NCBI GenBank assembly: GCA_022841825.1
Contig: JALHQT010000002.1
Coordinates: 333,276-397,275, forward strand
DNA: 64,000 bases
Direction: 5' to 3'
Source: Anaerolineae bacterium
GTDB lineage: Bacteria; Chloroflexota; Anaerolineae; Aggregatilineales; Phototrophicaceae
Position 1 is the stretch's first letter, and each line of letters opens with the position of its first letter. Made by a program: the position numbers and the translations under genes. The notes beneath the pieces were generated by a model. That model made no database searches. It saw only the letters and a program-made list of their open reading frames with translations, and was not told where the DNA came from. Shown in pieces: positions 1-64,000 of the stretch.

Positions 1-1197
1 GCCAAGAGCAACAGCGTCAGCGGCGCGACCACCGCCCCCGGCGCGTGGACGTGGACGCTGGCGATTACCAACTCCGGCACTGCCGCCGCCAACTTCGCCA
101 TCGGCGCGACCCTCCTGACTGACACGCTGCCCGCCGGACCGAGCTACGCCGTCGGCACCCAGCCCGCTGGGTACGGCTGCGCCATCGTCACCAACGTCCT
201 GACCTGTACCGCCACCAGCGCGGTCACGATAGCCGTCGGTGACACCCCGACGGTCACTCTCACAGTGACGAATGCAGCGGTCGGCAGCTATCCCAACACC
301 GCGACCGTTGACCCGACGAATGCCGTCACAGAGAGCAACGAAGGGGACAACACCTCGCCGCAGGACACGGTGACGGTGAGCGCCGCACTGGTGCCCAACC
401 TGACGGTCGCCAAGAGCAACAGCGTCAGCGGCGCGACCACCGCCCCCGGCGCGTGGACGTGGACGCTGGCGATTGCCAACAGCGGCACCGCCGCCGCCAA
501 CTTCGCGGTCGGCGCGACGATCCTGACCGACACGCTGCCCACCGGACCGACCTACGCCGTCGGCACCCAGCCCGCTGGCTACGGCTGCGCCATCGCCGCC
601 AACGTCCTGACCTGCACCGCCAGCAGCGCGGTCACGATAGCCGTGGGTGACACGCCGACGGTGACGATTACCGTCACAGGTGCGGCGGTCGGCAGCTATC
701 CCAACACCGCGACCGTTGACCCGACCAACGCCGTGACCGAGAGCGACGAGACGGACAACACCTCGCCGCAGGACACGGTGACGGTGAGCGCCGCACTGGT
801 GCCCAACCTGACGGTCGCCAAGAGCAACAGCGTCAGCGGCGCGACCACCGCCCCCGGCGCGTGGACGTGGACGCTGGCGATTGGCAACAGCGGAACAGCA
901 GCGGCGAACTTCGCCGTCGGCGCGACGATCCTGACCGACACGCTGCCTGCGGGACCGACCTACGCCGTCGGCACCCAGCCCGCAGGCTACGGCTGCGCCA
1001 TCGCCGCCAACGTCCTGACCTGCACCGCCAGCAGCGCGGTCACGATAGCCGTGGGGGACACCCCGACGGTCACGATTACCGTCACAGGTGCAGCGGTCGG
1101 CAGCTATCCCAACACTGCGACGGTTGATCCGACGAATGCCGTCACCGAAAGCGATGAGACCGATAACACCTCGCCGCAGGACACCGTGACGGTGAAC
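1..1197 (+). repeat. Three 408-bp in-gene tandem repeats
   Basis: Repeat units begin at 1, 409 and 817, each at GCCAAGAGCAACAGC. Each unit encodes one DUF11 module. The copies differ by only scattered bases, many of them synonymous. Unit 3 diverges from the pattern near 1197. The array may continue upstream of the window. Confidence 0.95.
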
Positions 1198-2046
1198 TCA
1201 ACGACGCTGGGCAGTATTTCAGGGATTGTTTTCAATGATCTGAATACGAGCGGAACGCAGGACTCCGGCGAGGCGGAGGTTGGCGGAGTCACGATCTTCC
1301 TCGATCTTGACCTGAATGGTAACCTCGACCCCGGCGAACCCAGCGTTGTCACGCTTGGCAGTGGTGCCTACAACTTCGCAAACCTCACGCCAGGGACATA
1401 TCAGGTGGTCGTCATTCCTCCTGGGGGGAGCACGCTGACCACGCCGCGCATCGTCGTCGTGACCGTCGTTGCGGGCGCAACTGCCACGGTGGATTATGGC
1501 ATCGCCAATCCGCCGCCCACGCCCGTAACGCCTGTGCCAACACCCGTCATCCTGATCATTGATCCGTTCATCACGAAGATCGCAAGTCCGGCGTTCGCAA
1601 TTCCCGGCGAAGCGGTGACCTGGACGATCACCGTGACCAACCCCGGAGACATCGCGTATCCGAACCCGCGCACGGTCGATAACATGCCCGCCGAGGTCGA
1701 GATCCTGAATGTCAACGCCACCGCAGGAACGATTTCGTTCAGTGGGCAGACGGTCACCTGGAACAAAGCGACGCTCGACCCGCGCGAGACGGTGACCATC
1801 ACCATTAACACGCGCGTGCGCCTGAATGTCGCGACACCCTTCACGATCATCAACGCCGCCGTGCTTTCCGGCGACGGCTTCGCCGACCAGACCGCGAGTG
1901 CCAGCATCTCCAGTGTCAGCAGCCTGCCGACGACGGGCGAATCACCCCTCAGCCCCCTGCGCGACCTGCTGCTCACGGGCATGATCGTGCTGATCGGTGC
2001 CGGGCTTTATCTCGGCATACGCAGGCGAGCAGGTTCGCCAGGATAG
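1..2046 (+). CDS. LPxTG-type surface protein with DUF11 repeats (5' end cut by window)
   Basis: The frame is open from base 1, so the N-terminus lies outside the window; 681 residues are visible. Three 136-residue DUF11-like beta-sandwich repeats come first, each with a Cys pair about 12 residues apart (GYGCAI...LTCTAS) that could form a disulfide. Next is an SdrD-B/Cna-B-like domain (starts GSISGIVFNDLNTSG, about residues 402-475), a Pro/Thr linker, and one divergent DUF11 domain. The end is LPTTG, a hydrophobic helix and IRRR, the layout of a sortase signal. It is probably an exported stalk-like surface protein. No sortase gene is in the window, so covalent anchoring is inferred. Domain calls are from sequence pattern only. 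Confidence 0.85.
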   Translation, partial: AKSNSVSGATTAPGAWTWTLAITNSGTAAANFAIGATLLTDTLPAGPSYAVGTQPAGYGCAIVTNVLTCTATSAVTIAVGDTPTVTLTVTNAAVGSYPNTATVDPTNAVTESNEGDNTSPQDTVTVSAALVPNLTVAKSNSVSGATTAPGAWTWTLAIANSGTAAANFAVGATILTDTLPTGPTYAVGTQPAGYGCAIAANVLTCTASSAVTIAVGDTPTVTITVTGAAVGSYPNTATVDPTNAVTESDETDNTSPQDTVTVSAALVPNLTVAKSNSVSGATTAPGAWTWTLAIGNSGTAAANFAVGATILTDTLPAGPTYAVGTQPAGYGCAIAANVLTCTASSAVTIAVGDTPTVTITVTGAAVGSYPNTATVDPTNAVTESDETDNTSPQDTVTVNSTTLGSISGIVFNDLNTSGTQDSGEAEVGGVTIFLDLDLNGNLDPGEPSVVTLGSGAYNFANLTPGTYQVVVIPPGGSTLTTPRIVVVTVVAGATATVDYGIANPPPTPVTPVPTPVILIIDPFITKIASPAFAIPGEAVTWTITVTNPGDIAYPNPRTVDNMPAEVEILNVNATAGTISFSGQTVTWNKATLDPRETVTITINTRVRLNVATPFTIINAAVLSGDGFADQTASASISSVSSLPTTGESPLSPLRDLLLTGMIVLIGAGLYLGIRRRAGSPG

Positions 2047-2067
2047 GGTTCGTAATGCTTTGAAATC

Positions 2068-2118
2068 TCCATGCCACTGACGGGACGATCATGGTATCGT
2101 AAAAGACAGTGGCATGGA
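2068..2118 (+). promoter_or_regulatory. Inverted repeat overlapping the kinase ribosome-binding site
   Basis: Perfect 12-bp arms TCCATGCCACTG (2068-2079) and CAGTGGCATGGA (2107-2118) enclose a second small hairpin, ACGAT/ATCGT (2085-2100). The right arm covers part of the GGAGG Shine-Dalgarno at 2116-2120. The structure could hide the ribosome-binding site in mRNA, act as an operator, or end the upstream transcript. The pairing is seen directly; the role is inferred. Confidence 0.6.
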
Positions 2119-2129
2119 GGTATGGCGAC

Positions 2130-3665
2130 GTGCGAAATCTCATCGGGCGAAAACTGAAGAATCGTTACCAGATCTATCAGCATCTGGGCGACGGCTCCAC
2201 CGCGACCGTCTATAAAGCAACCGATACGCGGCTCAGTCGTGACGTCGCGCTCAAAGTCCTGCTCCAGCATGTGCGCGAGACGACGCGCAAACGCTTCTTT
2301 CAGGAAGCGACGGCGGTGGCGCGACTCAATCACCCGAACATCATGGCGATCTACGATGTAGACGACGAAGACGATCTGCACTTCCTGGTCATCGAATATG
2401 TCGAGGGCGAAACGCTGACGCATTTCATCCCCTCGAACACCGAGACCATCGTCGGCATCGGGCAGCAGATCGCGCGGGCGCTGCACTACGCGCACGAGCG
2501 CGATGTCATCCACCGCGACATCAAGCCCGCCAATATCAAGGTCACGCCCGAAGGCGTCGTCAAGCTGATGGACCTGGGGCTGGCGCTGCCGAAAGAGGCG
2601 AAGCGTGTCACCGCCGAAGGCATGATCATCGGCACGCCTGCCTACCTGTCGCCAGAGCAGGCGCAGGGGCACACTCTCGACCACCGCACGGACCTCTATT
2701 CGCTCGGCATCGTCCTGTACGAGATGAGCACCGGGCAGCTTCCGTTTTCATCCGACGACATCCCTGCTCTGCTGCTTCAGCAGGTCAAGCAGGCACCGCC
2801 GCCCCCGCGCCTGCATGTGCCGGATATGCCGTCCGCGCTGGAGACGGTCATCCTCAAAGCGCTCGAAAAGCAGCCCGCGCGCCGCTTCCAGAGTGGTGAT
2901 GCGATGGCAGATGCCCTGGCATCCGTGCTGACCCAACCCGCGCCCACAGACATCAAACACACGACTACCCAATCCAGCCCGATTGCGGACACCAAGCCGC
3001 GCCGCCCCCTGCGCATCGTCCTGGCGGACGATCATACGCTGCTCCGGCAGACGCTGGCGGGCTTCCTCAGCGAACGCGATGAGTTCCTGATCGTCGGGCA
3101 GGCTGCCGATGGAGAGTACGCGCTCCAGCAAACGCTCGAACACCAGCCCGATATTCTCATCCTCGACCTGAATATGCCGGGCAAAGGCGGGCTGGATGTC
3201 CTGCCGCAGGTGCGGGCGCTCGCGCCGAACGTCAAGGTGATGGTGTTGAGCGGGCGTGATGAAGACTGGTACATCATGCAGGCGCTGCGCGCGGGTGCGC
3301 ATGGCTACATTCTGAAATCTGCCGCCGAAAAAGACCTGGTCGATGGGCTGCTGAAGGTCTCACGCGGGATGATGGTGCTGGGCGATGGCGTGGCACAGAA
3401 GGTCGTCGGTGGGATGCTGCGCGGGGAATTCGATTCTGCGCAGCCGACAGGTTTGACGGAACACGAACGCCAGGCGCTGGTCTATATCGCGGCGGGCTTT
3501 GACGATTTCGACATCTGCATGAAACAGCATGTCACCCAGGATGCGCTGAACCAGCTCTTTACCAGTGCGATGCTCAAGCTCGATACCAAAGACAAACATT
3601 CGGCGGCGCTGCAGGCGCTGCGCAAAGGACACATTCTGATCGACGAAGTCCTGGCGGTGCAGTGA
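2130..3665 (+). CDS. Ser/Thr protein kinase fused to receiver and LuxR-like HTH
   Basis: A 511-residue fusion. The kinase domain spans about residues 13-275, with a Gly-rich loop (LGDGSTATVYKA), the VALK lysine, catalytic HRDIKPAN (about 127), and DLG in place of DFG. A NarL-type receiver follows at about 292-410, with the acidic pair in VLADDHT and phospho-acceptor Asp in ILDLNMPG (about 347). The end, about 441-505, fits a degenerate LuxR/GerE helix-turn-helix. I place the start at GTG 2130 because GGAGG lies 9 nt upstream; an in-frame GTG at 2109 sits before that signal. The protein would join Hanks-type phosphorylation to a response-regulator output. Whether it binds DNA is uncertain because the recognition helix is poorly conserved. 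Confidence 0.85.
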   Translation: MRNLIGRKLKNRYQIYQHLGDGSTATVYKATDTRLSRDVALKVLLQHVRETTRKRFFQEATAVARLNHPNIMAIYDVDDEDDLHFLVIEYVEGETLTHFIPSNTETIVGIGQQIARALHYAHERDVIHRDIKPANIKVTPEGVVKLMDLGLALPKEAKRVTAEGMIIGTPAYLSPEQAQGHTLDHRTDLYSLGIVLYEMSTGQLPFSSDDIPALLLQQVKQAPPPPRLHVPDMPSALETVILKALEKQPARRFQSGDAMADALASVLTQPAPTDIKHTTTQSSPIADTKPRRPLRIVLADDHTLLRQTLAGFLSERDEFLIVGQAADGEYALQQTLEHQPDILILDLNMPGKGGLDVLPQVRALAPNVKVMVLSGRDEDWYIMQALRAGAHGYILKSAAEKDLVDGLLKVSRGMMVLGDGVAQKVVGGMLRGEFDSAQPTGLTEHERQALVYIAAGFDDFDICMKQHVTQDALNQLFTSAMLKLDTKDKHSAALQALRKGHILIDEVLAVQ

Positions 3666-3682
3666 CGCGCAAAGGGATGTCT

Positions 3683-3704
3683 GGGCGATCCGCTGAGATC
3701 GCCC
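3683..3704. terminator. Hairpin between convergent genes
   Basis: GGGCGATC (3683-3690) and GATCGCCC (3697-3704) form a perfect 8-bp stem with a 6-nt loop, between the kinase gene stop and the convergent small membrane gene. There is no T tract, so this is only a candidate bidirectional terminator. Confidence 0.4.
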
Positions 3705-3710
3705 GTCGTC

Positions 3711-3878
3711 CTACGCTTCCGGTTTCGCCTCTTCGCCGGTGGTGCTCGGCAGTTCCGGGATGTAGTGTTCAGTATGTTCGTGCTTTTCGCGCAGCACATA
3801 CATGAACATGAAGACAATCGTACCCCCTGCCAGCCCGACCAGCAGGATATAAACCAGTGCAACCAAGACGCCCTGCAT
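3711..3878 (-). CDS. Small single-span membrane protein
   Basis: 55 residues, starting MQGVLVALVYILLVG. One transmembrane helix covers about residues 3-26, followed by a charged, His-rich tail (REKHEHTEHY) and an acidic C-terminus. The start is chosen at 3878 because GGAGAGG lies 7 nt upstream; a longer reading frame to 3935 has no such signal. It is followed closely by nothing on the same strand and lies downstream of the TIR gene (74 nt gap), so co-transcription with it is possible. I do not recognise the family. The size and layout resemble accessory subunits of membrane complexes, but no partner is evident. Confidence 0.6.
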   Translation of the reverse strand: MQGVLVALVYILLVGLAGGTIVFMFMYVLREKHEHTEHYIPELPSTTGEEAKPEA

Positions 3879-3951
3879 CGCAATACCTCTCCGATTGATA
3901 GACTTCCATTTTACCAGCCGAACGCGACTCGTCACGTCTTACTTTTTGGGC

Positions 3952-5220
3952 TTACTGCGCTAGCTCCGGCGTAAAGGCGAAGTGTATCGCGTTCAGCGCG
4001 TCCGGCACCGTCGCCATCGGCTGCTGCCAGTAGACCGGGCGAATCTCGCGCTTCATCTTCAGCGCATATTCCCATTCCTGACGCACGAACTGCGACTGCG
4101 CTGCCGCATCCGACCAGAACAACTGGAAGATGTCCGCCTGGTCGATCAGGCGCATCAGTTCGTCGTTCCAGTCCTGCCCGCTGCGCAGCGTCGTGATGTC
4201 GCGCAGATACGTCAAGCCGAGCGCTTTGTATGCCTTTTCGACCCGCTCGACGATCTGCGTATCCTTATGACTGTAGGAGCAGAAGATCGCCTGGTAAGCC
4301 GGGCGCGTAATCGCCCCCGTCAGCGCCTCGCCGACGCTGTGCCCGACGTAAATCGACAGCGGCAGTTCAGACACGATGACGCCTTCGACCGAGAACGTCA
4401 GCTTGCCATTGACCGCCTGATCGACCGGGGCGCTCGTCGCGCGGACTTTGAAATCGAAGCGATGCATCGGCTCGTAAAAGCCAAGCGTGATCTGCGGAGG
4501 ATTGATCTGGAAGCCCGGCAGAGATGGCACCGCCGTGACCATCGCGCCTTCGTTGATGGTCACGCGCGAGCCGTCATCCGTCCGGCGAAACTCGGATGCG
4601 CGCGCGCCCAGGACATTCGCCACATCCTTGATTACGTCACCGGATGCCGACTGACGGAAGACATACGCGGCGAGTGTCTGCCAGACCTGCGGCGCGGTTT
4701 CGCGCGGGTAGTAGGCGGAGAACTTGACCAGGTCGGGCACAATCGCCGTGCCGGGTGCGGGCGGCGTCGTTGGCGGCGGCACAGCGCTGCTCTCGCCGCC
4801 GCGTGTGGGTCCGGTGGGCGCAGCAGGTTCATCACCCGCGGCGCTGTCCCAGGGTTCACTCGGCTTAGTGATGGGGGATACGGGCGTGGCGGGAACAGGA
4901 AGGGGAGCCGTTGTGGCGGGTTCCTCTTCTGCGAAGCTGTCCTCAACATCAACTTCGCCATCGTCTACACCAAAGCTATCCTCCGGCGCGGCTCCCGCGT
5001 CCTGCGGTGGCGGTTCGGACTGCTGCTGCTGGCGCGGCGGAGAGGGCGGCTCTTGCGGCTGATCCGGGAGATCGCGTTTAGGCGGCGGCGCAGCCGAGGT
5101 CTTTTCGTCGCCGTCAAGGATGTCCTCGATTTCCTCGGCAATCTGTGTACGGTAACGCAGCCCCAGATAGATCGCCGCTCCCGCAAACAGGATCAGAATG
5201 ACCAGAATTGGGAGATCCAT
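3952..5220 (-). CDS. Membrane-anchored TIR-domain protein
   Basis: 422 residues. An N-terminal membrane helix (about 3-20, MDLPILVILILF) is followed by a disordered Pro/Glu/Gln-rich linker (about 40-162). A conserved middle domain starts near VKFSAYYPRE (165-300), a segment I recall from other bacterial TIR proteins. The C-terminal TIR domain (about 305-420) has the box YQAIFCSYSHKD and continues LRSGQDWNDELMRLI. With no signal for export of the tail, the TIR domain is probably cytosolic. The start is set at 5220 by AAGGAG about 10 nt upstream. TIR domains can be NAD-cleaving enzymes or scaffolds; without an alignment I cannot say whether the catalytic Glu is kept. No effector partner gene is adjacent. 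Confidence 0.8.
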   Translation of the reverse strand: MDLPILVILILFAGAAIYLGLRYRTQIAEEIEDILDGDEKTSAAPPPKRDLPDQPQEPPSPPRQQQQSEPPPQDAGAAPEDSFGVDDGEVDVEDSFAEEEPATTAPLPVPATPVSPITKPSEPWDSAAGDEPAAPTGPTRGGESSAVPPPTTPPAPGTAIVPDLVKFSAYYPRETAPQVWQTLAAYVFRQSASGDVIKDVANVLGARASEFRRTDDGSRVTINEGAMVTAVPSLPGFQINPPQITLGFYEPMHRFDFKVRATSAPVDQAVNGKLTFSVEGVIVSELPLSIYVGHSVGEALTGAITRPAYQAIFCSYSHKDTQIVERVEKAYKALGLTYLRDITTLRSGQDWNDELMRLIDQADIFQLFWSDAAAQSQFVRQEWEYALKMKREIRPVYWQQPMATVPDALNAIHFAFTPELAQ

Positions 5221-5417
5221 AGCTTCGCTGTCTCCTTGTGTAGACCCCGTGCTTGATTGGTGAAGCACAACGTCGTCATTGTAGCGCAAGTGCAGGGCAA
5301 TTAACGCCTTTTCGTGCCGCCATTTCTAGCTTTGCAAGGGTCTGTGTTAGTTCACAGCAAGACCTTGCAAGTATTGTGATAGGTGTCGACTTTACGTGCT
5401 GTGATATGAGGTGTGTG

Positions 5418-5837
5418 ATGGTGCTCAAGCAATTCTCTCTCCTGAATCGTGCGCTGCCAACCGCTGTCAACACCCGCACCGTCATGCCCTCTATCACCCG
5501 CACGGTTATTGCCAGCCGCCTCGAACGCGCCTTCATGCGCACCTTCGACATCGCGTTTGCCAGCAGCGCGCTCGTCCTGGCACTGCCGGTCATCATCGCC
5601 CTCGTCCTCGCGCTCAAGCTTGAAGCGCCGGGACCGGCGCTGCTCAGACAACGGCGCGTCGGCGCGGACGGACGCCACATCCATGTCTACCAATTCCGCT
5701 TGCGCGATAGCGCGGTGGGTAAGTTCATACGGGAGACCAGCCTGGACGAGCTGCCGCAGCTCTTGAACGTGCTCCTGGGCGATCTATCGCTGATGGATAA
5801 GCATCCTGAACTTCTCAAAGGCAAGGGTGCCATCTAG
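5418..5837 (+). CDS. Miniature bacterial sugar transferase (phosphoglycosyltransferase-like)
   Basis: 139 residues matching the core of the polyprenyl-phosphate sugar transferase family: one membrane helix (FDIAFASSALVLALPVIIAL), then GPALLRQRRVGADG, then TSLDELPQLLNVL with the conserved Asp-Glu pair. Compared with the full-length relative encoded at 54336-55826, about 20 residues are missing between YQFR and VGKF, the usual GPRPE motif reads DKHPE, and the C-terminal part is absent. The frame is intact and a good terminator follows. The ATG at 5418 has GAGG 6 nt upstream. It may be a reduced functional enzyme, a regulator, or a decaying copy; I cannot choose. Confidence 0.7.
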   Translation: MVLKQFSLLNRALPTAVNTRTVMPSITRTVIASRLERAFMRTFDIAFASSALVLALPVIIALVLALKLEAPGPALLRQRRVGADGRHIHVYQFRLRDSAVGKFIRETSLDELPQLLNVLLGDLSLMDKHPELLKGKGAI

Positions 5838-5876
5838 TCAGTCATTATTTTATTGACCTCGCAGCTTCATCGAGGG

Positions 5877-5910
5877 GGGCAGGGGCGCGTCATGCGCCTC
5901 TGCCCTTTTT
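5877..5910 (+). terminator. Intrinsic terminator after mini sugar transferase
   Basis: GGGCAGGGGCGC (5877-5888) pairs with GCGCCTCTGCCC (5894-5905) through 12 bp with one G-T pair, loop GTCAT, followed directly by TTTTT (5906-5910). This is the classical rho-independent form. Confidence 0.85.
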
Positions 5911-5935
5911 GTTTCCCCTCCGCCAAAAGTCCCAG

Positions 5936-5963
5936 TTGACAGTTTTGCGAATCCGTATACGAT
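5936..5963 (+). promoter_or_regulatory. Candidate promoter of the ArsR-type regulator
   Basis: A perfect -35 hexamer TTGACA (5936-5941) is followed after 16 nt by TACGAT (5958-5963), a reasonable -10. It abuts the large inverted repeat at 5965-6000, so a bound regulator would cover the transcription start. Confidence 0.55.
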
Positions 5964-5964
5964 A

Positions 5965-6000
5965 TATTCACATTATGCAGTTAAATGCATAATGTGAATA
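5965..6000. promoter_or_regulatory. Perfect 15-bp inverted repeat, probable autoregulatory operator
   Basis: TATTCACATTATGCA (5965-5979) and TGCATAATGTGAATA (5986-6000) are exact reverse complements separated by GTTAAA. The repeat is AT-rich in a GC-rich setting and lies between a candidate promoter and the start codon at 6029. This is the expected position and symmetry for an ArsR-family dimer operator. Confidence 0.75.
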
Positions 6001-6028
6001 TAGGCACAATCTCGCCCAAGGATATGCA

Positions 6029-7129
6029 GTGGATCGCGATTACATCCTCGCCCCGAAAATCGTCACCGTCTCGTTCAAGATGGATACCATCTTTGCCCAG
6101 GCGCAAAGTCTGTATCTCCTCAACGACATCGAGCGGCTTTCGGGATTGGATAGCTGGATCACAAATACCGTGCAAGCGATGCCCCCGGCGCTGCGCCGCG
6201 AGAACCTGCTGATCGCCGAGACCGGCTTTTTCATTATCACCGGCTGGCTGACCCCGCCGCTGCTGGGTGAAAACCTGCCGCAGTATGTCGAGCGCACCAC
6301 TCAGGGCGACCCCGCTGCGCTTCTGCGGACGATGGAGGCGCTGTGGGTCGAGAAGTGGGATCATGACGGCAAGTACTTCGCGGAGATGGATCTCCCCGAT
6401 ACCCGGCAGATCTTCCACGACCGCGAGAAGTTCACCCGCTTCATGTGCGCGGTCGATGACAATCGGGATCAGTCCGCGCTGTGGGATGAGGCGTTCGACC
6501 TCTTGCAGCAGCCAGACATGTTCGTCGCCCGCCTGCGGCAGCACATCCACATCATGTGGGATAACTACCTGGGCGAAGAATGGGCGCGCCAGCTTGCGCC
6601 GCTGAACGAGTCGATTCAGGCGTTCCAGCGCGTCAACCTGCGCGAGATGACCATCTACGATGCCATCCGCGTCGTCGCCGGGCGCGATATGCGCGGCAAG
6701 CTGGACGAATTGGAAGCCTACATTGACGAGATCATCTTCACGCCCTCGCCGCATCTGGGTCCTTACATCGCCAAACTGCCTGAAGGGAACACCCTGCGTG
6801 TGCTCTATGGCGCACGACTGCCGCGCGGCGTGCAGGTGTCCTCGTCGGCACTCAGCCGCTCGGAACTCTTAATCCGTATGAACGCGCTGGCGGATGATAC
6901 CCGGCTGCGCATCCTCGAAATGCTGACCCAGCGTGATGAGATGTGTGCCCAGGACATCATCGAAGCGCTTGACCTGAGCCAATCGAGCGTGTCCAGACAC
7001 CTCAGCCAGCTCAGTGCGACCGGCTATCTGATCGAAAGGAGACGAGATGTGAACAAATGCTACAGTCTCAACGTAGATCGTGTCGTGGACACCGTGCGAG
7101 CGCTGACGAACTTCCTCTCGAAAGAATGA
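6029..7129 (+). CDS. ArsR-family winged-helix regulator with large N-terminal domain
   Basis: 366 residues. The last 90 or so form an ArsR-type winged helix: RMNALADDTRLRILEML, then DIIEALDLSQSSVSRHLSQL as helix-turn-helix, then a basic wing (LIERRRDVNKCY). The preceding 270 residues are helical and unrecognised; they may be a ligand-sensing or dimerisation domain. Ordinary ArsR repressors are about 100 residues, so this is a much longer form. The start is GTG at 6029 with AAGGA 6 nt upstream. The perfect inverted repeat just upstream suggests autoregulation. No obvious target gene sits next to it apart from the small protein downstream. Confidence 0.85.
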   Translation: MDRDYILAPKIVTVSFKMDTIFAQAQSLYLLNDIERLSGLDSWITNTVQAMPPALRRENLLIAETGFFIITGWLTPPLLGENLPQYVERTTQGDPAALLRTMEALWVEKWDHDGKYFAEMDLPDTRQIFHDREKFTRFMCAVDDNRDQSALWDEAFDLLQQPDMFVARLRQHIHIMWDNYLGEEWARQLAPLNESIQAFQRVNLREMTIYDAIRVVAGRDMRGKLDELEAYIDEIIFTPSPHLGPYIAKLPEGNTLRVLYGARLPRGVQVSSSALSRSELLIRMNALADDTRLRILEMLTQRDEMCAQDIIEALDLSQSSVSRHLSQLSATGYLIERRRDVNKCYSLNVDRVVDTVRALTNFLSKE

Positions 7130-7231
7130 GTCGTCACGAACAAGCGTTCGCAGCGCATTCAGAGAAGGCTGGTGTTGTGACCAGCGTCGCTCGCAATCCA
7201 TTCTAAGCCGGTATGTGTGGAGCCGACTGTC

Positions 7232-7471
7232 ATGTACACCAATTTCCGAAACCATGAGATCGAAAACAAGCACCGCCAGGCGGAATTCGAACGCAAGGCG
7301 GCAAAACACCGTCTCGTCCGCGAGGCGCTGGCAGGGCAGCGTCGTTATCGTCTGCAATCGCCGCTGCTCGCCGGACTGGGCGCGCGGCTCGTCCACCTCG
7401 GCATGTCGATGCAGCAGCGCTTCGGGAACGATGAACAGCGCTACAACGAGCCGTCGTTTCGCAGGGCGTAA
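7232..7471 (+). CDS. Small charged helical protein, family resembling 29204-29464
   Basis: 79 residues, strongly charged in the first half (HRQAEFERKAAKHRLVREAL) and ending in a short amphipathic segment (LLAGLGARLVHLGMSMQQRF). ATG 7232 has GGAG 9 nt upstream, which decides it over the in-frame GTG at 7217. The layout matches the 86-residue protein at 29204: a charged N-terminal helix with an EF pair, an arginine stretch, then a Gly-containing amphipathic helix. No function is known to me. Confidence 0.6.
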   Translation: MYTNFRNHEIENKHRQAEFERKAAKHRLVREALAGQRRYRLQSPLLAGLGARLVHLGMSMQQRFGNDEQRYNEPSFRRA

Positions 7472-7488
7472 GCCACACATGCAGCATC

Positions 7489-7517
7489 GTAGGGGCGCAC
7501 GGCATCGCGCCCTTCAC
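7489..7517. repeat. GTAGGGGCGC hairpin repeat, copy 1
   Basis: GTAGGGGCGC at 7489-7498 with GCGCCCTTCAC at 7507-7517 forms an imperfect hairpin between two convergent genes. It is the most diverged of four copies in the window (others at 22846, 50091 and 60973). Confidence 0.7.
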
Positions 7518-8452
7518 AGACCCAGTATCCCAAAGAATCGTTCTCTATCGCTTTCATCTTCAACAATCGACTTCACGCTGAACAGATGAGTCACCGTTGC
7601 GGCGCTTAGGGTCAAATCCTGACGCGCGCGTTCAGTCATCGAGACACCTTGCACGATGAGAATTGTGACAGACTGGGGATTCTCCGCCCGCGTACGTTGC
7701 AGGCTTTTGATCGCGGCACCAATCCGTTCCAGTACGCCTGCTGGGTCAATGCCCCCTTTGACCTCAATGGCGATCAGCGGAAGATGACCTTCATAAATGG
7801 CGATATCGGGTTCATCCGCGAAGATCAGCGTTCGCCCATCCCCTAGATCAAGGCGGGTTGAGCTGGCTTCCTCGCCCACAACGATCTCGCGATCTTGCAG
7901 GCGGCGCAGAATTGCCTCACGGATAAGAACTTCCGCTGCTGCACCTTTGTTGTTCTGCCATGAACCCTGTGCCTGAGATCCCGCAGCCATACCCCGCCAC
8001 AAATCGAATTCGCGTGCATTTACGGTTTCGTCTGCTTCGACCAGCACGCTGATGATACGGTTCAGGTGGTGGGCAATCGTCCAGGCAGTCTCAGCGGTGC
8101 CGATAGATTTCCCCAACTCGTAACTATCGAGATTGATCCCCACTCGTTTCATCGACTTCTGTGAAACCATCGCCAGCATTCGATAGTAGCCCACCGCACC
8201 GGGTACAACTTGCAAGACCTGAGGGTGCGCAAAGACAAGCACTGGCTTGATCCCTCGATGAATAATCTTGTTCCATGCTTGCGCAGAGATGTTCAGGTTA
8301 TCCCAAGACAACTCCTCGCCACGCACCGCATCAATCTGGTCGCTTACTTCGACCAATTTCCATTCATGCAGTTTGCGATGAAAGAAGGTACTTTTGGCAA
8401 GCTGATCGAGCGTCCATGCCTCGATTTGAGCAGGATTTGTGCGCTTCGCCAT
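7514..8452 (-). CDS. Type II restriction endonuclease, PD-(D/E)xK type, possibly XcyI family
   Basis: 312 residues. Near residues 210-232 there is EPDIAIYEG followed by LIAIEVKGG, a PD...ExK-like nuclease core. The gene directly follows a DNA methyltransferase of the SPPY class and the two overlap as TGATG, sharing one base, so translation is coupled and I set the start at 8452. Overall features and the m4C-type partner suggest the XcyI/Cfr9I group, which cuts CCCGGG. That family name and any recognition site are inferred and need a profile search. Base composition looks less GC-rich than flanking genes, as is common for transferred restriction systems. Confidence 0.75.
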   Translation of the reverse strand: MAKRTNPAQIEAWTLDQLAKSTFFHRKLHEWKLVEVSDQIDAVRGEELSWDNLNISAQAWNKIIHRGIKPVLVFAHPQVLQVVPGAVGYYRMLAMVSQKSMKRVGINLDSYELGKSIGTAETAWTIAHHLNRIISVLVEADETVNAREFDLWRGMAAGSQAQGSWQNNKGAAAEVLIREAILRRLQDREIVVGEEASSTRLDLGDGRTLIFADEPDIAIYEGHLPLIAIEVKGGIDPAGVLERIGAAIKSLQRTRAENPQSVTILIVQGVSMTERARQDLTLSAATVTHLFSVKSIVEDESDRERFFGILGL

Positions 8453-9855
8453 CAATCCCGCTTTCGTCGCCATACATAAATGCACTTGCGCAGTTCTTCA
8501 CGTCCGTGCTCGCCCATCTGCTGACTGCTGTTGCCCTTCCCTGTCGGCAGCACCCAAATCACTTCCACCTCAAACCCCGCCTGCTCGGCGAAGTCGGAAA
8601 GAATCAGGTCAACAGGGATGGTCGCGCCGCCATAGCGTACGTTGTCATTAACCATCACGAATGGCGCACCAGGCTTGAGAAGCCGCGCACATTCGAAAAT
8701 AATCAGACCCATCTCGAAAAAGTAGTTACGCACCATTCGCGGGATACCCGGGTTATTGAGATCCTTGGTGCTCTTCTTCCATTCCAGAAAGCTGAGGATT
8801 GCCTGCAACTCAACCTGCCCATCAAATGCGGCAACAGCGTGCGCATAGACTGTTGGCGAGAATTTCTCCGCCAGCCAGGGCTTATCGCGGTTTTCGACGG
8901 TGCAGGAAACGAGCGACTGTCGCAGATCCCGCAGCATCTGTTCATCCACGCCGAGAAGCGCTAACTCTAAGGCATACGTGCGCGTGTAATCGTAGCGGTT
9001 GGCATACGGTGGCGACGTGATGAGCGCATCGAATGAAGCGGATTGAAGGGATGGCAGCAGTTCCAGACATGAACCATGAAGAACTTCGATTTTCCCTTTG
9101 GGCTGCATTGGCTCAAAGAAACCAGGTAAGAAGCCGGAGGGTTGCAGGTCAATCGCTATCTCATCCAGTTTTCTGCCGATTGCAGCGTCAAAGCTGTGAA
9201 TATGCCCTTTGTCAAAAGGCTTACTGCCCTGCCGCCGACCAGAGCGGTAATCCCAGCGCAGATACTGCCCATCCTTGCGCGTATAGCTGATCTCTTCCAG
9301 CACGCACAGCGCAGCAAACCGCAGTAAGCGCGCTGCACTGCCCGTTTCGTGCCGAAGTGCTGACAGGTAACGGTCGAGCGCAAGCTGCGTTTCTAACGAG
9401 AATGCCCCGCCTGTGATGCGCAGATGCGGAAAAGCGGTTGTCGGCTGCTCCTGAGTCCAGGGTTTTTCGCGCCGCCAGCGCGCAAGATCTGTATTGAGCG
9501 CATGGGCGTCGCCATTTTGTACGAGCTTGCGTACCTCGATGATTTCGCTGCCGACTGGGAGCAGTTCGATGCCCGTCGAATCCACGCCAAGATTGCTGGC
9601 AGCAAACAGGGTTGTTCCGACACCTGCGAACGGATCAAGGATGTGACCCGCATCAATGCCCAGGGTGTCGAAGAGGTACTGTATTAACCCTTCTGAAAAA
9701 CCTTCCTTGTATTTGAACCAGCGGTAGCCTGGTTTATCCTTGTTCGCCTGAAAGCTCACAAGCTGCCGACTCAAACGACGATTGACCTGAAGACGATCAG
9801 CAAAGCGCGCTTCCAGTTCGTTGTTATGTTCATCGATGATCTCAAGCGCGTTCAA
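8452..9855 (-). CDS. DNA methyltransferase, probably N4-cytosine, of the R-M pair
   Basis: 467 residues. Motif I is LDPFAGVGTT (about 73-82) and the catalytic motif is TSPPYANRYDYTR (about 278-290). Because motif I precedes motif IV, the domain order is the reverse of the beta class. SPPY is typical of N4-cytosine enzymes. It would protect the host from the co-encoded endonuclease downstream. The start is TTG at 9855, with AAGGA 6 nt upstream and no better ATG nearby. No controller (C protein) gene is visible. The modification type is inferred from the motif and the target base cannot be read from sequence. Confidence 0.85.
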   Translation of the reverse strand: MNALEIIDEHNNELEARFADRLQVNRRLSRQLVSFQANKDKPGYRWFKYKEGFSEGLIQYLFDTLGIDAGHILDPFAGVGTTLFAASNLGVDSTGIELLPVGSEIIEVRKLVQNGDAHALNTDLARWRREKPWTQEQPTTAFPHLRITGGAFSLETQLALDRYLSALRHETGSAARLLRFAALCVLEEISYTRKDGQYLRWDYRSGRRQGSKPFDKGHIHSFDAAIGRKLDEIAIDLQPSGFLPGFFEPMQPKGKIEVLHGSCLELLPSLQSASFDALITSPPYANRYDYTRTYALELALLGVDEQMLRDLRQSLVSCTVENRDKPWLAEKFSPTVYAHAVAAFDGQVELQAILSFLEWKKSTKDLNNPGIPRMVRNYFFEMGLIIFECARLLKPGAPFVMVNDNVRYGGATIPVDLILSDFAEQAGFEVEVIWVLPTGKGNSSQQMGEHGREELRKCIYVWRRKRD

Positions 9856-9877
9856 GCTCAGTCCTTCAGACAGGGCA

Positions 9878-10918
9878 CTACCCCCCGATGTAGTACATTT
9901 CGATCTTCTCGACGGGCACCGTCACCGACGTGCGGATTTCCGAGTAGCGGTCGGTGCGCATCGCCCACGTATTGCGGATGAGCGCCTCCAGCTCGTCGTC
10001 GCTCGCGCCGTCGCGCATGGGCGTCTTCAGGTCAACACCCTGCTGCGCGAACAGGCAGGTGTAGATGTGCCCGTCGGTCGAGAGGCGCATCCGCGAACAA
10101 TCGCGACAGAACGGCATCGTCACCGACGCCACAATCCCGATCTCTCCGCCGCCATCGCGGTAACGATAGCGCAGCGCCGTCTCGCTGGCATAGCCGCGCG
10201 GGATCGGCTCCAGCGGCAGCGCCGCATCAATCGCCGCCGCGATCTCGCGCGCGGGCACGACCTTCTCCATCTGCCAGTGATTGCGATTGCCCACGTCCAT
10301 GAACTCGATGAAGCGCAGGATATAACCGCTATCCTTGCACCAGCGCGCCAGATCGACCAGCGTATGGTCGTTCACCCCGCGCTGGACGACACAGTTGATC
10401 TTGATCGGAGTCAAGCCCACCGCCGCCGCCGCTTCGATGCCCGCCAGGACTTCTGTCACCTCGGCACGCTCGCCGCTCATCTGGTGGAAGACCTGCGGAT
10501 CGAGGCTGTCCAGGCTGACCGTGACGCGCCGCAGCCCCGCCTCTTTCAGCTTCTGCGCCATCTTCGGCAGCAGCACGCCGTTGGTCGTCAGCGCCAGGTC
10601 TTCCGCGCCCTCCAGCGCCGAAAGCTGCGCCACCAGGCGCTCGATCTCCAGGCGCACCAGCGGCTCGCCGCCCGTCAGCCGCAGCTTGACCGCGCCCAGA
10701 CGGATGATGATGCGCGTCAGACGGGCGATCTCCTCGAAGGTCAGCACCTTGCTCTTCGCCAGGAACTGATACTTCTCGCCAAAAATCTCGGCAGGCATAC
10801 AGTAGGGGCAGCGAAAATTGCAGCGGTCGGTGACCGAGATGCGCAGATCGCGCAGAGGACGATTGAGGCGGTCAGTCACCGCCTCAGAAGGCTGCCCAGG
10901 TTCGGTTAGAGAGGTCAT
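9878..10918 (-). CDS. moaA: GTP 3',8-cyclase MoaA (molybdenum cofactor biosynthesis)
   Basis: 346 residues, full length for the family. The radical-SAM cluster CNFRCPYC (Cys33, 37, 40) and the second C-terminal cluster FCRDCSRMRLSTDGHIYTC are both present, as is the SAM-binding GGEP (LTGGEPLVR). The protein ends in Gly-Gly, as MoaA proteins need for activity. It makes the cyclic precursor 3',8-cH2GTP with MoaC from GTP. The start ATG overlaps the stop of the upstream 1253-residue gene (ATGA), so the two are translationally coupled although no functional link is known. Other moa genes are not in the window. Confidence 0.95.
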   Translation of the reverse strand: MTSLTEPGQPSEAVTDRLNRPLRDLRISVTDRCNFRCPYCMPAEIFGEKYQFLAKSKVLTFEEIARLTRIIIRLGAVKLRLTGGEPLVRLEIERLVAQLSALEGAEDLALTTNGVLLPKMAQKLKEAGLRRVTVSLDSLDPQVFHQMSGERAEVTEVLAGIEAAAAVGLTPIKINCVVQRGVNDHTLVDLARWCKDSGYILRFIEFMDVGNRNHWQMEKVVPAREIAAAIDAALPLEPIPRGYASETALRYRYRDGGGEIGIVASVTMPFCRDCSRMRLSTDGHIYTCLFAQQGVDLKTPMRDGASDDELEALIRNTWAMRTDRYSEIRTSVTVPVEKIEMYYIGG

Positions 10919-13900
10919 TGCACCATTCGCTCGAATTGGATGAAGTGTTGAATTTCATCTTCCGCCAATTCACGCCCCGGCGCAACGACCAGATAACCAT
11001 CCGCCCACAGGTCGGCTTTCGCCAGCGCCGGGTTTTGCTTGCGCGCGATCTCGTGCGCGCGCCGTTTCAGATCGCGCACGACTTCATACGGCGGTGTCTC
11101 GCCGGGCACATCCGCCAGCAGATAGACGAAATCGTCCTGGACGCGCAGGTTGACGACTTCCCACGAGCGGGCTTCAAGCTGCGCGCGCATGTTGGTCTCG
11201 ATTGCCCGCGCGATCATGTCGCTCAGTCGTCCTTCGGCTTGCCGCAGCAGCCAGACATAGGTATACAGCCCGCGCACATCGCTGACGGAGACCGGGTCAA
11301 CGGGGCTTTCTGCCGCGAAAGCCGTCGTCTCTGGCACACTGACCAGGGCTTCGAGCAGGCGCTTTGCCTGCGCGCGAATCGAGCGCAGCGGCGTCGAACC
11401 GGGGAAAACCAGCGACAGCGTCAGATCGCTGACCGTGCGCTTGGAATAGATCATGTAGTCTTTGGCGCTGCTGGAAAGCGTGATGAAGCGGATGTTGAAC
11501 TGCTCGCCATCGTTATCCCAGATGCCGCCCATGCCCGCATCGATCTCCATGACCTCATCGCGCGACATCCGCCCGGCGTTCGCCATGATCTCGTTGTTGC
11601 GCGTCAGCACGATCCCCGCGATGTCTTCCAGCGAGACCTGCGTCAGACTCAAGGCGATCTGCGCGATGTAGGGGTCCTGGATCGCCTCGACGCCCATCGG
11701 CGGTGTAAACTGCGACTCGTCTTCGGGCGGGAATTCAAAGGCAGCCAGCCGCTCAAACTCGGTGTTGAACTCCGGCTCCTCCTCCTCCCCAAGCTGCGGC
11801 AGGAGCGGCACCTCAAAGGGCTTCGTCCCGCCCGCCGTATCCTCATCGGTGAATGAGGGTTCCGCGCTGCCCCATTCCTGCTCCGGCTGTCGAGCCGGGC
11901 GCGTCGTGACCGCGGGCAGCCATTCGGTTTCCATCTCGCCCACCAGCGGCGGCATCGAACCGCCAAAGGTGGTGGCGTCGCTCACGTCCTGCTCGTCTTC
12001 TTCCAACTGTGGCAGCGCTTCGACATCCGCGACATCGGCGATCACCTGCGACAGAAAGTCCGGCTCGCGGACAAAAATGTCATCCCGAAGCTGTCTTTCC
12101 TTGACCCAGGACGGCAGCGGCTTGATGTTCGACTTGCCCTGCTCAAGCTGTCGCTCGATGTTGGCGATCAGGCTGGGGAGCGAGAATTCATCCGGGGGGG
12201 TCTCCTCCGTCAGCGCCGTCTCCAGGATGACCTGGGCAGCGCTCGATTCTTCATTCGGCTCGCCAAAGTCAAATTCCGTGAACGCAGGCATCGGCTTGCC
12301 ATAAGAGGCGAAGATGTCCGCAATCTCCGACTGCGAAATGGACGACTGACCATCACCCGCGGGCGAGGAATCCGGCATAACATCTGCCACGACGGGGGGC
12401 TGACTGGGCGCGTCCTCGGAACGCAGCAGCTTGAGGACTCCCTGAAACTCCGGATCGCTCACGACGGTGTAGAGATCGCCGACCGTTCCGCTGTCCTCCG
12501 CGCCGGATGGCATCGGCGGTTCCTCCGCCGCCAGCTTCTGGAAGACCTCATCGGCAAGCGCCACCGAAGGCGACTGCTGCTCGCCCAGGCGATTGACCTC
12601 CCGTGTGCGGCGGATTTCGTCGGCGATCTCCTCCAGGCGGCGGACGCCCGCATCCTCCTCGGCTGAGGTGACCGCCGGCATCTCATCAGCGCTGTTCTGC
12701 TCGAAATACTCGACTTCCGAACTGAGGTAGTTGGTGATCAACTGTTCAGGAGAAATCGGGGGTTCGAATTCATCCATGTTTACGTCGTTCGGGTAAACAA
12801 TGTCCTCATCGGCGGCTGCGGGCGGGCGCGTGGAGAGGTTCTCGTCATAGGGTGCCGGGTAGGCGGCATTCAGCTCGTCCGTCATGCCGGACAGCGCCTC
12901 GACTTCATACTGCTCCGCCAGGTTCTCCGCATCCAGCATCGACATTTCGTCCGACTGACGAACGGCGGCGAAACCTTCGGTCGTTGCTTTGCTTTTGTGG
13001 AATACGTCGGTCCCAACCCTGGGGCGCTGCTCCTCAACTTCGTCCGGGAAGTCCCACGCCTGTTCGACACTTTCATCGGGCGCTGACCCAATATCGCTCG
13101 ACAGGATCGGCATATCCAGCTCTTGCGCCGCCGCGATCAAGACATCCGTCTTCGATACTTCCGACTGCGGGATCGCAACCGAGTCATCCGGCGGCAGGAC
13201 AGCGTCCTGCGCTATCGAGATCAGCAGGTCAGTGTTCGAACGAGGCTCGTCCTGGCTGGATGATCCCAAATCATCCACAGGTAGGACGGCATCCTGGGCT
13301 TGTGAGACAAAGTAGTCTGTCGAGGATGGGGCGAGCGGCTGCAAGCCGGATGGCGTCTCCTGCGGATCATAGAAATCAAAGGCGAACGCCTCGTCAGCAG
13401 ACGCCGAGGTTGGCGCTGCCGGGTCGCTTCGCCGCGCTGCCATCGGCTGGACTGGCGCGTCTTCGCGCGTGAGCTGTTCCCACATCGCGGCGGCATCTTC
13501 CGGCGAAAGCGATGTCTCCTGTGCCTCCTGACCTTTGAAGATATCCGTGCTGATGCGTTGGCTGCCCGCCTGCTCAGGGGAGACTTCCCCTGGTCGCGGC
13601 GCAGCGGAACCCAGCGGGGCAGTCTGTGAGGCGGGAGCCGGCGGCGCACCCTCGGCAGGAATGAACCCACGATTCATCGCCAGGTTCAGTAAGTCCTGTT
13701 CGCTGAACTCACCAGGGCGGTCGCTGCGCTGCGGCAGGTCTGGCTCGGCAGGCTGCGAAGCCGAGGCGACGGCACCGGTGTTCCCCGTGCTCCGCCGATC
13801 CGGACGTTCGAGGGGTGGCAGATTGCCGCTGGAAGACTGCGGACCACCTTCCCGAAAAACATCGGTTGAGGGTGCAGTCAGGTCGTCGGTTCTCAGTTCG

Positions 13901-14676
13901 CCAGGGCGATAGGGACGGTTCTCCGGCGGAGCTGATGGAGACTTAAACGCATCCGTCCCCGTCCCGACTTCCGACGGATCGATCTCGCCCGGACGCAGTC
14001 GAGACGATGCCTGCCGCCGAAACACATCCGTTGACGGCGCGAGCAGATCATCGGTGCTGTATTCACCTGGTCGCGGCGCGGGCGGAGGCGCTGCGGGTGG
14101 CTGCGCATCCGATCCGCCCAGGTCATCGGTAGTCGTACGTTTCTTGAAGAGATCGGTGCTGTACATATAGGGGCGAAGCTGGGTTTCGTCGATCTCGCCC
14201 GGTCGCAGTTTGCGGTCGCCCGCCTCTGGCGCGGCTGGCTGCGGATTCGCGCTGGTCTGCGGCGCGGGCGGTGACGGCATCCCGACCGGGCGCGTCGACA
14301 GCCTGCGCAGATCCACTGCCTCTTCACCCTCGGCTGCGCTCGTCAGCAGGGGCATGATGTCGCGCGCTGTGAAGGGCGGGTCGATGCTCGCCTGCAACCC
14401 AAGCTGCCGTGTGACCTCTTCCGACTGCTCTGGGCTGGCGACAACGGGCAGCCGCGGCTGAATCCTGCGCAGGGCTTCGACAACCGTCGCGCCGCTCGGT
14501 GTCACACTCGTGAAGTCAATCAGCGCCACATCCTGTGGATGGGACTGGAGATATTCCAGTGCCGCATCAGAGGTGGTGAACGGATGTACATCAAAAGTGC
14601 CAGTGCGTTCAAGCGCCTGCTTCAGCGCGACAGAAAACGCAAGCTGGCGATTGATGATCAGAAGACGTATTGCCAT
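10915..14676 (-). CDS. Pseudo-receiver / repeat / Roadblock-like / inactive Y1-transposase-fold protein
   Basis: 1253 residues. N-terminus (1-115): receiver-like (MAIRLLIINRQ, VALIDFTSVTPSG), but the acidic pair after the first strand is N-R, so phosphorylation is doubtful. About 130-560: disordered, with repeated RPGE and TD[VLIAY]F motifs. About 994-1105: Roadblock/LC7-like (LEDIAGIVLTRNNEIMA). About 1137-1253: resembles IS200/IS605 TnpA (LYTYVWLL, VYLLADVP, LWADGYLVV, IQHFIQFE). There the HUH motif is replaced by FVY (bases 11122-11130) and the YxxxQ motif by FIQFE, so it should not cut DNA. It is probably a scaffold or signalling protein, perhaps using the transposase fold to bind DNA hairpins. 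Confidence in the reading frame is high, in the domain names moderate. Confidence 0.8.
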   Translation of the reverse strand: MAIRLLIINRQLAFSVALKQALERTGTFDVHPFTTSDAALEYLQSHPQDVALIDFTSVTPSGATVVEALRRIQPRLPVVASPEQSEEVTRQLGLQASIDPPFTARDIMPLLTSAAEGEEAVDLRRLSTRPVGMPSPPAPQTSANPQPAAPEAGDRKLRPGEIDETQLRPYMYSTDLFKKRTTTDDLGGSDAQPPAAPPPAPRPGEYSTDDLLAPSTDVFRRQASSRLRPGEIDPSEVGTGTDAFKSPSAPPENRPYRPGELRTDDLTAPSTDVFREGGPQSSSGNLPPLERPDRRSTGNTGAVASASQPAEPDLPQRSDRPGEFSEQDLLNLAMNRGFIPAEGAPPAPASQTAPLGSAAPRPGEVSPEQAGSQRISTDIFKGQEAQETSLSPEDAAAMWEQLTREDAPVQPMAARRSDPAAPTSASADEAFAFDFYDPQETPSGLQPLAPSSTDYFVSQAQDAVLPVDDLGSSSQDEPRSNTDLLISIAQDAVLPPDDSVAIPQSEVSKTDVLIAAAQELDMPILSSDIGSAPDESVEQAWDFPDEVEEQRPRVGTDVFHKSKATTEGFAAVRQSDEMSMLDAENLAEQYEVEALSGMTDELNAAYPAPYDENLSTRPPAAADEDIVYPNDVNMDEFEPPISPEQLITNYLSSEVEYFEQNSADEMPAVTSAEEDAGVRRLEEIADEIRRTREVNRLGEQQSPSVALADEVFQKLAAEEPPMPSGAEDSGTVGDLYTVVSDPEFQGVLKLLRSEDAPSQPPVVADVMPDSSPAGDGQSSISQSEIADIFASYGKPMPAFTEFDFGEPNEESSAAQVILETALTEETPPDEFSLPSLIANIERQLEQGKSNIKPLPSWVKERQLRDDIFVREPDFLSQVIADVADVEALPQLEEDEQDVSDATTFGGSMPPLVGEMETEWLPAVTTRPARQPEQEWGSAEPSFTDEDTAGGTKPFEVPLLPQLGEEEEPEFNTEFERLAAFEFPPEDESQFTPPMGVEAIQDPYIAQIALSLTQVSLEDIAGIVLTRNNEIMANAGRMSRDEVMEIDAGMGGIWDNDGEQFNIRFITLSSSAKDYMIYSKRTVSDLTLSLVFPGSTPLRSIRAQAKRLLEALVSVPETTAFAAESPVDPVSVSDVRGLYTYVWLLRQAEGRLSDMIARAIETNMRAQLEARSWEVVNLRVQDDFVYLLADVPGETPPYEVVRDLKRRAHEIARKQNPALAKADLWADGYLVVAPGRELAEDEIQHFIQFERMVQ

Positions 14677-15063
14677 AACCGCACACCCGTTGACTCATAG
14701 TAAAGAGGCAGCGCCGGGCATGGAACACCCGTGCGCTGTCGTTACAGTAATCATACACGAAATCAACGCGAGTGCAGATGAATAATTTCGCAGTCGCGTA
14801 CATTCGGAAATGGGGCGGATGCGAAATCCGCCACCATTCCGCCACCAGGGGTTGAAAACCCCTGGCTACAAGTTGCGGTGGGAAGCCACCTGAAGGTGGC
14901 TCTGACCCGCCGCTGGAGTCCACGACAGGCGGCGCATGATGATGTTCCCGGCGGGTCAGAGCGGGTTTCAACCCGCTTCCCGCCGGAACATCGTAGCCGG
15001 GCGGCTTTTAGCCCCCGGCGAAGCGGCAGCCCCCTTTCATGCAGAACGAGGGGGGAATTGAGT
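14677..15063. other. 387-bp gene-free spacer holding a palindrome cluster
   Basis: The first 100 bases hold the upstream region of the 1253-residue gene; I see no clear promoter. The rest is packed with palindromes (listed separately). I see no open reading frame with a credible start signal. Confidence 0.7.
14814..15017. repeat. Cluster of palindromes with small TT-x-AA type loops
   Basis: Direct reading gives GGCGGAT/ATCCGCC (14814-14832); CCAGGGGTT-GAA-AACCCCTGG (14845-14865); GCCACCT/AGGTGGC (14885-14900); CTGACCCGCCG (14902-14912) with CGGCGGGTCAG (14949-14959); and a two-tier hairpin whose outer arms are GATGTTCC...CGGCGGG (14941-14955) and 14979-14992 and inner arms AGCGGGTT-TC-AACCCGCT (14960-14977). 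The segment CGGCGGG can pair with either neighbour, so alternative folds compete. A last imperfect stem lies near 14996-15019. Similar palindromes occur near 19709, 36653 and 54103. Confidence 0.75.
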
Positions 15064-16203
15064 CTACGACCCTACCGTCACCGTGAAGATGCCCATGTTG
15101 TTGACTTCACTCACCTCGGTGATCTGGTTGTCGCTGTCCGTGCGCACCTGGAGCGTGTAGCTGCCCGTCGCGCGGAAGGTCAGGCTGGCGTTCAGGACTA
15201 TGCTCTCGCCACCGCGCAGGTTGGCGACCACGCCGAGCGGAATGGTCTCGTTGGTCGGCAGGATCGTCACGACGTTGTTGAACTGCGCCGTGGTCCCGCT
15301 GCCTGTGTTGGTGATGGTGATGGCATACGTCGATGTCACCGCGCCCGCGCCGAGGACGAGGCTGGACGAGCCGCTGATATTCGTCACCAGCAGGTCGGCG
15401 AGACCTGGAGTGACGGTAGGCGGCACTGTCGGGATGATGGTGAAGGTCGGCGGGACGATGGTCGCCGTCAAGGGCAGCGGCGTATTGGTCGGCGGCGGAG
15501 GTGCCTGCACGACCGGGACGGCATTGCAGATGCCGTAGATCGTGACGAAGTCATCCGTCACCCAACCGAGCGTCAGCCCGACGCGCACCTGCCACCACGA
15601 GTTATCAGCGACGCGCCCGGCAATCGGCACGACTGTGCCCGCAGCCAGACCGCTGATGCGCGGGTAATTGGTACCGGGTCCCTGCCGTACGTTCAAGCCG
15701 GTCGCGGCAAGCGCGCGACAGGTCGGATCGTTGGGGTTGATGACGGGGACGTTGGCGGCGGGCGCGCTGGTCGCCGTGACCTGCGCCTGCAACGCGCGAA
15801 TGGTGAGCGAGATCAGCGCCGGGTCGCTGGCAACCGCTGCGCGATAGGCGATCACAGACAGGTTGAGCGCCCCTGCTTCGGTCGGCGTGTAGTCGAGGAC
15901 GGCGTTCATCGCCTGGCTGCCATTGGGCTGGTCGGAGCGGATGGTCTTGACGATGCGCCCGTTCGCCAGAAGCTGCATCTGAGTTACGCCGATGCTGTCG
16001 GTGGCGCTGGCGCTGACCAGCACCTGCTGGTTGACGACGCTCTCGCTGCCGCTGGCGGGCGATGTGATCGTTACACTGGGGCGTGCGCTGATGATGCCGG
16101 TCGGCGTGGGGATGCGCTGCTGAACAGGTTCACTGGAGAGCGTGCACCCTGCGAGAGCGAAGACGGCGAATAAGAGTATGACGACCTTCAGCCTATTGAG
16201 CAT
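15064..16203 (-). CDS. Lipoprotein with Ig-like, SH3b and CARDB domains
   Basis: 379 residues. The signal peptide ends in a lipobox (FAVFALAGC), so Cys20 is the probable lipidation site. An Ig-like domain (about 40-135, VTITSPASGSESVVNQQVLVS) is followed by an SH3b domain (about 160-225, GLNVRQGPGTNYPRISGL, WWQVRV, GWVTDD), a Pro/Thr linker, and a C-terminal CARDB-like domain (about 275-378). It is an exported, membrane-tethered protein, probably binding cell-wall or surface polymer through the SH3b module. AAAGGA lies 7 nt before the start. The ligand is unknown. Confidence 0.85.
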   Translation of the reverse strand: MLNRLKVVILLFAVFALAGCTLSSEPVQQRIPTPTGIISARPSVTITSPASGSESVVNQQVLVSASATDSIGVTQMQLLANGRIVKTIRSDQPNGSQAMNAVLDYTPTEAGALNLSVIAYRAAVASDPALISLTIRALQAQVTATSAPAANVPVINPNDPTCRALAATGLNVRQGPGTNYPRISGLAAGTVVPIAGRVADNSWWQVRVGLTLGWVTDDFVTIYGICNAVPVVQAPPPPTNTPLPLTATIVPPTFTIIPTVPPTVTPGLADLLVTNISGSSSLVLGAGAVTSTYAITITNTGSGTTAQFNNVVTILPTNETIPLGVVANLRGGESIVLNASLTFRATGSYTLQVRTDSDNQITEVSEVNNMGIFTVTVGS

Positions 16204-16432
16204 AGTCTGTCCTTTTGGTGAGCGTCCTCAACGCTATACAATATTCTAACATATTCCGACCCCACGCGCGTCCGACGCTTGGCAGGCGGCTGTACCGGGT
16301 TTCTTGCGGGGGACGCGCACCGCCTGACCTCCGCTTTTGCGTCGATCGCGTGCTCAAGGCTACAATTGCGGTGAGGCATGGGGATGCGACTGCCCCGTGC
16401 CCAGTGGTCAACCTGGGGCAAGGTCTGCAAGA

Positions 16433-18418
16433 ATGGCATACGGGCGGCTCGATATCTTCTTCCCGGATGGGTCGTATAAGTCCTTTCCACTCAGCGCACC
16501 CCACATCTCCCTGGGGCGAGCGACCGAGAATACCATCCCGATCTCGAACCCAACTATCGCGCCGACCCACATCCGTTTCGTCCACAGCGATGGTCAGACA
16601 AGCGTCGTCGATGATGCTTCGCTCGGCGGCACATTCGTCGATGGCGAGCGCATCAAGAACGCGCATCCGCACCTGCTGTCCGGCGGCGAGGAGATTCTGA
16701 TCGGCGACCTGCGGCTGATCTATCACTTCGTCGACGATTCGCCGACGCGACCCATCACCGTGCCTGAAGAGGTGACGCAGCGGATCGAAGTCATCGCGCC
16801 AGACTTCATCGTCGATGTCGTCGGTCCCGACCAGGCAGTCTCGCCGGGTGCGCATATCGCTGCCCAACTCAGCATCCGCAACACAGGGTCAGCGCGCGAA
16901 CGCTATACCATCGAGGTGAGCGGCATCCCGCGCGAATGGGTGCGCTTCGACCCCATGCAGGTGGAACTCGCGCCCGGCGAAAGCGATGATGTCATCATCA
17001 ATTTCAAACCTACGCGCCGCCCGGAGAGCCAGCCAGGACGCTACCGCGTCGTCATTATCACCCGCGCGCGCAGCACGCCGGACACCGCGCTCTCCTGCGA
17101 AGTCGCGCTGGAAGTCCTGCCTTTCAGCGGCTTTGGCATGATGCTGGAAGAAACCCGCCTGGGCATCGGCGAACCCTTCAAGCTCTATCTGCACAACCAG
17201 GGCAGCGCGCCGCTGACGCTCGCCCTGAACGCGCGCGCACGCAGCGGCAAACTGCGCTTCAGCCTGCCCACGCAGCCCATTGTCCTGGCAGCGGGGCAGC
17301 GCATGACCGTCCAGGGGATGGCACAGGCGCGCCAGATGATGCTGTTTGGAAAGACGCGCCAGGTGCCGTTCGATGTGCTGGTGCAGTCGCGCGATGCCTC
17401 CGGCTTCCTGGCGACCCTGCGCGCCTACGCCACCATCAAACCCTCACTGCCCGTCTGGGTCATCCCGGCGGCGTTGAGCGCGCTGGCGCTGATCGCGCTG
17501 GTGCTGACGCTGCTGCTGGGGCGCGCCTTCAGCACGCCCCCACCTGCGCCGCAAATCGTGAGCTTCGCCACGAGCGGCAGCCGCGTCACCCAGGGGCAGT
17601 CGGTCACGCTGACCTGGGAAGCCGCAGACGCCGAAACTCTCGCGCTGCTGGTCAATGGCAGCGTGATTTCGGAAGGGATTGACCCCGATGCTGGATCACT
17701 GGAGGTCGATACGAGCGCATTCGCGGGCGCTGTCCTGCTGACGCTGCGCGCCAGCGGAGTCGGCGGCGTGGATGAGGCGAGCCAGGCACTGGAAATCATT
17801 GCGCCGCTGTCGATTACCTATTTCACCGTCGAACCCCAGCAGCTTATCCGGTACGTCGTGCAGACGCTCACGCTCAACTGGAGCGTCAGCGGCGCGGTCA
17901 GCACGAGCCTGAGTGGGTTGGAGGGCTTCAGCCAGTCGCCGCTGGCGCAGAACTACGGGGCAAGCGGGACGATTCAGGTGGCGGGCATCCCGCTGCTGCC
18001 GCTCGAACTGATCCTGAGTGCGCAGGATAACGGCGGCGCACAGCTTCAGGAGACCTTCTTTATTGAGGTGATCGATCCGCGCTGCGCGCCCGCTGGGCGC
18101 TCGCTGCCGCTGTTTGGGCTGCCAGGCGGCGGGGGGCAGGTTGTGGCGACGCTCACGTCGGGGACAAGTGTGACCGTGGATGCGCAGGACGCCAGCGGGG
18201 GATGGCTGCGTGTGCTTCTCGATGGTGGGGGGCGCGTGTGGGGACAGCGGGATTTGTTCGTCTGCGATACGAGTTTTGACCCGTCGCAGCTTCGAAAAGA
18301 CATCACCCTGCCGACGCTGCCGAGCGCGACGCCGAGCATCGCCATCCCGCCAACGACAAATCCTCCGACCGCCCCGACGCTGATTGCGCCAACTGCTACA
18401 GGGCGGTTCGGAGGCTAA
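16433..18418 (+). CDS. FHA-domain transmembrane protein with SH3b-like end
   Basis: 661 residues. FHA domain at about 20-105: HISLGRATENTIPI, PTHIRF, DDASLGGTFVDG; the usual Asn of the SxNGT motif is Gly here, so phosphothreonine binding needs testing. Two or three Ig-like/NEW3-like beta domains follow (about 125-330), a membrane helix at about 339-365, more Ig-like domains, an SH3b-like module (about 562-610) and a Pro/Thr tail. FHA inside and SH3b outside suggests a link between Ser/Thr phosphorylation and the envelope; a kinase gene lies at 2130. The start at 16433 is chosen because the FHA fold begins there; the upstream signal is modest. Confidence 0.8.
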   Translation: MAYGRLDIFFPDGSYKSFPLSAPHISLGRATENTIPISNPTIAPTHIRFVHSDGQTSVVDDASLGGTFVDGERIKNAHPHLLSGGEEILIGDLRLIYHFVDDSPTRPITVPEEVTQRIEVIAPDFIVDVVGPDQAVSPGAHIAAQLSIRNTGSARERYTIEVSGIPREWVRFDPMQVELAPGESDDVIINFKPTRRPESQPGRYRVVIITRARSTPDTALSCEVALEVLPFSGFGMMLEETRLGIGEPFKLYLHNQGSAPLTLALNARARSGKLRFSLPTQPIVLAAGQRMTVQGMAQARQMMLFGKTRQVPFDVLVQSRDASGFLATLRAYATIKPSLPVWVIPAALSALALIALVLTLLLGRAFSTPPPAPQIVSFATSGSRVTQGQSVTLTWEAADAETLALLVNGSVISEGIDPDAGSLEVDTSAFAGAVLLTLRASGVGGVDEASQALEIIAPLSITYFTVEPQQLIRYVVQTLTLNWSVSGAVSTSLSGLEGFSQSPLAQNYGASGTIQVAGIPLLPLELILSAQDNGGAQLQETFFIEVIDPRCAPAGRSLPLFGLPGGGGQVVATLTSGTSVTVDAQDASGGWLRVLLDGGGRVWGQRDLFVCDTSFDPSQLRKDITLPTLPSATPSIAIPPTTNPPTAPTLIAPTATGRFGG

Positions 18419-18444
18419 CGCGGCGGTGTCTTACAACCGCCGCG
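18419..18444. terminator. Hairpin between convergent genes
   Basis: CGCGGCGGT (18419-18427) and ACCGCCGCG (18436-18444) make a perfect 9-bp stem with an 8-nt loop between the FHA gene stop and the convergent fasciclin gene. No T tract on either side, so the terminator role is inferred. Confidence 0.5.
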
Positions 18445-18452
18445 GCAAACGC

Positions 18453-19145
18453 TTATTGACCGAAATTGCGCGGCAGAACGCGGGTGTCGCTGGCGATCAC
18501 CCAGCCGGGCAGGTCAGCCAGCTTGTAGGCACCGTTTGCCAACTGAGTCACGATGAAGGTCTGCTCGCCGGGCAGGACGGCATTGCTATCGCCACCGACC
18601 GAGCTGAACTGTACGAGGGTCGGGTTGACGATCTGGATGAGTGCCGAGTCGGCGGCGACGGGGGTCGGCGGCAGCAGCACGGCGTCGATCACATGGATGA
18701 TGCCGTTCGACGCTTCTACATCGGTGATGATCACGTTGACGCTGCGGTCGAGGACGACACCGTCTTCGGTCACTTCGATCTTGACGGGCGAACCCTGGAC
18801 GGTGGTCGCCTGCTGGAGGGTGACGACGGAAGCCGCGGGGACTTCACCAGCGACGACATGATAGAGCAGGATCTGCGTCAGCGCGCCCGACGGGTCTGCC
18901 AGCAGTGCGTTCAAGGTCGCTTCCGGAATAGCCGCGAAAGCGGTGTCGGTCGGTGCGAAGACGGTGAAGGGACCCGCGCTTGCCAGCGTGTCCGCCAAGC
19001 CTGCCGCGACGACCGCAGCCTGGAGGGTGTCAAAACGGCTGTCGCCAACCACGATATCGGTGATGGTATTTCCCTGGGCGAACGAAGGGGCGACCGAGAC
19101 CAGCAGCAGCGCCAGCACAGTCAACAGCACGAACAACTTACGCAT
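18453..19145 (-). CDS. Secreted fasciclin (FAS1) domain protein
   Basis: 230 residues. Signal peptide MRKLFVLLTVLALLLVSVAPSFAQ, then one FAS1 domain (about 25-160) with the family marks FTVFAPTDTAF and LLYHVVAGE and ending NGIIHVIDAVLLPP. A further 70-residue tail of unknown fold follows. FAS1 domains act in adhesion and matrix contacts; the bacterial roles are mostly undefined. GAGGAG precedes the start. The 248-bp spacer to the divergent DUF427 gene at 19394 must hold both promoters; I see no strong consensus. Confidence 0.9.
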   Translation of the reverse strand: MRKLFVLLTVLALLLVSVAPSFAQGNTITDIVVGDSRFDTLQAAVVAAGLADTLASAGPFTVFAPTDTAFAAIPEATLNALLADPSGALTQILLYHVVAGEVPAASVVTLQQATTVQGSPVKIEVTEDGVVLDRSVNVIITDVEASNGIIHVIDAVLLPPTPVAADSALIQIVNPTLVQFSSVGGDSNAVLPGEQTFIVTQLANGAYKLADLPGWVIASDTRVLPRNFGQ

Positions 19146-19393
19146 ATGATACTCCTCAAACAGTTACAACACTCAACTCGCATTACAAACGACATTTCAT
19201 CGTCATGCAGGATTACGATAAGGCTTGAAGATGAGTGGTGAGCGATGATCTGATGATGTGCGCGTAAACGGCGTCTTAACGCGACCTGAGAATGCCTGCG
19301 ATGATAAATGTTTCGTAAGCCATGCGTAAGATGGGCGTGGCAGCCTGTGACAAGAGGACATCGCAGTGACATAGATTTGCAGGAGCCACCCGC

Positions 19394-19675
19394 ATGAAAG
19401 CCATCTGGAACAATGTCGTCATTGCCGAAAGCAATAAGACCATCGTCGTCGAAGGCAATCACTATTTTCCGCCCGACTCCGTCAACCCGGCTTATCTTCA
19501 GTCAACCAGCACCAACACAACCTGCCCCTGGAAGGGCGTCGCCAGCTATTACACGCTGGACGTGGACGGGCAGCAGAACAAGGACGCGGCATGGTATTAC
19601 CCCGCGCCGAAAGACGCCGCCAAACAGATCACGGGTTACATCGCCTTCTGGCGCGGGGTGAAGGTCGAGGCGTAA
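19394..19675 (+). CDS. DUF427 domain protein
   Basis: 93 residues, the full size of the DUF427 family: MKAIWNNVVIAES, EGNHYFPPDSV, CPWKGVASYYTL, WYYPAPKDAAKQITGYIAFW. These motifs cover the whole fold. The family is widespread, small and soluble, with no agreed function; the conserved Cys-Pro-Trp-Lys-Gly segment is its most striking mark. CAGGAG lies upstream of the start. It is transcribed divergently from the fasciclin gene and ends before a palindrome cluster. Confidence 0.9.
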   Translation: MKAIWNNVVIAESNKTIVVEGNHYFPPDSVNPAYLQSTSTNTTCPWKGVASYYTLDVDGQQNKDAAWYYPAPKDAAKQITGYIAFWRGVKVEA

Positions 19676-19708
19676 TCGATATTTTGACACATATCGCACC
19701 GCTTCGAT

Positions 19709-19826
19709 GCCAGATACTCAAGCATCTGGCAAGGTACGCCTCGTAAACGAGGCGATAAGTGTGTAACAATGCGAACTTCGCCTGCTTCAGCAGGCACTTA
19801 GGTTGCCGGATGCTTGAGCATCCGGC
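19709..19826. repeat. Palindrome cluster between DUF427 and gcvPB
   Basis: Four palindromes in 118 bp: GCCAGAT/ATCTGGC (19709-19730), CGCCTCGT-AA-ACGAGGCG (19737-19754), GCCTGCT-TC-AGCAGGC (19780-19795) and GCCGGATGC-TTGA-GCATCCGGC (19805-19826). Stems differ in sequence while the loops are short and built from TTCA, TTGA or TAAA. They could end both convergent transcripts. No gene is visible in this 190-bp spacer. Confidence 0.75.
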
Positions 19827-19865
19827 GATCATGAGGGTATCTCGTCCCGCTAGGAGTTGGGCAGT

Positions 19866-21344
19866 TTAATCCCCGCCCTCCGGCTCAGGGATCGGGCGGC
19901 AGCATAGGACAAGCTGCTTCGCCGCGCGCACCTCGTCCACCCGCCCGACGGGCATGGTATGCGGTGCGCTGTGCAGCAGGTCGGGCGTCTCTTTCGCCTC
20001 CTGGGCGATGCGCTTCATCGCATCGATGAACATGTCGAGCGTCGCCTTGTCCTCGGTCTCGGTTGGCTCGATCAGCAGCGCCTCGTGGACGATCAGTGGG
20101 AAGTAGTTGGTCGGCGGGTGGATGCCGTAATCCATCAGCCGCTTGCTGATGTCCAGCGCGTGAATGCCTTCCGCGCCCTCGACTGTCCCCGACATGACAA
20201 ACTCATGCCCGCAGATGCGGTCTACCGGCATCGGGTAAACGCCGCGCAGTTTGGCGCGCACGTAGTTCGCGTTCAGCACCGCGTGGCGTGAGACCTCACG
20301 TAGCCCTTCGCCGCCGTACACGCGCATATAGGTGTAGGCGCGCACATGCATCCCGAAGTTGCCCTGGAACGCCTTCATCCGCCCGATGCTCTTCTTCGGC
20401 ATGACCAGCCCATAGAGCGGCGCGTCGTTCTCCTCATTCGCCGCTTCCGTAATCGCCGCGATGGGTCCCGGCAGGAAGGGCATCAGCTTCTCGTTGGCAC
20501 CGACCGCACCGCAGCCGGGACCGCCGCCGCCATGCGGGGTCGAGAACGTCTTGTGCAGGTTGTAATGCATTACGTCGAAACCGAGTTCGCCCGGCTTGAC
20601 GATGCCGAGCAGCGCGTTCATATTCGCGCCGTCCATGTACATCAAGCCGCCCGCCTCGTGCACCATGCGGATGACATCGGCGATCTTGCTGTCGAAGACG
20701 CCCAGCGTGCTGGGAACCGTGATCATCATGCCCGCGACTGTGTCGTCAAGCGCGCTGCGCAGCGCGTTGAGATCGACCTCGCCATGTTTATCCGAAGGCA
20801 GCTCGACCGCCTGTAAGCCCGCCATCGTCACGGTCGCCGGGTTGGTGCCGTGTGCGCTGTCTGGCACCAGGATCTTGACGCGCTTCTTGTCATTGCGGCT
20901 TTGGTGGTAGGCGCGGATCATCAGGATGCCTGCCAGTTCGCCCTGTGCGCCCGCCGCCGGGGCGATGCTGACGCCCTGGAAGCCGCTGAGTTCTCCCAGC
21001 CACTCCTGAAGCTGAACCATCAGCGCTAGTGCGCCCTGGCTGCCCACCTCGTCGGTCAGCGGGTGCAGGTGGGCATAGCCCGCCAGGCGTGCCATGTCCT
21101 CGTTGATCTTGGGGTTGTACTTCATCGTACAGGAGCCGAGCGGGTAAAAGCCCGTGTCGATGGCGTGGTTGAGCTGGCTCAGATTGACGAAGTGGCGCAC
21201 GGCTTGCAGCTCGCTCACTTCGGGCAGGTCGAGGTCTTTGCGCAGCAGCTCCTTCGGAAGCTCAGTCTCCGGCACTTCCACGTCCGGCAGCGTCGTGCCC
21301 ATGCGTCCGGGCGAGCCAATGTCGTAAATCAGCGGTACTGTCAT
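19866..21344 (-). CDS. gcvPB: Glycine dehydrogenase (decarboxylating) subunit 2
   Basis: 492 residues, usual size for the separate beta subunit of P protein. The PLP-binding lysine lies in HYNLHKTFSTPHGGGG (about Lys264), followed by the glycine-rich loop. With GcvPA it decarboxylates glycine and passes aminomethyl to lipoyl-GcvH. It is the last gene of gcvH-gcvPA-gcvPB, 94 nt after gcvPA, with a spacer that can form two competing hairpins. A gcvT gene is not in the window. Confidence 0.95.
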   Translation of the reverse strand: MTVPLIYDIGSPGRMGTTLPDVEVPETELPKELLRKDLDLPEVSELQAVRHFVNLSQLNHAIDTGFYPLGSCTMKYNPKINEDMARLAGYAHLHPLTDEVGSQGALALMVQLQEWLGELSGFQGVSIAPAAGAQGELAGILMIRAYHQSRNDKKRVKILVPDSAHGTNPATVTMAGLQAVELPSDKHGEVDLNALRSALDDTVAGMMITVPSTLGVFDSKIADVIRMVHEAGGLMYMDGANMNALLGIVKPGELGFDVMHYNLHKTFSTPHGGGGPGCGAVGANEKLMPFLPGPIAAITEAANEENDAPLYGLVMPKKSIGRMKAFQGNFGMHVRAYTYMRVYGGEGLREVSRHAVLNANYVRAKLRGVYPMPVDRICGHEFVMSGTVEGAEGIHALDISKRLMDYGIHPPTNYFPLIVHEALLIEPTETEDKATLDMFIDAMKRIAQEAKETPDLLHSAPHTMPVGRVDEVRAAKQLVLCCRPIPEPEGGD

Positions 21345-21365
21345 TTGTGGACTCCGTCAAACCCA

Positions 21366-21427
21366 GTGATGAGGAATGAGTGATGTGTGATGAGTGAATG
21401 CGCTTCTCATTCCTCATCACACATCAC
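21366..21427. promoter_or_regulatory. Two mutually exclusive 15-bp hairpins between gcvPA and gcvPB
   Basis: Pair A: GTGATGAGGAATGAG (21366-21380) with CTCATTCCTCATCAC (21406-21420). Pair B: GTGATGTGTGATGAG (21380-21394) with CTCATCACACATCAC (21413-21427). Both are perfect and share bases, so only one can form at a time. There is no T tract. It may tune gcvPB relative to gcvPA, or simply be a repetitive ATGAG-type sequence. Confidence 0.6.
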
Positions 21428-21438
21428 GTACTAAGTTC

Positions 21439-22791
<1,353 letters not shown>

Positions 22792-22845
22792 GGGCAATTC
22801 CTGTAAATCCGTAAAGGTTGCATCGAAATAACCGTGTAGGCGTCC

Positions 22846-22873
22846 GTAGGGGCGCAATGCATTGCGCCCTTAC
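22846..22873. repeat. GTAGGGGCGCAA hairpin repeat, copy 2
   Basis: GTAGGGGCGCAAT and ATTGCGCCCTTAC face each other around GC, giving a near-perfect hairpin of 28 bp in the spacer between gcvH and gcvPA. In this place it could reduce or stabilise the downstream part of the operon transcript. Confidence 0.8.
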
Positions 22874-22889
22874 AACGCATGAATCGTCT

Positions 22890-23279
22890 TTACCGGCTTG
22901 CGCAGTACGCCGCGTATGCCGCCGCGTCCATCAGGTCGTTTGCTTCTGCCGCATCGCCGACCTGGATCTTGATGATCCAACCGTCGCCATAAGGCGAGCT
23001 GTTGATCAGCTCCGGTTGATCCTTGAGCTTGTCATTGACGGCGATGACCTTGCCGCCGACGGGCATCAGCAGGTCGGACGCCGCCTTGACCGACTCGACT
23101 GTGCCAAACGACTTGCCCTTGGCGAACTCCGCACCGACATCCGGCAGTTCGATGAAGACGATGTCGTTGAGCTGCTCCTGCGCGTAATCGCTGATGCCGA
23201 TGGTGGCGGTTTCGCCCTCTAACTTCAGGTATTCATCCGAGCGCATGTATTTCAATTCTGCCGGCGTATTCCAACTCAT
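22890..23279 (-). CDS. gcvH: Glycine cleavage system H protein
   Basis: 129 residues, standard size. The lipoylation site is Lys65 in GTVESVKAASDL, and the family marks GISDYAQEQLNDIVFIELP and SPYGDGWIIKI are present. It carries the aminomethyl group from P protein to T protein. It is the first gene of the operon and lies about 100 nt downstream of a terminator governed by a glycine riboswitch. Confidence 0.95.
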   Translation of the reverse strand: MSWNTPAELKYMRSDEYLKLEGETATIGISDYAQEQLNDIVFIELPDVGAEFAKGKSFGTVESVKAASDLLMPVGGKVIAVNDKLKDQPELINSSPYGDGWIIKIQVGDAAEANDLMDAAAYAAYCASR

Positions 23280-23375
23280 GTTGACTGCTCCTCAAGAATA
23301 GTGCTGGGTACTGGGTGCTGTGTACCGGGGGTATCCCTCAGTCACGACACCTTCTACTCTACTGCATTTGGAAAC

Positions 23376-23410
23376 AAAAAGAGCGCACACGGTGACGCCC
23401 GTGTGCGCTC
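23376..23410 (-). terminator. Riboswitch-controlled intrinsic terminator
   Basis: On the minus strand GAGCGCACACGG (23410-23399) pairs with CCGTGTGCGCTC (23392-23381) with a 6-nt loop, followed by UUUUU (23380-23376). The 5' bases of the stem overlap the 3' end of the aptamer, so ligand binding should prevent the hairpin. Confidence 0.85.
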
Positions 23411-23552
23411 TGTCCTTGACGACGTTCAGAGCGTGCTGGCATTCGCATCCTTGAACCTGAGAGTTTCACCAACCCGTCTGCGTGTAACGGATGGTTTGCC
23501 CCTTCGGCGGCTTCTTTCCTGAGGTCAGGAAACAAACACTCTCTGCGACAGC
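23405..23552 (-). ncRNA. Glycine riboswitch (single visible aptamer)
   Basis: On the minus strand the consensus elements occur in order: GCAGAGAG (23546-23539), GCCGCCGAAGGGGCAAACC (ending near 23493), GGTGAAACTCTCAGG and AAGGACAGAG (23417-23408). I find one aptamer and not the usual tandem pair. Its last stem strand (AGAG) is also the start of the terminator stem, which predicts an ON switch: glycine stabilises the aptamer and allows gcvH-gcvPA-gcvPB transcription. This fits known glycine switches upstream of gcv operons. Confidence 0.92.
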
Positions 23553-23620
23553 CTATATTGAGAATGAGTGTAACGAAGAAGCGATTGCTTGGCAAGTGAG
23601 AGTGCCGTGATGGACAGTAT

Positions 23621-24412
23621 TCACGGGTAGGTCTCACCGGCATAGGCGTACTGGTGATAACTCTGCACCAGGTTGTCGCGCACGACATTGTAGTAGCACG
23701 CGTCGCCCCCGCCGAACGGCAGCAGTTCCAGCGGCGCATCGAGGGTGCGCTCGCTCAGTGTCCAGCCTGCGGGCAGCGTCGCGTTCAGGTCGGGCGTCCC
23801 CGTCGCGGTGGCGTGCATGACGTACAGATTTCCCTGCCCATCCGACAGTTCATAGATCACGGGACCCTCAAAGGTGATGGCATGACACTTGGCGATGGTA
23901 TTCACGCTGACGTAGCCGGGGTTGACGACATCGGCACTGCAACCGCTGGCATCCGGGAAGCAGGATTGTCCGGCAATCTGCGTCAGGTTCAACCAGGTGT
24001 AGCCGACGATTTCCTCGATGCTGAAGCAGGCTTCACCCTGGCAATCGGGCGCGGCATCCGGCGAGCGAAAGAAACAGGAACCGTCAAACAGCAGATTGCG
24101 TGTGGAGTTCTTCAGGATTGGCAGGTTGAAGCGGTAGTTTGCCCACACCTCGTCGGGCATGGCGTTGCTGCCGCCGCCGACGTAAATGTAGTCGGTCTCC
24201 AGATTGAGGATCTCTTTGGCGACGCCCGTGCTTTCGTCGCTCCCGCCTGCGCAGAGCGCGCCCTCCGGCATCTGCGTCTGTGTCGTCGCGTAACTAATCG
24301 TCAGCGGTTTCGGGGCGATCAGCGACTGGAAGTAGTTCCAGAACAGCAGCCCACCCACGACCAGCACGACGACCAATACGCCGACGATGGTCAACAATGT
24401 TGAACGTTTCAT
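23621..24412 (-). CDS. Membrane-anchored Cys-rich extracellular protein, unknown
   Basis: 263 residues. One N-terminal helix (MKRSTLLTIVGVLVVVLVVGGLLFW) without an obvious cleavage site anchors a Cys-rich domain of about 235 residues with several Cys pairs (ALCAGG, GSCFFRS, DCQGEACF, SCFPDASGC, DACYYN), so it should be outside the cell and disulfide-bonded. The start at 24412 has GGGAAG upstream. It follows the gene at 24467-25315 by 54 nt on the same strand, so the two are probably co-transcribed. I do not recognise the domain. Confidence 0.75.
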   Translation of the reverse strand: MKRSTLLTIVGVLVVVLVVGGLLFWNYFQSLIAPKPLTISYATTQTQMPEGALCAGGSDESTGVAKEILNLETDYIYVGGGSNAMPDEVWANYRFNLPILKNSTRNLLFDGSCFFRSPDAAPDCQGEACFSIEEIVGYTWLNLTQIAGQSCFPDASGCSADVVNPGYVSVNTIAKCHAITFEGPVIYELSDGQGNLYVMHATATGTPDLNATLPAGWTLSERTLDAPLELLPFGGGDACYYNVVRDNLVQSYHQYAYAGETYP

Positions 24413-24466
24413 GTTGTGACTTCCCTGTCTCAATTTGGGATGCGATTTTGGCGATGTGAACGCGGG

Positions 24467-25315
24467 CTATCCGTCGATACGCACCGGGACAAGCGACTCC
24501 GGATTGAGCATGTCCTCGTTGGGATCGAACAGGTGACCTTCCGGGAAATAGGCAGTGACTGGCTCGCCGAGGAGATCCAGGCAGAGCAGATGATTGTTGT
24601 CGCCATCACCCAGGTCGGCTAAGGCAAACGGCGTCACCTCAATTTCGCTGCCGTCCGTCTGGCGCAGTGTCACGCGGTAGAGCAGCCGTTCCGGTTCGCC
24701 CGCCTCATCGCCCTCCATGTTGCTGATGCCACCTGCCCAGGTGACACGCACCACCTGAAGCGTTCCCTCTGAGGGGCAGCCATCGCCCTGCTGTCGCCCG
24801 GACTCCCGGTCGAGCGCCCACGCTTCAGGCGGCACGCTTTCCGCCAGGATCAGCGACGGACCCGCCGACAGCGGCGTAACCTCCACGCTCGCGCCGATGA
24901 AGTTTTCCGCGTCCTCGCCGCTGGTGAGGATGTCGCCGACGACTTCGACGCGCGCTGGTGGGTCATCTTCTGCCGAGCCGAACTCGCCGATCAACAGAAC
25001 GGTGCGCAGCTCGCCGTCGTCTATGGCGGGCGAAAGCGTCGCGCACAGCGGCGTACTGACGATTCCGCTCTCGGTATAGACGGCGAAATCGTCTGGTTGC
25101 AGGGTCTCCGGATCGATCACCTCGGAGAAGATGACGGGCATCCCGTCTCTGCGTGGCGCTTGTCGACAAATACCAAAGGCACCGAGTGGCAGTGCGTTAT
25201 CCAGACCAAAGAACGCCGAAAGGAGACTGATCTCCTGGGCAAAGCTGCTGCTGACGATCACGAGCAAGACGAGAATGCTCACGGGTGCAGTGATTCGAAA
25301 CCTTCGAGTGGACAT
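24467..25315 (-). CDS. Secreted protein of unknown function
   Basis: 282 residues. Signal peptide at about 1-27 (ITAPVSILVLLVIVSSSFAQ), then a soluble beta-rich domain with repeated phrases such as VIFSEVIDPETLQPDDFAVYTESG, and Cys residues. AAAGGAG sits just before ATG 25315, which decides this start over the frame reaching 25381. It is divergent from the TetR gene; the spacer has a TCACAT/ATGTGA inverted repeat, so the regulator may control it. I cannot name a family. Confidence 0.75.
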   Translation of the reverse strand: MSTRRFRITAPVSILVLLVIVSSSFAQEISLLSAFFGLDNALPLGAFGICRQAPRRDGMPVIFSEVIDPETLQPDDFAVYTESGIVSTPLCATLSPAIDDGELRTVLLIGEFGSAEDDPPARVEVVGDILTSGEDAENFIGASVEVTPLSAGPSLILAESVPPEAWALDRESGRQQGDGCPSEGTLQVVRVTWAGGISNMEGDEAGEPERLLYRVTLRQTDGSEIEVTPFALADLGDGDNNHLLCLDLLGEPVTAYFPEGHLFDPNEDMLNPESLVPVRIDG

Positions 25316-25358
25316 CGCCTCTCCTTTGTCCTCTGCAAGCGCCAGATGATGAGATGTA

Positions 25359-25378
25359 TCACATGGAAAGTTATGTGA
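25359..25378. promoter_or_regulatory. Candidate TetR operator between divergent genes
   Basis: TCACAT (25359-25364) and ATGTGA (25373-25378) are inverted around 8 bp, with one more matching base pair two positions out. They lie between the secreted-protein gene and the TetR gene. Short, so only suggestive. Confidence 0.4.
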
Positions 25379-25456
25379 CAACGTGTATCATAAAGTGGCG
25401 GCGTAGCGTGTCAACCGCCGAACCTTTCGACCTGCAACTTATGTTACAGATATATC

Positions 25457-26074
25457 ATGACGACCCATAACCCCGATGATCTGCGCGTGCGCAAGACGCG
25501 CCGAAGTTTGCAGCAAGCGCTCATCCGCCTAATCCTGCGCAAGGGCTACGACAGCATCTCCATCCAGGATATTGCGGACGAGGCGGAGACCGCCCGCATC
25601 ACCTTCTATCGCCATTACCATGACAAAGAAGCGCTGCTGACCGACTGCCTGAACGATCTGTATGAGGACCTGACGCGGCGCACCGAACGGCTGACGCCGC
25701 AGATGCTCGTGAACGACCAATCCCCGCTACACACGTTCTACGTCCATATCGTCGAACACGAAACGCTGTACCGCATCCTGTTCTCCAGTCGCGGTTCACA
25801 AACAGTCATGCAGCGCCTGCGTCATCACATGGCAGGGTTTGCGCTGTCCACGCTCGAAAGCCTGAACCGCACGCCGATTGGCGATATCCCGGTGCAAGTC
25901 CTGGCATATCATGCCGCCGGGGCGCAGATCGGGCTTGCAATGTGGTGGCTTGACGAGGGCAAGCCCTATCCGCCGGACTACATGGCGCGCATCGCGCTCT
26001 GGCTATCGCTGCACGGTGCGCTGGGCGCGGTCGGTGCCATTGAGCCGCGAATACCGCCGCCGATTCTGCCGTAG
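25457..26074 (+). CDS. TetR-family transcriptional regulator
   Basis: 205 residues. The N-terminal helix-turn-helix covers about residues 8-60 (RKTRRSLQQALIRLILRKGY, DIADEAETARITFYRHYHDK). The remainder is a helical ligand-binding/dimerisation domain with LAYHAAGAQIGLAMWWLDEG. The start ATG at 25457 has no Shine-Dalgarno; the message may be leaderless. It sits divergently from the secreted-protein genes and close to the sugar hydrolase on the opposite strand. The inducer is unknown. Confidence 0.88.
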   Translation: MTTHNPDDLRVRKTRRSLQQALIRLILRKGYDSISIQDIADEAETARITFYRHYHDKEALLTDCLNDLYEDLTRRTERLTPQMLVNDQSPLHTFYVHIVEHETLYRILFSSRGSQTVMQRLRHHMAGFALSTLESLNRTPIGDIPVQVLAYHAAGAQIGLAMWWLDEGKPYPPDYMARIALWLSLHGALGAVGAIEPRIPPPILP

Positions 26075-26084
26075 CGGTCCTGCC

Positions 26085-28079
26085 TCACGATGTCCTGAGA
26101 CTGAGCATCACCACGGATTCCCCCTCGAACGCCAGATCGACGCCCGTACGGAAGTCCGACGCACTGATCGTCGCCTCGTCGTGTGCTGCGCCCTGGGCAT
26201 CCAGCCGCGACAGGCGATAGGTCGCGTCGCCGATGATGGGCAGGCGGATGTGGGCGTGGGCTGCATCGCTTTCATTGCGGAACAAGACGATCATGCCTTC
26301 GCCCGCGCGACTGAGGCGGGCGAAGCCATCCCACGCCCGCGCATCCGGCGTCGCGCTGCCCAGTACGAAGAAGCCCTGATCGAGTGGCACCTCGGCGCGC
26401 AGCCGCTTGTACCATGCCGTATGCGCGGCGCAGATGGCGATCTGTTCATCGCTCAACGCCCGCAGGTCGCCCAGCAGCAGCGGCGCGCTGCCGAACGCCG
26501 TTGCCAGTTTCTCACGCAGGTCGCCCGTCTCGATGCGCAGGTTGCCGATCAGCAGCGCGTCGGCGGGCATGGCGAGCGCGCGCTGGTAGAGCAGCAGCCG
26601 CGCCTGGCGTGCGCCCGCGCTCACATCGCGGTTGTCACCGACGTTGCTGATCCATGACTGGTCGGCGGCGCGCAGCAGCGCGTAATCGACGCTGTGCTTC
26701 TGTCCCCACAGCTCAAACGTCAGGTCGATCAGTACGTCGGGATGCGCGGCATGGATGCGATGACAGGCGTGGGCGATGGCGGCGTAAATACGCGGGATCG
26801 ATTCGGCGCTGCTGGCGTGGTCATGACCGGCGGCATGGCAGCCGGGCGGCTCGCCGTAGGCGTTGAACAGGGTCGTCAGGTCGAGCTTGAGGTAGCGCAG
26901 GTTGTATCGCTCGACAAGATCGATCAGGCGCTGCGCCGCACTCTCCATGAAGGGCGTCGCCATGCACATCACGATCTGCTCGCCCTGGGCGGTCATGGTC
27001 GTCTTGGGCGCGCCCTGCGCGTCGCGGCACATCCATTCGGGGTGCGTATGGGCGATCTCCGGCGCGACGGCGGCGAGCGACGCCCACAAGCCCAGCCGCA
27101 TCCCCGCCGCCTCGACCTGTTGTTGGATGGCTTCTAATCCGTCGGGGAAGCGCGCCGCGCCGACGGCGTTATCGCCATAGTGCGCCTGCCAGCCGTCGTC
27201 AATCGTGAAGACGTCGAAGCCCATGCGCGCGGCAATCGGGATCAGCTCGCGCACAGTCGCCGCGTCAATGCCGATGCCGAACGGGTCCCAGGTGTTGTAC
27301 TGCCAGGGGGGGAATGCGGGTGTTTCATGCAAACCCTCGCCCCTCCACGACGGCATCACCCAACGCGCGTCGCGTTCCGTCTCCTCCTGCGCAAACGCCA
27401 AGCCCATCGGGTCGCTCGTCCAGCCTTCGCCGGGCGCGAGCGTCCATTGGAAGGGGAAGAGGTCGGTGTCGTACATCCAGCGCAGATGTCCATCCCAGAA
27501 CCACGCGCCGCTTTCGGTGCGTTTGCTGTGTCCTGGCGCGCCGTTGAGCGCCAGGATCGTCGCGCCGGTCTTCGCATTGCGTAGGCGCACGAGCGGGTCA
27601 TCGACGCGCCCCGTGTAGAGCAGCTCACGCGGCTGCGTCCCGTAATGCCCGTAGAGCTGCCAGTCGCGCGTGTCGCCATCACGCAGCGGCAGGTCTTCGA
27701 CGCAGATGTGTGAGAGCGTGAGCGGTTGCGTGCCTACGTTGCGGACAGAGAGCCGTTTGTGCATGACGGGGTAAACAGGGTCAATTTCGTACATCAGCTT
27801 TATAGACAGCGCCGGATCACGCAGGATGAACGTGGCTGTGGAGAGAGCGCCTGCATGTTCGACCTGGGGCTGATCGCATTCGGGCGTCAGGCTGGTGATG
27901 CGCCGCCCATTGACGCGCAGGTCGAACTCCGGCGTGCGGATGCCCTCGCCGCGCGCGGCGGCGAGGTAGTCGGTCTGCGTGGCGTGGTCGATCAGCGCGC
28001 GCGTGTAAAAGCCGACGCCCGGCTCGAACGTGATGTCGCGGCGCAGGGTGGAAGCGTTGAGCGTGAGGGTGCCGGGCAT
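26085..28079 (-). CDS. GH36-like alpha-galactosidase
   Basis: 664 residues. The N-terminal beta-sandwich (about 1-250) leads into a TIM barrel with DVFTIDDGWQAHYGD and MRLGLWASLA, and the nucleophile strand YLKLDLTTLFN (Asp about 399). A C-terminal beta domain ends the protein. This is the GH36/GH27 clan pattern, although KLDLT differs from the common KWDMN. There is no signal peptide, so it should act in the cytosol on alpha-galactosides or related sugars. It is followed (upstream on this strand) by the sugar isomerase/epimerase, 63 nt away, as in a sugar-use operon. The acid/base Asp is not assigned. Confidence 0.85.
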   Translation of the reverse strand: MPGTLTLNASTLRRDITFEPGVGFYTRALIDHATQTDYLAAARGEGIRTPEFDLRVNGRRITSLTPECDQPQVEHAGALSTATFILRDPALSIKLMYEIDPVYPVMHKRLSVRNVGTQPLTLSHICVEDLPLRDGDTRDWQLYGHYGTQPRELLYTGRVDDPLVRLRNAKTGATILALNGAPGHSKRTESGAWFWDGHLRWMYDTDLFPFQWTLAPGEGWTSDPMGLAFAQEETERDARWVMPSWRGEGLHETPAFPPWQYNTWDPFGIGIDAATVRELIPIAARMGFDVFTIDDGWQAHYGDNAVGAARFPDGLEAIQQQVEAAGMRLGLWASLAAVAPEIAHTHPEWMCRDAQGAPKTTMTAQGEQIVMCMATPFMESAAQRLIDLVERYNLRYLKLDLTTLFNAYGEPPGCHAAGHDHASSAESIPRIYAAIAHACHRIHAAHPDVLIDLTFELWGQKHSVDYALLRAADQSWISNVGDNRDVSAGARQARLLLYQRALAMPADALLIGNLRIETGDLREKLATAFGSAPLLLGDLRALSDEQIAICAAHTAWYKRLRAEVPLDQGFFVLGSATPDARAWDGFARLSRAGEGMIVLFRNESDAAHAHIRLPIIGDATYRLSRLDAQGAAHDEATISASDFRTGVDLAFEGESVVMLSLRTS

Positions 28080-28142
28080 AGAGAGTGGTCTCCGGTACGC
28101 CGAGAAGCGCGCAAGCGTACCACGAAAGCCACCCGAAACGCC

Positions 28143-28973
28143 TTACTGCACCAGCCCCTGCGCGACCAGCCATTCCGCCGAGGCGGAAATCTCCTCGATC
28201 TCCAGGATCAGGCGCGGGTTGATCTTCGTCTCGCGCAGCGCCTTGAAGAAGGCATACCAGTTGATGTTGCCCTTGCCGATCTGCCAGTGGCGGTCTGCTT
28301 GCCCATCCAAATCCTGGACATGGACGTGCTCCAGCACATCCGCGCCATCGTACACCCACTGGTCGGGCGTCGGACCACCGGACTGCTGCATGACGTAGGC
28401 GTGTCCGGTGTCGATGCTCAGGCGGACATGCGGCGAGTCGAACGAACGCACCAGGTCGAGCAGCGGCGCGACATGACGGTCGTAGCACACCTCAAAGACA
28501 AAGGCACAGCCCATCTGCTCCGCCATCGGCATCAGCGGCGTCAGGATTTCATGGGCGATGTCGATGATCCACTGCCGCTTGCTGCGCGGGGAATAGTTGC
28601 CGTGGGCGTTGCCGAACCAGACAAACGGGCTGTGCAGGACCATGTGGGTCGCGCCCAGCTCCGCGCCGAACTCCAGGCTCTGCCGATGGCGTTTGGCGAT
28701 CACCTCTTTGATGAGCGGGTCATAGGACGAGAAATCCAGTCCGTTGTAGGCAGCATGAATGCCCATCCGCCCGCTGTAGCCGTGCCGGTTGAGCAGGGCG
28801 CGCGCTTCGGCGGTAAGGGACTTGTAATCGCCGTCCAACACGCCTTCGCGGCACGGGTCCTGGATTTCCAGCGGGCGCTGCTTGTCGGCGAGCCAATCGA
28901 TGTACCTGGGAAGGTTCGCCATTTCCATGGCAGCGCCGATGATGGGGAGTGAAGCCGTCAGTTCTGCGGTCAT
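28143..28973 (-). CDS. Sugar phosphate isomerase/epimerase (xylose-isomerase-like TIM barrel)
   Basis: 276 residues, the usual size for this superfamily. Metal-ligand-bearing segments are visible: FVFEVCYD, LSIDTGHAYV, HVHVQDLDG and LILEIEE, which together give the Glu/Asp/His/Glu set. Such enzymes move keto groups or invert sugars and inositols; the exact substrate cannot be read. It is co-directional with the alpha-galactosidase gene and 63 nt upstream of it. GAGGA precedes the start and a 9-bp hairpin lies just above that. Confidence 0.85.
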   Translation of the reverse strand: MTAELTASLPIIGAAMEMANLPRYIDWLADKQRPLEIQDPCREGVLDGDYKSLTAEARALLNRHGYSGRMGIHAAYNGLDFSSYDPLIKEVIAKRHRQSLEFGAELGATHMVLHSPFVWFGNAHGNYSPRSKRQWIIDIAHEILTPLMPMAEQMGCAFVFEVCYDRHVAPLLDLVRSFDSPHVRLSIDTGHAYVMQQSGGPTPDQWVYDGADVLEHVHVQDLDGQADRHWQIGKGNINWYAFFKALRETKINPRLILEIEEISASAEWLVAQGLVQ

Positions 28974-28990
28974 GATCTATCCTCTGTAAT

Positions 28991-29024
28991 TCCCGACTCA
29001 ATGCCACAAAGTACCGAGTCGGGA
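28991..29024. promoter_or_regulatory. Inverted repeat upstream of the sugar operon
   Basis: TCCCGACTC (28991-28999) and GAGTCGGGA (29016-29024) are perfect complements around 16 bp. They lie 18-51 nt before the start at 28973, in a 230-bp spacer otherwise without recognisable signals. It may be an operator or a leader hairpin. Confidence 0.45.
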
Positions 29025-29203
29025 TTAAAGATCGTGGGCAGTCCATTTAAGAGATCGACGCCGCAAGGGTCGGTAAGTCGATCAGCGTGCGCAGATCTCC
29101 GCCAGAATACTTAGACGAAGTCCTGACCTTCGATAGGTGACGACCTCACCTCACAGGCTGTAAGCTCATCATCAGCAACACAACGTGTGAAAGGCAGCAC
29201 ATC

Positions 29204-29464
29204 ATGTCCGACTACGTGAATACTCTGCTGGTTCGCCAGCATCAGAAGGACATCCAACAGGAATTCGCAGCACAACGCCTCGCCAACCTGGCGAGGGGTG
29301 AGCGCGCGCGCCGCCAATCGAGTATTCGCCCGCTTGCCCGCTCTCTTCAGATGGCAATGATTACCCTGGGGCGTGGGCTGGCGCTGCGCGGGCTGTGGAT
29401 GTCGCAAAACAAGGCGAAGCTCCAGCCAATCGAAGCCGAAACGCTCGTCCCAGACTGCTGCTGA
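29204..29464 (+). CDS. Small charged helical protein, relative of 7232-7471
   Basis: 86 residues beginning MSDYVNTLLVRQHQKDIQQEF. A charged helix, an arginine-rich centre (ARGERARRQSS) and a short amphipathic helix with GRGLALRG follow, then an acidic tail ending in Cys-Cys. The order of features copies the protein at 7232. AAAGG precedes the ATG. It stands upstream of the FGGY kinase gene with an 79-nt gap. No function known. Confidence 0.6.
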   Translation: MSDYVNTLLVRQHQKDIQQEFAAQRLANLARGERARRQSSIRPLARSLQMAMITLGRGLALRGLWMSQNKAKLQPIEAETLVPDCC

Positions 29465-29543
29465 GACTCGCAGCCACGTCGAATCGAACTCACGAACGCG
29501 CTATGATGAATGCCAAATCCTTCTTCAGGAGTTGGCATCCATC

Positions 29544-31094
29544 ATGGCAGACACGTACCTGATCGGCGTCGATGGCGGCACCGAAAGCGCCCGCGCCGCG
29601 CTCTTCACGACCGATGGACGGATGATCGCCTCGCACGCCGTCCCCTATCCCCTCCGACATCCCAATCCCGGCTGGGCGGAACAGCAGCCTGATGAATGGT
29701 GGGCAGCGATTGCCCAGGCAGTCCGCACTACCGTCGAGATCTCCGGCCTCCCAAGGGACAGCATCGTCGGCATCTGCGGCGATTTCACCTGCTGCTCAGT
29801 CGTGTTCCTCGGCGACGATTTCCAGCCCGTGCGCCCTGCCATCATCTGGATGGACGTACGCAGCAGTGACCAGGCACGCCGCATCGCCGCCAGCGGCTAC
29901 CCGGCGCTCAAATACAATGGCTACGGCAATGTCTCGGCGGAATGGCTGCCCTGCAAGGCGCTGTGGGTCAAAGAGAATCAGCCGGATGTGTGGGCACGGG
30001 CGCGCTACGTCGGCGAATACAACGACTGGTTCGTCCAGAAGCTGACGGGTGAGTGGGTCGGCAGCATTCTGAATACGTCGATCCGCTGGTATTACGACCG
30101 CTCTTCGGGCGGCTTCCCGGCGGACTTTTATGACGGCATCGGCTTGGGCGATGCGCTGGCGCGCTTCCCGCAGCGCATCCTCGATCTCGGTACGGTGGTG
30201 GGGGCGCTGCGCCCGGAGATCGCCGCCGAGCTGGGGCTGCCGCCCGGCATCCCGGTCGCGCAGGGTGGTTCAGATGCCATGATCGCGATGGTCGGGCTGG
30301 ATGTGCTGGCGCCGGGCAAGCTGGCGTTCATCACCGGATCGTCGCATCTGCATCTCGGTCAATCGGCACAGCCCTTTCATGGCAAAGGCGTCTTCGGCAC
30401 CTACCCCGATGCCGTGCTGCCGGGGTTGTGGCTGGTGGAGGGCGGGCAGATCTCGACCGGATCGGTCGTGCGCTGGTTCCGCGACAATTTTGCCACGCAC
30501 TACACCGCACGCGCGCAGGCAGAAGGCAGCGACGCATACACGCTGCTGACGCGCGATGCCGAGACGCTGCGCCCTGGCTCGGACGGTCTGATCGTGCTCG
30601 ATTACTGGCAGGGCAACCGCACGCCGCATGTCGATCCGGAGGCGCGCGGGATGATGTGGGGCTTCACGCTGGCGCATACCCCCGCGCATGTCTACCGCGC
30701 CATCCTCGAAGGCATCTGCTACGGCACTGAGCATATCTTCCGCACCTTCAGGCAGCACGGCTATGCGGTGCAGGAGATCGTCGCAACGGGCGGTCCTACC
30801 AAAAGCGCCTTCTGGATGCAGCTTCATGCCGATGTGAGCAATGTGCCGATCACGCTGACGGAAGCGGGCGAGGCGGCGGCGCTGCTGGGCTGCGCGGTGC
30901 TGGCAGCCGTCGGCGCGGGCGTGTATGCCGATCCACAGACGGCGGCGGCGGCGATGGTGCGCAGGACGCATACGATCATGCCTGATGCCGCGCGCCACGA
31001 GGCATACCGTTATTATGTCGATCAGTACATTGCGACGTATCCGCAGATGCAGGCGCTGATGCAGGGGATGGTCAGACACGAGGCGGCGCTTTAG
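29544..31094 (+). CDS. FGGY-family carbohydrate kinase
   Basis: 516 residues. The phosphate-binding start YLIGVDGGTESARAALF, the substrate region WMDVRSSDQARR, and the C-terminal family signature LDYWQGNRTPHVDPEARG and ATGGPTKSAFWMQ are present. The signature looks closest to ribulokinase/pentulose kinases, so it likely phosphorylates a ketopentose or similar sugar with ATP; the substrate is not fixed. ATG 29544 is chosen because the fold begins directly after it and CAGGAG lies 12 nt upstream. Its stop overlaps the convergent gene stop at 31091 by 4 bases. Confidence 0.88.
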   Translation: MADTYLIGVDGGTESARAALFTTDGRMIASHAVPYPLRHPNPGWAEQQPDEWWAAIAQAVRTTVEISGLPRDSIVGICGDFTCCSVVFLGDDFQPVRPAIIWMDVRSSDQARRIAASGYPALKYNGYGNVSAEWLPCKALWVKENQPDVWARARYVGEYNDWFVQKLTGEWVGSILNTSIRWYYDRSSGGFPADFYDGIGLGDALARFPQRILDLGTVVGALRPEIAAELGLPPGIPVAQGGSDAMIAMVGLDVLAPGKLAFITGSSHLHLGQSAQPFHGKGVFGTYPDAVLPGLWLVEGGQISTGSVVRWFRDNFATHYTARAQAEGSDAYTLLTRDAETLRPGSDGLIVLDYWQGNRTPHVDPEARGMMWGFTLAHTPAHVYRAILEGICYGTEHIFRTFRQHGYAVQEIVATGGPTKSAFWMQLHADVSNVPITLTEAGEAAALLGCAVLAAVGAGVYADPQTAAAAMVRRTHTIMPDAARHEAYRYYVDQYIATYPQMQALMQGMVRHEAAL

Positions 31095-31630
31095 CGCGTT
31101 TCCGCCCACGCTTTCGCCTTGTCCAGCCAGTCCTCGCCTTTGCCCTCGATGCCGGAAGCCCACGAGAGGATGCGCCGCCCGAGGTGCGCTTCGGTCTCGG
31201 CGGGGGCGTGCTCGATCTGGGCGATGACGGTGTGGGCATGGCGAGCATCGCCCAGCGCCAGCAGCAGCGCCGCGCCCGCCGCGATGCGCACCTCGGCGTT
31301 CGCCTTTTCGGTGGCGATCTCCAGGAATTCTTCGGTCGTCTCCCAGCCCGGTATGGCGTCCATCGTCGTCGCCAGCGCGCGCTCGAAGGTCAGCCCGCGC
31401 CCTGCCAGCACCGCTTCGCTTTCCGCGATGGCGGCGGCGAGCGCCTGGCGAATGGCGGCACGCTGCGGGGTATCGGGCTGGCGCGCGGCGACTTCGGCGG
31501 CGATCTGCGCGGCGTCGGCATCGGTGATCGTCACGCCGTGACTGGCGAGCGGGCGCTTGAACTGGCGCAGCAGGATGGTGAGCAGGTCTTCGAGCGGGGC
31601 GTTGGCGAGCGTCTGTCCGCGATCACGCAT
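31091..31630 (-). CDS. Hypothetical alpha-helical protein
   Basis: 179 residues, rich in Ala, Glu and Leu with no signal peptide or membrane helix. It looks all-helical: DLLTILLRQFKRPLASHG, then ADAAQIAAEVAARQ, then ATEKANAEVRIAAGAALLLAL. A HEAT-like or other alpha-solenoid is possible. I do not recognise it. Its stop (TAA) and the FGGY kinase stop (TAG) overlap tail to tail by 4 bases. Upstream there are two AACCGCGAAG repeats. Confidence 0.6.
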   Translation of the reverse strand: MRDRGQTLANAPLEDLLTILLRQFKRPLASHGVTITDADAAQIAAEVAARQPDTPQRAAIRQALAAAIAESEAVLAGRGLTFERALATTMDAIPGWETTEEFLEIATEKANAEVRIAAGAALLLALGDARHAHTVIAQIEHAPAETEAHLGRRILSWASGIEGKGEDWLDKAKAWAETR

Positions 31631-31667
31631 TGTGGGGGATGTCCTCGTGTGTTGGATGGGGATATTG

Positions 31668-31736
31668 AACCGCGAAGACGCGGAGGACGCAAAGAGGGAA
31701 ATGGAGAAGGAACCGCGAAGGCGCGGAGGACGCGAA
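31668..31736. repeat. AACCGCGAAG direct repeats
   Basis: Two copies of a 25-27 bp unit starting AACCGCGAAG and ending GGACGC[AG]AAG lie at 31668 and 31711, 43 bp apart, in the 208-bp spacer between two divergent genes. The same unit appears as an inverted pair at 49679-49747. Confidence 0.8.
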
Positions 31737-31838
31737 GTACAAAAAAGCGATCCCGTTTCTTAACAATGCATTTAGTTGCTCGCAAGCCTGCTCCCTGTCA
31801 TACTGTGCGTATGGGGTTCGCATTTCTGTTCATACAAC

Positions 31839-32999
31839 ATGACCAAAGTATTCGTTTCGTATCGCCGTGTAGAAAGCGCGGCGCTGGCAACGCTTATCGC
31901 CAAAAGCCTGCAAAGCGCCGGCATCGACGCCTATGTCGATACGCGCGCCAGCGATGCGGGTGGCGAGTTTTCCGACCGCCTCTATAAAGCAATCGAGAAC
32001 TGCGATGTTTTCGTCCCGCTGCTCGGCAAGACAACGCTCGACTCCGAGTGGGTGCTGAAGGAGATAGCGCACGCGCGTAACCTGCGCAAGCCGATGATCC
32101 CGGTCTTTCAGGAAAGCTTCGTCAAGCCCGACCCGCCGCCGAACGAGGATGTCGCGGCGCTGCTGCGCCACGACGGCGTGCATATCCTCGACGTGAAGAA
32201 CCTGTATGTGGACGAGGCAATCGCACGACTGGCGCAGATGATCCGCAATGCCGCGAGTTCGACGCAGAGCAGCGCGTATGCCGCACCACCGCCCGCCGCG
32301 CCTCAAAGCTCGGCAAAACCGCGCGGTCTGTCGCCCACTCTGATCACCGTCCTTGTGGCACTGATTGGTGCGGCGGCGACGATTATCGCAGCGGTGATTT
32401 CTGGGAACGGCGGGCAGGGTGCCGCACTGCTTCCGACGGCGACGGTCACAAGTGTCTTGCCGAGCGAGACGCCCACTTTCACGCTCACGCCAACCAGCAC
32501 CGACCTGCCGACCGCGACGTCGTCTCCCACGCCCACCGATACGCCAACGAACACCCCAACACATACGCATACCCCAACCGCGACGTTGGAGCCGACCGCG
32601 ACACCTACTCACACGCCTACATCCATCCCGCCGACGCTCGACATCAGCGCGACGCTGGCGATGCTTGCCGTGCAGCAGACGCAGGCTGCGATGCAGGCAT
32701 CGCAGGCGACGAGCGTGCCGACTGCGACGGCGACAGTTGTAATGGGTGGCTATCCCTGCGAAGCGACTGTGGTCATTCGTGGAAGTGATGCGACGTCCAT
32801 TGGTGGGCAGGTCTACTCGCAGCCAAGACTGAGTTCAACGCCTCTGTCCATGCAGCTTAGTTTGGGACAAGTGTTTACGGTACGACGTGACCAAAACAGT
32901 GGGGGCACGATGTGGTATCAGATAGGCAATACAAGTGGTGGGATCATCGGATGGATGACTGGTCAATACTTAGCACTATCGTCAGCATGTCCAGGTTAA
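31839..32999 (+). CDS. TIR-transmembrane-SH3b receptor-like protein
   Basis: 386 residues. An N-terminal TIR domain (1-135) starts MTKVFVSYRRVESAALATLI and includes AGGEFSDRLYKAIENCDVFVPLLG. One membrane helix follows at 165-188 (LITVLVALIGAAATIIAAVI), then a Thr/Pro repeat linker (SPTPTDTPTNTPTHTHTPT) and an SH3b-like domain (about 308-386, ending GGIIGWMTGQYLALSS). The topology would put TIR inside and SH3b outside, like a receptor sensing cell wall. No clear ribosome-binding site precedes ATG 31839. Two genes for secreted proteins follow within 12 and 5 nt. I cannot tell from sequence alone whether TIR is an active NADase. Confidence 0.85.
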   Translation: MTKVFVSYRRVESAALATLIAKSLQSAGIDAYVDTRASDAGGEFSDRLYKAIENCDVFVPLLGKTTLDSEWVLKEIAHARNLRKPMIPVFQESFVKPDPPPNEDVAALLRHDGVHILDVKNLYVDEAIARLAQMIRNAASSTQSSAYAAPPPAAPQSSAKPRGLSPTLITVLVALIGAAATIIAAVISGNGGQGAALLPTATVTSVLPSETPTFTLTPTSTDLPTATSSPTPTDTPTNTPTHTHTPTATLEPTATPTHTPTSIPPTLDISATLAMLAVQQTQAAMQASQATSVPTATATVVMGGYPCEATVVIRGSDATSIGGQVYSQPRLSSTPLSMQLSLGQVFTVRRDQNSGGTMWYQIGNTSGGIIGWMTGQYLALSSACPG

Positions 33000-33010
33000 C
33001 AGGAGGGCTC

Positions 33011-33940
33011 ATGACTAAGTTCGGCGTTCTAGCGGCAGCTTCTTTCTTGCTTGTCTTGCTTGGAATGAGTGCGACCAGCATTGTGAACGCACAACCAGAT
33101 CGGGTTGCAATTCAGTGTGGACAAGTCCTTGAGTCAGAAACGAGCCCGCTTGAACAGGCTCAGGATTTCGTCATACAAGCTCCAGCAGGCACGACACTGA
33201 CAGGCAGGGTGGAACCCATAGGCACGACGTTCAACCTTGTTTTGTATTTCTATGATCAAGGCGGTGGCGAATTTACCTTCTACAATCGAAATGCTGCTGG
33301 ATTGGCAGAAGAACTGAATGATCTTTTGATTGGCTCTTCAAATCCAGTATTGAGAGTGATTGGTTTTGACCCTAATAACACTGGTGGAGATTGGGCCGGT
33401 TACGGAAATCGTTATGATCGTTACAATGAGTTTAAGTACTTTGGGGCGTACACGATTTACCTTGGTTGCATCCTGCGCGATGGCACGGTCATAGAACCCG
33501 GGATGTCTGCAAACGTTTCCACTCCCGACGACACTTCTGACGAAGGAACGACTTCTGATTTCTCCGGCGTCGGCTATCCAGGAGTTGCGCCGATCGACTT
33601 CTCGACGACGACCATCAACCCGCTGATCTTTGACATCCCGCTCACCAGCAGTGTCGCAGTCGATGGCGCGGGCGTGGCGGGTTTCTCGTTCGATGCGAAC
33701 CAGGGCGACATAGTGCAAATCGATGCGCGGCGCTTGCAGGGCAACCTCGGCGTCGGCTTCGTGGTCTTCGCCCAACCCAACATCCCGGTCTTCATCGCGG
33801 GTCCTGTGGGCGGCACGAACTTTGTGACCCAGGTCGAAATGCCGCAGGCGGGCAGCTATGTCGTTGGTCTCTTCCGCATGAGCGCGCCGGAAGGTGCCAG
33901 CGCGACCGCCTTCCAGCTCACGGCGAGCCTTAACCCATAA
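33011..33940 (+). CDS. Secreted protein of unknown function in the TIR cluster
   Basis: 309 residues. Signal peptide at about 1-27 (MTKFGVLAAASFLLVLLG...NAQ), Cys pairs (AIQCGQ, LGCIL), and two beta-rich halves: one with FNLVLYFYDQGGGEFTFYN, the other with IPLTSSVAVDGAGVAGFSFDANQGD and a PPC-like ending (FVTQVEMPQAGSYVVGLFRM). AGGAGG 4 nt before ATG 33011 is the strongest signal of the three genes. The first half is visibly AT-richer than the rest of the window. Domain identity beyond a PPC-like C-terminus is unknown. Confidence 0.8.
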   Translation: MTKFGVLAAASFLLVLLGMSATSIVNAQPDRVAIQCGQVLESETSPLEQAQDFVIQAPAGTTLTGRVEPIGTTFNLVLYFYDQGGGEFTFYNRNAAGLAEELNDLLIGSSNPVLRVIGFDPNNTGGDWAGYGNRYDRYNEFKYFGAYTIYLGCILRDGTVIEPGMSANVSTPDDTSDEGTTSDFSGVGYPGVAPIDFSTTTINPLIFDIPLTSSVAVDGAGVAGFSFDANQGDIVQIDARRLQGNLGVGFVVFAQPNIPVFIAGPVGGTNFVTQVEMPQAGSYVVGLFRMSAPEGASATAFQLTASLNP

Positions 33941-33944
33941 AGTC

Positions 33945-35750
33945 ATGATGAAACATGCTTCAATCGCGATCCTGATCGTTTTGACCACGCTTGCATTTGT
34001 TATGCTGGTCGGTGCACAGGAAATTGATCCTGCGACGTTGATAGATGTCCAAGTCTCGGTCAATCCCGATCTGCAATTCGTGCGTGTGTATGCCGAACCC
34101 GACGAAGACTCACCTGTGAATGAGGCGCTTTTCCCCAGCGTCATCGTGAGGCTGACAGGTGAGGCGGAGGTCGTCGGAGAGATACGCTGGTGGCAGGTCA
34201 CGCCGCCAAGCGGGATCGAAGGCTGGGTTGCGGAAGTGACGGATGATCTGCCGACACTAATTCTAGAAGATGGCGCGCCGCTCGGTAGTGGTGGGCAACC
34301 CAATGCAGCTTCTGTACCAACACGCGCAACAGCGGTTGCCAGCATACCGATGGACGCGACACAAGTCGTCGCGGTCGATCTCTTGCTTATCTATACCAAC
34401 CCTGACACGGAAGCGGACATCCTTGAAGCCGTCAGCCGTGGTATTGAACTGAGTGTCCTTGATGCGGACACAGAGTCTGAATGGGTGCAGATCGAGTCGC
34501 CAAGTGGCGTTGTGGGTTGGGTGGAGATGACGGTTGATGGACTGCCAACACTGATAAATGCGGCAGCGGCAAATGGTGAGCTTGCGGTTGGTGGAGTGGG
34601 GATCATCCGCAGTACAGGTCTAGTGCTGCTTTATAGCGAACCCGACGACGAGAGCCAAGTTGTCGAGGCATTGTCTGGCGGTGTTTCGCTGCAAATCATC
34701 GGCGGACCTGAAATCATCAGCGATGTAAACTGGTGGCAAGTGCGGTCGCCGAGCGCCATTGATGGCTGGCTGGCGGAGATCGTGGAGGGAGAAGTCGTCT
34801 TCTTCTCGCCCTCTGCGATTGCAGCGCTCATCCCGACTGCGACGCCAACACAGTTGCCTACTCAGGTCGCACTGGCTACTGCGACACCTATACCCACGCC
34901 ACTCATCTGCCCTGGTGCTCCGTCACCTCGATTTGTCGTGGGTGCCATAGGATTCGTCATGCCTGGTCCGTCAAATCGTGTTCGCCAAAGCCCTGATTTG
35001 TCATCTCCTCAGGTCGGAGAGTTGGACGCGGGTGTTCGCTTTACGGTGATAGGTGGCCCCATCTGTGCGAACAACTACCGTTGGTGGCAGGTCGAGTACG
35101 CTGGCGGGACGGGTTGGACAGCAGATGGTACAGGCAATACGCCTTGGCTCGATGTCATTTCATTGCCTCCAACCGCTACCGCTGCTTCGTCGCTCACGAG
35201 TCCCTCAATTCCTGGCACAGTTGGTGTTGGTGCCGAGGTGCAAGTCCAGAGTCTCGAACCCGCTTTCCCACTGCGCGCTTCTCCCTCATTAAGCGGCGCA
35301 GTCATCGTCAACGTGCCAAGAAGCGCACGCGCGACTGTAATCGCGGGACCTGAACTGGTGTCAGAAACGAACGAGCGCGGGGCGACAACCGGCTTTTTCT
35401 GGTGGCAGATCCGCACGAGCGAAGGGCGCGAAGGCTGGATGCCAGAGGCGACATTTGGGGAACCTGTACTCGTGATGTATCGCGCCAATGGACCCGTCGC
35501 TCCGGTAATGTGTACCTTAAGTACGATCCGTGACGTTAGCATCCGCAGCGGTCCCGGGACGCAGTACGAGCAAATCGCCAGCCGGGCGGGAGAAGGGCAG
35601 CTCCTGGCGGCGGAGGGGCAGTTCGGAGACATCACCGTGCCAGAGGCGCACTGGTGGCGTCTTGCTGAAGGATTCTGGGTTCGCAACGACCAGGTGCGCG
35701 AGCAGCCGCGTGAAGCATGTGCTTTGCTGCCAGTCGTGCCTGTGTCGTAA
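33945..35750 (+). CDS. Secreted protein with about six SH3b domains
   Basis: 601 residues. Signal peptide MMKHASIAILIVLTTLAFVMLVGAQ, then six SH3b-like units marked by WWQVTPPSGIEGWVAE, WVQIESPSGVVGWVEM, WWQVRSPSAIDGWLAE, WWQVEYAGG...WTAD, WWQIRTSEGREGWMPE and WWRLAEGFWVRND. Bacterial SH3b domains usually bind cell-wall peptides, so this could coat or sense wall material. It starts 4 nt after the previous gene; ATG at 33945 or 33948 are both possible. It is not linked to an enzyme domain. Confidence 0.85.
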   Translation: MMKHASIAILIVLTTLAFVMLVGAQEIDPATLIDVQVSVNPDLQFVRVYAEPDEDSPVNEALFPSVIVRLTGEAEVVGEIRWWQVTPPSGIEGWVAEVTDDLPTLILEDGAPLGSGGQPNAASVPTRATAVASIPMDATQVVAVDLLLIYTNPDTEADILEAVSRGIELSVLDADTESEWVQIESPSGVVGWVEMTVDGLPTLINAAAANGELAVGGVGIIRSTGLVLLYSEPDDESQVVEALSGGVSLQIIGGPEIISDVNWWQVRSPSAIDGWLAEIVEGEVVFFSPSAIAALIPTATPTQLPTQVALATATPIPTPLICPGAPSPRFVVGAIGFVMPGPSNRVRQSPDLSSPQVGELDAGVRFTVIGGPICANNYRWWQVEYAGGTGWTADGTGNTPWLDVISLPPTATAASSLTSPSIPGTVGVGAEVQVQSLEPAFPLRASPSLSGAVIVNVPRSARATVIAGPELVSETNERGATTGFFWWQIRTSEGREGWMPEATFGEPVLVMYRANGPVAPVMCTLSTIRDVSIRSGPGTQYEQIASRAGEGQLLAAEGQFGDITVPEAHWWRLAEGFWVRNDQVREQPREACALLPVVPVS

Positions 35751-35836
35751 ATTACTCTTTGACTTTTGCGCCAGCAGCCTACTATGTGGACAATTCGCCC
35801 CATCGGGCGTTGACACGACGTAGGCAGGCGCACAGC

Positions 35837-36631
35837 ATGAACAAGAATGGTCAGCCGGGCATCCTGGCGGTGGATATTGGCAACACCAACATTCATATTG
35901 GCTTGTGGCGCGATGACGCCTGGCGCTATTCGTGGCGCGCGCGCACCGTCGCGGGCAAGATGGCGGATGAGTACGCCGTGCTGCTGCGCTCCTTCCTCGC
36001 CAGCGCCAAACTCAAGACCAGGGACATTACCGGGGTCGCCATCGGCAGCGTCGTGCCCGCGCTGACGGGGACTTGGGCGGCGCTGGCGCAGGATACGCTC
36101 GGCATCGAACCGCTCGTCGTCACGCATCAGACGAAGATCGGCATCCGCATCGAGATCGACCAGCCGGAGCAGGCGGGTGCGGATCGCCTCATCAACGCCG
36201 CCGCCGCCTACAAACTCTACGGCGGCGCTGCCGTCGTGGTCGATTTTGGTACGGCGACCAACTTCGACGTCGTCTCGCGCGATGGGGCGTATCGCGGCGG
36301 TGCGATTGCGCCCGGACTGAACATCGCGCATGACGCGCTGGTAGCGCGTGCGGCGCGCCTGCACAAGATCGACCTCGTGCCGCCCGCCTGCATCATCGGC
36401 ACGAACACCATCGCGGCGATGCAGTCGGGCATTTTCATGGGGCATGTGGCGATGGTCGAGGGCTTGATCGCCCGCATCAAGCGCGAGATGGACGACCCGA
36501 AGGTCAGGGTGATCGGCACGGGCGGGTTAGCGCCGCTCTTCCGCGAAAACACCGACGCTATCGACCTGATCGCGCCGGAGCTGACGCTGGACGGACTGCG
36601 GATCATCCATGCGCTGAATTTTGGGGGATAA
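35837..36631 (+). CDS. coaX: Type III pantothenate kinase
   Basis: 264 residues, standard for CoaX. The ASKHA phosphate loop AVDIGNTNIHIGLW is at the N-terminus, GADRLINAAAAY and DFGTATNFDVV give the pantothenate/ATP pocket, and GGAIAPGLNIA matches the family. It catalyses the first step of CoA synthesis and is insensitive to CoA feedback. The start is 35837 because the fold begins there; the upstream signal AGGCAGGCG is weak. No other coa gene is adjacent. Confidence 0.95.
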   Translation: MNKNGQPGILAVDIGNTNIHIGLWRDDAWRYSWRARTVAGKMADEYAVLLRSFLASAKLKTRDITGVAIGSVVPALTGTWAALAQDTLGIEPLVVTHQTKIGIRIEIDQPEQAGADRLINAAAAYKLYGGAAVVVDFGTATNFDVVSRDGAYRGGAIAPGLNIAHDALVARAARLHKIDLVPPACIIGTNTIAAMQSGIFMGHVAMVEGLIARIKREMDDPKVRVIGTGGLAPLFRENTDAIDLIAPELTLDGLRIIHALNFGG

Positions 36632-36652
36632 GTAGAAGCACATTGAGCATAT

Positions 36653-36687
36653 GCGGACGCCCACCCATGAAATGGGTGGGCGTCCGC
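36653..36687. repeat. 16-bp palindrome with GAA loop
   Basis: GCGGACGCCCACCCAT (36653-36668), loop GAA, and ATGGGTGGGCGTCCGC (36672-36687) are perfectly complementary. It lies between coaX and the DUF1697 gene and has no T tract. It matches the palindrome type seen near 14845 (same GAA loop). Confidence 0.8.
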
Positions 36688-36769
36688 AACTATGTCACAC
36701 CGCATTACGTCCCACCCGCGCCACAACCCCGCATATAGCGCAGTATTCCTCTCAGCCAAAGGACTCCGC

Positions 36770-37315
36770 ATGCCCACCCACATCTCCCTGCTGCGCGGGA
36801 TCAACGTCGGCGGCAACAAGATCATCCCGATGAATGAACTGAAGGCGCTCTACGAGTCGCTCGGCTTCGCCAACGTGCGCACGCTGCTGGCGACCGGCAA
36901 TGTCGTCTTCGAGACTCCGCGCGACGATGCCGATGCCATCAAGACGGAGATCGAGCAGGGGATTGCCGCGACATTTGGCTGCCAGTCGGTTGTCTTCCTG
37001 CGCACGCCGGACGAGCTGCACGCGGTCGTCGCGGCATGTCCGTTCGCGGAGGCAGAGCGCGCGCAGGGCAGCAAGCTGCTGGTCATGTTCTTGCAGTCCG
37101 CGCCGACCGAGTCAACGCTCCAGCACCTGCACGACGCGCATACGGGGAACGAAATCATTCACGTCATCGGGCGCGAGGCGTATATCTTCTTCCCCGACGG
37201 CATGGGGCAGTCGAAGCTCGGCAATCCGCAGCTTGAACGCAAATTGGGCGTACTGGGTACAGGTCGCAACTGGAACACGGTCCTCAAGTTGGTCGCCCTA
37301 GTCCAAAAGTCTTAA
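36770..37315 (+). CDS. DUF1697 protein
   Basis: 181 residues, complete. It opens HISLLRGINVGGNKIIPM, the family signature, followed by LYESLGFANVRTLLATGNVVFE, and ends RNWNTVLKLVALVQ. The family is widespread, soluble and uncharacterised. AAAGGA precedes ATG 36770. Confidence 0.9.
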   Translation: MPTHISLLRGINVGGNKIIPMNELKALYESLGFANVRTLLATGNVVFETPRDDADAIKTEIEQGIAATFGCQSVVFLRTPDELHAVVAACPFAEAERAQGSKLLVMFLQSAPTESTLQHLHDAHTGNEIIHVIGREAYIFFPDGMGQSKLGNPQLERKLGVLGTGRNWNTVLKLVALVQKS

Positions 37316-37370
37316 CGCTTGACGCTTTAGATTCAGCCTTTACAGTCTAAACCCGTGTTATACTTTCCAC

Positions 37371-37640
37371 ATGAATGACCATGATCTGAATATGTCCCTG
37401 TCATGGCTCCGTGAGTGGCGGGGACGTCCACAGGGCGATTGGCTGAGTACCGCACTCGATCTCTTCGAGCCAATTGCCCCCCTGGGCGCGCAGGTCTTGT
37501 ACATTCTTCAGCCGACGATGAGCTGGATGATCGAGCGTGAGCGGCTTCAGGCGCTTGCGCAGGCGTTAGAAACGCCGGATGGGGTGTCTGCGGTGCAGCA
37601 GTGGCTGCACGGCGATGCCCATGATGACACAGCAGGGTGA
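37371..37640 (+). CDS. Small protein opening the MutL/DUF6754 operon
   Basis: 89 residues, no signal peptide or clear membrane segment. It has two amphipathic helices (LSTALDLFEPIAPLGAQVLYIL, then RERLQALAQALETPDG). Its stop overlaps the GTG start of the next gene (GTGA), so translation is coupled. I do not recognise a family. As the first gene of the tight cluster it may be a small regulatory or assembly subunit. Confidence 0.65.
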   Translation: MNDHDLNMSLSWLREWRGRPQGDWLSTALDLFEPIAPLGAQVLYILQPTMSWMIERERLQALAQALETPDGVSAVQQWLHGDAHDDTAG

Positions 37641-38458
37641 TCAAACGCCCTCAGAGGCGGAGGCAGGGTTTGGACGCGACGACGGGAATCGTCACCATCG
37701 TCATACTTCTCCTGGCATTTGTCGTCAGCGTGCTTTCGACAGTCGCTGTCCGTGCGCGCCGTCTCCCCATCATCCTGCGCCAGCATCCCGCCTATGGCAG
37801 CCTGTCCCAATGGACGAGCGAAGCGCTCGAAGCAGATCGCCCGATGCACTTCTCGTTCGGCGGCGCGAGTCTGGGCGCAACCACACCGCTTACGCTTGCC
37901 AATGCCGAAACATTCACCCTCCTTGCTGACCGCGCCACCTATGGCATTCAGACACCGCTCATGACCATGAGCGACAGCGCCACGCTGCCGCTGGGCTATG
38001 ATGTGCTGCGCCGTGCTTACCGCAGGCGCGGGCGCGTCGATGAGTTCCAGTTGGGTGCTGTTCAGTGGTATCCGGATGGCGCGCGTTCGCTGGCATTCGC
38101 CGCCGCGCTGACCGGGATCGCCGCCGACCGCCGCGTCAGCTCACACCTGCTGCTGGGCAGCTATGGCAGCGAAGTCGCGCTCATACTCGACGCGGCAGCG
38201 CGGCGCGGGCAGAAGACCATCGCTGCGAGCGACCAGCTTGAAGGACAGGCGGTCGCCTTCGGCATGTCCGACGCGCCGCTGATCGGCGAAGAGATGTTCG
38301 CCGGTCCCGCCTATCTCGGCGGCGGCGCTTCGCAGGTCGGCAGCGTTGTCGCGCTCGATATCCTGCGCATCAGTCTGATCCTGGTGCTCGGCGCGCTCAC
38401 ACTCTACCAGTTGTTCACCAGCGGCAGCCTCAATGCGCTGCTGGAAGGCGCGCGCTGA
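37637..38458 (+). CDS. DUF6754-like membrane protein
   Basis: 273 residues. One membrane helix at about 17-38 (IVTIVILLLAFVVSVLSTV), an outer or inner domain with IILRQHPAYGSLSQWTSEAL and SHLLLGSYGSEVALILDAAARRG, then a second helix at about 245-262 (LRISLILVLGALTLYQL). It resembles proteins annotated DUF6754 in Chloroflexota; this is my recollection. The start is GTG overlapping the previous stop, and its own stop overlaps the next start (TGATG). It is probably part of a membrane complex with its neighbours. Confidence 0.75.
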   Translation: MIKRPQRRRQGLDATTGIVTIVILLLAFVVSVLSTVAVRARRLPIILRQHPAYGSLSQWTSEALEADRPMHFSFGGASLGATTPLTLANAETFTLLADRATYGIQTPLMTMSDSATLPLGYDVLRRAYRRRGRVDEFQLGAVQWYPDGARSLAFAAALTGIAADRRVSSHLLLGSYGSEVALILDAAARRGQKTIAASDQLEGQAVAFGMSDAPLIGEEMFAGPAYLGGGASQVGSVVALDILRISLILVLGALTLYQLFTSGSLNALLEGAR

Positions 38459-39087
38459 TGCGGCGCTTATTCGGGCTTCTCGCGACCGTCATCACCATCG
38501 GTGTTGGGTTGGTGATGGTCCTGGATTTGACGGGTGTCCTGTCGCTTGCCGTGCCGACACTCACATCCGGCTTGATCGCTGCGACCTTCCTGCGGCTTGC
38601 GCTGATGACGCTGGCGCTGATGATCTCGGCGGGCTTGTTTAACCTCGTCATCGCGCATGGCGGGCGTATTCGCCGCCTCGAACGAGGATGGGTCTACAGC
38701 CTGGTTCTGCTTCTGAGCGCTGGCAGCGTCATTGCGTTCTGGCTGCTGGGGCGCGAAGATGCCAATCAATTCCTGCTCGACAATGTCCAGGTCGCCGTCG
38801 AGTCTTCGCTGGCAGCGTTGACGCTGTTTGCGCTGGTCTATGGCGCGTATCGCCTGCTGCATCGCCGCCCGACCTGGTGGGGCGCACTCTTCATCGTGTC
38901 GTTGGTCATCGTTCTGCTTGGCGCGCTGCCCCTGGGAGAGGTCAGTGTTTTAGCGCCGCTCCGCGATTGGTTCCTGAGTGTGCCCGTGAGCGCTGGGGCG
39001 CGCGGACTGCTGCTCGGCATTGCGCTGGCGACCGTCGTCACCGGGATGCGCATCCTTCTCGGTCAAGAACGATCGTACCGCGAGTAG
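38458..39087 (+). CDS. Polytopic membrane protein of the MutL-like operon
   Basis: 209 residues, nearly all hydrophobic, about six membrane helices: RLFGLLATVITIGVGLVMVL, GLIAATFLRLALMTLALMI, then three to four more. The start ATG shares a base with the previous stop, with GGAAGG upstream. There is no enzyme signature. Together with the 217-residue protein at 44954 it frames the large acidic protein gene. Confidence 0.75.
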   Translation: MRRLFGLLATVITIGVGLVMVLDLTGVLSLAVPTLTSGLIAATFLRLALMTLALMISAGLFNLVIAHGGRIRRLERGWVYSLVLLLSAGSVIAFWLLGREDANQFLLDNVQVAVESSLAALTLFALVYGAYRLLHRRPTWWGALFIVSLVIVLLGALPLGEVSVLAPLRDWFLSVPVSAGARGLLLGIALATVVTGMRILLGQERSYRE

Positions 39088-39092
39088 CCGCC

Positions 39093-42000
39093 ATGAGCAG
39101 CGATTTTCTGCCACCCTGGCTGCGCGGCGCGGACGACGAAGAGCCGAAGAAAAGCAGCCCACCTCCCCCATCTCCTCCTGAACCCGTTTCGGACGATGAC
39201 GGCGAGGTTGTGCTGCCTCCCTGGATGGCGATGGATGTCGGACGTCAGCGTGAGTTCGTCAAAGAGACGGGCGAGTTGAGCGAGGACTTCCTGGCAGCGG
39301 CGGATGAACTGCCGGATTCCCTGCCCGCCAGCGTCACCTATGACCAGTGGCAGCGCATTCAATACGAAAAGACGCGCGAGCGCAGCCTGGACGAAGAAGT
39401 CCCTGATCTGCTCATGGACGTGCCTGACCCCGAACCCACACGCGGGGGGACAGCGCCGCTCCCCAATACCGGTGAACTCCCGGATTGGTTCCTGGGCTTA
39501 GAAGAGCTTGACGAAGAAGAGGCACCGGACTGGTTTGTGGACAAGCCTGCACCCGCAGCCCCGCAAACACCTCCCCCGCCGCCCGCGCCGGAATCACCTG
39601 CAGAACCGCCGAGTGACGCGCTGTTGGATGACTTCTTCGACAGCCTGGCGACGCAGCGCGCGGTCACCACCCCGCGCATCTCGACGGATGCGTTGTCCGC
39701 GCTCATGGAACCCGATCTGAATGACAGCCAGTCGTATGAACCCGATCCATCGAGCCTGGCGTGGGACAGCCCCGTGCCGCAGACCGGACAGGCGTTCGAG
39801 TACGATCAGGCGATGCCTGACACGGTCGATTTCCCAGGTGGAGACGTGGCGTCGCCTGGCAGCGGCTTTGAAGATTATCCCCGCCTGGATACCGCCGAAT
39901 TAAACGCCGCATTTGAGAGCTTCACCGACAGTCATTCCGCGCTCCCAACCGTGCCATCGGCAGATGCGCAGGAAGTCGATGAGGTGGAGTCTCGGCAGGT
40001 GGGGTACAAGACCACGCGCGGCAAACCCGTCCAACTGCCAGAGGCGATAGAGTACAGTTTTGAGGACTTTGAGACCGCATCGGAGCAAGCGCCGCAGCCT
40101 GCGGAAGCCACGATTCCGAGCCGCAGCCTGCTGTCGAAGCTGACCCAGCGCGCGGCGGAGCAGATGCCGCCGCCCTCTGCCGATCCTGAACCGGAAGTAT
40201 CCTCCGGCGATGACATGAGCTGGCTCAATGAGATCAGTGCGATTGTCGGCTCAGCGGTGCAAAGCCAGCGGGATGAAGAGTCCAGGGCGGGCGTGCCTCC
40301 GCGCACGGAGACACGCAAGCTGGAACCAGAGGTCGCTCCAAAGCCTAACACCGCACCGCTGACGGAAGATGACCCCGATTGGCTCACCGATCTTGAAGGG
40401 GTTGCACCGCCGACGACCGGGTCGCTGCCGCCTTCAGAAATTCCGGCGAAGCCGCTGTTCGATTTCAGCAGCATGGATTTCAGCTTTGGGGGCACAGAGG
40501 CACGCGGGAACACTGCCGAGTCCGTTGATGACCCCTACGCGGGACTGTTCGATGATCTCGGCGGGAGTAAGAAACCCAGACCCACCGATCCGGAATCGCG
40601 CCGCACTGTGTACAGCACAGTCATCCTTGACGACGATTCACCCTCGCCGCCTCCGAGCGGTGGGCAGACGATTGTCCTGGATGATTATGCGACCGCGCCG
40701 CTCCCTCCGCCGCCTGCACCGTCCGCCCGCGAAACCCAGCCTGAGGCACCGCGTGGGCAGGGGACGCCCGCCCGCAAAGAAGTCCCCACGCCTTCCGCGC
40801 CGCGCGTAGAGAAGCCGTCGCCCCCCGCGCCGCGCACACCGGATGCCGTCCCAAGCGGCGAGATCGCTATTCCACCCGTTGCCCAGGAACAGCGCAGCAG
40901 CGCCTTCGTGGGGATCGTCATCCCTCCGCCGGATAACCCGTCAGTCGCGGACTTGATTCCGCTGGCGACTGATCCGACGATTCAGACCAGCACACTCATC
41001 CCATTTGACACCCCGGTTCCCCACGCACCCCCGAAACTGACCCCCGCCAAGGCAGCGCCTCAGGTTCCGGCACAGGATGAGGACATGGGCTGGCTGCAAT
41101 CGGTGCTGTTTGACGAAGAACCCCAGGCACCGCCATCGCAGACGAGCGATGTCGTCGAGACCACCGCCGTCTATGAACCTTTGCCGGACGAAACCCGCGA
41201 AATGACGGATCTGTTCTCTGCATTGCAGGCTCACGAGGAAACGCCAGAGGTTTTCACCTACGACGCAGATTTGCCTGCCCACTACGACGCAGTGTCGTCG
41301 CAGCAAGAAACGTGGGGCAGCGTTAGTAACGCGGTCAACGCGGCTGCGGGTGATTTTGGCGACGAGGAGCTGGATGCCGACGCCGCGCTTGCCGCCTTAT
41401 TCGGCGGTTTGACGGGCGGGCTGGTGACGGAAGAGCCAGACTACAGCGCGCCGGCTGTCGTTTCGCAGCCCAGAGAATATACATCCTGGGTCGAACCCAG
41501 CGCCGACCGCGATCTGTACGGCTCGATGGAGCAGGCGACCGGTTTCTCGGAGACGGATGAGCCGTTCGAGACACAGGGAGATGATACGTTTGCGGCGTTC
41601 TTTGACGGCTTGCATACCGGCAGCTTTGATGAACCCGACGAAATGGTCACCGATTCGAGCGGAGATACCCACTTCGATCCGTCCGCCGCTTTCGACGATC
41701 TGGATCTCTCTCTCGATGCACCGCTGGATACCAGCGCTGGCGATTACGGCGCACTGCTCGCCGACCTTGCCGCACTGGGCGCGCCGAGCGAAACAGAGGC
41801 GGAACTGCCATCGTCCTTTACCGCCAATACAGGCGAACTCAGCGCGCTGTTCGATGCGCCCATTGACGAAGACGATTCGTATCTGGATGACACGCTGCCG
41901 GGCTTTGCGATTGTCGATGACGAGGTGATGGGTCAGGCGGGTGACGTGAGCGGCGGGCAGCCTGTGCCGACGGACGTGACCGATGACGGCGCGCTCAACA

Positions 42001-44957
42001 CGATGTTCGACGATCTTGCCGCCCTGGGGCAGGCGAATGCGCTGGACGCGGAACTGCCGCCAGCATTCGCCGCCAACACGGGCGAACTGAGCGCTTTGTT
42101 CGACAACTTCGAGAGCGATGACGCCGGTGATGACACTTTATCTTCCCAGTGGACGGGCGACGAACCAGAAACACCGCCTTCCAACCCTGCGCACCCGCCT
42201 ATGGACGATTTTAAGTCGGGTGTGACCGGGCTGCTTTCTCGGATGCGAAAACCGCTGCAACAAGCGGAGGAGACATTTATGCCGCCGAAAGACGATTTCG
42301 ACTCACTCTTCGACGACATGGATGATCTTCCACCATCGCGTCAGGGGTCAGAATCGCTGCCGTCAAGCGGGATGCTCTCCGGCGGCGACTCCGCGCCCAG
42401 TGACGACACCCTCGCCCCCAGCGATGCTGATCTGGATGCCCTGTTTGCCGCCTATGAAGATGAGCAGCGTAACACCGATGGGGAAGGTGGCGGAGATTTC
42501 CTGGACTCGCTGGGGTTTGACGACCTGTTCGACGAACCCCCGCCAGACCCAGGGAAGCCCGATAAGAGGGGCAGCGAGGGTTTTTCACCGCCGGAAATGA
42601 GTAACACCACAGACATTTCCGGCGAAGACATCACCTCACTGTGGGAGGATGAGAACGAAGACTTCGTCGCAGATGATCTGCCAAAAGTGCCAGCATTCGA
42701 TTTTGATGCCTTACAACAGGATGAATCCATCGATCCATCGTCGCCCTCGCTTGCCGATTGGGAGATGACGGACGAAGCCGCGGTCAACCCCTTTGCATCG
42801 GATTGGGACGCGCCGCAGCCACCCCCTCCGCCGCCCATCGAATCAGCCAGCGGCAAGGTGCCGGATTGGCTGTCTGAGATCGACAGCGCGGAGGACACAC
42901 TCCCGGTGCCGCCCGGCGCGACGATCCATGTACCGCCCGCCGACCTGGAAAGCTATCTGGCAGACCTGGATATGCCCGCACCGCTGATGCCGCAATCCAC
43001 GCCGCTCGCGGAACCGCTGGCAAGCACTGCCGAACTCGACTACGACAAACTCTTCACGGACGAGATACCTGCCTTCGTCGATCACGAGGAGGCTCCGGTC
43101 GAAAGCGATGAGGCGTTGACGCCTTCTGACCTGCTCGGCGACCTGGGCGCGGCGGTTGGCATGGTCTCGGCGGGGGCAATCGCCCGTCAGATGAGCGACC
43201 GCCCGGAAAGCGAGCTTTCCGAACGCCTTCAGAAGCTCCGCCAGCGCACGACCGATGAGTTCGCTGCCATCGAAGACACTGGTGGGCACGAGGACATGGC
43301 GTCCGTGCTGCCCGGCGTCTCGAATGTCATTGCCCCTGCGCCATTCGTCGTTGAACCGCAAAACCTGAGCGAGGGGCTTGTCCTCACGAGCGTGCAGCAG
43401 CAGCACGCCGCGCTGCTGCGTGAGCTTGTCGGGCTGCCAGCGGAAGCCCCCAGCAGCCGCGCGCGCAAAGCATCGGCAATCGAGCAGACCTATGAACCGC
43501 CTCGCCTGGGCGAGGATGATGACGACGTGGTGCCCAACGATGCCGCGGCGGGTGCGCGGCTGGAGCCGGACATCATCATCCCCAAAAGCAGCTATCGTCC
43601 TCGCCGCCTGTATCGCATCGACCGCCTCATCATCAGCCTCCTGCTGGCTGCCGGGGTCGCACTGCCATTCTTCATTCCGGCGCTCAGGATTGGCGATCTT
43701 CCGCCTCCGGCGTTTGCCGCCGACGGTGCGGGGCGCGAGGCATTCGCGCAGATCGAGCGCCTGGATCGTTTCGACCTTGTGCTGGTCGGTCTCGATTACA
43801 GCCCAGGCGCGGCGGCGGAACTCGACACGATGGCGACGGCGCTCACGCGCCATATCCTGCTGCGGGGCGCGCGACCGATCTTCGTCAGCAGCAACCCCTT
43901 CGCGCTGCTGCGTACGCGATCCCAGCTCAACGCGCTGAATGCCGACGAGGAATTCCTGGAGCGGATCGGGATCGAAACGGACGACCCGCTGCGCCCGAAC
44001 AGCGATTACTATATCGCGCGCTTCCTGCCAGGCAGCACGGTTGGGCTGCGCGCCTTTGGCGAGAACATCGGCGGGCTGCTGACGACCGACATCAACGGTC
44101 AGACGAGCGGGCTGAACATCGAGTCGCTGCGCAATCTGTCGCTGATCGTCCTGATCAGCGACCGCGCTGACGATGTGCGCGCCTATGCCGAACAGATTGT
44201 GCCGCTGACCAATCGCCCCTTCGTCGCGGCGGTCAACTACGCCAGCGCCCCGCTGGTCGAACCCTATGCCGACGGCGCTGTCGTCGATGGGCTGCTCATC
44301 GGTTATGGCGATGCGCTGACCTACGAGAACATGCTGGCGGGTGTCGAATCGGTCGAGCGGGGCGAACGCCCGCTGCCGATCCAGGAGATCATCACGACGC
44401 CGGATGCGCCCGCCGCGACGACCAGTCCCGCTGAAACGACGCCTGCCCCGGATGCGACCGCCGCGCCAGACGCGACCGCCGAGGCGACGCCGGACAGCAC
44501 GCTTGAACCCACCGCGCCGCCCGCCGCGACCGGACTGACGGCGACCGTAGTCTCCGCCGATGGCGCGAATGTGCGCACCGGTCCCGGCACCGATTTCGCG
44601 CGCGTCGCGGGAGCAGCACGCAATTCAACGCTGATCGTCCTGGGCTTAAGCGAAGACGGCGATTGGGTGAATGTGCGCCTGGACGATGGGACGGAAGGCT
44701 GGGTGTCGTCCGGCTTGGTCGTCATCAACGAGGCTGAAGACGCCGCGCCGACCGCGACACCCGCCGCGTCGTCGGGCATGAACGCGCCCGCGCTCCTGCG
44801 CCAGACGACGGACATCGCGCCGCTCGACGCCGAGACGCCTGCTGCCCTGCGCTGGTATGCCATGAACGCGGGGATTATCCTGGTGGTTGTGATCATCACG
44901 TTGGGCGGTATCTTCGGGATCGTCCGCAATCTCTTCCGCAGAAAGGCGCGCTCTTGA
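39093..44957 (+). CDS. Giant acidic membrane protein with repeated Trp motifs and SH3b
   Basis: 1954 residues. About 1-1500 is disordered, rich in Asp, Glu, Pro and Ser. It holds eight short motifs with Trp next to a hydrophobic residue: PPWLRG (7), PPWMAM (41), PDWFLG (129), PDWFVD (145), MSWLNE (374), PDWLTD (427), MGWLQS (664) and PDWLSE (1256). Two 45-residue repeats include LPxxFxANTGELSALFD (about 905-920 and 990-1004). A membrane helix lies at about 1510-1530 (IISLLLAAGVALPFFIPAL), then an outer domain with VLVGLDYSPGAAAELDTMA, an SH3b module (1814-1884) and a last helix (1925-1949). The tail of long acidic repeats looks like a docking region. The stop overlaps the next start. No named family fits. 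Confidence 0.75.
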   Translation: MSSDFLPPWLRGADDEEPKKSSPPPPSPPEPVSDDDGEVVLPPWMAMDVGRQREFVKETGELSEDFLAAADELPDSLPASVTYDQWQRIQYEKTRERSLDEEVPDLLMDVPDPEPTRGGTAPLPNTGELPDWFLGLEELDEEEAPDWFVDKPAPAAPQTPPPPPAPESPAEPPSDALLDDFFDSLATQRAVTTPRISTDALSALMEPDLNDSQSYEPDPSSLAWDSPVPQTGQAFEYDQAMPDTVDFPGGDVASPGSGFEDYPRLDTAELNAAFESFTDSHSALPTVPSADAQEVDEVESRQVGYKTTRGKPVQLPEAIEYSFEDFETASEQAPQPAEATIPSRSLLSKLTQRAAEQMPPPSADPEPEVSSGDDMSWLNEISAIVGSAVQSQRDEESRAGVPPRTETRKLEPEVAPKPNTAPLTEDDPDWLTDLEGVAPPTTGSLPPSEIPAKPLFDFSSMDFSFGGTEARGNTAESVDDPYAGLFDDLGGSKKPRPTDPESRRTVYSTVILDDDSPSPPPSGGQTIVLDDYATAPLPPPPAPSARETQPEAPRGQGTPARKEVPTPSAPRVEKPSPPAPRTPDAVPSGEIAIPPVAQEQRSSAFVGIVIPPPDNPSVADLIPLATDPTIQTSTLIPFDTPVPHAPPKLTPAKAAPQVPAQDEDMGWLQSVLFDEEPQAPPSQTSDVVETTAVYEPLPDETREMTDLFSALQAHEETPEVFTYDADLPAHYDAVSSQQETWGSVSNAVNAAAGDFGDEELDADAALAALFGGLTGGLVTEEPDYSAPAVVSQPREYTSWVEPSADRDLYGSMEQATGFSETDEPFETQGDDTFAAFFDGLHTGSFDEPDEMVTDSSGDTHFDPSAAFDDLDLSLDAPLDTSAGDYGALLADLAALGAPSETEAELPSSFTANTGELSALFDAPIDEDDSYLDDTLPGFAIVDDEVMGQAGDVSGGQPVPTDVTDDGALNTMFDDLAALGQANALDAELPPAFAANTGELSALFDNFESDDAGDDTLSSQWTGDEPETPPSNPAHPPMDDFKSGVTGLLSRMRKPLQQAEETFMPPKDDFDSLFDDMDDLPPSRQGSESLPSSGMLSGGDSAPSDDTLAPSDADLDALFAAYEDEQRNTDGEGGGDFLDSLGFDDLFDEPPPDPGKPDKRGSEGFSPPEMSNTTDISGEDITSLWEDENEDFVADDLPKVPAFDFDALQQDESIDPSSPSLADWEMTDEAAVNPFASDWDAPQPPPPPPIESASGKVPDWLSEIDSAEDTLPVPPGATIHVPPADLESYLADLDMPAPLMPQSTPLAEPLASTAELDYDKLFTDEIPAFVDHEEAPVESDEALTPSDLLGDLGAAVGMVSAGAIARQMSDRPESELSERLQKLRQRTTDEFAAIEDTGGHEDMASVLPGVSNVIAPAPFVVEPQNLSEGLVLTSVQQQHAALLRELVGLPAEAPSSRARKASAIEQTYEPPRLGEDDDDVVPNDAAAGARLEPDIIIPKSSYRPRRLYRIDRLIISLLLAAGVALPFFIPALRIGDLPPPAFAADGAGREAFAQIERLDRFDLVLVGLDYSPGAAAELDTMATALTRHILLRGARPIFVSSNPFALLRTRSQLNALNADEEFLERIGIETDDPLRPNSDYYIARFLPGSTVGLRAFGENIGGLLTTDINGQTSGLNIESLRNLSLIVLISDRADDVRAYAEQIVPLTNRPFVAAVNYASAPLVEPYADGAVVDGLLIGYGDALTYENMLAGVESVERGERPLPIQEIITTPDAPAATTSPAETTPAPDATAAPDATAEATPDSTLEPTAPPAATGLTATVVSADGANVRTGPGTDFARVAGAARNSTLIVLGLSEDGDWVNVRLDDGTEGWVSSGLVVINEAEDAAPTATPAASSGMNAPALLRQTTDIAPLDAETPAALRWYAMNAGIILVVVIITLGGIFGIVRNLFRRKARS

Positions 44958-45607
44958 GTCCCGAACAGATCGCGGTCTGGGTTGGCTTCGCCGCCACCCT
45001 GATGATCTTCAGTTATGTGCTGGGTGATAATTTTCTCTATCGGCTGGCGCTTTATGTATTTGTCGGGTTAGCGGCGGGGTTCGTGACCATCATCACGATC
45101 CAGAGCGCAATTCTGCCCTGGCTCAACAGCACCATACTGGCACCGGATGCTGACCTCCTGGTGCGCATCGTCGGCTTGGTGCCCATCGTCCTGGCGCTGC
45201 TGCTGCTGATCAAGACCTCACCGCGTTTCGGGCGGCTGGGCAATCTGGCGCTGGCGTTCATCGTCGGCATTGGCACGGCGGTCGCGGTCGTCGGGGCGGT
45301 CAGCGGTACGCTCCTGCCGCTGACGAACGCTTCGACAACGCTGATCGTGAGCGATGTCGCCAACGGCGTTATCGTCCTGCTCGGCGTCGTTTCGACGCTC
45401 GTTTATTTCACCTATGTCGCGCGGCGTGTGCCGGGGCAAGTTTCCCCAACAGGTCGGCGGGGTCCGTTCGTGGGGGCGGTCAGCATGATCGGCAAGGGAT
45501 TCATCGTCGCGACGCTTGGCGCGCTCTATGGCGGGGCGATCCTGACGGGATTGACGATTTTCAGTGAACGCATCGCCTTCATCATCGCGCGTTTGAGCGG
45601 AGGGTAA
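44954..45607 (+). CDS. Polytopic membrane protein
   Basis: 217 residues with five to six membrane helices, for example WVGFAATLMIFSYVLGDN, LIVRIVGLVPIVLALLLLI-like segments and FIVATLGALYGGAILTGLTIF. The start is TTG at 44954, overlapping the previous stop (TTGA) with AAAGG 8 nt upstream. It ends 6 nt before the MutL-like gene. No catalytic motif is visible. Confidence 0.75.
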   Translation: MSPEQIAVWVGFAATLMIFSYVLGDNFLYRLALYVFVGLAAGFVTIITIQSAILPWLNSTILAPDADLLVRIVGLVPIVLALLLLIKTSPRFGRLGNLALAFIVGIGTAVAVVGAVSGTLLPLTNASTTLIVSDVANGVIVLLGVVSTLVYFTYVARRVPGQVSPTGRRGPFVGAVSMIGKGFIVATLGALYGGAILTGLTIFSERIAFIIARLSGG

Positions 45608-45613
45608 ACGGGG

Positions 45614-47578
45614 ATGGATAATCCCAACGGCTCGATTCTGGCAGTCGATTTCGGAAACGTGCATACGCGCGCCGTCGTGATCGACCTGGTAGAAGGCGTC
45701 TATAAGCCCATCGCGTTTGGCGAGGTGCGGACGACCGGCGGTTTTCCGCATGGCGATGTCAGCGTCGGGCTGGCGCGCGCGCTCAAGCAGATCACGCGGG
45801 CGACCGGACGCCATTTCCTGCGCGAAGACGGGACGATCATCACCCCGCAGAGCGCCGATCTTTCCGGCGTCGATACCTATCTCGTCACCACCAGCATCGG
45901 GCGACCGCTGCGCACCGTCGTCATGGGATTGACCGACGAGATGAGCGTCGCCAGCGCCCTGCGCGCGGTGGCGGGGACGTATGTCCAGGTGGTCGAGACG
46001 CTGACGCTGGAAGATGGGCGTAACGAAAACGAGCATCTCAACGCCATCGTGCTCAGTCGCCCGGACCTGATCTTCATCGCGGGCGGCACGGAAGGCGGCG
46101 CGCGAGCGACGGTGATGATGCTGGCGCGGCGCGCTGCACTGGCACTCATGCTGATGCACGATAACCGCCGGCGGATCGTCCTGTATGCGGGCAACAGCGC
46201 GCTGGTCTCGGACATCCAGGCGCTCTTCAAGGATCGCGCGCAGGTGATGCTGGCGCAGAATGTTCGCCCCAGCACGCTGGTCGAAGAGACGATCCCGGCA
46301 TCCGCGCACCTGGCGCTCGCCTATGACCGAATCGCTGAGGAACGCGGCGCGGGCTTCGAGAAGACCGCGCAGGGCAGCGCGCTGGGCGTGCTGGCGACGG
46401 CGCAAAGCTACAGCATGGTCGTGCGCTACCTGGGGCGCATCAGCGGCAGTGCGCTGGCGCTGGATATGGGCAGCGGCGTGAGTACGCTGGCGGCGGCAAT
46501 CGGGTCGCGCAGCACGACGACGATCCGCAGCGACATCGGCTTGGGGCACAGCGCCGCGACACTGGTCGAAGGGACGGGCATCGAAGCGGTGCGCCGCTGG
46601 CTGCCGCTGGTGATGGCGGATGACGAGATCCAGGCTTATGCGCTGAACAAGACGCTGCGCCCCGGCACTATGCCGGAGAATGAGCGCGAACTCTATGTTG
46701 AACACGCCCTCCTGCGCGCGGGCGGGCGAGCGCTCGTCGGCACGGCGCGCCCGCTGTGGACGGACGACGTCCGTCCCAATCCTGACGCGGCGCTGCCTCC
46801 CTTCAGGACGATCATCGCGGCGGGCGCTGCGTTCGCCAATACCGGGCGACCGGGGCTTTCCGCCATGCTGCTGCTCGACTCACTCCAGCCGACCGGCGTG
46901 AGCGACCTTTTGCTGGATAACAACGCGCTCATCCCGGCGCTCGGCGCGCTGGCGCGTGTGCAGCAGGAAGCGTTCGTCCAACTGCTGGACGAGGGCGGCA
47001 TCATGAGCCTGGGGACATGCATCAGCGTCAGCGGGTCGCCGCGCGCCGGGCGGACGGCGCTCCGCGTGCGCATCACGCTGCCCAATCGCACCGTCGTGCG
47101 GCAGGAAGTGCCCGGCGGCGCGCTGTGGGTCTATCCGCTGCCGTTGGGCGTCAAGGCGATGATCGATGTCCGAGCGGTTGGCGGCGCGAGCATCGGCGGC
47201 AAGCGCACCATCCGCATGGAAGTGACGGGCGGCACGGCGGGCATCATCTTCGATGCGCGCGGCAGACCGCTGCCGCTGGCGATGACGCCGGAAGCGCGCG
47301 CGGTGCAGCTCCCCGCCTGGTACGCCCAGGCGACGGGCGATGACGTGCGCCCGATCAAACCGGAATGGCTGGTCAGCGTGCCCCGTGAGCGCGAAACGGT
47401 GGACCTGCGTGAATCGCTGCGCGAAGAACCGCGCGGGAAGCGCGCCGCGCCCGCACCGGATAAAGATCGTTCTGCCCGACGGCTGCGGCAAAGCTTCAAG
47501 GGTGAGGACGCGAAACCCGCTTCCGCCAAAGCAGAGACCAAAGAAGACGTGGATGAACTACGAAACCTACTTTCCTGA
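45614..47578 (+). CDS. MutL-like (glutamate mutase L family) ASKHA ATPase
   Basis: 654 residues. ASKHA fold marks: phosphate 1 AVDFGNVHTRAVVID (10-24), phosphate 2 ALDMGSGVSTLAAA (about 282-295), adenosine motif IIAAGAAFANTGRPG (about 398-412). A long C-terminal region of beta and charged segments follows. It resembles the MutL family, whose known members sit beside adenosylcobalamin mutases, but no mutase, reactivase or cobalamin gene is present here. The gene instead sits among membrane proteins, which argues for another role such as an actin-like or motor ATPase of the complex. GGAGGG lies upstream. The family name is a sequence-pattern call. Confidence 0.8.
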   Translation: MDNPNGSILAVDFGNVHTRAVVIDLVEGVYKPIAFGEVRTTGGFPHGDVSVGLARALKQITRATGRHFLREDGTIITPQSADLSGVDTYLVTTSIGRPLRTVVMGLTDEMSVASALRAVAGTYVQVVETLTLEDGRNENEHLNAIVLSRPDLIFIAGGTEGGARATVMMLARRAALALMLMHDNRRRIVLYAGNSALVSDIQALFKDRAQVMLAQNVRPSTLVEETIPASAHLALAYDRIAEERGAGFEKTAQGSALGVLATAQSYSMVVRYLGRISGSALALDMGSGVSTLAAAIGSRSTTTIRSDIGLGHSAATLVEGTGIEAVRRWLPLVMADDEIQAYALNKTLRPGTMPENERELYVEHALLRAGGRALVGTARPLWTDDVRPNPDAALPPFRTIIAAGAAFANTGRPGLSAMLLLDSLQPTGVSDLLLDNNALIPALGALARVQQEAFVQLLDEGGIMSLGTCISVSGSPRAGRTALRVRITLPNRTVVRQEVPGGALWVYPLPLGVKAMIDVRAVGGASIGGKRTIRMEVTGGTAGIIFDARGRPLPLAMTPEARAVQLPAWYAQATGDDVRPIKPEWLVSVPRERETVDLRESLREEPRGKRAAPAPDKDRSARRLRQSFKGEDAKPASAKAETKEDVDELRNLLS

Positions 47579-48638
47579 GCAGCGCCATCTGATTGGTCTG
47601 ACGACCTTTCGCCGTGACCGCCTGCTCCCGCTCGACGCGGGCGGCACGGTCGAGGTCACCAAAGGCGACCGCGTCGATCTGCATCATGTGGTGGCGCGCG
47701 GGACGCTTCCGAGCGCCTATCTGGTGATCGATGCCGCCCGCGCGCTGCGCCTGCGTAAACCTGAGGCGTTGAATGACCTGCTGCACGTCTCAGAGGGCGA
47801 TCCGGTTTCGACCGGACAGCTCCTGGCTGGCAAAGAAGGGCGGCGCAAACGCGGCGTTCGCTCACCGCTTACCGGCAGCGTCGCCTACATCGGCGAAGGG
47901 CGCATCATCCTCCAGGAGATTGAGGAAAGCATCACGGTAGAAGCGGGCTTGACCGGGCAGGTGGTCGAAGTACGCAAGGGGCGCGGCGCGGTCATCGAAG
48001 GCATTGGCGCGGTGGTACAGGGCGTATGGGGCAATGACCGCCGCGCCATCGGCACGCTGCGCCTGGAGCCGGACGAGGGGTTGGAGAATATCTACGGCGA
48101 GGCGCTGAGTTCGCCGTTTCGCGGTACGATTATCATCGCGCGTCGCCCGCTGCGCGCGGCAAGTCTGCAAGTCCTGGTCGATCAGGATATCGCTGGCGTA
48201 ATTGCGCCGAGTATGGAACCCGACGTGCTGCCTGCGGCGCTGGAATGTCCGCGCGCGGTGCTGCTGACCGAAGGCTTCGGCAATATGCGCATGGGCGGCG
48301 CATTATCATCATTCCTGGTAAACTTGCAGGGACGGCAGGCAACACTCGATGCGGCACTGCCAGGGGTTCTGGAGGCGCGCCGACCGGAAGCGGTCATCAC
48401 CGTGCCGACCACTCCTGGTGAGCGTCCGTCTCAACCGCGCACCGAGCAGACCGTCCAGGTGCAGACGCAGGTGCGGCTGACGCGGGGCGACTTCGCGGGC
48501 AGCGTCGGAACCATTGTGGAACTGCCGGAGACTCCGGTTTTGCTCGACAATGGACTGAGTGTATACTGTGCGAGGGTGAACTTAATCACCGGAGAAACGG
48601 TCGCGGTGCCGTTGGAAAACCTGGAAGTCTTCGGTTAA
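47553..48638 (+). CDS. Barrel-sandwich / KOW-like protein paired with the MutL-like ATPase
   Basis: 361 residues. VSEGDPVSTGQLLAGKEG and SPLTGSVAYIGEGRIILQE look like a barrel-sandwich (lipoyl-like) fold, without a lipoylation lysine signature. A KOW-like segment (RGDFAGSVGTIVELPETP) lies near the C-terminus. Soluble. It starts inside the previous gene, 26-nt overlap, so the two products are probably made together. Role unknown; it may be a clamp or adaptor for the ATPase. Confidence 0.75.
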   Translation: MNYETYFPEQRHLIGLTTFRRDRLLPLDAGGTVEVTKGDRVDLHHVVARGTLPSAYLVIDAARALRLRKPEALNDLLHVSEGDPVSTGQLLAGKEGRRKRGVRSPLTGSVAYIGEGRIILQEIEESITVEAGLTGQVVEVRKGRGAVIEGIGAVVQGVWGNDRRAIGTLRLEPDEGLENIYGEALSSPFRGTIIIARRPLRAASLQVLVDQDIAGVIAPSMEPDVLPAALECPRAVLLTEGFGNMRMGGALSSFLVNLQGRQATLDAALPGVLEARRPEAVITVPTTPGERPSQPRTEQTVQVQTQVRLTRGDFAGSVGTIVELPETPVLLDNGLSVYCARVNLITGETVAVPLENLEVFG

Positions 48639-48658
48639 GCTATCTTATTGGCTATAAT
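48630..48658 (+). promoter_or_regulatory. Candidate promoter before the LPDTG protein gene
   Basis: A perfect -10 TATAAT at 48653-48658 stands 33 nt before the start at 48691. The hexamer 17 nt upstream, TTCGGT (48630-48635), is a poor -35. It may make the last gene partly independent of the operon. Confidence 0.45.
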
Positions 48659-48690
48659 CATCGCCGCACCGCCGTACAGGGGAGGGCAGC

Positions 48691-49662
48691 ATGAGCGACC
48701 GCAACCGCAACAACGAGTTCGATTTCGATGACGACTTTTTCAATGACGACAAAGACGACGCCATGCCAGGGGATGATTTACCCTCTGGTTTTGGGGAAGA
48801 CTTAGACGACGACATGCCCGTCATCGAGGGCAATGATGCACAAGCGCGCGGTGGTAACCGCACCTTTGTCATCCTTGCCGCATTGATGATCTTGTTGTTC
48901 CTGTGCGGCTTGGGGTTGGTGTTATTCCTGATCCTGCGCCCGACAGAGCCGACGCCGTTTGAACTGACCTCGACCGCCATCGCCGACCAGAATGCGACGA
49001 CGATTGCGCTGGGCAACCTGACGGCGACGGCGAACCAGCAGTTCCTGTTCGCAACCCAGACGCGCGAGGCGATCACCAATACACCGACGCCTTCTCCGTC
49101 GCCCACCACGCCGCCGGAGCCGACCGCGACGCCGACGCTGGATGCGACATTCCTGGCAGCGACCGCCTTTGCGATCCAGACGCAGGATGCGGTGAACGCC
49201 CAGGCGACCGGCGCGGCGCTGACCGCGACCGCCATCGCGCTCCAGCCGGAGCTGACGCGCAGTGCCGAGCAGACGCGCGTGGCGCTTGAAGCGCAGCAGA
49301 CCCAGGCTGCGATCGACGCCGCCGCGACACAGACAGCCGCGGCTGTCGTGGTACTGGTGCCGACGGAACCCGCAGGCTTGGGCAGCTTCCAGCAGACGGC
49401 GACCGCCATCGCGGGGGGCTTCCTGACGGCGACCGCCCAGGCGGCAGGTCCGGTTGAAGGTCCCACGCAGGAAGGCGGCTTTGGTCCCATCCGCCCGACG
49501 GCGCTGCCGGATACGGGTCTGTTCGACGATATTGCAGGCGGTGGGCGCGACGGCATGGGCATCCTGGCGCTGGCAGTCGTCGGCTTGGTCGGCGTGATCG
49601 TGGTATCGCGTCGCCTGCGCGGGCGCACGCCTGACGTGCCGGAGAAGACCGACGGCGCGTAA
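48691..49662 (+). CDS. Acidic membrane protein with an LPDTG sorting-like signal
   Basis: 323 residues. An Asp-rich N-terminus (FDFDDDFFNDDKDD) precedes a membrane helix (about 58-80, FVILAALMILLFLCGLGLVLFLIL). A long Thr/Ala-rich stretch of repeating TATA-like residues follows, then LPDTG, a hydrophobic helix and SRRLRGR. That last triplet is the sortase-signal layout, but the inner helix makes a two-anchor topology. GGGGAGGG precedes the start. It ends the cluster begun at 37371, with 52 nt after the previous gene. Confidence 0.75.
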   Translation: MSDRNRNNEFDFDDDFFNDDKDDAMPGDDLPSGFGEDLDDDMPVIEGNDAQARGGNRTFVILAALMILLFLCGLGLVLFLILRPTEPTPFELTSTAIADQNATTIALGNLTATANQQFLFATQTREAITNTPTPSPSPTTPPEPTATPTLDATFLAATAFAIQTQDAVNAQATGAALTATAIALQPELTRSAEQTRVALEAQQTQAAIDAAATQTAAAVVVLVPTEPAGLGSFQQTATAIAGGFLTATAQAAGPVEGPTQEGGFGPIRPTALPDTGLFDDIAGGGRDGMGILALAVVGLVGVIVVSRRLRGRTPDVPEKTDGA

Positions 49663-49678
49663 ACGATAAGACTATTTG

Positions 49679-49747
49679 AACCGCGAAGGCGCGAAGGACG
49701 CGAAGATCAGTTGTTTTGATCTTCGCGTTCTCCGCGTCTTCGCGGTT
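49679..49747. repeat. AACCGCGAAG inverted repeat pair
   Basis: A unit starting AACCGCGAAG at 49679 and its reverse complement, ending CTTCGCGGTT near 49747, face each other around GTTGTT with a few mismatches, forming a long hairpin of about 30 bp per arm. Direct copies of the unit lie at 31668-31736. Downstream T bases could make it a terminator for the operon. Confidence 0.85.
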
Positions 49748-49834
49748 TTGTATTGAAACCGTTTCTGATGCAACCTTTTCTCGCGCATGTGCGTATAACC
49801 CTACAGATTGATGGAACAAAAGGGGAATAACCTC

Positions 49835-50083
49835 ATGCAGAAGAAACTGATGCGCTCTGCGACGGACAGCCATGTGGCGGGTGTGTGCGGCGGTCTGGCG
49901 GAGTACTTCAACATTGATCCAACCATCGTCCGTCTGCTGTTCGTGGTGGCGACGGTGATGGGTGGTCCCGGACTGCTGATCTACATTGTGCTGTGGATGG
50001 TCATGCCGAAGAGTGATGGTTCGGTGGGGTACCGGAACGAGAACGGCAGCTACGAGAAGACCAAGAACGACGAGATGGTGTAA
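49835..50083 (+). CDS. PspC-domain protein
   Basis: 82 residues. It carries the PspC signature RSATDSHVAGVCGGLAEYF, PTIVRLLFVVATVMGG and a membrane helix LIYIVLWMVMP, then a short polar tail. PspC-like proteins act in envelope-stress responses; this small form has no PspB or PspA neighbour here. GGGGA is 9 nt upstream of ATG 49835, which decides that start over 49808. Confidence 0.9.
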   Translation: MQKKLMRSATDSHVAGVCGGLAEYFNIDPTIVRLLFVVATVMGGPGLLIYIVLWMVMPKSDGSVGYRNENGSYEKTKNDEMV

Positions 50084-50090
50084 TCGGCGA

Positions 50091-50120
50091 GGTAGGGGCG
50101 CAAACTATTGCGCCCCTACC
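50091..50120. repeat. GTAGGGGCGCAA hairpin repeat, copy 3
   Basis: GGTAGGGGCGCAA (50091-50103), loop ACTA, TTGCGCCCCTACC (50108-50120): perfect 13-bp hairpin between convergent PspC and PA14 genes. The best formed of the four copies. Confidence 0.9.
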
Positions 50121-50126
50121 TTGTCT

Positions 50127-51182
50127 CTAACCCGTTACGGGCACGCTGTTGATGTCGCCTTCAAGCTGGCGCACAAAACCGGATGCCACCCAACCGACTG
50201 TTCCTCGGAAGATCACCTGATACCAATCGCCGCCCGCAGTGCGCCCGATGACGGGCATGATTTCGCCCCAGGGGATGCGCCCGGTCTGCACGGCAGTGAT
50301 GGTCGGCGCGGCGCGCAGTTTCATGCCTGCCTCAGTCTGGATTGTCATGCCGGAACTCGCGGCGGGCTGCCCCTGAGTCGTAAAGCTGCCGACCACGGGT
50401 GCTGTGAATGAGTTGCCATTGACGAACAGATAGAAACCCCACGCCCATGCCTGCTGACCGCTGAGTTGCAGCAGGAACCATTCGGCATCCTCGTCACGCC
50501 CGACAATGGCATAGGTCTGCCCACGCAGGATGCGCCCGACGCGCCCTGCCCCCAGGAAGGGTGCGGCACGGACGTTCAGCACTGCCGCGTCGATCACGGT
50601 CGCCGTGAGTGCACCGGGCGGGATGGCGGGCAGCGGTGTCGGCGGGATGCGCGTGGGGATGGCGGTGGGTCCAAGCGGGACTGCCGAGGTCGCGGTCGGG
50701 AATGCACCGCCGCTTGTGATCAGGAAGTACTGGAACTGAATCTGCGCTTCCTGAGCAAGGTCGGCAAACTCGATCCGCAGCGTGTGTGCGCCCGCCGTCA
50801 GCGTCTGCTGGAAGCGCTCGGTACGCAGCCCTGCGGGTGCGAAGCGGTCGAGTACCTGCGATCCGTCGATGAAGATGCGCACGCCATCGTCGAAGGTGGC
50901 GATGAACTCATACGTCCCCGCCTGAAACTGCTGAACGGACTCGAAGCGTATGCTGAAGTTGTCGGCGTTCACCCCGCTCGCGGGGGCACCGGTACCATAG
51001 TTGAAGTTGATGCCGTTGATGCCGGCTTGAGGCGCGCCAACCTGGGCGCAGGAGAGGTCGTAACAGTTGAAATAAGTCGCCGTCCAGTTGGTGCCGAACT
51101 CCGCGAAGACGGTCGCCAGCGGCAGAACCAGCGCGACCAACCCGAAAACGACGAGCGCGGGGATGAAGATGCGTTTAGGCAT
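50127..51182 (-). CDS. Secreted protein with PA14-like and two SH3b domains
   Basis: 351 residues. A signal segment (MPKRIFIPALVVFGLVALVL...VFAEF) leads to a PA14-like domain at about 30-160 (FSIRFESVQQFQAGTYEFIATFDDGVRIFIDGSQVLDRF), which often binds carbohydrate. A Pro/Thr linker and two SH3b modules follow (about 195-265, and 285-345 with GMKLRAAPTITAVQTGRI and WYQVIFRGTVGWVAS). GAGGGAAG precedes ATG 51182; a longer frame to 51782 lies over the convergent genes and is unsupported. Likely envelope associated. Confidence 0.85.
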   Translation of the reverse strand: MPKRIFIPALVVFGLVALVLPLATVFAEFGTNWTATYFNCYDLSCAQVGAPQAGINGINFNYGTGAPASGVNADNFSIRFESVQQFQAGTYEFIATFDDGVRIFIDGSQVLDRFAPAGLRTERFQQTLTAGAHTLRIEFADLAQEAQIQFQYFLITSGGAFPTATSAVPLGPTAIPTRIPPTPLPAIPPGALTATVIDAAVLNVRAAPFLGAGRVGRILRGQTYAIVGRDEDAEWFLLQLSGQQAWAWGFYLFVNGNSFTAPVVGSFTTQGQPAASSGMTIQTEAGMKLRAAPTITAVQTGRIPWGEIMPVIGRTAGGDWYQVIFRGTVGWVASGFVRQLEGDINSVPVTG

Positions 51183-51317
51183 AGCGCTTCCCTCAAGACT
51201 CCATGAAGACACACAGCCTAGAGTATACGCCAAAATGCTGACTGCCGCCCCTGAACGCCACACAGGCACAGGGTTTGCGCTACAATCGCTTCGATTGCAC
51301 GACTCACGAGGACAACC

Positions 51318-51668
51318 ATGAATCCCCAGCCTCCGCAGCAGCGCCAGATACGCCTGGACATCCCTGCAAATCTGAATGCGACCTATTCCAACACCGTCAT
51401 CATCAGCCACACGCAGAGCGAGGTGATCTTCGACTTCATCCAGGTCATGCCCAACGACCCCCGCGCGCGCATCCAATCGCGCGTCATCATGGCACCGTCG
51501 AACGCCAAGCTGTTCCTGCGCGCGCTGCAAGAAAACCTCCAACGCTACGAAGAACGCAACGGCGAGATCAAAGTTCCGCCGACACCGCCCTCCCTGGCGG
51601 AGCAGTTGTTCAGCGTGACGCGCTCGCCCGAAGACGAAGGGATCGACGATGCCGGAACTGGAACTTGA
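51318..51668 (+). CDS. DUF3467 protein
   Basis: 116 residues. YSNTVIISHTQSEVIFDFIQVMPN and PSNAKLFLRALQENLQRYEE fit the DUF3467 family, a short protein of unknown function. GAGGA is near the start. Its last codons overlap the translin-like gene by 20 nt, so expression is joint. Confidence 0.85.
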   Translation: MNPQPPQQRQIRLDIPANLNATYSNTVIISHTQSEVIFDFIQVMPNDPRARIQSRVIMAPSNAKLFLRALQENLQRYEERNGEIKVPPTPPSLAEQLFSVTRSPEDEGIDDAGTGT

Positions 51669-52287
51669 TTCCCTCAGCGATGCCATCCGCGCGCGTTTTG
51701 CCGAAAAGAATGCCGCGCGTGACAGCGCCATCCGCCTGTCGCGGGAGTTGATCCGCCTGTGTTCGGAAGGCATCCGCGCCATCCACCGCCGGGAGTGGGA
51801 AGCCGCCGAAGCGAAGATGGCGAGCGCCAGCGCCGCCGCCGACGAGCTGCGCGGCGTGTGCGCGGGCTACGGCGACCTGTTGATGAGCGGCTACACGCAG
51901 GACGCGCTTAAAGAGCTGGTCGAGGCATATACCACCTATGCCATCATCCGTGACCAGCCGCTGCCGACGCCTCATGCGCTGCGCGTGGACGACGCGGCAT
52001 ACGTCAACGGGCTGGCGGAGGCGGCGACCGAGCTGCGCCGCTTCATCCTCGACATCCTGCGCCGCGAAGATGGCGATGCGGCGGAGGCGGAGCGGTTGCT
52101 CGGTTGGATGGATGCGATTTACGACAAGCTGGTGACGTTCGATTTTCCCGACGCCATCACGGGCGATCTGCGGCGGCGAACGGACGTGGTGCGCGGGGTG
52201 CTGGAGCGCACGCGCGGCGACCTGACGACGACGATTCAGCAGCAGCGCTTGCAGGCGGCGCTGCGAGGGTGGGAGGGGAAGCCATGA
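51649..52287 (+). CDS. Bacterial translin-family protein
   Basis: 212 residues, all helical: RDSAIRLSRELIRLCSEGIRAIHRREWEAA, YTQDALKELVEAYTTYAII, DAIYDKLVTFDFPDAITGDLRRRTDVVRGVLERTRGDLT. This is the layout of the translin family (single-strand nucleic-acid-binding octamers in eukaryotes and archaea). Bacterial members are less known. The operon order DUF3467-translin-methyltransferase, with 20-nt and 4-nt overlaps, suggests a joint role that cannot be named. An older database label of haloacid dehalogenase does not fit: no such motif is present. Confidence 0.8.
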   Translation: MPELELDSLSDAIRARFAEKNAARDSAIRLSRELIRLCSEGIRAIHRREWEAAEAKMASASAAADELRGVCAGYGDLLMSGYTQDALKELVEAYTTYAIIRDQPLPTPHALRVDDAAYVNGLAEAATELRRFILDILRREDGDAAEAERLLGWMDAIYDKLVTFDFPDAITGDLRRRTDVVRGVLERTRGDLTTTIQQQRLQAALRGWEGKP

Positions 52288-52976
52288 ACAATGAAATTGA
52301 AGAACGTTTTAAGGCGGCAGTGCAGTATGACGCAAGAATGAGCAAAACATTCTGCGGTTATGATACGTTTCCACTCGTTATCCTCTCGTATCTGGGCAAC
52401 CGACTGCCGATGGACGCCCATGTCCTCGACGTGGGCTGCGGTACTGGAACCTCTCTGCTCACCTATGCCTCGCTGATGCCCGGCTGGACGCTGACAGGGG
52501 TTGACCCCGCTGAGGCGATGATCAATCTGGCACGCGCGAAGCTAGAGGAAAGGGGCTTGAGTGGTCGCATCCAGGTACACGCAGGCACAATTGATGCCGT
52601 GCCCGCAGCCGAGCTGTTTGATGGAGCGGCTCTACTGCTGGTCGAGCATCTTCTACCGGATGATGGCGGGAAGCTGAGGCTGTTGCAGGAAATCGTTCGT
52701 CGGCTCAAGCCCGGTGGATGGCTGGTGCTGATGGGGCTGCATGGGGATTTCTCGACGCTCGAAACGCAGTCCGCCCTGGACGCATGGCAAACTTTCCTAA
52801 GCTTGCAGGGCTTTCCAGATGAGACGCGCGAAATGTTCAGGCGGCGCGCGACCGTCGAAGACTCGCTGGTGCCCGAAGCACGCATCCGCGACTTACTGAC
52901 GGAAGTTGGCTTTGTGAAGATCGAGCCAATCTACAAGCTGCAGCTTGTTGGCGGATGGCTGGGGCAGCGTGGGTAA
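52284..52976 (+). CDS. Class I SAM-dependent methyltransferase
   Basis: 230 residues. Motif I VLDVGCGTGTSLL and the acidic loop GVDPAEAM (Asp near 75) bind SAM; LKPGGWLVLMG is the later signature. Substrate unknown. It overlaps the translin stop as ATGA and appears slightly AT-richer than the upstream gene. Enzymes of this sort act on small molecules or proteins; no motif decides. Confidence 0.88.
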   Translation: MNNEIEERFKAAVQYDARMSKTFCGYDTFPLVILSYLGNRLPMDAHVLDVGCGTGTSLLTYASLMPGWTLTGVDPAEAMINLARAKLEERGLSGRIQVHAGTIDAVPAAELFDGAALLLVEHLLPDDGGKLRLLQEIVRRLKPGGWLVLMGLHGDFSTLETQSALDAWQTFLSLQGFPDETREMFRRRATVEDSLVPEARIRDLLTEVGFVKIEPIYKLQLVGGWLGQRG

Positions 52977-52990
52977 GAGATAACCTATTT

Positions 52991-53938
52991 TCAGCCGCCC
53001 ACACGGTTTGATCCCATCATCGTCTCTCGCACAAATTCCACTACCCGCGCGCGATACGCATCTCCTACGACCTGCATGAAGCCGCCGTGACCGACGCCAG
53101 GCGCGAGGTAAAGCTGTTTCGGCTCGCTCGCTGCATCGTAAAGCGCACGGCTGTTGCGCGGCGGCACCAGCCCATCCGCCTCGCCATGAATGAACAGTAT
53201 CGGGCGCGGCGCGATGCTCGCCACGTCGTCAATCGGGCGCACCTGCGTGATGTCCAGCCCTGCCTCTGCCTCGCCAAAGGCGATCACCAGCGGCGCAAAC
53301 GGGAACGGCGGCAGCCCGGTCAGCCCGCGCACGCCCTCCTCGATGTTGTCCGTCAGGCTGGTATACGCCGACTGCGCGATCACCCAACTGACCTCCGGGA
53401 TGCGCGCCGCCGCGCGGATGACCGTGCCGCCGCCCATCGACATGCCCATCAGCCCGATGTGCCCCGGATCGACCTCCGGGCGCGTCAGCAGGAAATCGAC
53501 CGCCGCGCGCACATCCGCCACCTCGTTCAAGCCGAGCGTCGTGATCGCCTCGCCGCTTTCGCCATGATTGCGCAGGTCGATCAAGAGCACGCCGATGCCG
53601 AGCTGCTGGTAAAGCAGCGCCGCCACGTCGAGCAGCTCGCCGCGATTGCCGCCGATCCCATGCACGAAGATCATCGCCGCGCCGTCGTCTTCGCGCGGGC
53701 GCAGATACCACGCCGCGATCTCGATGGCGTCGCCCGTCGTGAAGCGCACCTCCTCGACGTTCGTCAGCCCGTAGGCGCTGGGCGGCGTGATCCAGGTGGA
53801 GCGGGCGGGGTTGACGAGCGCGTGCGCCTGTGCGCGGGCGAGATAAACGCCCAACGCGCCAAAAGCGATGACAAACACGGCAAGGGTGAAGGCGAGCAAG
53901 TTCAGTGCTTTACGAATAGGTGAAGGCGAAGACTTCAT
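52991..53938 (-). CDS. Alpha/beta hydrolase with N-terminal membrane anchor
   Basis: 315 residues. Membrane helix at about 13-33, then an alpha/beta fold with FVHGIGGNRGELLD, nucleophile elbow GMSMGG, Asp region FIHGEADGLVPP and catalytic His in VGHGGFM. It is an esterase/peptidase-like serine hydrolase, probably acting at the outer membrane face. Substrate unknown. Confidence 0.85.
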   Translation of the reverse strand: MKSSPSPIRKALNLLAFTLAVFVIAFGALGVYLARAQAHALVNPARSTWITPPSAYGLTNVEEVRFTTGDAIEIAAWYLRPREDDGAAMIFVHGIGGNRGELLDVAALLYQQLGIGVLLIDLRNHGESGEAITTLGLNEVADVRAAVDFLLTRPEVDPGHIGLMGMSMGGGTVIRAAARIPEVSWVIAQSAYTSLTDNIEEGVRGLTGLPPFPFAPLVIAFGEAEAGLDITQVRPIDDVASIAPRPILFIHGEADGLVPPRNSRALYDAASEPKQLYLAPGVGHGGFMQVVGDAYRARVVEFVRETMMGSNRVGG

Positions 53939-54335
53939 GATGCAGTCCTATGCATCGGAATTCGATGTATATCAGGATAGCACACAATTTGCATCTTGGA
54001 TCTATGAAGGTCAAATGGCGGACGAGGCAGCGCGAAGCCTCCTTGTGAGACGCCTCGTCCCATATGCAGCAAGTTAAGCGGTGGAATATCGCATATCGTC
54101 CGCCCGACGTTCAAAACGTCGGGCTAGAACTCTCTGTATAAGCCCGTAAACGGGCTGACGCAAGCTGGCACAGCCCGTTTACGGGCTTATCAATCCCATA
54201 TTAGCCTCAGGTTTTGAACCTGAGGCGTCGCGGGAAGGCACGTGGGCAGTCTTTAACTTGTTGCATAGGCACAACGCCTACGTCGTCCGAAGCTGCGCTT
54301 TCATACACGGTTGTGATCAAAGAAGTCCGTCGATC
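53939..54335. other. 397-bp gene-free spacer holding a MITE-like element
   Basis: No supported reading frame. It contains the palindrome-rich segment at 54064-54266 framed by terminal inverted repeats, and short flanks without recognised signals. Confidence 0.7.
54064..54266. mobile_element. Candidate 203-bp MITE with terminal inverted repeats
   Basis: ATGCAGCAAGTTAA (54064-54077) and TTAACTTGTTGCAT (54253-54266) are inverted with one mismatch in 14 bp. Between them lie palindromes: CCCGACGTT-CAA-AACGTCGGG (54103-54123), AGCCCGT-AA-ACGGGCT (54141-54156), AGCCCGT-TT-ACGGGCT (54172-54187) and GCCTCAGGTT-TTG-AACCTGAGGC (54204-54226). No target-site duplication is obvious and no transposase is present. 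It might be a non-autonomous mobile element or a structured RNA/terminator array. Confidence 0.5.
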
Positions 54336-55826
54336 TCAATACGCATTGACTTCTTTGCGCAGGATGATCTGCACGACGGTGCGGATGATGATTTGGATGT
54401 CCAGCCAGAGCGACCAGTTCTCGACATAGTACAGGTCGTAGGACGTGCGCTCGGCGATGCTGGTATCGCCGCGCATCCCGTGTATCTGCGCCCAGCCGGT
54501 CATGCCCGCTTTCTCGCGGTGGCGCTCCATGTAGCGCGGGATGCGCTCGCGGAACTGCTGTACGTAGACCGGGCGCTCCGGGCGCGGACCTACCAGGCTC
54601 ATTTCGCCGACCAGGACATTGATGAGCTGCGGCAGCTCGTCCCAACTGGTACGGCGCATGAACTTGCCGATCTTGGTCACGCGCGGGTCTCCTGCCGTCG
54701 TCCAGCCCGCGCCGGTCTTTTCGGCATCCTGGCGCATCGAGCGGAATTTGATCATCTGGAAGGGCTTGCCATCCAAGCCCATGCGTTCCTGCGTGTAGAA
54801 GACCGCGCCTGGCGATTCCAGCTTGATCAGCAGCGCGGTCAGCAGCATCCAGGGCGAGAAGAAGACCAGCCCCATGACCGACCCGACGATGTCCAGTCCC
54901 CGCTTCAGGCTCAACTTCCAGCCGCGCAGCGAGATGTCGCGCACGGTGATCAGAGGCATCCCGTCGAGATCGTCCACACCCAGGTCGCCCGCCATGTACG
55001 CGAACATATCCGGATAGACCTTGATGTCCACACGCCCGCGCTGGCAAAGCGTCACCCATTCCACGATCTCGTCACGACCGGCGTCAGGCTGCGCGATGAT
55101 GACCTGCTCGACACCGTAAGCATCGATCAGATAGGGCAGGTCGGCTGTGCCGCCCAGCACAGGCACGCCGCTGAAGCGTTCGTGCGGGCGCATCGTGTCC
55201 GTGACGATGCCCGCGATGGTGTAACCCAGGTCGCGCTGACTGCGCGTTTTGTTGATGATGTCCTGGACGATCTTGCCCGCGCCGATGACTAGCAGCGTAT
55301 CGCTGGCGACACCCCGTGTGCGCGCCGTGTTCTCGATGATGCGGTGGATTTCGCGCCCGATGATGACGAAGATGATGCTGAGGAACCAGACGTAAAAGAA
55401 CATCGTGCGCGGGTAATCAACCGGATCGAAGAACGACGGATTGAGGATGAACTGCGCCATGCCGTTGACGATGAACGAGCCGATGGTCACGCGCGTCAGG
55501 ACGGCGCGCGCCTGGTCGATGCGGCTGAAGCGGCGCGGCATGTGGTACATGCGGGCGAAGTAGAAGACGGTGACGATGACGGCGATATGCAGCAGCATCG
55601 TCGGCACGTAGCGGACGAAGGGCGGAAAATCGACCGGGGCAACGCCGCTCAGGAGCAGGACAGGACGCAGCAGGTAGCCTGCATAAAATGCCAGCGCCAG
55701 CATCGCCACGTCGAATACCACGCGCAGCAGATCAATCGCCAGCTTAATGCGGTCGCGTTTGTGGGTGGCGCGGGTGGCGGCTAACTGCTTACGCCGGGCA
55801 GCGCGGGCTGGCGAACTTCCTGCCAC
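54336..55826 (-). CDS. Polyprenyl-phosphate sugar transferase (WbaP/EPS type)
   Basis: 496 residues. Membrane helices (about 35-215) and a Rossmann-like CoA-binding-like region (TLLVIGAGKIVQDIINK) precede the C-terminal transferase: KRGLDIVGSVMGLVFFSP, FYTQERMGLDGKPFQMIKFRSMR, TSWDELPQLINVL with Asp-Glu, and VGPRPERP. It attaches the first sugar phosphate to undecaprenyl phosphate for exopolysaccharide or glycan synthesis. The frame extends to 56048 inside the glycosyltransferase gene, so I place the start at GTG 55826, leaving a 46-nt overlap; this start is uncertain. The full-length family copy to compare with the mini version at 5418. Confidence 0.85.
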   Translation of the reverse strand: MAGSSPARAARRKQLAATRATHKRDRIKLAIDLLRVVFDVAMLALAFYAGYLLRPVLLLSGVAPVDFPPFVRYVPTMLLHIAVIVTVFYFARMYHMPRRFSRIDQARAVLTRVTIGSFIVNGMAQFILNPSFFDPVDYPRTMFFYVWFLSIIFVIIGREIHRIIENTARTRGVASDTLLVIGAGKIVQDIINKTRSQRDLGYTIAGIVTDTMRPHERFSGVPVLGGTADLPYLIDAYGVEQVIIAQPDAGRDEIVEWVTLCQRGRVDIKVYPDMFAYMAGDLGVDDLDGMPLITVRDISLRGWKLSLKRGLDIVGSVMGLVFFSPWMLLTALLIKLESPGAVFYTQERMGLDGKPFQMIKFRSMRQDAEKTGAGWTTAGDPRVTKIGKFMRRTSWDELPQLINVLVGEMSLVGPRPERPVYVQQFRERIPRYMERHREKAGMTGWAQIHGMRGDTSIAERTSYDLYYVENWSLWLDIQIIIRTVVQIILRKEVNAY

Positions 55827-56692
55827 AGCCTTCGCCCGCCTTTGATCAGCAATCCCGCCATCACCAGGCTGTGCAGCCACCAGGGTGTCGTCGAGCGGTA
55901 ATGCTTGCGATAGAAGATCAGCATCGCTCGCCAGAACTCCATCTGTGCTCGCTGGCTCTGCCGGCTCGCCGCTCGCTTGACGTGTTTGACCGTCACTGCC
56001 GGATGATAGATGATCTTCCACCCCCGGCTTTTGATGCGAAACGCCCAATCTAAGTCTTCTCCATACATGAAAAAAGTTTCGTCCAGCAGCCCGACCTGTG
56101 CGATCGCTTCGCGCCGTACCTGCATGTATGCTCCGACGACCGAGTCGACTTCCGTTTCGACATCCTCGTCGATAAAGGTCATATTGTAACGCCCAAACGT
56201 CTTACTGCGGGGGAACAGTTTTGCCAAGCCCAGGTAGTGATAGAGGGAGACCCGCGGGGTCGGGAAGCCGCGCCGGCATGCCTTGTCCAGGCTGCCATCG
56301 GGCAGGACGAGCTTGGGACCCGCCGCGCCGACCTCAGGACGCGCATCCATGAAGCGCACCATATCGACCAGGCTTCGCGTTTCGACCTCGGTATCCGGAT
56401 TGAGGAGGAGCGCATAACGCGGGGCATCGTCGTCCACCTGCGCGTCATGGTAGCCGAGCGCGCGCAGTCCGACGTTGTTGCCCTTGGGATAGCCGAGATT
56501 TTCGCTGCTGGCGATCAGGTGCGCCTGGGGGAACTCCGCCGCCACCATCGCCGCGCTGCCATCGCTTGATGCGTTATCGACGACGACCACTCGGTAGCGA
56601 AAGTCGCCCGCGCTGGCGTAGACCGTCTGCAAACAAACGCGCAGCAGATCGCGCGTGTTCCAGTTGACGATGACAATTCCCAGGTCGTCCAT
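55781..56692 (-). CDS. Family 2 glycosyltransferase
   Basis: 303 residues. The N-terminus LGIVIVNWNTRDLLRVCLQ, VVVDNASSDGSAAMV and LLNPDTEVETRSLVDMV are the GT2/GT-A marks of rhamnosyl-type transferases. It lies upstream of the sugar transferase with overlapping ends, so the two act in one glycan pathway. The donor sugar is not known. Confidence 0.9.
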   Translation of the reverse strand: MDDLGIVIVNWNTRDLLRVCLQTVYASAGDFRYRVVVVDNASSDGSAAMVAAEFPQAHLIASSENLGYPKGNNVGLRALGYHDAQVDDDAPRYALLLNPDTEVETRSLVDMVRFMDARPEVGAAGPKLVLPDGSLDKACRRGFPTPRVSLYHYLGLAKLFPRSKTFGRYNMTFIDEDVETEVDSVVGAYMQVRREAIAQVGLLDETFFMYGEDLDWAFRIKSRGWKIIYHPAVTVKHVKRAASRQSQRAQMEFWRAMLIFYRKHYRSTTPWWLHSLVMAGLLIKGGRRLWQEVRQPALPGVSS

Positions 56693-56737
56693 TGCGATTG
56701 GGACGCTCCTTTACCGATCATGGCGATTGTACCACAG

Positions 56738-58147
56738 CTACTTCCCCCGGTTCTCGCGCCACCAGTCGTGGAAGGACTGCGCGGCGAACGGCGGGAAATC
56801 GCGTTCCTGTGTCCAGCCGTCGAAGGGCGGCGGCAGTTGGTCAATGTGATCGCCGCCCGTCATACTGGCAGCCGCGCGCGCCGCGATGCTCGCCAGTCTT
56901 CCGCCCGTTTGATAGAGCAGCGGATGGCTGAAGGCGAAGCCATAGCCCTTCATCCCCACCTGAATCTGCGGCTCCTGCACATGCTGGAGGTCGCGCCGGA
57001 GCATCAGCAGCATGTCCGGGATGTTGATGTCCACCGGGCAGGCGGATTTGCACGCGCCACACAGGCTGCTGGCAAAAGGCAGCGCCGAGGCGTTCTCCTT
57101 GCCTTTCAGCAGCGGGGTCACAATCGCGCCGATGGGTCCTGAATAGACCGACCCGTAGCTCAACCCCCCGACGCTCTGGTAGACCGGGCAGGCGTTCAGA
57201 CAGGCACCACAGCGAATACACGCCAGCGCTTCGGCATAGTCGCTGGCGTAGATGTTGCTGCGCCCATTGTCGAGCAGGATGACATAGAAGTCCTGCGGAC
57301 CATCCGCCTCCGTCGCAGGCGCGGGACCGCTGAAGCAGTTGACGTAGACGGTCATACGCTGCCCGGTGGCGCTGCGCGGCAGAAGCTGCACCAGCGTGAC
57401 GAAGTCTTCCCAGGTCGGCACGACCTTTTCGATGCCGACGACCGCCACATGCACAGGCGGCACGCCCGTCGAGAGGCGCGCGTTGCCCTCGTTGCAGACG
57501 ACCACGACCGTGCCCGTCTCGGCGATCAGGAAGTTGCCGCCGCTCATCCCCAGGTCTGCCTGGAGATACTTCTCGCGCAGCATCTTGCGCGCGTAGAGCG
57601 TCATCTCGCCCGCATCGTCGGTGTAGGGCATGCCGATCTTGTCCATCATGATGCCGCGCACGCGCTCTTTGGTCATGTGCATAATCGGCATGACGATGTG
57701 GCTGGGGTGGCTGTGGTCGATCTGGACGATGTATTCGCCAAGATCGGTTTCGACCATCTCAATCCCGGCTTGTTCAAGCGCGGGCAGCAGATAGATTTCT
57801 TCGGTCACCATGCTTTTGCTCTTGACCGCGCGTTTCACGTCGTGCTTGCGACAGATGTCCAGCACATGAGCGCGCGCCTCCTCGGCATCGGTCGCCCATA
57901 GGACACGCGCGCCGCGTCTCGTCAGCTTCGCCTCGACCTGTTCGAGCATCTCCGGCAGGTCATGCAGCGCGCGCAGTTTCGCGCCGCGTCCCTGCTGGCG
58001 CAGCGCTGCTGCGTCCTCCAGCTCGCCCATCGCCACGACGCGGCGGCTGTTGGCGTTGTAGGTGCCGCGGTCGAGGGCGGTTTGCAGGTCGGTGTCGTCC
58101 AGCGCTGCTGCCGCGTTTTCTACAAAAAGGTTCGGATCTTTTTCCAC
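56738..58147 (-). CDS. LutB-like iron-sulfur protein (lactate utilisation family)
   Basis: 469 residues. The N-terminal LUD-type region (about 60-290) includes KSKSMVTEEIYLLPALEQAG, then two ferredoxin clusters: CIRCGACLNACPVYQ (about 311) and CGACKSACPVDINIPD (about 361). It corresponds to LutB, which with LutA and LutC oxidises lactate, but neither LutA nor LutC is in the window, so the partners are elsewhere or differ. The role in lactate oxidation is inferred. Confidence 0.85.
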   Translation of the reverse strand: MEKDPNLFVENAAAALDDTDLQTALDRGTYNANSRRVVAMGELEDAAALRQQGRGAKLRALHDLPEMLEQVEAKLTRRGARVLWATDAEEARAHVLDICRKHDVKRAVKSKSMVTEEIYLLPALEQAGIEMVETDLGEYIVQIDHSHPSHIVMPIMHMTKERVRGIMMDKIGMPYTDDAGEMTLYARKMLREKYLQADLGMSGGNFLIAETGTVVVVCNEGNARLSTGVPPVHVAVVGIEKVVPTWEDFVTLVQLLPRSATGQRMTVYVNCFSGPAPATEADGPQDFYVILLDNGRSNIYASDYAEALACIRCGACLNACPVYQSVGGLSYGSVYSGPIGAIVTPLLKGKENASALPFASSLCGACKSACPVDINIPDMLLMLRRDLQHVQEPQIQVGMKGYGFAFSHPLLYQTGGRLASIAARAAASMTGGDHIDQLPPPFDGWTQERDFPPFAAQSFHDWWRENRGK

Positions 58148-58297
58148 TGTGGATTACCACCTTCTTCACCATGTCGATGCAGATTGTACATAACCTCGCG
58201 CCGCTTGTCGCGCGATTCGCCGCCACACTGTCAACGCTGATGCGCAGAATATTGTGCTACGCTGAAGGCTGGGTATTGACCAGAGTCTGGTGAGTTC

Positions 58298-59974
58298 ATG
58301 CTGCAAATATTCGATGCCCTGCGGTTGATTTGGAACAGGATCATCGAACCAAGTCACCTGATTCGGGATGAAGCGCGCCGCGACCGGCTGCGCACATTCA
58401 CGATGATCTTTCTCATCGCAGGGTTGTTCACGACGGTGACCGGACTTGCATACGCGGTTCGCGGCTTGGTCGATCCAACCGTGAACCTCCACGCTGTCTC
58501 GGTCTCGGTCAGCAGCCTGCTTCTCTTCAGCGCCGCCTGGATGACGCGCCGGGGGCATCTCCAACTGCCGTTGACACTGATGTGTCTGTATGGCGCTCCA
58601 GCCAATTTCGCGCTGGTGGTCTTTCGCAATGAACCCACCGCCGTGCATCTATACGACTATCTGGCACTGATCACGGTTGTCGGGGGGTTGTTCCTGACGC
58701 GGCGCTTGCTGGTGCTGGTGTTTCTCTACAATGTGTCGTGGATGGTTGTGACTCCGCTGCTGGCGAGCGATATCCGCCTCGAATACGTCCTCGAGGGACC
58801 CTTTCTGTTCAATCTGATGATGCTGGCGATTTCGTTCGTTGGCGTTGCGCTCTACCAGCGCGCCGAAAAGAAGCGCAGCGCGGCGATAGAACGTGAGCGC
58901 ATCTTTTATAAGTCCCTGTTTGAGCAGTCCAACGATGCGATATTTCTGCTGACGCTCGAAGGGCGCAATTTTGCCGCCAATCATCGCGCTGAGGCACTGC
59001 TGGGCTATACCATCGCCGAGATGTCCCAGATGGAAGTGGCGGGTGTGATCGTACCGATTGAACGTGAGCACAGCGAGGAACGACGGCAGGTGATGCTGGC
59101 TGGGACTGTTTTGAAGCCTTATGAGCGTACCTTCTTTCATAAGGATGGCACGGAGATCGCTGCCGAGGTGAATGTCGCTCTGATACGCGATGAGCATGGC
59201 AAGCCGCTCCACTTCCAAAGTATTGTCCGGGACATACGTGACCGTAAGCAGCAGCAGACGGAGCGCGTCCAGCTTGCGCGTGCGGAGGAGCGAATCGGTA
59301 CGATGCGCCAGTTCGTCGCGGCGGTTTCGCACGACTTCCGCACGACGCTGGCTCAGATCGAGATGTCCTCGTATCTCGCACGGCGCGCGCTGGGCAGCGG
59401 TCTGGCGGATGCCGCGCAGTCGAAGCTGGATGACATCAGCGGCGGCGTTCAGCGCATGGATGAACAGCTCCATAATCTAAGCGCAGTTTCCTCCCTGATG
59501 ACCCTTTCACTGGAACGCTGCAATATCAACGATCTGGTTCATGGAGCCATTGCAAGCCTCAAGAATGTGTTTGATGAAAAGCGGATTCGCGTCGATCTCC
59601 GGCTTGACCCCGATCTGATCGATCTCAGCATCGACGTCGAGAAAATGCAGAACCTCGTCCGGCAGCTCCTCAACAATGCCGCCATTCATTCGCTCAAAGA
59701 AGGGCAGATCGAGGTCAGTACCAGGGTGATGGGGGACTTCGTTTGCCTGAGCGTTCGGGACGAAGGCGTTGGTATTGAAGAATCACACCTTGAGCATCTG
59801 TTTGAGCCGCTGTACCGCACAGACTTCGCGCGCACCACCGGAGGAGGTGGCATCGGCTTGGGGCTGACCATCGTGAAACTGGTGACCGAGGCGCATGGCG
59901 GCAGAGTCGAGGTCGAAAGCGCGCCGAACCAGGGGAGCATCTTCCGAATCCTGCTGCCCGTCACGCAACCCTAA
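58298..59974 (+). CDS. PAS-domain sensor histidine kinase, membrane bound
   Basis: 558 residues. About six membrane helices cover 30-195. A PAS domain (about 205-320) contains FYKSLFEQSNDAIFLLTLEG and RTFFHKDGTEIAAEV. The phospho-acceptor box FVAAVSHDFRTTLAQ has His345. An ATPase domain (about 450-555) has QLLNNAAIHS, RDEGVGIEE and GGIGLGLTIVK. No receiver follows, and no partner response regulator is adjacent, so it is an orphan kinase. The start signal is weak. Confidence 0.9.
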   Translation: MLQIFDALRLIWNRIIEPSHLIRDEARRDRLRTFTMIFLIAGLFTTVTGLAYAVRGLVDPTVNLHAVSVSVSSLLLFSAAWMTRRGHLQLPLTLMCLYGAPANFALVVFRNEPTAVHLYDYLALITVVGGLFLTRRLLVLVFLYNVSWMVVTPLLASDIRLEYVLEGPFLFNLMMLAISFVGVALYQRAEKKRSAAIERERIFYKSLFEQSNDAIFLLTLEGRNFAANHRAEALLGYTIAEMSQMEVAGVIVPIEREHSEERRQVMLAGTVLKPYERTFFHKDGTEIAAEVNVALIRDEHGKPLHFQSIVRDIRDRKQQQTERVQLARAEERIGTMRQFVAAVSHDFRTTLAQIEMSSYLARRALGSGLADAAQSKLDDISGGVQRMDEQLHNLSAVSSLMTLSLERCNINDLVHGAIASLKNVFDEKRIRVDLRLDPDLIDLSIDVEKMQNLVRQLLNNAAIHSLKEGQIEVSTRVMGDFVCLSVRDEGVGIEESHLEHLFEPLYRTDFARTTGGGGIGLGLTIVKLVTEAHGGRVEVESAPNQGSIFRILLPVTQP

Positions 59975-60110
59975 ACCAGGCTATGGAAGTTATTCAGCGC
60001 TCCAAAACAGGCTTCTTGGAAGTTCGTCAAAAGTGGATATAGTCTGCCGCCGAGCGAATGGGATTCTCCATATAGCGCTCGCGTTTACTCTGGGATGAAG
60101 GAGCCGGCAG

Positions 60111-60962
60111 ATGTGTTCTCCACATGTTCAACAGGTTGTTCAGGAACGAATTGCCCGCGAGGGTGCGCCCAAACTGAGCCGTCGTAACCTCTTCAAACTG
60201 GGCGGGGCAGCCGCCGCCGGGGTGGCGCTGACGGCGAGCGGGCTGGCAGTGCCGCGCCGCGCCTCCGCACGTCACGCGGCAGAAATGGTCGATTTGAGCC
60301 ACGTTTTTTCACCGAGCGCGCCAACCTACAGCGGGGCACCCGGCGCGACGCGCGTTGATCAGGTGACCGTTGAGGCGAACGGTTTCTACATCCAGACATG
60401 GACATTCGACGAACACACCGGCACGCACATGGATATTCCCGCCCACTTCATCGCCGATGGCGAGACGGTCGATAATTATCCGGTCGGCTTGTTCCTCAGC
60501 CGCGCGGTCATCATCGATATTTCTGCCAAAGCCGAAGAAAACCCGGACGCCACCCTGGATATCGAGGACATCGAAGCCTGGGAAGCCGCGAATGGCGAAA
60601 TCCCGGAAGGGGCGATGGTCTGCATGTACAGCGGTTGGGAAAGCCGTTGGGACGATGCCGAGGCATACCGCAATGTTGGCGACGACGGCGCGATGCATTT
60701 CCCTGGCTTCAGCGGCGACGCGGCGGCGTTCCTGGTGACCGAGCGCGACATTCATGGGATCGCCGTCGATACTCTGAGCCTCGACAACGGTCCGTCAGCG
60801 ACCTTTGATGTGCATTACACGATCCTGGGCGCAGGCAAGTACGGTCTTGAGAATGTCGCCAACCTGAGCAGCCTGATGGGGACGGTAGCGGACATCATCG
60901 TCGGCGTGCCGCGCTGGGAAGAAGGTTCCGGCGGTCCGTGCCGCGTGATGGCGATGACGTAG
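60111..60962 (+). CDS. Tat-exported cyclase-family (kynurenine formamidase-like) hydrolase
   Basis: 283 residues. A Tat signal is present: SRRNLFKLGGAAAAGVAL with Arg24-Arg25. The metal-binding signature HTGTHMDIPAHF (about 103) defines the cyclase family, with WESRW and DTLSLDNG later. It should hydrolyse an amide or ester outside the cytosol using a metal. AAGGAG is 7 nt upstream of the ATG. Substrate unknown; there is no tryptophan pathway context. Confidence 0.88.
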   Translation: MCSPHVQQVVQERIAREGAPKLSRRNLFKLGGAAAAGVALTASGLAVPRRASARHAAEMVDLSHVFSPSAPTYSGAPGATRVDQVTVEANGFYIQTWTFDEHTGTHMDIPAHFIADGETVDNYPVGLFLSRAVIIDISAKAEENPDATLDIEDIEAWEAANGEIPEGAMVCMYSGWESRWDDAEAYRNVGDDGAMHFPGFSGDAAAFLVTERDIHGIAVDTLSLDNGPSATFDVHYTILGAGKYGLENVANLSSLMGTVADIIVGVPRWEEGSGGPCRVMAMT

Positions 60963-60972
60963 AGGCATCCAC

Positions 60973-61004
60973 CTGTAGGGGCGCGCTGCATTGCGCCTCT
61001 ACAG
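60973..61004. repeat. GTAGGGGCGC hairpin repeat, copy 4
   Basis: CTGTAGGGGCGC (60973-60984) pairs with GCGCCTCTACAG (60993-61004), one G-T pair. It lies between the convergent cyclase and PIN-TRAM genes. Confidence 0.85.
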
Positions 61005-61014
61005 CGACGATGTG

Positions 61015-62076
61015 TCACGGTCGCGGCGTCAGGTCGGGCGAGGCGAAGATGATGCGCCCGGTCTCCTTGTTGATGAGCTTGGTCACCGTCACATAAATCG
61101 AGCGATCCATGTACTGCCGCCCGCCCTCGACGATCACCATCGTCCCATCCTCAAGATAACCCACGCCTTGCCCGGCTTCCTTGCCTTCCTGGATGATCCG
61201 GAGCGCGAAGGTTTCGCCGGGGATGTAGACCGAGCGAACAGCGTTCGCCAGCAGATTGATGTTGAGCACGGTCGCGCCCTGGACTTCCGCGACGCGATTC
61301 AGCGGAAAGTCGATCGTAATGATCGGCGCGTTCATTTTGACGGAGAGCGCGATCAGCTTGTCATCCACTTCATCGATGCCTTCGATGTCGTCATCAATGA
61401 TCTTGAAGGTGACAGCGGAGTCGCGCTGGAGCTCCTTGAGTTTTTCGACTCCGCGTCGTCCGCGATTCCGCCGCTGAGCGTCGGATGAATCGGCGACCCG
61501 CTGCAATTCCTGCACCACGAAGCGCGGCACGACCAGCGTGCCGCCGATGAACCCTGTCTTGGCGATATCGACGATTCGACCATCGATGAGGACGCTGGTA
61601 TCCAGCAGGAGCTGGCGTTCCATCCCCATGCCCGCGAAGGCGCGGCGGCGACCGATGCCGAGCCAATCGGTGACGAAGATCCAGAATTCGCGCGAACGCA
61701 CGGTGAACAGCGTCAGCCCCAGGTAGGCGAAGACCACCGAGATTGCCGGAGGCAGTATCGCCCCCAGCGGTGCCTGGAGCAGGCTGAGAGGATATGCCAG
61801 CAGCAGCCCCAGCAGCAGCCCGACCAGCATCCCGACCAGTGCCATGAAGACGACTTCGACGGGCAGTCCGTTGATGTTCTTGCTGATCAGGCGAACCGGT
61901 CGGATGGTGATGTAGGGCGTGACAATGATGCCGAACAGCACGCCGACCAAACCGAACAGGAGCGATGCGATATCAATGGGCAGCCCAACGAATGGGGCGG
62001 CATCAAAGCCGAGTCTCGCTCCCAGGATGGCACAAACAATCATGCCGATGATGCGGAAGGTGAATTCAACCGACAT
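61015..62076 (-). CDS. PIN-TRAM domain membrane protein (YacL-like)
   Basis: 353 residues. Four membrane helices (about 1-140) are followed by a PIN nuclease domain (about 156-270, LLDTSVLIDGRI, VVQELQ, EVDDKLIAL, IITIDFPLN) and a C-terminal TRAM domain (about 290-350). The acid residues of the PIN active site are mostly kept. This is the YacL arrangement known in many Gram-positive and related bacteria; a ribonuclease role is likely but unproven. Confidence 0.9.
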   Translation of the reverse strand: MSVEFTFRIIGMIVCAILGARLGFDAAPFVGLPIDIASLLFGLVGVLFGIIVTPYITIRPVRLISKNINGLPVEVVFMALVGMLVGLLLGLLLAYPLSLLQAPLGAILPPAISVVFAYLGLTLFTVRSREFWIFVTDWLGIGRRRAFAGMGMERQLLLDTSVLIDGRIVDIAKTGFIGGTLVVPRFVVQELQRVADSSDAQRRNRGRRGVEKLKELQRDSAVTFKIIDDDIEGIDEVDDKLIALSVKMNAPIITIDFPLNRVAEVQGATVLNINLLANAVRSVYIPGETFALRIIQEGKEAGQGVGYLEDGTMVIVEGGRQYMDRSIYVTVTKLINKETGRIIFASPDLTPRP

Positions 62077-62295
62077 TGCGATTAATGACTCCCCAGGTCG
62101 CTGCCGAATAAATGAGCAGGCTAGAACGCTTTGATACGTGGGGTCTTAAGGCTGCATAGGTTCAATCAATCATATGATCGGAAACGGTAAATCTAACACG
62201 CGGGGGGATGCACGTCAACGCACCCATGTTGACGACCAGCAGCATCCCACGGCGCGGCACACCCTTCAGCCCCACGCACGAAAGTAGATCCAGCC

Positions 62296-63423
62296 ATGTC
62301 CGTCATCAAGTCCGCGCGCCCCTGGATGGTCATTCTGCTTCTCAACGTGGTCTATCTCGGCGCTGTCCTGGCACGGGCAGGCGGCGACTGGATGACGTTC
62401 GTCACGGTCGGCGACTGTTACTCGTCGTGCACCGGCTTCACGGGGTCGTGCCCGGCGGGCACCGAGAACGGCTATGATGGGCAGTATGCGTTCTATATCG
62501 CGCGCGATCCGGGCGGCGCTGCGCCCTGCCAGGATGTTCCGGCATATCGCTACCAGCGCATCCTGCTGCCTATGCTCGGTTGGGCGCTGTCGTTCGGAAA
62601 CGAGGCGTTTATCCCGCTCGCCTTCATCCTCGTCAACCTGGTCGCGCTGGTCGGTTCCACCGCGCTGCTGGAGCGCCTGCTCACAGCGCTAAAGGTTTCG
62701 CGCTGGCACGCGCTGGTCTATGGCGGATTTGTCGGCGTGTTCATGAGTGTGCGCCTGAGCACGACCGAGCCGCTGGCATACGGTCTCGTCATTCTGGCGA
62801 TCTGGTTGGGGATGCAGGGGCGGGGCTGGCTGGAAGCCCTGGCATATCTTGCAGCGGGGCTGGCGAAGGAGATGGCGTTCCTGTTTGTCGGGGCAGCCGT
62901 CCTCTATCATCTTGCGCGGCGTGAATGGGGGCAAGCCGCGCGCCTGGCGCTGGTGACGGGCGTCCCGTTCGCGCTCTGGCAGCTCTTTCTCAAGGCATGG
63001 CTGGGCGAATTTGGGATCGGTTCTGGCGGCGCGGGCAACTCGCCTTTTGAGATCATCCCGTTCATGGGGCTGATCCGGACCTGGACAGAAGGGAGCTTCG
63101 CGGCGTTTCTCGTGATCGCGGGCTATACCATCCCGTCTGTCGTGCTGCCTGCACTGTGGGGCTTGTGGCAGTCCGGGCGCGACATCCTGCGCGGGTCGGC
63201 GCATCGCTACAGCTTCTTCCTGCTCGCCAACGCTGCCGTGATGCTGACCGTCCCGTTTTCGACCTATCGTGAGCCGCTGGGCATCATACGCTTCCTGGTT
63301 GGGCTGGTGCTGTCGGTACTCTTGTTCGGCGCGCTGCGCTTCCCACGCGGCAGGGTGCTGATGACGACCTGGGTCTGGTTGGCGCTCAACGTCTACCTGC
63401 TGGCGGACTTCAGCGCATCGTAG
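62296..63423 (+). CDS. Polytopic membrane protein, glycosyltransferase-like (GT-C style)
   Basis: 375 residues and about nine membrane helices. The first loop is long and Cys-rich (DCYSSCTGFTGSC, then ENGYDGQYAFYIARDP and RYQRILLPML). The pattern of a DGQY-like acidic loop after helix 1 and RYQRILLP resembles AZOBR_p60025-like/GT-C proteins that help form surface glycopolymers, which fits the glycan genes nearby. The family link is tentative. The start signal before ATG 62296 is weak. Confidence 0.75.
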   Translation: MSVIKSARPWMVILLLNVVYLGAVLARAGGDWMTFVTVGDCYSSCTGFTGSCPAGTENGYDGQYAFYIARDPGGAAPCQDVPAYRYQRILLPMLGWALSFGNEAFIPLAFILVNLVALVGSTALLERLLTALKVSRWHALVYGGFVGVFMSVRLSTTEPLAYGLVILAIWLGMQGRGWLEALAYLAAGLAKEMAFLFVGAAVLYHLARREWGQAARLALVTGVPFALWQLFLKAWLGEFGIGSGGAGNSPFEIIPFMGLIRTWTEGSFAAFLVIAGYTIPSVVLPALWGLWQSGRDILRGSAHRYSFFLLANAAVMLTVPFSTYREPLGIIRFLVGLVLSVLLFGALRFPRGRVLMTTWVWLALNVYLLADFSAS

Positions 63424-63438
63424 CGCCAAGTCCGCGCT

Positions 63439-64000
63439 TCAGACGATCTTCGGGACAGGGAAGGTCATGCGGAATGTCGTGGCGCGCAGGATGCCCAGCG
63501 GCTCGACCTGGCTGACCTCCGGGAAGAACGATGAGTCGATGGCGAAGTCTTGCAGGGATGCCAGTTTGCAGATGCCGCTCGCCCGCAGGCGCGAGACATA
63601 GGTTGTGCCATCCAGATGCTGCACAAGCGGTATCGAAAAAGGCGTGGTGAATACACGGAAGGCGACTTTGCCGGGTGTATAGCGGATGTTGAGGAACGTC
63701 TGCTCGCCCACGCTGACCGACCAGCCCTGGGTTTCACCGTCCTGCGTGCGGCGGAAGTTGGCGTGCAGTTTGGGAATGCCCCAGTTGGCACGCCCGCTGT
63801 CGATGCTGGGCTGTGTCGAGACGAAGATGTGGCTGATCGACCAGCCACGAACGCCATCACGGCGAAATCGTCCGGGGATGAGGAGCAGCTCGCGGTAGGG
63901 ACCGACGGCGCTCTCCTCGTAATCGACCAGCATAAGCGCGCCGATGCCGCCGCGAAATTCGCCCATCTCCGGCGTCAGCACGTTCAGCGCTTCCAGCATC
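63439..64000 (-). CDS. Acetoacetate decarboxylase-like protein (5' end cut by window)
   Basis: At least 187 residues. VGPYRELLLIPGRF, HIFVSTQPSIDSGRANWGIPK and ANFRRTQDG fit the acetoacetate decarboxylase family. The usual N-terminal part and a catalytic Lys need a longer view: the reading frame is open to the edge, so the true start lies outside even though an ATG appears at 63999. Substrate unknown. Confidence 0.75.
   Translation of the reverse strand, partial: MLEALNVLTPEMGEFRGGIGALMLVDYEESAVGPYRELLLIPGRFRRDGVRGWSISHIFVSTQPSIDSGRANWGIPKLHANFRRTQDGETQGWSVSVGEQTFLNIRYTPGKVAFRVFTTPFSIPLVQHLDGTTYVSRLRASGICKLASLQDFAIDSSFFPEVSQVEPLGILRATTFRMTFPVPKIV

Follow-up and report, generated by a model that had tools for sequence, protein, structure and literature searches.

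A predicted IS200/IS605 transposase fold without cutting residues at the end of a conserved receiver-roadblock protein of Anaerolineae

Gene layout and genomic neighborhood

The window, that is, the whole stretch of 64,000 nucleotides of an Anaerolineae genome (order Aggregatilineales) that was analyzed, contains an open reading frame (10915-14676; this and all other genes and domains given with coordinates lie on the minus strand) whose translation of 1253 amino acids comprises a pseudo-receiver, a long linker, a roadblock domain and an inactive Y1 domain. The stretch singled out in the initial annotation (10915-11271) is the in-frame C-terminus of this ORF, namely residues 1136-1253, the Y1 domain (10918-11271), plus the stop codon. 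The fused gene is present in a single copy in its own genome. An assembly artefact can be ruled out as the source of the fusion given that it recurs across many genomes.

The receiver-like domain (residues 1-118; 14323-14676) matches Pfam Response_reg below the cut-off (E = 1e-5, 26.1 bits against 30.2), which the homolog L136 exceeds. The AF2 model of this domain (pLDDT 94.6) adopts a CheY-like fold, with 3crn retrieved by Foldseek (E = 8.3e-8, TM 0.87). In the residue table, D54 and S81 are retained, and the positions of the acidic pair and the Lys are occupied by N9/R10 and P100, respectively. Thus, the phosphorylation set of response-regulator receivers, which we take to be the acidic pair, Asp, Thr/Ser and Lys, is incomplete in this protein, and these residues are variable among the other members as well. 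The Pro/Ser-rich, acidic linker (residues 119-1000; 11677-14322) carries six copies of RPGE and eight or more of TDx(F/L). Summed over 94 linkers of the family, 17 motifs of PGE followed by a hydrophobic residue and 27 of the TDxF type were counted, compared with means of 4 and 7.5, respectively, in shuffled sequences. These motifs were rejected as a family-wide trait, being found in 9 of 94 linkers (PGE plus hydrophobic) and 13 of 94 (TDxF type). The Roadblock/LC7-like domain (residues 1001-1118; 11323-11676) is identified by its AF2 model and structure comparison, with close matches to EGO-TC (4xpm, Z 12.0), p14/MP1 (1vet, Z 11.9) and MglB (6hjm, Z 11.9); the families hit by 67 members at E 0.1 do not include Pfam Robl_LC7. 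The proposal that a pseudo-receiver and a Roadblock-like domain are joined to the Y1 domain is therefore backed by structure (AF2, Foldseek) for both folds. Candidate partners encoded in the genome are a single GTPase of the Ras/Arf type and three roadblock proteins of the conventional kind; the gene for this GTPase was not seen as a neighbor of the fused gene.

Directly downstream of the fused gene, with a 4-base overlap, is moaA (9878-10918), which takes the place of polA in this genome and in two close relatives (L032 and L033). In the 80-locus neighborhood set, in which contig-edge loci and six Y1-less loci are counted, polA follows the gene immediately, in the same orientation, in 37 loci, including four f34 and two f58 loci where miaB, V4R and the lipoprotein typical of the order were not found. 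L131, a receiver-roadblock gene that lacks Y1, adjoins polA as well. A lipoprotein with SH3 and CARDB domains is encoded at 15064-16203, and proteins related to it are encoded just upstream in 36 of the 80 loci. A REP-like palindrome is present 5' of the gene but is a dispersed genomic repeat; its sequence pattern turns up in the 700 bases preceding the gene at one of the 80 loci, so that upstream palindromes of this pattern were rejected as a generally conserved hairpin target. The genome has four standalone Y1 genes, and no copy of the palindrome was detected in the 3.2-3.3 kb examined around each. A promoter and terminator scan returned nothing beyond chance. The possibility of an anti-phage defense protein was dropped, there being no PADLOC match for the window protein.

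The Y1 fold and the loss of the active site

The C-terminal end of the protein is confirmed, by profile comparison and the predicted structure, as a Y1/IS200 transposase fold. The stretch alone matches Pfam Y1_Tnp with E = 3.4e-10 and 40.5 bits (cut-off 23), and the same model is matched within the full-length protein (E = 2.8e-08); the score against NCBIfam IS200 (39.5 bits) is below the cut-off of 55. A profile built from 67 orthologous domains matches the solved TnpA 2f4f with E = 2.4e-15. In the AlphaFold model of residues 1001-1253 (mean pLDDT 88.7), the block means for the Y1 part average about 96, and the pTM of 0.52 makes the relative placing of the roadblock and Y1 domains unsure. TnpA structures occupy ranks 1-29 of the Foldseek search, and the model aligns with TnpA 2fyx over 121 residues (Z 14.7, rmsd 2.9). 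Hence the resemblance to TnpA of IS200/IS605 that had been noticed by eye is borne out by Pfam, profile and structure; the predicted fold of this part is that of TnpA, and the profile and fold scores rule out a chance resemblance.

The HUH motif is replaced by F1183-V1184-Y1185 (11122-11130), and in the catalytic helix (10930-10944) the Tyr and the Gln at +4 are replaced by F1245 and E1249, as judged from the sequence and the alignment; all these substitutions are as originally proposed. For the counts of active-site residues, charge and conserved residues, a frame of at least 300 amino acids was considered fused, and 25 duplicate C-termini were removed from the 152 rows beforehand. Not one of the 104 fused members that were compared has both an intact HUH motif and the Tyr, so that the intact family members that would have counted against the initial reading did not turn up among these. 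Of the standalone relatives, 20 of 23 have both; this set was hand-picked from short-frame matches and is not random. Both HUH histidines never occur together in the fused members; a His is found at the first position in 10 and at the second in 7 of these proteins. The Tyr is kept in 27 fused members: 4 of the 69 from the order and 23 of the 35 from the class set. The HUH replacements vary by lineage (F/Y-V-Y, Y-L-Q and L-V-H), which fits released constraint.

Spread, conservation and charge

Matches in frames of at least 300 amino acids were detected in 84 of the 101 genomes of the order, and proteins with the same succession of domains exist in other families of the class. In other classes of the phylum, the Y1 part was covered, nearly always in short frames, among the matches listed from a scan that scored the six best first-look candidates per genome. 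These matches include one 580-amino acid frame with an internal stop (G578). A single-protein scan of named genomes yielded no match.

Among the 30 closest pairs listed, dN/dS lies between 0.012 and 0.130 in 27 and is saturated in three. Five of the 30 pairs come from the order (0.068-0.130), the others belong to different families in the class, and the window protein is in none. The Y1 and roadblock domains have a mean identity of 0.535 and 0.549 in 27 rows of the order and 0.352 and 0.403 in all 67 rows, versus 0.131 and 0.135 for the short linker between them. Several residues are newly conserved in the order: P1233 (66/69), R1235 (67/69), E1241 (64/69) and D1226 (59/69), compared with 0, 2, 0 and 2, respectively, of the 23 short Y1 proteins. 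Most of these residues are absent from the other fused families, so the families may differ in how they work. The conserved W1224 was discarded as a hallmark of the fused proteins because it is common to all 23 short proteins.

A single origin of the fused Y1 domains is favored by the tree built on all columns but is not secured. In that tree, which like the others was built on thinned order rows, the fused domains and L191, a short dead paralog, fall on one side of a branch with support of 92. The single-origin reading weakens once the active-site columns are left out: the fused domains then form one clade in 37% of the bootstrap trees, and the AU test gives no rejection (p = 0.51). In the tree of the receiver-roadblock part, gain and loss of the Y1 domain are indistinguishable.

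The median net charge of the Y1 domain, a crude proxy for binding, is -7 in the order versus +7 in the standalone proteins, with +3 in the sister families. Twelve positions are basic in half or more of the intact standalone relatives, and only 3 of these remain so in the window protein; the K1204 position, conserved in 20 of 20 intact standalone domains, keeps a basic residue in 51% of the proteins of the order. The acidic domain with conserved residues of its own argues against hairpin binding in the order and for an interaction or dimerization role, and most likely, on these sequence features, the domain no longer binds hairpin DNA there. The partly basic K1204 and the mildly basic sister families suggest that some nucleic-acid contact may remain, and hairpin-DNA binding appears more plausible in these families of the class. 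Thus, of the initial suggestion of a regulatory or DNA-hairpin-binding module, the regulatory part fits, whereas the hairpin-binding part is weak.

Proposed role and comparison with known systems

The fold, the absence of an intact HUH and Tyr set from all fused members, the low dN/dS and the conserved synteny together indicate that the Y1 domain was captured, inactivated and kept. The explanation that we favor, with moderate confidence, is domestication of the transposase within the receiver-roadblock protein, for a role as a scaffold. An IS200/IS605-type Y1 domain would have been joined to the C-terminus of a receiver-roadblock protein in this class, losing its nuclease residues, and the host gene would already have been located beside polA before the capture. 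The product would be a cytoplasmic signaling scaffold in which the degenerate receiver takes an input, not necessarily through classical phosphorylation, the long flexible linker presents short motifs for docking, and the roadblock domain both dimerizes and binds a Ras-like GTPase of the MglA type. In TnpA, the Y1 domain forms a dimer, and in the fused protein it could provide a second dimerization or docking surface. As part of the same explanation, the protein has probably been inherited mainly vertically and kept by selection.

Alternatively, the dead Y1 could be an output domain that still recognizes hairpin or single-stranded nucleic acid, with the receiver and roadblock setting where and when, in gene regulation or at replication forks. 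REP hairpins are recognized by TnpAREP (available text of PMC8266576), the solved TnpA-DNA complexes include, per its structure title, a Tyr-to-Phe mutant (2xo6), several basic columns are kept in the sister families, and a palindrome does precede the gene in the window; however, in the order the domain is acidic and the majority of its basic columns have disappeared or carry the opposite charge, and the palindrome is a dispersed repeat, so we regard this possibility as rather unlikely. The adjacency of polA, along with the available statement in PMC6006769 that IS608 TnpA is thought to contact the beta clamp DnaN, raises the possibility that the protein partners DNA polymerase I in replication or repair, with the Y1 domain serving to attach it to either the polymerase or the sliding clamp. 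This seems improbable considering that moaA takes the place of polA in the window genome and two relatives, that L131 is located next to polA without any Y1 domain, and that synteny is able to persist through descent alone.

Retention of nuclease activity with unusual catalytic residues, to which the occasional Tyr and single histidines might point, is highly improbable given that the two histidines never co-occur and that the replacements are lineage-specific. The lost catalytic residues could signify a functionless, decaying remnant of an insertion sequence that landed in the end of the gene, and partial IS200 copies are described in the available text of PMC6006769 as common and prone to decay; nevertheless, the presence of the fusion in most sampled genomes of the order, the low dN/dS in related pairs and the new conserved residues largely contradict this reading, which we consider hardly credible.

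Altogether, a conserved former transposase end that lacks the cutting residues suggests taming into a part of cell regulation. More broadly, it is conceivable, albeit with slightly less than even confidence, that in this class an IS200/IS605 transposase has become a fixed signaling domain without catalysis, one that links the pseudo-receiver and the roadblock (small-GTPase) module to a new output beside DNA polymerase I. The way in which this output is achieved would then differ between lineages, being protein docking in the order and, possibly, still nucleic acid in the sister families. If true, this would be, to our knowledge, the first HUH/Y1 transposase taken into cell signaling without its nuclease. 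The family is a well-sampled case, with lineage-specific losses of the active site, of how a transposase becomes a regulator, and the contrast between the mildly basic sister families and the acidic order with its own conserved residues makes this question testable. Furthermore, because the gene matches IS200-like models in family libraries, a conserved protein that probably serves the host may pass as mobile DNA.

No published description of the fused protein, or of any protein with the receiver-roadblock-Y1 order, was found in the open-licence literature searched, consistent with the initial annotation, which knew of none. The viral origin-binding domains of papillomavirus E1 and large T are not known to have nicking activity, and TldR descends from TnpB. 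The E1 and large T domains, which are related to relaxase and Rep nuclease domains (PMC5618006), likewise employ this type of fold for binding; they bind DNA and are outside the Y1/IS200 family. TldR, an RNA-guided transcription factor family (PMC13418256), is similarly an IS605-related protein recruited for regulation, although its fold is unrelated and its mechanism RNA-guided. The TnpAREP/RAYT proteins are domesticated Y1 proteins that behave as housekeeping genes but, as described in PMC8266576 and PMC6006769, retain catalytic activity and are associated with REP repeats; class 2 members have the HUH motif and the Tyr as Y---NP (PMC6006769), and the window protein has neither. The survey in PMC6006769 retained the proteins with both HuH and Y motifs, 722 of 924, took out sequences without these as probably non-functional and dropped overlong proteins as gene fusions or annotation errors, so that proteins like this one would fall outside it. 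The MglA/MglB-type GTPase systems, among them the 'Group 3' systems with a protein made of a receiver-like domain, a linker and a winged helix (PMC4316618), resemble the window protein in combining a pseudo-receiver, a variable linker and an output domain alongside roadblock and Ras-like proteins; in the window protein, by contrast, one chain also includes the roadblock, and it ends in a dead Y1 domain rather than a winged helix. Finally, the last 118 residues share the sequence family and the whole fold with TnpA of IS200/IS605 (2f4f, 2fyx, ISDra2, IS608); in contrast to these short, standalone, mobile and multicopy ORFs, the Y1 domain of the window protein lacks the HUH motif, the Tyr and the metal-ligand Gln, is acidic and is located behind signaling domains in a protein of 1253 amino acids that is encoded by one fused gene in its genome and has conserved neighbors in its relatives.

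Domain composition and loss of the Y1 active site

An open reading frame of 1253 residues on the minus strand (10915-14676) ends in the transposase-like stretch. The initial assignment of this region to the IS200/Y1 fold is borne out at the levels of both sequence and structure. Pfam Y1_Tnp matches the last 118 residues (E 3.4e-10 when the stretch is searched alone), and a profile of 67 orthologous domains ranks eight distinct solved IS200/IS605-type transposase sequences first (2f4f, E 2.4e-15), followed by two weak, unrelated ones (E 0.04 and 0.5). The AlphaFold model of residues 1001-1253 (mean pLDDT 88.7, about 96 across the Y1 domain; pTM 0.52) retrieves transposase structures at all of Foldseek ranks 1-29, and 2fyx aligns with Z 14.7 across 121 residues. 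The substitutions are as originally read: HUH is F1183-V-Y1185, the catalytic Tyr is F1245 and the Gln is E1249.

None of the 104 fused members compared (Y1 match in a frame of at least 300 residues) keeps both HUH histidines, in agreement with the claimed inactivation, and the catalytic Tyr persists in 27 (4 of 69 in the order set, 23 of 35 in the class set). The replacements vary by lineage, namely F/Y-V-Y in the order Aggregatilineales, Y-L-Q in family f34 and L-V-H in f42. Among 23 short Y1 proteins, both histidines and the Tyr are present in 20; the exceptions are two proteins with one His replaced and a dead paralogue, L191, from f34. The window genome itself provides a same-genome control for the loss: of its four standalone Y1 genes scoring above the family cut-off, three carry a Tyr together with HVH or HLH, and the fourth appears truncated.

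A receiver fold occupies residues 1-118 (Pfam 26.1 bits, below the cut-off of 30.2; model pLDDT 94.6; Foldseek match 3crn, E 8.3e-8, TM 0.87). The Asp is kept and the acidic pair and Lys are gone, so 'pseudo-receiver' is a fair label for this protein; other members of the family retain more of the site. The Pro/Ser/acid-rich linker (residues 119-1000; 11677-14322, minus strand) contains six RPGE and at least eight TDx(F/L) motifs, which are possible docking motifs; similar PGE(L)DxTR motifs are present in a number of f34 proteins. The proposed roadblock-like domain (residues 1001-1118) stands as a fold, with MglB, p14/MP1 and EGO proteins at Z of about 12 (VIA-align) and Foldseek E of about 1e-3; the families matched by the 67 members at E 0.1 do not include Pfam's roadblock model.

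Distribution, constraint and origin

The Y1 stretch is matched at E 0.01 or better in 86 of the 101 genomes of the genus, family and order, own genome counted, and within a frame of at least 300 residues in 84. Most of the named records that align closely bear the names Anaerolineae, Anaerolineaceae, Aggregatilineales or Chloroflexi. Two records carrying the Chloroflexota fusion gene are titled Bacteroidetes bacterium and Pleurocapsa minor (L155 and L176) and are probably mislabelled metagenome-assembled genomes. A roadblock-Y1 profile (E 0.001) matches 136 of 298 genomes drawn from the class Anaerolineae, many of these matches being standalone Y1 proteins or receiver-roadblock proteins lacking Y1. 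The fusion sought in other Chloroflexota does recur, as receiver-roadblock-Y1 proteins of 369-590 residues, in families f34, f42, f58, f41 and f62. Across 400 genomes of the phylum, the matches listed for other classes cover the Y1 part, nearly all of them in short frames. Other families of the class also have receiver-roadblock proteins that lack Y1 (loci L129, L130, L131, L134, L135 and L141).

The Y1 domain of the fusion is retained despite its dead active site. Its dN/dS is 0.012-0.130 in the 27 pairs with unsaturated dS among the 30 closest pairs listed. These pairs are non-independent, and several have dS above 1; five are from within the order (0.068-0.130). The window protein is in none of them; its nearest relative is 62% identical. 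Conservation of Y1 is close to that of the roadblock domain and far above that of the short linker between them (mean identity 0.535, 0.549 and 0.131, respectively, in 27 rows; 0.352, 0.403 and 0.135 in all 67). W1224 is common to all 23 short Y1 proteins. Four other positions characterize the order, namely P1233 (66 of 69 members vs none of the 23 short proteins), R1235 (67 vs 2), E1241 (64 vs 0) and D1226 (59 vs 2), and are mostly absent from the other fused families too.

Grouping in the Y1 domain tree largely follows taxonomic family. When all columns are used, a branch with support of 92 separates the fused domains and L191 from the others; without the active-site columns, 37% of bootstrap trees have a single fused clade, which is not rejected (p-AU 0.51), so that a single origin is not secured. 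L191 (715-1299), a standalone dead Y1 protein of 194 residues with Y-L-Q and Phe, clusters with the fused domains of f34 and f58. In a tree of receiver-roadblock proteins, those lacking Y1 require at least two changes, and therefore gain and loss of Y1 are indistinguishable.

Gene neighbourhood and the upstream palindrome

Among 80 loci, 37 have polA downstream on the same strand, no more than 1.5 kb away, and 36 have a gene related to that of the window's SH3/CARDB lipoprotein just upstream. Also recurrent in the order are, on the upstream side, miaB and a gene for a V4R-like protein; the recurrent downstream genes are argF, cdaA, ybbR, der and one for a TPR protein. Loci with adjacent polA include four from f34 and two from f58; in the window and two close relatives, moaA takes its place. 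The Y1-less gene of L131 also adjoins polA. Elsewhere in the window are an adjoining type II restriction-modification pair (7514-9855), consisting of a type II DNA methyltransferase and an XcyI-like endonuclease (Pfam RE_XcyI, E 4e-19), and a TIR-domain protein (3952-5289; TIR_2, E 6e-16) whose N-terminal part is long and Pro-rich and which weakly matches a SAVED/TIR defence model.

A REP/BIME-like composite palindrome (14840-14990) separates the lipoprotein and fusion genes. It belongs to a family dispersed through the genome: GGGGTTTTCAACCCC has 9 exact copies and 7 with one mismatch (reversed control, 0), and 8 of the 9 exact copies share a longer two-hairpin unit. None of the remaining 79 loci has the pattern within 700 bases upstream of the gene. 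Being a dispersed repeat with this distribution, the palindrome is not counted as a target of the fusion protein.

Predicted function and relation to known systems

The fusion protein probably acts as a scaffold in signalling, and its dead Y1 fold would provide a surface for docking or dimerization. Roadblock and Y1 folds dimerize in known relatives, and this reading is supported by the adjacency of two such folds, the degenerate input domain, and the presence in the same genome of a Ras-like GTPase and further roadblock proteins. The hairpin binding proposed in the initial annotation appears unlikely in the order. Within the order, the Y1 domains have a median net charge of -7, vs +7 in the 23 short proteins, position 1226 is acidic in 91% of members, and the window protein is basic at only 3 of the 12 columns where half or more of 20 intact standalone domains have a basic residue. 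The other fused families, however, have a median charge of +3 and keep more of the basic columns, so the proposal loses ground in the order and fares better outside it.

The architecture is real and apparently undescribed, since no fusion of Y1/IS200 to a roadblock or receiver domain, inactive or domesticated forms included, was found among the open-licence papers searched, in line with the original claim of a novel domain order. A survey of Y1 proteins retained those with HuH and Y and dropped unexpectedly long ones (PMC6006769), and MglA/MglB systems with a protein combining receiver-like, linker and winged-helix parts are on record (PMC4316618). The scaffold candidate is best filed as a variant of transposase domestication with a putative function. 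TnpAREP, which has been called the first domesticated transposase to be described in bacteria, is active and associated with REP sequences (PMC8266576), whereas the fusion protein has a dead active site.
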